A DNA stretch of 14,201 nt from Candidatus Eiseniibacteriota bacterium (lineage in GTDB: Bacteria > JAFGKV01). Positions 1 to 14,201 of this stretch are shown here, one piece after another (the first letter of the stretch is position 1; every line of letters begins with the position of its first letter). Below the pieces are notes generated by a model. The model did no database searches and was not told where the DNA came from. It worked only from the letters and a program-made list of their open reading frames with translations. The stretch lies in NCBI GenBank assembly GCA_025453925.1, contig JALOPK010000049.1, positions 1 through 14,201 of the forward strand, written 5' to 3'. Both the position numbers and the translations under genes were made by a program.

Positions 1-1
1 C

Positions 2-142
2 TGCATGCTTGTCGGCGGCGTCATCGCGGCTCCCACCGCGGCATGGCTGTGCAGGAAGCTCCCGCACAAAGTGCTGGGAATCCTCATCGGCGTGCTGCTG
101 GTACTCACCAACCTCCGGACGATCGTACTGGCTCTCAAGTAG
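2..142 (+). CDS. TauE/SafE (TSUP) family membrane permease, C-terminal fragment
   Basis: The window opens inside this gene, and only the last 46 codons plus the TAG stop are present. The visible peptide has two hydrophobic stretches separated by a short basic loop: GGVIAAPTAAWL, then CRKLPHKVLG, then ILIGVLLVLTNLRTIVLAL. The pattern of a small-residue-rich helix with a proline, a K-L-P-x-K-V-L loop and a final helix is the usual C-terminus of the TSUP (DUF81, sulfite exporter TauE/SafE) family. These are inner-membrane proteins that move sulfur-containing or other organic anions. The substrate cannot be told from this fragment. A strong inverted repeat follows and probably separates it from the next cassette. 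The family call rests on a short piece read by eye. Confidence 0.66.
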   Translation, partial: CMLVGGVIAAPTAAWLCRKLPHKVLGILIGVLLVLTNLRTIVLALK

Positions 143-162
143 GCCGCACCGTGCGGTCAAGA

Positions 163-215
163 ACACCGCGGCCCCACCTGGTCTCGCACAGGGACTTGAC
201 CGTGGGGCCGCGTGT
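163..215 (+). terminator. Long inverted repeat after the permease gene, possible terminator
   Basis: The 11 bases at 167-177 (CGCGGCCCCAC) are perfectly complementary to 202-212 (GTGGGGCCGCG). With one bulged base (166) the pairing extends three more pairs to 163 and 215. The loop is about 24 nt. It lies 20 nt after the TAG of the permease and about 80 nt before the ABC ATPase start. No T-run follows, so it is not a canonical intrinsic terminator. It could still end transcription, protect an mRNA end or act as an operator. Confidence 0.45.
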
Positions 216-294
216 CCGTATCTGATCGGGTATTCCTCCCTGCGAGGATCTAACTGGAGGATCATCACCGTCACAGGACCGGAGAATCTGCCCT

Positions 295-1377
295 ATGGCC
301 AAGGTGACGCTCGATCACGTGACAAAGCGGTACCCCGGCGGTGTCGAGGCAGTGCGGGATGCCTGCTTCGAAGTACGCGACAAGGAGTTCGTGGTCCTCG
401 TCGGGCCGTCGGGGTGCGGGAAGTCGACCCTGCTGCGCATGGTCGCGGGTCTGGAGGAAATCAGCGAAGGAAGGATCCTCATTGACGATCGCGTCGTCAA
501 TGCCGTACCACCCAAGGACCGGGACATCGCCATGGTCTTCCAGAACTACGCCCTCTACCCCCACATGTCGGTGTACGACAACATGGCGTTCGGCCTGAGG
601 ATGCGGAAGTTCTCTGCCGATGAGATCAAGCGTCGCGTGAATGAGGCCGCCGGCATTCTCGGCATCCAGGGATTTCTGTCACGCAAGCCCAAGGCGCTAT
701 CAGGTGGTCAGCGCCAACGAGTTGCGGTGGGCCGTGCCATCGTGCGGCATCCGAAAGTGTTCCTGTTCGACGAACCGCTTTCCAATCTCGATGCCAAACT
801 GAGGGTGCAGATGCGGGCTGAACTCTCGAGCCTGCACCGTCGGCTGGACGCGACGATGATCTACGTCACGCACGACCAGACCGAGGCCATGACCATGGGC
901 GATCGGATCGTCGTGCTGAAGGACGGGATCATCCAACAGATCGATGATCCGCTTCGAATCTACCATCGCCCGGCCAACACCTTTGTTGCCGGCTTCATCG
1001 GAAGCCCCGCCATCAACCTCCTCCAGGGCATGCTCACGGGTCCGCCCTGGTCCTTCAGCACAACGGGGTTCACCGCCCCATTGCCTGATGCGTTGACCAA
1101 TGGTGTCCCGCTAACCTCGGGGCCGATCGTTCTCGGCATCCGGCCGGAGCACATCGTGAGCGGAGAGGCGGACGGGGTCACTCTGGATGTGATCTTGGAG
1201 GTGGTGGAGCCCATGGGGCACGAGACCTACCTCCATTTCGACCTGGGGCCCGTGCACATGACCGCTCGGCAAGTGGGCGCAGGATCCTACAGGGTCGGCG
1301 AGAAGGGACGCGTCAACCTTGATCTCGCCAAGGCACACCTCTTCGACCCGGCGAGCGGGAGTGCCCTCCGCAACTAG
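295..1377 (+). CDS. ABC transporter ATP-binding subunit, MalK/UgpC/MsmK type
   Basis: This is a 360-aa cytoplasmic ATPase that would power a carbohydrate-type (CUT1) importer. Visible motifs in order are Walker A GPSGCGKST (37-45), Q-loop QNYALYPHMS (Q83), signature LSGGQRQRVAVGRA (135-148), Walker B VFLFDE (155-160), D-loop SNLD (163-166) and H-loop VTHDQTEAM (H193). A TOBE/MalK-like regulatory region follows from about residue 235 and includes GIRPEHI. The order and length are those of the MalK/UgpC/MsmK family. ATG 295 has a GGAG sequence upstream at good spacing. No permease or binding-protein gene is adjacent, so it may be a shared ATPase of the MsmK/MsiK kind. The next gene overlaps its 3' end. 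Its position ahead of two peptidoglycan-recycling enzymes suggests uptake of muropeptides or amino sugars, but the substrate is not shown by the sequence. Confidence 0.93.
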   Translation: MAKVTLDHVTKRYPGGVEAVRDACFEVRDKEFVVLVGPSGCGKSTLLRMVAGLEEISEGRILIDDRVVNAVPPKDRDIAMVFQNYALYPHMSVYDNMAFGLRMRKFSADEIKRRVNEAAGILGIQGFLSRKPKALSGGQRQRVAVGRAIVRHPKVFLFDEPLSNLDAKLRVQMRAELSSLHRRLDATMIYVTHDQTEAMTMGDRIVVLKDGIIQQIDDPLRIYHRPANTFVAGFIGSPAINLLQGMLTGPPWSFSTTGFTAPLPDALTNGVPLTSGPIVLGIRPEHIVSGEADGVTLDVILEVVEPMGHETYLHFDLGPVHMTARQVGAGSYRVGEKGRVNLDLAKAHLFDPASGSALRN

Positions 1378-2302
1378 GCGACTGGTCCGGCCCCCCACGC
1401 TCCATCCCGGAGACGCGGTTGCCGTGCTCTGCCCCGCCAGTCCCCCGGCGTCTCGATCCGTGCTGCGCAAGGCGGTGGCCGCTGCCCGGGTTCTTGGACT
1501 GGAACCGGTGCTCGGGCCGAATGCCGCGAAACGCTCTCGATTCCTCGCTGGCGCGGATGAGGAACGCCTCCACGATCTCCACTGGGCATTTCGAGACTCC
1601 TCCGTCAAGGGCATTCTCTCTGTCCGCGGCGGGTACGGCACGATCCGCCTTCTCCCGCGCGTCGACTGGACAATGATCAGACGGCATCCCAAGGTGCTGG
1701 TCGGCATGTCGGACATCACCGCATTTCAGGTCGCCGCGCTCAGCCGGGGTATGGTGACGTTCGGCGGGCCGCTTCTTGCGTTCGGCCCTCAGGTCGGGCT
1801 CACCGGGTGGGCCGCCGCGGGGCTGTGGGGCGCGGTCGGGGGGGGCGGTCAGGTGCACGTGTCCCGCGCCCCGGGGGATCCGAGTCCGACGACCATCACG
1901 CCAGGGCGAGCCCGCGGCCCGGTGGTCGGCGGTAATCTCACCACGCTGTTGTCGTTGGTGGGAACACCCTGGGAGTACCGACTCAAGGGGTGTATCGTGG
2001 TCCTTGAGGATGTGGGCGAGGCACCGTACCGCGTCGACCGGATGCTGACTCAGTTCATGCTCTCCGGACGCCTGGATGGCGTTGCCGGACTCGTCTTCGG
2101 GCGCTTTCACGAGTGCTTCAGAGAGTCGGAGCTGGAGGTCATCGACGTCATTGCGGAGCGGGTAGGCCCCCTCGCGGTGCCGGCGGTCTATGGACTGCCG
2201 TTTGGACATCAGCGTGATGTCGCCACGTGGCCGCAGGGCTGTCGCGGCGTGCTCGATGCCGACGCCGGCACCCTGAGTTTCCTCCGGTCGGGCGTCGTGT
2301 GA
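1361..2302 (+). CDS. ldcA: LD-carboxypeptidase (peptidase S66 family), muropeptide recycling
   Basis: S66 enzymes remove the terminal D-Ala from murein tetrapeptides in the cytoplasm so that the tripeptide can be reused. Numbering from GTG 1361 (313 aa), the N-terminus has the family pattern LHPGDAVAVLCPASP, and VRGGYGTIRLLP (88-99) follows. The nucleophile Ser117 is in VGMSDIT, the Glu is in LEDVGEAPYRVDRML (216-220 region), and the triad His283 is in GLPFGHQRD. All three elements of the S66 Ser-His-Glu triad are therefore present. GTG 1361 overlaps the ATPase gene by 17 nt and leaves a short leader before the conserved core. An upstream TTG at 1319 with an AAGGGA in front is an alternative that would add 14 residues. 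No signal peptide is visible. The gene ends in a GTGA overlap with the glycosidase. Confidence 0.88.
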   Translation: MPSATRRLVRPPTLHPGDAVAVLCPASPPASRSVLRKAVAAARVLGLEPVLGPNAAKRSRFLAGADEERLHDLHWAFRDSSVKGILSVRGGYGTIRLLPRVDWTMIRRHPKVLVGMSDITAFQVAALSRGMVTFGGPLLAFGPQVGLTGWAAAGLWGAVGGGGQVHVSRAPGDPSPTTITPGRARGPVVGGNLTTLLSLVGTPWEYRLKGCIVVLEDVGEAPYRVDRMLTQFMLSGRLDGVAGLVFGRFHECFRESELEVIDVIAERVGPLAVPAVYGLPFGHQRDVATWPQGCRGVLDADAGTLSFLRSGVV

Positions 2303-3708
2303 CGGCGGATCTGCGCCGGCTTCTTCCCCATCTCGTACCGGTTCTCGACCTCTCGAGGCCTGACTGGGCCGCCCTGTGGCAGTCGCTCCTCGCGGACGCA
2401 CGGGATCGAGGGCTCGGGGGGGTACTCCTCCGGCGAGGCCGCGGCGATCAATGGCGACGGATCAGTGAGGAGGCGATGGCCATTGGCGGCCAATCCCCGG
2501 TCCTGATGGCGGACCTCGAGCAGGGAGCCGCCAGCCAACTCGATGGCCGTTCTTGGTTTCCAAAGGCGCTCACCCTCGGCGCGACCCGCACGCCGGATCT
2601 GGCCCGTCGTCTGGGGGAGGCCATCGGGCGCCAGGCCCGATCTCTGGGGCTGCAGATGATCCTCGCGCCCGTTGCGGACGTTCTGCATCCCACGACCCAT
2701 GCCGTCATCGGCGCGCGGAGCTTCGGGGCGACGCCCCGCTCGGTCGGAGACATGGTGATCGCGTTCATACGGGGCTGTCAGGACCAAGGGGTGACGGCCG
2801 TCGTCAAGCATTTCCCCGGCCACGGCCCATGCGAAGTCGATTCCCACCACGCCATGGGGCACATGAAGGTCAGTCGGAAAGGCTGGCGCGAAACGGACGG
2901 ACTCCCTTTCCGAATGGCCATCGAGTCTGGTGTCGGGGCGGTCATGGTCGGACACCTGTGGCACGAAGGCCTTGACCCCGGAGTCCCGAGGCCGGCATCC
3001 CGAAGCCCTGTCGTCATGCATGATCTGCTCCGGCGAGACCTCGGTTTCCGGGGGACCGTCCTGACCGACAGCCTGGAAATGGTGGGTGCAGGAGGCGGTG
3101 GCGCGGCAACGGCACGACTGGCTGTGGAGGCCGGCGCTGACCTGGTGATCGGCCCTGACATTGGCGTACCCCGTGGGTCCGGCACCGCGCCGCTCCGCGA
3201 TGTGGCGGGGTGCGCGGGGAAGGCCGGACAGCTCGCTCGGGAGATCGCGCACGCGGCCGTTTCCTGGCTCGCGTGCCAATCCGTTCCGCCGAACGAGCTC
3301 TTCCCCGTCGTTCTGCGGGTCATTCCCGACCGATGGGGACGCACGGAGTGGGCGGCGCCACTGGTGGCATCGTTGCAGGCCCGCGGGTGCACGAACGTCG
3401 AGGGTCGCCGACTCATCGTGTCGGCGGCGAGTTCGAGCCCCGAGGCCGTTCTGGAGGCGATGGAGATCGCGCGGGCCGAGGCTCCACGCACAGAACCTGT
3501 TGTCGTGGCCTGTGGAGCCATCGATGTGGCCCGACGGGCTACGGGTCGCGCCAGGGTGGTGTTCATCGGCGATGCGACCGCAGCTTCGCAGGAGGCGGTC
3601 GTCATGCTCCTGACGAATGAGATCTCCCACCGAGGAAGCCCCGATCTCCCCACTTCGCCTTCTCCGCTTCACGGCGGAGGGGCATCCTCAACCGGACGCG
3701 GGGCGTGA
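2299..3708 (+). CDS. nagZ: Glycoside hydrolase family 3, NagZ-like beta-N-acetylglucosaminidase
   Basis: NagZ removes GlcNAc from GlcNAc-anhydroMurNAc-peptides during peptidoglycan recycling. The GTG start at 2299 overlaps the LD-carboxypeptidase TGA (GTGA), giving 469 aa and clear translational coupling. The GH3 barrel shows the NagZ signature KHFPGHG (170-176) followed by DSHH (181-184). That is the loop holding the Asp-His dyad that serves as general acid/base in this subfamily. The nucleophile Asp257 lies in LTDSLEM. Residues from about 345 to 450 look like the extra alpha/beta C-terminal domain seen in two-domain NagZ/GH3 enzymes. The last ~25 residues are Pro/Ser/Gly-rich, unlike the rest, and overlie a hairpin. 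No signal peptide is seen, so it should act in the cytoplasm beside LdcA. Other GH3 specificities are possible, but the DSH motif favours NagZ. Confidence 0.87.
   Translation: MTADLRRLLPHLVPVLDLSRPDWAALWQSLLADARDRGLGGVLLRRGRGDQWRRISEEAMAIGGQSPVLMADLEQGAASQLDGRSWFPKALTLGATRTPDLARRLGEAIGRQARSLGLQMILAPVADVLHPTTHAVIGARSFGATPRSVGDMVIAFIRGCQDQGVTAVVKHFPGHGPCEVDSHHAMGHMKVSRKGWRETDGLPFRMAIESGVGAVMVGHLWHEGLDPGVPRPASRSPVVMHDLLRRDLGFRGTVLTDSLEMVGAGGGGAATARLAVEAGADLVIGPDIGVPRGSGTAPLRDVAGCAGKAGQLAREIAHAAVSWLACQSVPPNELFPVVLRVIPDRWGRTEWAAPLVASLQARGCTNVEGRRLIVSAASSSPEAVLEAMEIARAEAPRTEPVVVACGAIDVARRATGRARVVFIGDATAASQEAVVMLLTNEISHRGSPDLPTSPSPLHGGGASSTGRGA
3662..3679 (+). repeat. Small GC hairpin in the 3' end of the nagZ-like gene
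   Basis: CTCCGC (3662-3667) and GCGGAG (3674-3679) form a 6-bp stem with a 6-nt loop, flanked by C-rich and G-rich sequence. It lies about 30 nt before the stop of the GH3 gene and underlies its low-complexity tail. It may be a REP-like element or a transcript-end structure. No T-run follows. Confidence 0.3.
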
Positions 3709-3943
3709 AGGCCCCGACCGCTCTTGATGGAGACTGTTCGAAGATGCGACGGCGTTTCGACTTTCCGGTGCCCGCCCCCGCGACGCGGGAGGAGACACCA
3801 CGCCATCTCGATGGGCCGGGCTTGCACGGATCCCGGCCATGGAGCACGTGACGCCCGTGCGCAGCATGCACCGGTGGAACTTCGGATTTCGTACTTCCCC
3901 GGAGGGCGGATCGGGGATAGATTCGCAGGTAAAGGAGGTAGAG
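3709..3943. other. Intergenic spacer with no recognised gene
   Basis: This is the largest coding gap in the window. I see no RNA gene, repeat array or convincing sigma-70 promoter. A small stem (CCCGC-GAC-GCGGG) lies near 3777-3789, and purine-rich sequence builds toward a very strong Shine-Dalgarno sequence at 3931. Short open frames cross it but have no recognisable protein features. The promoter for the dapF group is expected here, though I could not pinpoint it. Confidence 0.4.
3931..3939 (+). promoter_or_regulatory. Near-perfect Shine-Dalgarno sequence upstream of a small ORF and dapF
   Basis: AAAGGAGGT at 3931-3939 is a full match to the anti-Shine-Dalgarno end of 16S rRNA and the strongest ribosome-binding site in the window. 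A GTG at 3944 sits about 5 nt after the GGAGG core and opens a 42-codon frame. The recognised dapF start is about 150 nt further on and in a different frame, so this site does not directly serve dapF. Confidence 0.6.
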
Positions 3944-4072
3944 GTGATACCCCGTCCTGCAATGGCTCAAGGATCTTGTGCCGGGCATGCCGCCACTCAC
4001 CTTTCGTCCAGAGTCATCCCCATCACCGTGGCGACAGATGTGCACGCCGGGATGGTGTCTGTTGCTTCATGA
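3944..4072 (+). CDS. Possible 42-aa leader peptide upstream of dapF (unrecognised)
   Basis: GTG 3944 follows a near-perfect Shine-Dalgarno sequence, and the frame runs to a TGA at 4070-4072, just 19 nt before the likely dapF start at 4092. The peptide starts MIPRPAMAQGSC and ends DVHAGMVSVAS. It has no transmembrane segment, no known motif and only one Cys, and I do not recognise it. Its placement suggests either a translated leader coupled to dapF or a short real protein. The frame is also open upstream to an ATG at 3839, but the ribosome-binding site argues for 3944. The call rests on the binding site and spacing only, not on protein similarity. Confidence 0.35.
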   Translation: MIPRPAMAQGSCAGHAATHLSSRVIPITVATDVHAGMVSVAS

Positions 4073-4091
4073 CCTGCGTCGCGTTTCGGAG

Positions 4092-4964
4092 TTGGGTCTC
4101 TGGTTTGCCAAGGTTGAGGCATTGGGCAATGATCTGGTGTGGCTGCTTGATCCTGCCGAGGTGCTGACTGTGCAGTCCTACAGCCGGCATGCGCCGGCGT
4201 TGTGCGACCGGCATACAGGGATCGGCGCGGACGGTCTGGTGCTCTGGGACGGCTGCGAGTCCGATCCCGAGCTGTGGTTCATCAACGCAGACGGATCCCC
4301 TGCGGAGGTGTGCGGGAACGGCCTCCGCGCGATCGCGGTGGCGGGGAGAGACATTGGCCTATTCTCTCAGGATGAATTCGCGTTCCGAAGCGGTGGAATC
4401 GTATTCCCGGTCGTCGTTGGAGGTTCCGGAAAGCCTGCTGCCGCGTGCCTCGGCCTGCCGGGGTTCCCATGCGACGGCGCCGTGGAGGAAACCCTGCGGG
4501 GATGGGGGATCACCGGCATGCTGGTCACCATGCCCAACCCGCACATCGTGATCCTCGACGGGCCCCTGGATCGTGGGACGCGAGAGTCCCTGGCCGTGAG
4601 GTCGGCGGGGCTGCTGCCAGGAGGCGCCAACGTGGGGTTCTGCGCGGTCCAGGCGGGTGAGCTCGACCTAGAAGTGTGGGAGCGGGGCGTAGGGTGGACC
4701 CGCGCGTGCGGCAGCGGAGCCGCGGCCGCAGCGGCGGCGGCACTCCGCCGGGGAGCCCTGGCCCGCGGCGTCACAGTGGTCCGGCAGCCTGGCGGCACGC
4801 TCCGGACATGGCTCGACGAGCAGGACAGATCCTGGATCGAAGGCGATGCCTCGCTGGTCTTCGTCGGCTTCATGCGCGCGTGCAGTCCGGCGCACCTCGG
4901 GTGCGCTCCCGAAGCCCTGCATGAGGACGCCGGACGGAACCGTGGTTCCTCGTCGGTGTGCTGA
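4092..4964 (+). CDS. dapF: Diaminopimelate epimerase
   Basis: DapF converts LL- to meso-diaminopimelate for peptidoglycan and lysine. Numbered from TTG 4092 (290 aa), the protein starts with the family pattern FAKVEALGND. It contains RHTGIGADGLV (40-50), the first catalytic Cys74 in NADGSPAEVCGNGLR, the MPNPH segment (147-151), and the second catalytic Cys206 in ERGVGWTRACGSG. Both halves of the two-Cys acid/base pair are intact, followed by an alanine run. About 27 residues after the usual end (GDASLVFVGF) are extra. The start is uncertain. TTG 4092 fits family length but has poorly spaced ribosome-binding sequence. In-frame ATG 4038 would add 18 unconserved residues, and GTG 3978 or ATG 3987 would add still more. 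A kinase gene follows after 23 nt. Confidence 0.9.
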   Translation: MGLWFAKVEALGNDLVWLLDPAEVLTVQSYSRHAPALCDRHTGIGADGLVLWDGCESDPELWFINADGSPAEVCGNGLRAIAVAGRDIGLFSQDEFAFRSGGIVFPVVVGGSGKPAAACLGLPGFPCDGAVEETLRGWGITGMLVTMPNPHIVILDGPLDRGTRESLAVRSAGLLPGGANVGFCAVQAGELDLEVWERGVGWTRACGSGAAAAAAAALRRGALARGVTVVRQPGGTLRTWLDEQDRSWIEGDASLVFVGFMRACSPAHLGCAPEALHEDAGRNRGSSSVC

Positions 4965-4987
4965 TCATGTCTGAAACTGGAGCGAAC

Positions 4988-6157
4988 ATGGCCGACAGTG
5001 CGGATCAAGTGCCGGAGGACATTGTGCTGCTGGGTCTGCAGGAGGCAGACGTGGATATTGCCCAGGAGGCGCTGGCCGGGTACCGACTGCACGCGGTGGC
5101 GCGAGTCGCCCTTCTGCGGGAAATGCTCAAGGAGATGAAACCACGGGCGGTGGTGAGCGACATCTGGATCCGGGATGGGCACTGTGTGGAAGTGAAGGAC
5201 CTCCTGGCTGGAAGGAGCCCGCACACCATCATGCTGATCGTGGCGTCATCGCCGGAGGAGAATCTCGGCTCTCTGGACCTGGGTTCTCACCCGTTCATGG
5301 TGCTGCAGCGCCCCCTGCGGCGTCTGGAATTGGCCTCCGTGATCCAACAGGCCGGACAACTCTATGCCGCGCGTGCCCGGATGGCCGAGGCGGAGACCAC
5401 CGTCTCCTCGCTCCGGCGTGCGAATGAAGAGGCGACTCGGCTGAAATCCGAGTTCCTCTCGCTCATCAGCCACGAACTGCGGACACCGCTCACCGAAGTG
5501 ATCGGCTATTCGGAACTCCTGGCGGCGGGAAACGTCAGGCCGGAGCAGACGGTTGAATTCGCCGGGCACATCGTTCGAAGCGCCGCGCAACTCAAGTGTC
5601 TGATCGATGACCTGGTCACTCTCTCCAAGGCCGAGGCCGGCGTGCTCCCCATGGAAGTGAGCACCTTCCCTGCCGACCACGTTCTCCAGGGCAGAGTTGC
5701 CGACATGGTCAAGGATGCTCAGGGACGGGGGCTCACGGTGGAGACCAGAGTCGATGCCCGCGCCGGCCTGCTCACCGGTGACAGTGGGAAGCTTTCCAAG
5801 GTTCTGCAGAACCTGCTCTCCAACGCGATCAAGTTCAGTCCCCCCGGCGGGACCGTCACCATCGAGATCAGCGATGCAGGATCCGCGGTTCTGTTCAGCG
5901 TTTCCGATGCGGGAAAGGGCATCCCGCAGGAGAGGATGAGAGACTTGTTCCTCGCATTTCGCCAGGAGGATAGCTCGGATCGTCGGCAGTTCGGAGGGCT
6001 TGGCATCGGGCTGTCCATCGTCAAGCACTTCGTCGGGCTCCACGGCGGCAGTGTCCGGGTGGCCGGCAGGCCGGACCGAGGAACGGCGTTCAGCTTCGTG
6101 ATCCCGCGCCGACAGTCCAAGGCCCCGGATGTCTCCCGCAAGCCGAGCACGCCATGA
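4988..6157 (+). CDS. Histidine kinase with degenerate N-terminal receiver domain
   Basis: This 389-aa protein is a cytoplasmic sensor kinase; no membrane segment is visible. Residues ~10-125 have a receiver-like alternation with the phospho-acceptor position kept as Asp58 (AVVSDIW). The N-terminal acidic pair is lost (IVLLGLQEAD) and the usual KPF is QRPL, so it is a pseudo-receiver or atypical receiver. A short coiled linker (~128-153) leads to HisKA with H162 in SLISHELRTPL. The HATPase_c domain has the N-box VLQNLLSNAIKFSP (272-285), G1 SDAGKGIP (306-313), F-box FLAFRQED and G2 GGLGIGLSIV (336-345). All are intact. ATG 4988 is chosen because CTGGAGCG precedes it at good spacing; ATG 4967 and GTG 4958 are in-frame alternatives. 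The stop overlaps the next gene by ATGA, which strongly implies that the downstream receiver protein is its partner. Confidence 0.92.
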   Translation: MADSADQVPEDIVLLGLQEADVDIAQEALAGYRLHAVARVALLREMLKEMKPRAVVSDIWIRDGHCVEVKDLLAGRSPHTIMLIVASSPEENLGSLDLGSHPFMVLQRPLRRLELASVIQQAGQLYAARARMAEAETTVSSLRRANEEATRLKSEFLSLISHELRTPLTEVIGYSELLAAGNVRPEQTVEFAGHIVRSAAQLKCLIDDLVTLSKAEAGVLPMEVSTFPADHVLQGRVADMVKDAQGRGLTVETRVDARAGLLTGDSGKLSKVLQNLLSNAIKFSPPGGTVTIEISDAGSAVLFSVSDAGKGIPQERMRDLFLAFRQEDSSDRRQFGGLGIGLSIVKHFVGLHGGSVRVAGRPDRGTAFSFVIPRRQSKAPDVSRKPSTP

Positions 6158-7959
6158 GCGACGGCCGGATCCTCGTCATCGACGATGACCCGCTCATCCT
6201 CAAGCTCCTTCAGACCACCATCGAACGGAGCGGGTTCGAGGTGCTCACCGCATCCGATGGCGAACAGGGCTTGGAGGTGATCCGCGGGGAGCACCCCGAC
6301 ATGGTCATCAGTGACATCATGATGCCGCGAGTGGATGGCTTTGAGCTCATCCGGCGTCTTCGAGGCGACCGTCTGGTGGGCGCGACTCCCCTGATGATGC
6401 TGAGCGCAAAGGGTGAGGAAGAGGACAAGGTCAAAGGCCTTGAGATGGGAGCGGACGATTATCTCACCAAGCCGTTCAGCCCCCGGGAGCTCGTGGCGAG
6501 GGTCAGGGCGCTGATCCGCCGCAAGGCCGCGGTCCGCGAGCGGGTCCCCACGACGTCGCAGGCCCCTTTCACCGTGGAGGGACTCACCCATCTGGCTGAA
6601 TACCGATTCGACAACTACGTCGTCGGTGCCGGCAACCGGTCTGCGGTGGAAGCCGCAAAGGCCGCCGCGGAGAGCCCCGGCAATCGGTTCAATCCACTGT
6701 TCCTGTTTGGCGGCTCCGGTCTGGGGAAGACCCACTTGATGTGTGCCCTCGCCAATGAGACCTACTCCCGGCACCCCGAATCCCGCATACGGTACGTATC
6801 GTCTGAGGTGTTCAGTCAGCAGGTGCTCGACGCCCACGAACGCCGCGAGGTTGAAGACCTGAAGCTGCACTACACATCGTTGGAGCTCCTGATGGTCGAC
6901 GACATCCAGTTCTTGGCGATATCCCCCAGCCTCCAGATGGTGGCGGCCGAGATCCTCTATGATATGTATGAGCACGGCAAGCAGATCGTCATCACCAGCG
7001 ATCGCAAGCCCGAGGAGCTCGAGGCGCTGTCGGCCGAAATGACCAGTGGGTTCGCATTCGGGCTCGTGGTGGAAATCGACAGGCCCGACGCCACGCTGCG
7101 ATCTCGTATCCTGCGGTTCAAGGCGAGGCAGCGGGGGTGGGATATCAGTGAGGAAGTGTTGGACTATTTGGCGACCCGTCTGGACACCGATGTGCGGAGC
7201 ATTGAGGGCGCCGCCAGGAAGCTGGTGGCCATGAAGGCATTTGGTGGGGCCACGGTCGACCGGTCCACCGTGGACGATCTGGTCAAGACCAACGCTCATG
7301 TGGATGAACCCCCCGAAGGCAAAGCGGGAAACAGCGCGCGGGAGGGCGCGGTTCCCGTCACCAGCCGTGTAGGCGAGCCCCCTGCGGAGAGCGACACTCT
7401 GGTGCAGGAGTTCTCCCGGGAGATCCCCGTCGTCCGGATCGTGGGCTATCCGGAGGAGGTCGCCCACTCCATGCCGGAGCAAGCGGCGCCGGTGGTGGTT
7501 CTGGGGCCATCCGCCGCTCTGGTCATGGACACGGTGGAGGCCCTGGTGGGGAAACGCGAACATGCCCCCCGCATCCCCGAAGGCGACCGCTGGGCATATC
7601 TGGTGCACGTGGAAGGGAAAGCCCGTTGGGTTATCGTCGGCTCCGTGTCCTGGACCCCCGGCGACGATCTCAGCAAGGCCGCTGAGGCCAGTTACCCGCC
7701 AACATACCTGGTTGTGCTCGACAGCATGAGCCCCAAGATCACCGAGGCGCGCAAGCTGGTGGCCACGCTTCCCCAGGGGAGAGCTGCTGCCGTGGTGGTC
7801 ATGGTGAGCGTGGGGGAGGATGGTCTCCAGGCGGCAAAGGAGACGTTGTCCCGGAGTCTCAGGAGGTTGTTCAGAGTGCCCGAGGACATCCCGCTGCTGG
7901 TGAGCGGCGGAGTCGGGACTGCGGAAAGCAGGAAGTGGCTCAGGCTCGCCCGGGGATGA
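6154..7959 (+). CDS. Response regulator fused to DnaA-like AAA+ ATPase and a C-terminal GTPase-like domain
   Basis: This 601-aa fusion starts with a complete receiver (1-122): DDD at 10-12, phospho-acceptor Asp54 in ISDIMMP, Ser84 and Lys106 in LTKPF. A linker leads to a DnaA domain III-type AAA+ module (~148-380). Its motifs are EYRFDNYVVGAGN, Walker A GGSGLGKTH (186-194), Walker B LLMVDDIQFL (245-254), sensor 1 VITSDR (279-284) and sensor 2 Arg348 in DVRSIEGA. Box VII reads AEMTSGFAFG, so the DnaA arginine-finger position (SRF) is SGF (Gly299). DnaA domain I and the helix-turn-helix domain IV are absent. After a low-complexity linker (381-422), residues ~425-595 resemble an eroded translational GTPase domain (WTPG at 500-503). 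ATG 6154 overlaps the kinase stop. A role like Hda or another initiator regulator, switched by phosphorylation, is inference. I know of no characterised relative with this architecture. Confidence 0.9.
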   Translation: MSDGRILVIDDDPLILKLLQTTIERSGFEVLTASDGEQGLEVIRGEHPDMVISDIMMPRVDGFELIRRLRGDRLVGATPLMMLSAKGEEEDKVKGLEMGADDYLTKPFSPRELVARVRALIRRKAAVRERVPTTSQAPFTVEGLTHLAEYRFDNYVVGAGNRSAVEAAKAAAESPGNRFNPLFLFGGSGLGKTHLMCALANETYSRHPESRIRYVSSEVFSQQVLDAHERREVEDLKLHYTSLELLMVDDIQFLAISPSLQMVAAEILYDMYEHGKQIVITSDRKPEELEALSAEMTSGFAFGLVVEIDRPDATLRSRILRFKARQRGWDISEEVLDYLATRLDTDVRSIEGAARKLVAMKAFGGATVDRSTVDDLVKTNAHVDEPPEGKAGNSAREGAVPVTSRVGEPPAESDTLVQEFSREIPVVRIVGYPEEVAHSMPEQAAPVVVLGPSAALVMDTVEALVGKREHAPRIPEGDRWAYLVHVEGKARWVIVGSVSWTPGDDLSKAAEASYPPTYLVVLDSMSPKITEARKLVATLPQGRAAAVVVMVSVGEDGLQAAKETLSRSLRRLFRVPEDIPLLVSGGVGTAESRKWLRLARG

Positions 7960-9335
7960 GCGTCCGCCGAACGTTGTTCACGGGGGGAACCGTGATCAGC
8001 GAGTCCGGCGCGACGAGGGAGGATCTCCTGGTGGAGGATGGCGCCGTCGTGGGTCGCGGCCAGGTGGTGTCACCCGCCGCGGATGTGGTGGATTGCAGTG
8101 GACTCCTGATACTGCCGGGCCTTGTCGATCCACATGTTCACTTCTGCCTCGAGGCGAACGGACTGGCGACCGCCGATGACGTGGCGACCGGTTCCCGATC
8201 TGCGGTAGTGGGAGGAGTCACCACTGTGGCCGACTTCACTGAGCCCGCTGGCGACTCCGTGCGTCGAACCGTGATGGCGCACCGCCGCACCTGGCAGCCC
8301 GCCGCGTGCGATTGGGCGGCGCACGTCGTGGTCGCCGCGTGCGACGGCGCCGGGGCGAGCGAGATTTCGGAACTGGCAGCGGCCGGCGAGCTGCGGTCGG
8401 TAAAAGTGTTCACGGCCTATCGTCGCCGGGGGCTCTTTTCTGATGATGAGGCGCTATTCCGCGTCCTAGAAGCATCCGCCGGCGGGGAGTTCGTCACCTT
8501 GGTTCATGCCGAAAACGAGGGAATCATCGCCGTGCTGGAGGGTCGCTTCCGCGGGGGATGCGCAGGCGCCATTGCCGTGGCGCGATCCAGACCTCCGGAA
8601 GCCGAGGAAGAGGCGGTGAACCGCGTGCTCGTTTTCGCGGCCTCCTGCCAGGGCCGGGTGCACCTGGTCCATCTCTCGTGCGAGGGTTCGGTGCGACGCC
8701 TCGCTGAGGGTCGCGCAGCGGGAATCTGGGCGAGCGGGGAAACGTGTCCGCACTACCTGGTTCTCACGGAGGATCTGCTGGCAGGTTCTGACGGGCACCG
8801 GTACGCCACCGCTCCTCCGCTCCGGACTGCCGCGCACGCCGCGGCGCTCTGGACGGCTTTGGCCCGGCGCGCCGTGCAGGTGATTGCCACCGATAGCTGC
8901 GGGTTCTCCGCCACGGCCAAGGACCAGTGGGCGGGCGACTTCACCCGAATTCCGGGGGGAGTGCCCGGCGTCGAGGTGAGTCTCCGTGTGATGATGGGGG
9001 AAGGCGTCCAGCGGGGACGGATCGGTATGCCCGATCTGGTGCGGCTGATGTCAGGCAATCCTGCCCGGCTGTTGGGGGCCTATCCCCGCAAGGGCTGTCT
9101 CGATGTCGGCAGCGACGCGGACATCATCGTTCTTGACCCGGAAGGCCGTGCGCCCGTAGATACGCACGCGCTCACGTCCCGGGCCGGATGGAGCCCCTAT
9201 CAAGGGCTGATGACCATTCCGCCGCCGGAGCGAGTGTACCTCCGCGGCACACAGGTTGCGGCCCGAGGGAGGTATGTTGGTGAGGGTGTCTCCGGGCGTC
9301 CAATCGAGAGGGGACGTCCGATCTATCCTCTGTGA
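7956..9335 (+). CDS. Hydantoinase/dihydropyrimidinase-family cyclic amidohydrolase
   Basis: This 459-aa TIM-barrel amidohydrolase should open a cyclic amide such as dihydropyrimidine or hydantoin with a binuclear metal centre. The metal ligands are all visible: His60 and His62 in GLVDPHVHF, the carboxylated Lys150 in SVKVFTAY (with Tyr155), His184 in VHAEN, His239 in VHLSC and Asp313 in ATDSCGF. CPHYLVLT (264-271) and GGVPGVEVSLR are further family motifs. The usual TDHCPF and IPNG segments read TDSCGF and IPGG, so the substrate may differ from uracil-type rings. Dihydroorotase and allantoinase are alternatives, but KVFxAY and the length favour the hydantoinase branch. ATG 7956 overlaps the preceding stop (ATGA), so it is translated with the signalling genes. 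No other pyrimidine-degradation gene is adjacent. Confidence 0.87.
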   Translation: MSVRRTLFTGGTVISESGATREDLLVEDGAVVGRGQVVSPAADVVDCSGLLILPGLVDPHVHFCLEANGLATADDVATGSRSAVVGGVTTVADFTEPAGDSVRRTVMAHRRTWQPAACDWAAHVVVAACDGAGASEISELAAAGELRSVKVFTAYRRRGLFSDDEALFRVLEASAGGEFVTLVHAENEGIIAVLEGRFRGGCAGAIAVARSRPPEAEEEAVNRVLVFAASCQGRVHLVHLSCEGSVRRLAEGRAAGIWASGETCPHYLVLTEDLLAGSDGHRYATAPPLRTAAHAAALWTALARRAVQVIATDSCGFSATAKDQWAGDFTRIPGGVPGVEVSLRVMMGEGVQRGRIGMPDLVRLMSGNPARLLGAYPRKGCLDVGSDADIIVLDPEGRAPVDTHALTSRAGWSPYQGLMTIPPPERVYLRGTQVAARGRYVGEGVSGRPIERGRPIYPL

Positions 9336-9378
9336 TGGCGGGCATGGCGTAGCCGTGCCACGCCGGAAGGGAGCCGTG

Positions 9379-11721
9379 ATGCTGCGATTGGTGCTGACCG
9401 CTGTCATGCTTCTGTCTGTTGGGATCTCATCCGCCGATGTCAACACTGGGGATCTGCGGTCGGATCCCGTCATGGGCACCACGGTGCTCCTTCGTGCCGG
9501 GACGTTTGAGCCTACCCGGTTGCCCGTGACCGTACCGGATGGATGGCGGGGCACGCGGGCACCCGACTACGACTACTACCTGATCATGCTGCAACCGCCG
9601 GCAACCCGCACAGGACGGGAGGCACTCCGCGGCTGCGGCGCAGAGCTGGTGGAGTACATTCCCTACAATACCTACCTGGTGCGCCTCCCCGACCACTCGC
9701 TACCCGTGGTCCAGTCGCATCCGCTGGTGGCGTGGTCCACGCTGTGGCACCCGTGGTTCAAGACACAGCCATGCCTTCACGACCGTGTCGGCTCGGTGGA
9801 AGTGAATGTTGCGCTCCACCCCCGGGAGAGCGCTCTGGGGCCAATGAGAAGCCTCGAAAGCGCCGGCCTGCAGCCGGTGGGCATGCTCATGGGACCGGAG
9901 CAATGGGTCGTGCGGGTCTCACTGCCCGTATCCATGCTTGCCACAGTGGCCGGATGGCGGGAAGTGCAGTGGATTGAGGAGCACCTTCCCCTCCACGTAC
10001 TCAACCAGAACGCGCAGTGGGTAACCCAGAGCTTCGTCGGTGGCTCCCGGCCGGTCTGGGATGCCGGACTCACGGGAGACGACCAAATCATCGAGGTCAA
10101 CGATTCCGGAGTGAGAACCACCCACTACGCGTTCGTGGATGCCGCCGTTCCCATCACCGATTTCGGCGCATTTCCCACGCACCGTAAGATACTCGCCTAC
10201 CTTGACGGCACACCCGCGGGAACGGGGCTCTTCGGCGACGAGTACGATCCCTATCCGCCATACGGTCATGGCACGCACGTCGCCTGCAGCATGGCCGGGG
10301 ATGACGGAGACTGGACTGTCAAGGATGGCATGGCCAAGACCGCCAAGCTGGTGGTGACGGACATCGGGGTCGCCGGCGGGCTGAACTCCAGCATGCCCTA
10401 CACGATGTTCTCCACGGCGAATGGCTATGGCGCCACGATCCACAATTGCAGCTGGGGGCAGGACACCGAGGGCGACTACAACACCTATGACAGCAGTTGC
10501 GACTCGTACATGTGGTGGGAACCCTACGAGCTCGCGTGCATTGCCGCGGGCAATAATCCGCCGAACTACTACACCGGATCGCCGGCCAACGCCAAATCGA
10601 TCCTCTGCGTGGGAGCAAGCAAGAACAGCAGCAACGGCAACCAGTTCGCGTACTGGACCGCGCGGGGGCCCACCACCGATGGCCGCTACGCCCCAACTCT
10701 CCTTACTCCCGGCGAATCCGTCAACTCGGCCAGCAATAACTCCGACGGTGGCTACGCGTCATCCGACGGAACGAGCATGGCATCACCCATCGCGTCGGGC
10801 TGCGCCGCACTGGTGCGCTCCTACTTCATGAAGGGGTACTACCCCGGCGGCAGCGTCAGCCCCGCCCACAGTTTCACGCCTCTCAACTCCCTCATCAAGG
10901 GCACCATGGTCGCCGCCACGCGGGATCCCGTGGGGCTGCAGCCACCGAGCAACCGCTCCGGATGGGGATTCGTCGTGCTCGACGACGCACTGTTCTTCGG
11001 CGCCCGATCGCGCACCATGTGGGTCTATCAGGACACGGCGGGAATCGCCGAGGGTGAATCGGACAGCTGGGAGATCACCGCCGAGGCCGGGGGTGAGCTG
11101 AAGATCGTGCTCTGCTGGTCCGACAAGCCCGGCTCCCTTGCCGGGAGCGGCCCCAAGATCAAGAACGATCTGGACCTCGAGGTTCAGGCCCCGGGCGGGG
11201 CGACCTACCTCGGTAACGTGTTCTCCGGGGGCGGGAGCGCGACCGGCGGCACCGCGGACCGCCTGAACACCACCGAGGTGGTCTGGCTCCGTACGCCCGT
11301 GGCGGGCGAGTACACAATAACCGTCACCTACTACGCCAGTGTGCAGGACGACCCCCAGAGGTTTGCGCTGGTGGCGGTGGGTGAGGGCGTTGCCGCCTCG
11401 GGGGCCGATACCGAGGCTCCCACCGCACCATCGGGGGCGCAGCTCGCCGGCGACGGCATGCTCTCCTGGTCCCCGTCCACCGACAATGTCGGCGTGACCG
11501 GGTACCGCGTGTACCGCGCCACCCAGGCTCACTTCGACGTGGGCAGCGGCCTGGCCCCGTTCGGGACCACCACCGGGACGTCGTACTCCGTGGCCGGCAG
11601 CCTCGGTGACCCTGCGGTCAACTACTATTTCCGGATCACCGCCCACGATGCGGCTCTCAACGAGTCCGATCCCTCGAACACCGTCGGCGAGCACGACTAC
11701 CAGCTGGACGACGGCACCTAG
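9379..11721 (+). CDS. Secreted subtilisin-like serine protease (S8, KP-43-like) with C-terminal Fn3
   Basis: This 780-aa exported protease has a short signal peptide (about 1-19: MLRLVL, hydrophobic core, then ISSA). ATG 9379 is preceded by AAGGGAG at ideal spacing. Residues ~64-130 and ~140-205 look like two related I9-type propeptide units. The catalytic domain has Asp242 in VNDSGV, His297 in GHGTHVA, oxyanion Asn392 in AAGNN and Ser466 in GTSMASP, so the triad is complete. Residues ~590-700 match the jelly-roll domain that follows KP-43-type subtilases (KIKNDLDLEV, then GEYTITV). From ~705 to 775 there is a fibronectin type III module (APTAPSGAQL, STDNVGVTGYRVYR). No cell-wall anchor or sorting tail is evident. 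It lies 43 nt after the hydantoinase gene and may be read from the same transcript, but its job is extracellular protein breakdown. Confidence 0.92.
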   Translation: MLRLVLTAVMLLSVGISSADVNTGDLRSDPVMGTTVLLRAGTFEPTRLPVTVPDGWRGTRAPDYDYYLIMLQPPATRTGREALRGCGAELVEYIPYNTYLVRLPDHSLPVVQSHPLVAWSTLWHPWFKTQPCLHDRVGSVEVNVALHPRESALGPMRSLESAGLQPVGMLMGPEQWVVRVSLPVSMLATVAGWREVQWIEEHLPLHVLNQNAQWVTQSFVGGSRPVWDAGLTGDDQIIEVNDSGVRTTHYAFVDAAVPITDFGAFPTHRKILAYLDGTPAGTGLFGDEYDPYPPYGHGTHVACSMAGDDGDWTVKDGMAKTAKLVVTDIGVAGGLNSSMPYTMFSTANGYGATIHNCSWGQDTEGDYNTYDSSCDSYMWWEPYELACIAAGNNPPNYYTGSPANAKSILCVGASKNSSNGNQFAYWTARGPTTDGRYAPTLLTPGESVNSASNNSDGGYASSDGTSMASPIASGCAALVRSYFMKGYYPGGSVSPAHSFTPLNSLIKGTMVAATRDPVGLQPPSNRSGWGFVVLDDALFFGARSRTMWVYQDTAGIAEGESDSWEITAEAGGELKIVLCWSDKPGSLAGSGPKIKNDLDLEVQAPGGATYLGNVFSGGGSATGGTADRLNTTEVVWLRTPVAGEYTITVTYYASVQDDPQRFALVAVGEGVAASGADTEAPTAPSGAQLAGDGMLSWSPSTDNVGVTGYRVYRATQAHFDVGSGLAPFGTTTGTSYSVAGSLGDPAVNYYFRITAHDAALNESDPSNTVGEHDYQLDDGT

Positions 11722-11738
11722 TCCCCACACGTGCTGGA

Positions 11739-11769
11739 GCGAGGGGGTGGAAACCGGTCGCCCCCTCGC
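11739..11769 (+). terminator. GC-rich stem-loop between the protease and glyS
   Basis: GCGAGGGGG (11739-11747) pairs perfectly with CCCCCTCGC (11761-11769), a 9-bp stem with a 13-nt loop. It starts 17 nt after the protease stop and ends 36 nt before glyS. No T-run follows, so termination would be weak or Rho-assisted. It may instead be a processing or regulatory hairpin in the glyS leader. Confidence 0.5.
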
Positions 11770-11805
11770 CCCGATAGACCAGGCGGCTATTCGAAAGGAT
11801 ACATC

Positions 11806-13116
11806 ATGGCGTCTGACGCGATGGACAAGATCGCATCTCTCTGCAAGCGTCGGGGTTTTGTCTTCCAGTCGAGCGAAATCTACGGCGGCATCAACGCCTG
11901 CTGGGACTATGGCCCTGCAGGGGTTGAGCTCAAGCGGAACGTGAAGGATCTCTGGTGGCGCGCTCTCACCCAGCTCCGGGACGACATCGAAGGACTGGAC
12001 AGCGCGATTCTCATGCATCCCAAGGTGTGGCATGCATCCGGGCACGTCGAGAGCTTCACGGACCCGATGGTTGACTGCCGGATGTGCAAAGCCCGGTTCC
12101 GCGCCGACCAACTGGATGAGGCCGTCTGCCCCACGACGGGCAGACCCGTGTTGCCGCAGTGCGCGCCGCATCTCACCGAACCGAGGGCATTCAACCTGAT
12201 GTTCAAGACATTCATGGGACCGGTGGAAGAAGCGAGCGCCGTGGTCTATCTCCGCCCTGAGACCGCGCAGGGTATCTACGTCAACTTTCAGAACGTACTG
12301 GGGCCGTCCCGGCAGAAAGTCCCATTCGGCATCGCGCAGATTGGCAAGGCCTTCAGGAATGAGATCTCCCCCGGCAACTTCATCTTCCGCTCGCGGGAGT
12401 TCGAGCAGATGGAGATGCAGTTTTTCGTGCCGCCTGGCGATGCTTCATCGTGGTTCGACTACTGGAAGGGCCAGCGGATGGAGTGGTACCGCGAAATCGG
12501 CATCGATCCCGGGCGGCTCCGATTCCACGAGCACGGCCCCGATGAACTGGCCCACTACGCCAAACAGGCCGTGGACATCGAGTACGAATTCCCCTTCGGC
12601 TGGAAGGAACTGGAAGGTATCCACAACCGGAGTGATTTCGACCTGCGGAGGCATATCGAACACTCGGGGAAGGACCTCTCCTACTTCGATCAGGAGTCGA
12701 ATCAGCACTTCGTCCCCCACATTATCGAGACATCCGCGGGCGCCGATCGCACCGTGCTGACCCTCTTGGTGGAGGCCTACGCCGAGGAGGAGGAGAGGAC
12801 GGTGCTGCGCTTCCACCCGAAGGTAGCGCCGGTGAAGGTAGCAGTCTTTCCCCTGGTCAAGCGGGACGGCATGCCGGAGCGCGCGCGGGCCATCACCACT
12901 GACCTGCGACGGCGTTTCCGTGTGTTCTACGACGAGAAGGGCGCCGTCGGCCGGCGCTACCGCCGTCAGGATGAGATTGGCACACCGTTCTGTGTGACCG
13001 TGGATTCCCAGACGCTGATCGACGACACGGTCACCGTCAGGGAACGCGACTCTATGGCCCAGACCCGAGTCTCCTCGGAGGGTCTCGTCGCCTACTTCCG
13101 GGATCGTCTCGCGTGA
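11806..13116 (+). CDS. glyS: Glycyl-tRNA synthetase, single-chain dimeric (alpha2) type
   Basis: This cytoplasmic class II synthetase of 436 aa charges tRNA-Gly. It opens with the alpha2-type signature: KRRGFVFQSSEIYGG, then WDYGPAGVELKRN. RPETAQGIYVNFQN, IGKAFRNEISPG (motif 2) and REFEQMEMQFF follow. ETSAGADRTVLTLL (motif 3 region) then leads to an anticodon-binding domain that starts at KVAPVKVAVFPL. It is unrelated to the alpha2-beta2 GlyQ/GlyS enzyme of many proteobacteria. The length is normal to slightly short for the family. ATG 11806 follows GAAAGGAT at good spacing. The frame is open back to 11731, but that part overlaps the hairpin and lacks conserved sequence. The gene converges on a tRNA-Ser only 8 nt past its stop. 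Confidence 0.96.
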   Translation: MASDAMDKIASLCKRRGFVFQSSEIYGGINACWDYGPAGVELKRNVKDLWWRALTQLRDDIEGLDSAILMHPKVWHASGHVESFTDPMVDCRMCKARFRADQLDEAVCPTTGRPVLPQCAPHLTEPRAFNLMFKTFMGPVEEASAVVYLRPETAQGIYVNFQNVLGPSRQKVPFGIAQIGKAFRNEISPGNFIFRSREFEQMEMQFFVPPGDASSWFDYWKGQRMEWYREIGIDPGRLRFHEHGPDELAHYAKQAVDIEYEFPFGWKELEGIHNRSDFDLRRHIEHSGKDLSYFDQESNQHFVPHIIETSAGADRTVLTLLVEAYAEEEERTVLRFHPKVAPVKVAVFPLVKRDGMPERARAITTDLRRRFRVFYDEKGAVGRRYRRQDEIGTPFCVTVDSQTLIDDTVTVRERDSMAQTRVSSEGLVAYFRDRLA

Positions 13117-13124
13117 CGACGGGC

Positions 13125-13210
13125 TGGCGGTGGGGGTGGGATTCGAACCCACGGGCCCGCAGGCCAACGGTTTTCAAGACCGCCTCCTTCAACCGCTCGG
13201 ACACCCCACC
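13125..13210 (-). tRNA. tRNA-Ser (anticodon UGA), CCA encoded
   Basis: Read on the - strand from 13210, the acceptor arm GGTGGGG pairs with CCCCACC, followed by discriminator G and encoded CCA (13125-13127). The anticodon stem GCGGT/ACCGT encloses the loop CTTGAAA, whose TGA anticodon reads UCA serine codons. A long variable arm (GGCC-TGCG-GGCC) shows the class II fold expected of tRNA-Ser. The T arm is GTGGG-TTCGAAT-CCCAC. The 3' end faces glyS with an 8-nt gap, so any terminator for it must lie within the end of glyS. Without CCA the gene ends at 13128. Confidence 0.97.
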
Positions 13211-13224
13211 CGACGAGGCACACC

Positions 13225-13253
13225 AACTAGGGGCGCAGAGGGCGGCGGTGCAA
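13225..13253 (-). promoter_or_regulatory. Candidate promoter for the tRNA-Ser gene
   Basis: On the - strand, TTGCAC (13253-13248) resembles a -35 box. After 17 nt, CTAGTT (13230-13225) is a poor -10 candidate, 14 nt before the mature tRNA 5' end. Spacing and placement fit a tRNA promoter but the -10 match is weak. The region also lies just before the sirtuin start on the other strand. Confidence 0.3.
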
Positions 13254-13268
13254 GTGTGCCACTGATCC

Positions 13269-14096
13269 GTGGCGACATTGGCGCCTGACGTCCTCCAGGG
13301 CCGAGGCGCGCTGCCCGCGGGCCGTGACACGCGCGTCGTGGTGCTCTCGGGAGCGGGCATCAGCGCAGAGTCAGGCCTCCCCACCTTCCGTGGCGACGGC
13401 GGTCTCTGGGAGGGGATGAGGCCCGAGGAGGTGGCGACACCCGAGGCCTTTCGCCGGGATCCCGCGCTGGTCTGGCGATTCTATGAGGCCCGCCGCCGCG
13501 CCCTCGACGCGGCAGTGCCCAACGCGGCGCACCGCGCGTTGGTCGATCTGGAGCGCGCGCTGACCCCCGGGTCGTTTGCGCTGATCACGCAGAATGTCGA
13601 TGACCTGCACCAACGGGCAGGAAGTCAAACGGTGTTTCCGATGCACGGGGAGCTGCGCAAGGTGCGCTGCACGGCCTGCGGCGCCTTCGAAGAGCGCCGC
13701 GAAGAGCTGCCCGCCCTCCCCACCTGCGACTGCGGGGCTGTGCTCCGGCCCCACGTCGTCTGGTTCGGAGAAACACCCCTCTTTCTCGACCGGATCACGC
13801 CCCTTCTCCGGCGCGCGCAGGTGTTCCTGGTGGTGGGCACCAGCGGGCATGTCTACCCGGCAGCCGGCTTCATCTTCGAGGCCCGCGCGGCAGGTGCGTG
13901 GACCGTCGGCGTCAATGTCGAGGAAGCCGAGGCCGACTGGGCGTATGACGCGTTTCACCTTGGGAAAGCGGGAAGCGTCCTTCCCGAGCTCGTACGCGGC
14001 TGGCTGAAGGCACTGCTGGTCATCGAGATGCAGGAGGCTCTCCGTCCCCACGACGGCGTCACTCGGGGTGAGGCGACGCCAGGAGGTGCGTCATGA
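13269..14096 (+). CDS. cobB: Sirtuin NAD-dependent protein deacylase (Sir2/CobB, Sir5-like)
   Basis: This 275-aa cytoplasmic enzyme removes acyl groups from lysines using NAD. The NAD-binding motif GAGISAESGLPTFRG is at 28-42, TQNVDDLHQRAG at 107-118 and the catalytic His126 in MHG. Zinc ligands are Cys134/Cys137 (CTAC) and Cys153/Cys155 (CDC), the second pair being C-x-C rather than C-x-x-C. RPHVVWFGE and VGTSGHVYPA follow. Tyr72 and Arg75 in FYEARRR match the Tyr-x-x-Arg signature that lets Sir5/CobB-type sirtuins accept succinyl and malonyl groups. GTG 13269 is the first in-frame start after a stop at 13263 and has no good ribosome-binding site; TTG 13278 is another option. The stop overlaps the next gene as ATGA. 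The last ~25 residues extend past the normal end. Confidence 0.93.
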   Translation: MATLAPDVLQGRGALPAGRDTRVVVLSGAGISAESGLPTFRGDGGLWEGMRPEEVATPEAFRRDPALVWRFYEARRRALDAAVPNAAHRALVDLERALTPGSFALITQNVDDLHQRAGSQTVFPMHGELRKVRCTACGAFEERREELPALPTCDCGAVLRPHVVWFGETPLFLDRITPLLRRAQVFLVVGTSGHVYPAAGFIFEARAAGAWTVGVNVEEAEADWAYDAFHLGKAGSVLPELVRGWLKALLVIEMQEALRPHDGVTRGEATPGGAS

Positions 14097-14201
14097 TTCC
14101 CATGCTGATCCTGCTGGCGGGGTGCGTCGCCTCGATGCCGGATACCCTGGAACATCGGCTGGCAACCCACGTCCACGTGCTGGCCTCGGATTCAATGGAA
14201 G
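14093..14201 (+). CDS. Lipoprotein, probable M28-family metallopeptidase, N-terminal fragment
   Basis: The first 36 codons are present before the window ends. The peptide starts MIPMLILLAGC, a very short signal with a lipobox (LAGC), so the mature protein should be a membrane-anchored lipoprotein with Cys11 lipidated. HVHVLASDSME near the end resembles the HV-x-x-LASD-x-x-EGR opening of M28 (aminopeptidase Y/S-type) zinc peptidases. No metal ligands are in view, so the family call is provisional. ATG 14093 overlaps the sirtuin stop and is preceded by AGGAGGT (14081-14087) at ideal spacing, so translation is coupled to the sirtuin. Confidence 0.68.
   Translation, partial: MIPMLILLAGCVASMPDTLEHRLATHVHVLASDSME

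Follow-up and report, generated by a model that had tools for sequence, protein, structure and literature searches.

What does the ATPase engine of the replication initiator DnaA do when it is fused to a phosphorylation-responsive receiver? The question is raised by a gene at positions 6154 to 7959 of the window, by which we mean the whole 14,201-nucleotide stretch of Candidatus Eiseniibacteriota DNA that was analyzed. It encodes, in one open reading frame without interruption, a protein of 601 residues in which a receiver (REC) is followed by a AAA+ module of the DnaA domain III type, a linker, and a C-terminal domain; this and the other window features described here lie on the forward strand. 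The AAA+ module of DnaA is normally regarded as a part of the replication machinery, with Hda as its main paralog, and the earlier note on this DNA proposed that the fusion is a phospho-switched replication regulator.

A Pfam scan of the protein gives two matches, both far above cut-off: Response_reg at residues 6 to 118 (E 6.5e-33), corresponding to the receiver (6166 to 6525), and Bac_DnaA at residues 149 to 307 (E 1.2e-46), corresponding to the AAA+ module (6586 to 7299). A disordered, fast-evolving linker of about 30 residues follows (7300 to 7389; pLDDT below 50 at residues 382 to 412), and leads into a C-terminal domain with no Pfam match (7390 to 7956). Because the pTM of the full-length model is low (0.45), the arrangement of the domains within the chain is not fixed by it. 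The single frame, the Pfam matches, and the residue map bear out the original report of an intact receiver (Asp54, Lys106) and an in-frame DnaA domain III-type ATPase. The concern that the frame might be an assembly join of two genes proved unfounded: an assembly chimera is ruled out by the same architecture in 12 genes, with three genomes from separate assemblies contributing four each. A chance fusion or pseudogene is likewise ruled out by dN/dS values of about 0.1 in all folded domains. Compared with the same-genus ortholog, omega is 0.06 for the receiver, 0.09 for the AAA+ module, 0.11 for the C-terminal domain, 0.56 for the linker (which is 26% identical), and 0.11 for the whole gene, and the folded domains of the other three ortholog pairs behave likewise (0.05 to 0.23 overall), all these values being approximate, with dS near or above saturation. 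The low omega of the folded domains argues against decay and for purifying selection.

The receiver carries all the residues associated with phosphorylation, namely the acidic pair D10/D11, the phospho-acceptor D54 (codon 6313 to 6315), S84, and K106 (codon 6469 to 6471). D10, D11, D54, and K106 are invariant in 12 of 12 full-length family members, and S84 is replaced by threonine in one. Its closest solved relatives include receivers of the OmpR/PhoB class (the PhoP response regulator, PDB 1mvo, E 7e-40 by PDB sequence comparison), a class that dimerizes on the alpha4-beta5-alpha5 face (PMC12632262).

Directly upstream, as the earlier note had recognized, lies the gene of a histidine kinase, probably cytosolic (4988 to 6157; HisKA E 5.7e-15, HATPase_c E 1.1e-27), whose stop overlaps the start of the regulator by 4 bp (ATGA) and whose HisKA histidine is encoded at 5471 to 5473 within the motif SHELRTP. 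This kinase-regulator gene order is kept in three genomes. The N-terminal part of the kinase (about 4988 to 5347) finds only receiver domains among its PDB profile matches (best E 2.6e-4), and both orthologs carry glutamate at the phospho-Asp position and arginine at the Lys position; we read this part as a pseudo-receiver because of that glutamate. Judged from its sequence, with acid pocket, phospho-Asp, Thr/Ser, and Lys in place and a kinase adjacent, the window protein would thus qualify as a two-component response regulator. Other REC-DnaA paralogs adjoin different kinases, including a hybrid kinase that carries an Hpt domain besides two receivers and a kinase with a cNMP-binding domain, which supports the view that these proteins are response regulators serving different inputs.

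The surroundings of the window copy point away from replication. Upstream are an LD-carboxypeptidase of family S66 (1319 to 2302; Peptidase_S66 and S66C), conserved as a neighbor in the genus (synteny in G001), a GH3/NagZ-like beta-N-acetylhexosaminidase (2227 to 3708; synteny in G001 and G002), and the diaminopimelate epimerase DapF (4062 to 4964; TIGR00652 E 4e-40, above cut-off). Downstream is a dihydropyrimidinase/hydantoinase-like amidohydrolase (7935 to 9335; TIGR02033 E 3e-102, below its cut-off). All three genomes share the gene succession GH3 glucosaminidase, DapF, kinase, regulator, hydantoinase-like amidohydrolase, S8 peptidase, although in G002 an additional gene precedes DapF. Two genera thus have the operon in common. 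It contains no replication genes, its context being one of cell-wall recycling and hydantoinase genes, and these conserved neighbors hint that the input of the window copy may be cell-wall turnover.

In structural alignment, the AAA+ module superimposes on domain III of Bacillus subtilis DnaA with a Z score of 25.6 and an rmsd of 2.7 over 234 residues at 35% identity. The elements that bind ATP in cis are retained: Walker A (G186 to H194), Walker B (D249/D250), and sensor 2 (R348, equivalent to R313 in B. subtilis numbering) are kept in all REC members, and ATP binding is therefore expected. In B. subtilis DnaA, I190 and K222 are essential for contact with single-stranded DNA, and R202, R206, F218, H231, R264, L269, G317, and R321 for the filament (PMC6669920). 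We mapped these positions across the family, using the true DnaA of the same genomes as a control. The control proteins keep nearly all of them, with valine for I190 in two of the three, whereas the corresponding residues of the window protein, taken in the sequence above, are L, S, K, T, F, E, G, L, G, and K. The single-stranded DNA positions are thus L225 and S257, and the position of K222 is S, A, T, or G in all REC members, none of which retains R206 or H231. The arginine finger R264 has become G299 in the window protein and is kept in 3 of the 12 full-length paralogs, so ATP hydrolysis in trans, or within mixed assemblies, could persist in some of these. The Pfam scan also finds no DNA-binding helix-turn-helix domain IV in the window protein. 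With domain IV, the single-stranded DNA contact, key filament contacts, and the arginine finger gone, neither DNA opening nor a DnaA-type filament would be expected, and the protein does not look like a DnaA initiator.

These observations bear on the proposal that the AAA+ module docks on DnaA and caps or poisons its filament, or aids its ATP hydrolysis in the manner of Hda, thereby passing the kinase signal straight to oriC. The module is indeed nearer to DnaA than to Hda: the DnaA model TIGR00362 scores E 4e-74, although it covers only positions 101 to 337 of 437 and falls below cut-off, and the Hda model TIGR03420 scores E 1e-26 (93.6 bits against a cut-off of 194.8). Some filament-interface positions survive (F218, L269, G317, and a lysine at R321), and in two genomes of the genus about 13 kb separate the true dnaA from a REC-DnaA paralog (L009, 2189 to 4039 and 16500 to 17828; L170). 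A direct signal-to-initiator route is nevertheless weakened by the absence of domain IV and by the replacement of K222, R206, H231, and R264 while the organism's own DnaA keeps them. Hda-like control would be expected to require both an arginine finger and a clamp-binding motif; the window protein has neither, which leaves Hda-like action, as in regulatory inactivation of DnaA (RIDA), unsupported and sets the protein, as far as its residues tell, apart from Hda. The conserved operon without replication genes also counts against such a role, and the presence in each genome of several paralogs, served by different kinases, does not speak for a single point of initiator control. We therefore regard a replication regulator as unlikely; an interaction with DnaA is still compatible with the sequence.

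The C-terminal domain was described in the earlier note as a further GTPase-like domain of about 170 residues; the fold holds up, and the nucleotide-binding motifs are missing. Modeled alone from 12 sequences, the domain reaches a pLDDT of 90.9 and a pTM of 0.89, with a Ras-like order of strands and helices. Foldseek and VIA-align both list small or related GTPases, and small GTPases make up the 50 best PDB matches of the structural aligner, with YsxC/EngB at the top (Z 12.2, rmsd 3.4, 163 residues); a PDB profile search gives a weak match to the GTPase Der (E 0.017). We scored the motifs G1 (GxxxxGK[ST]), G3 (DxxG), and G4 ([NT]KxD). All 12 full-length members have lost them: G1 reads GPSAALVMD, its lysine never being present, the Asp of G3 is replaced by tryptophan (W500), and no G4 NKxD remains. 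A true GTPase is thus rejected on the absent motifs although the fold matches, and we refer to the domain as a pseudo-GTPase. It is seen only in REC-DnaA fusions, in the three genomes, and viral contigs yielded no relative of it. Roadblock/LC7 proteins occur in few copies in two of the genomes and are absent from G002.

The 12 full-length REC-DnaA-pseudo-GTPase members are 48 to 78% identical to the window protein. Our comparison set comprised three genomes of the family, the next level of sampling being the domain. Nine Bac_DnaA places were counted in the genome of the window (3.9 Mb, 82% complete): one true DnaA (TIGR00362, 477 bits; cut-off 344), four full-length fusions, a short REC-AAA+ protein, a protein whose receiver is degenerate, and two MshEN-AAA+ proteins. 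The second genome of the genus has 13 such places and the third genome of the family 12. The protein with the degenerate receiver is present in all three (L014, 1850 to 3322; L177, 5932 to 7452; L176, 5271 to 6785); its acid pocket is non-acidic, with glutamine for the phospho-Asp, which makes it a pseudo-receiver version, and the copy in the window's genome has a proline-rich tail. A tree of 88 AAA+ domains, in which the branches are long, places the 18 REC members together in a single group (support 98/89), which two MshEN-DnaA sequences join (99/94); canonical DnaA, including that of the same genome, stands apart. The family is a lineage-specific radiation of DnaA-type AAA+ modules on receivers or MshEN domains, besides one true dnaA per genome.

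Outside the family, no receiver-DnaA fusion was found in about 870 sampled genomes (386 domain-wide, plus two other phyla with 296 and 195), in searches that scored the best three candidates per genome in one scan and four to six in the others and may therefore miss rare fusions. The best outside-family matches listed are DnaA-type proteins that align from the AAA+ domain onward. A contig scan with the pattern DDIQFLA gave ordinary DnaA matches only, because the pattern is common to DnaA. The best matches among plasmid records cover under half of the query, none covering 80%, and PADLOC and PHROGs searches gave no useful match. A literature search, with subscription journals mostly outside its reach, found no description of receiver-DnaA or MshEN-DnaA fusions, in keeping with the earlier note, whose author knew of no characterized protein with the order REC-DnaA-GTPase-like.

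The MshEN-DnaA proteins form operon-like clusters (L164, G002:C14:1-20000, 2623 to 19244; L163, G001:C299:70000-84340, 4062 to 14341) that adjoin a pseudopilin-like protein, a prepilin peptidase, and an MshEN-PilB type ATPase. One of them has 1993 residues, comprising an MshEN domain, a DnaA AAA+ module, long coiled-coil-like repeats, and a second DnaA AAA+ module, and retains an intact arginine finger. DnaA modules inside a pilus or secretion operon seem not to have been described. MshEN-DnaA fusions also occur in families f25 (G026, G173, G311) and f117 (G118, G255, G382) at loci L195 to L200 and L225 to L230, with open frames of 1700 to 1800 residues in f25 that contain two weaker Bac_DnaA domains. 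DnaA-type AAA+ proteins without domain IV and with a conserved C-terminal domain (...VGYFYPQ...) are found in f185, f68, and f117 (L043, L036, L060).

A second alternative is that the REC-DnaA proteins join these MshEN-DnaA proteins in mixed rings or scaffolds, so that phosphorylation and c-di-GMP would feed one surface- or pilus-linked DnaA-like machine. The arginine finger is present and absent in a complementary way, as a mixed ring would require, and the pilus-associated genomic setting and the joining of one MshEN-DnaA group to the REC clade would fit as well. The REC-DnaA genes and the pilus cluster, however, share no operon, c-di-GMP binding by the MshEN-DnaA proteins is putative, and the tree grouping rests on long branches, so we hold this assembly to be improbable. 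An NtrC-like transcription activator, or some other DNA-binding response regulator with a AAA+ module of another kind, has very little to commend it: the REC-AAA+ order fits and NtrX is among the structural matches (Z 22), but its rmsd of 18 means that the match is driven by separate domains, and the Pfam scan finds no sigma54-activator AAA+ and no C-terminal helix-turn-helix or other DNA-binding domain, the AAA+ module being of the DnaA and not the NtrC type.

We favor, as the probable function, a response regulator that acts through protein contacts, its output being a DnaA-derived switch that binds ATP, is gated by phosphorylation, and is joined to a pseudo-GTPase interaction domain. The overlapping kinase would phosphorylate D54 of the OmpR/PhoB-like receiver, and phosphorylation would alter receiver dimerization and, with it, the state of the attached AAA+ module. 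That module, its cis ATP-binding elements kept, would act as an ATP-liganded conformational switch, with output through contacts of the C-terminal pseudo-GTPase and perhaps also through mixed assembly with further DnaA-derived AAA+ proteins in the same cell. The retention of the cis ATP motifs against the loss of the trans and DNA residues, with the organism's own DnaA as a positive control, counts for this switch reading, as do the intact receivers, the overlapping kinase in its conserved order, the different kinases beside the paralogs, the GTPase fold without its motifs, purifying selection on each folded domain, and the single REC clade apart from canonical DnaA. What survives of the initial proposal is hence a phosphorylation input fused to a DnaA-type AAA+ module beside its kinase, without the control of replication. 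As the DnaA engine is here deprived of its DNA-acting parts, replication machinery seems to be re-used for other signaling. More tentatively, the DnaA AAA+ engine could serve in several lineages as a general signaling NTPase on sensory inputs (receivers, or MshEN for c-di-GMP) outside replication, coupled here to a pseudo-GTPase output and possibly to mixed assemblies with pilus-linked DnaA-like proteins. If this is true, up to a dozen DnaA-type AAA+ modules per genome on receivers or MshEN domains would mean that the initiator engine can be exapted as a signaling switch, stripped in the receiver branch of its DNA residues and most of its trans-ATPase residues. The radiation lets one ask which features of DnaA serve switching and which only replication. 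The fusion also places a second nucleotide-switch fold, its motifs lost, in the same chain as the AAA+ module.

Each part of the protein recalls a known system. As in the NtrC/NtrX-type response regulators, a receiver precedes a AAA+ ATPase in one chain, but the AAA+ module belongs to a different clade, there is no DNA-binding domain, and the pseudo-GTPase is extra. The C-terminal domain shares its fold with YsxC/EngB and other Ras-like small GTPases (Z up to 12.2), unlike which it lacks G1, G3, and G4, at about 8 to 13% identity. The RomR-MglA polarity modules of Myxococcus (PMC3441718) likewise couple receiver signaling to a Ras-like domain; this is an analogy only, as they are separate proteins with a true GTPase and no DnaA module. 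Like the DnaA inactivator Hda, the window protein is a DnaA-type AAA+ protein without the helix-turn-helix domain IV; unlike Hda, it has no clamp motif or arginine finger, scores far better as DnaA, and has a receiver and a pseudo-GTPase added. With domain III of B. subtilis DnaA (PDB 8bv3/8btg) it shares the AAA+ fold, 35% identity over about 235 residues, Walker A and B, and sensor 2. It differs from DnaA in lacking domains I, II, and IV, in the replacement of K222, R206, H231, and R264, and in the fusion of this module to a receiver on one side and a pseudo-GTPase on the other.
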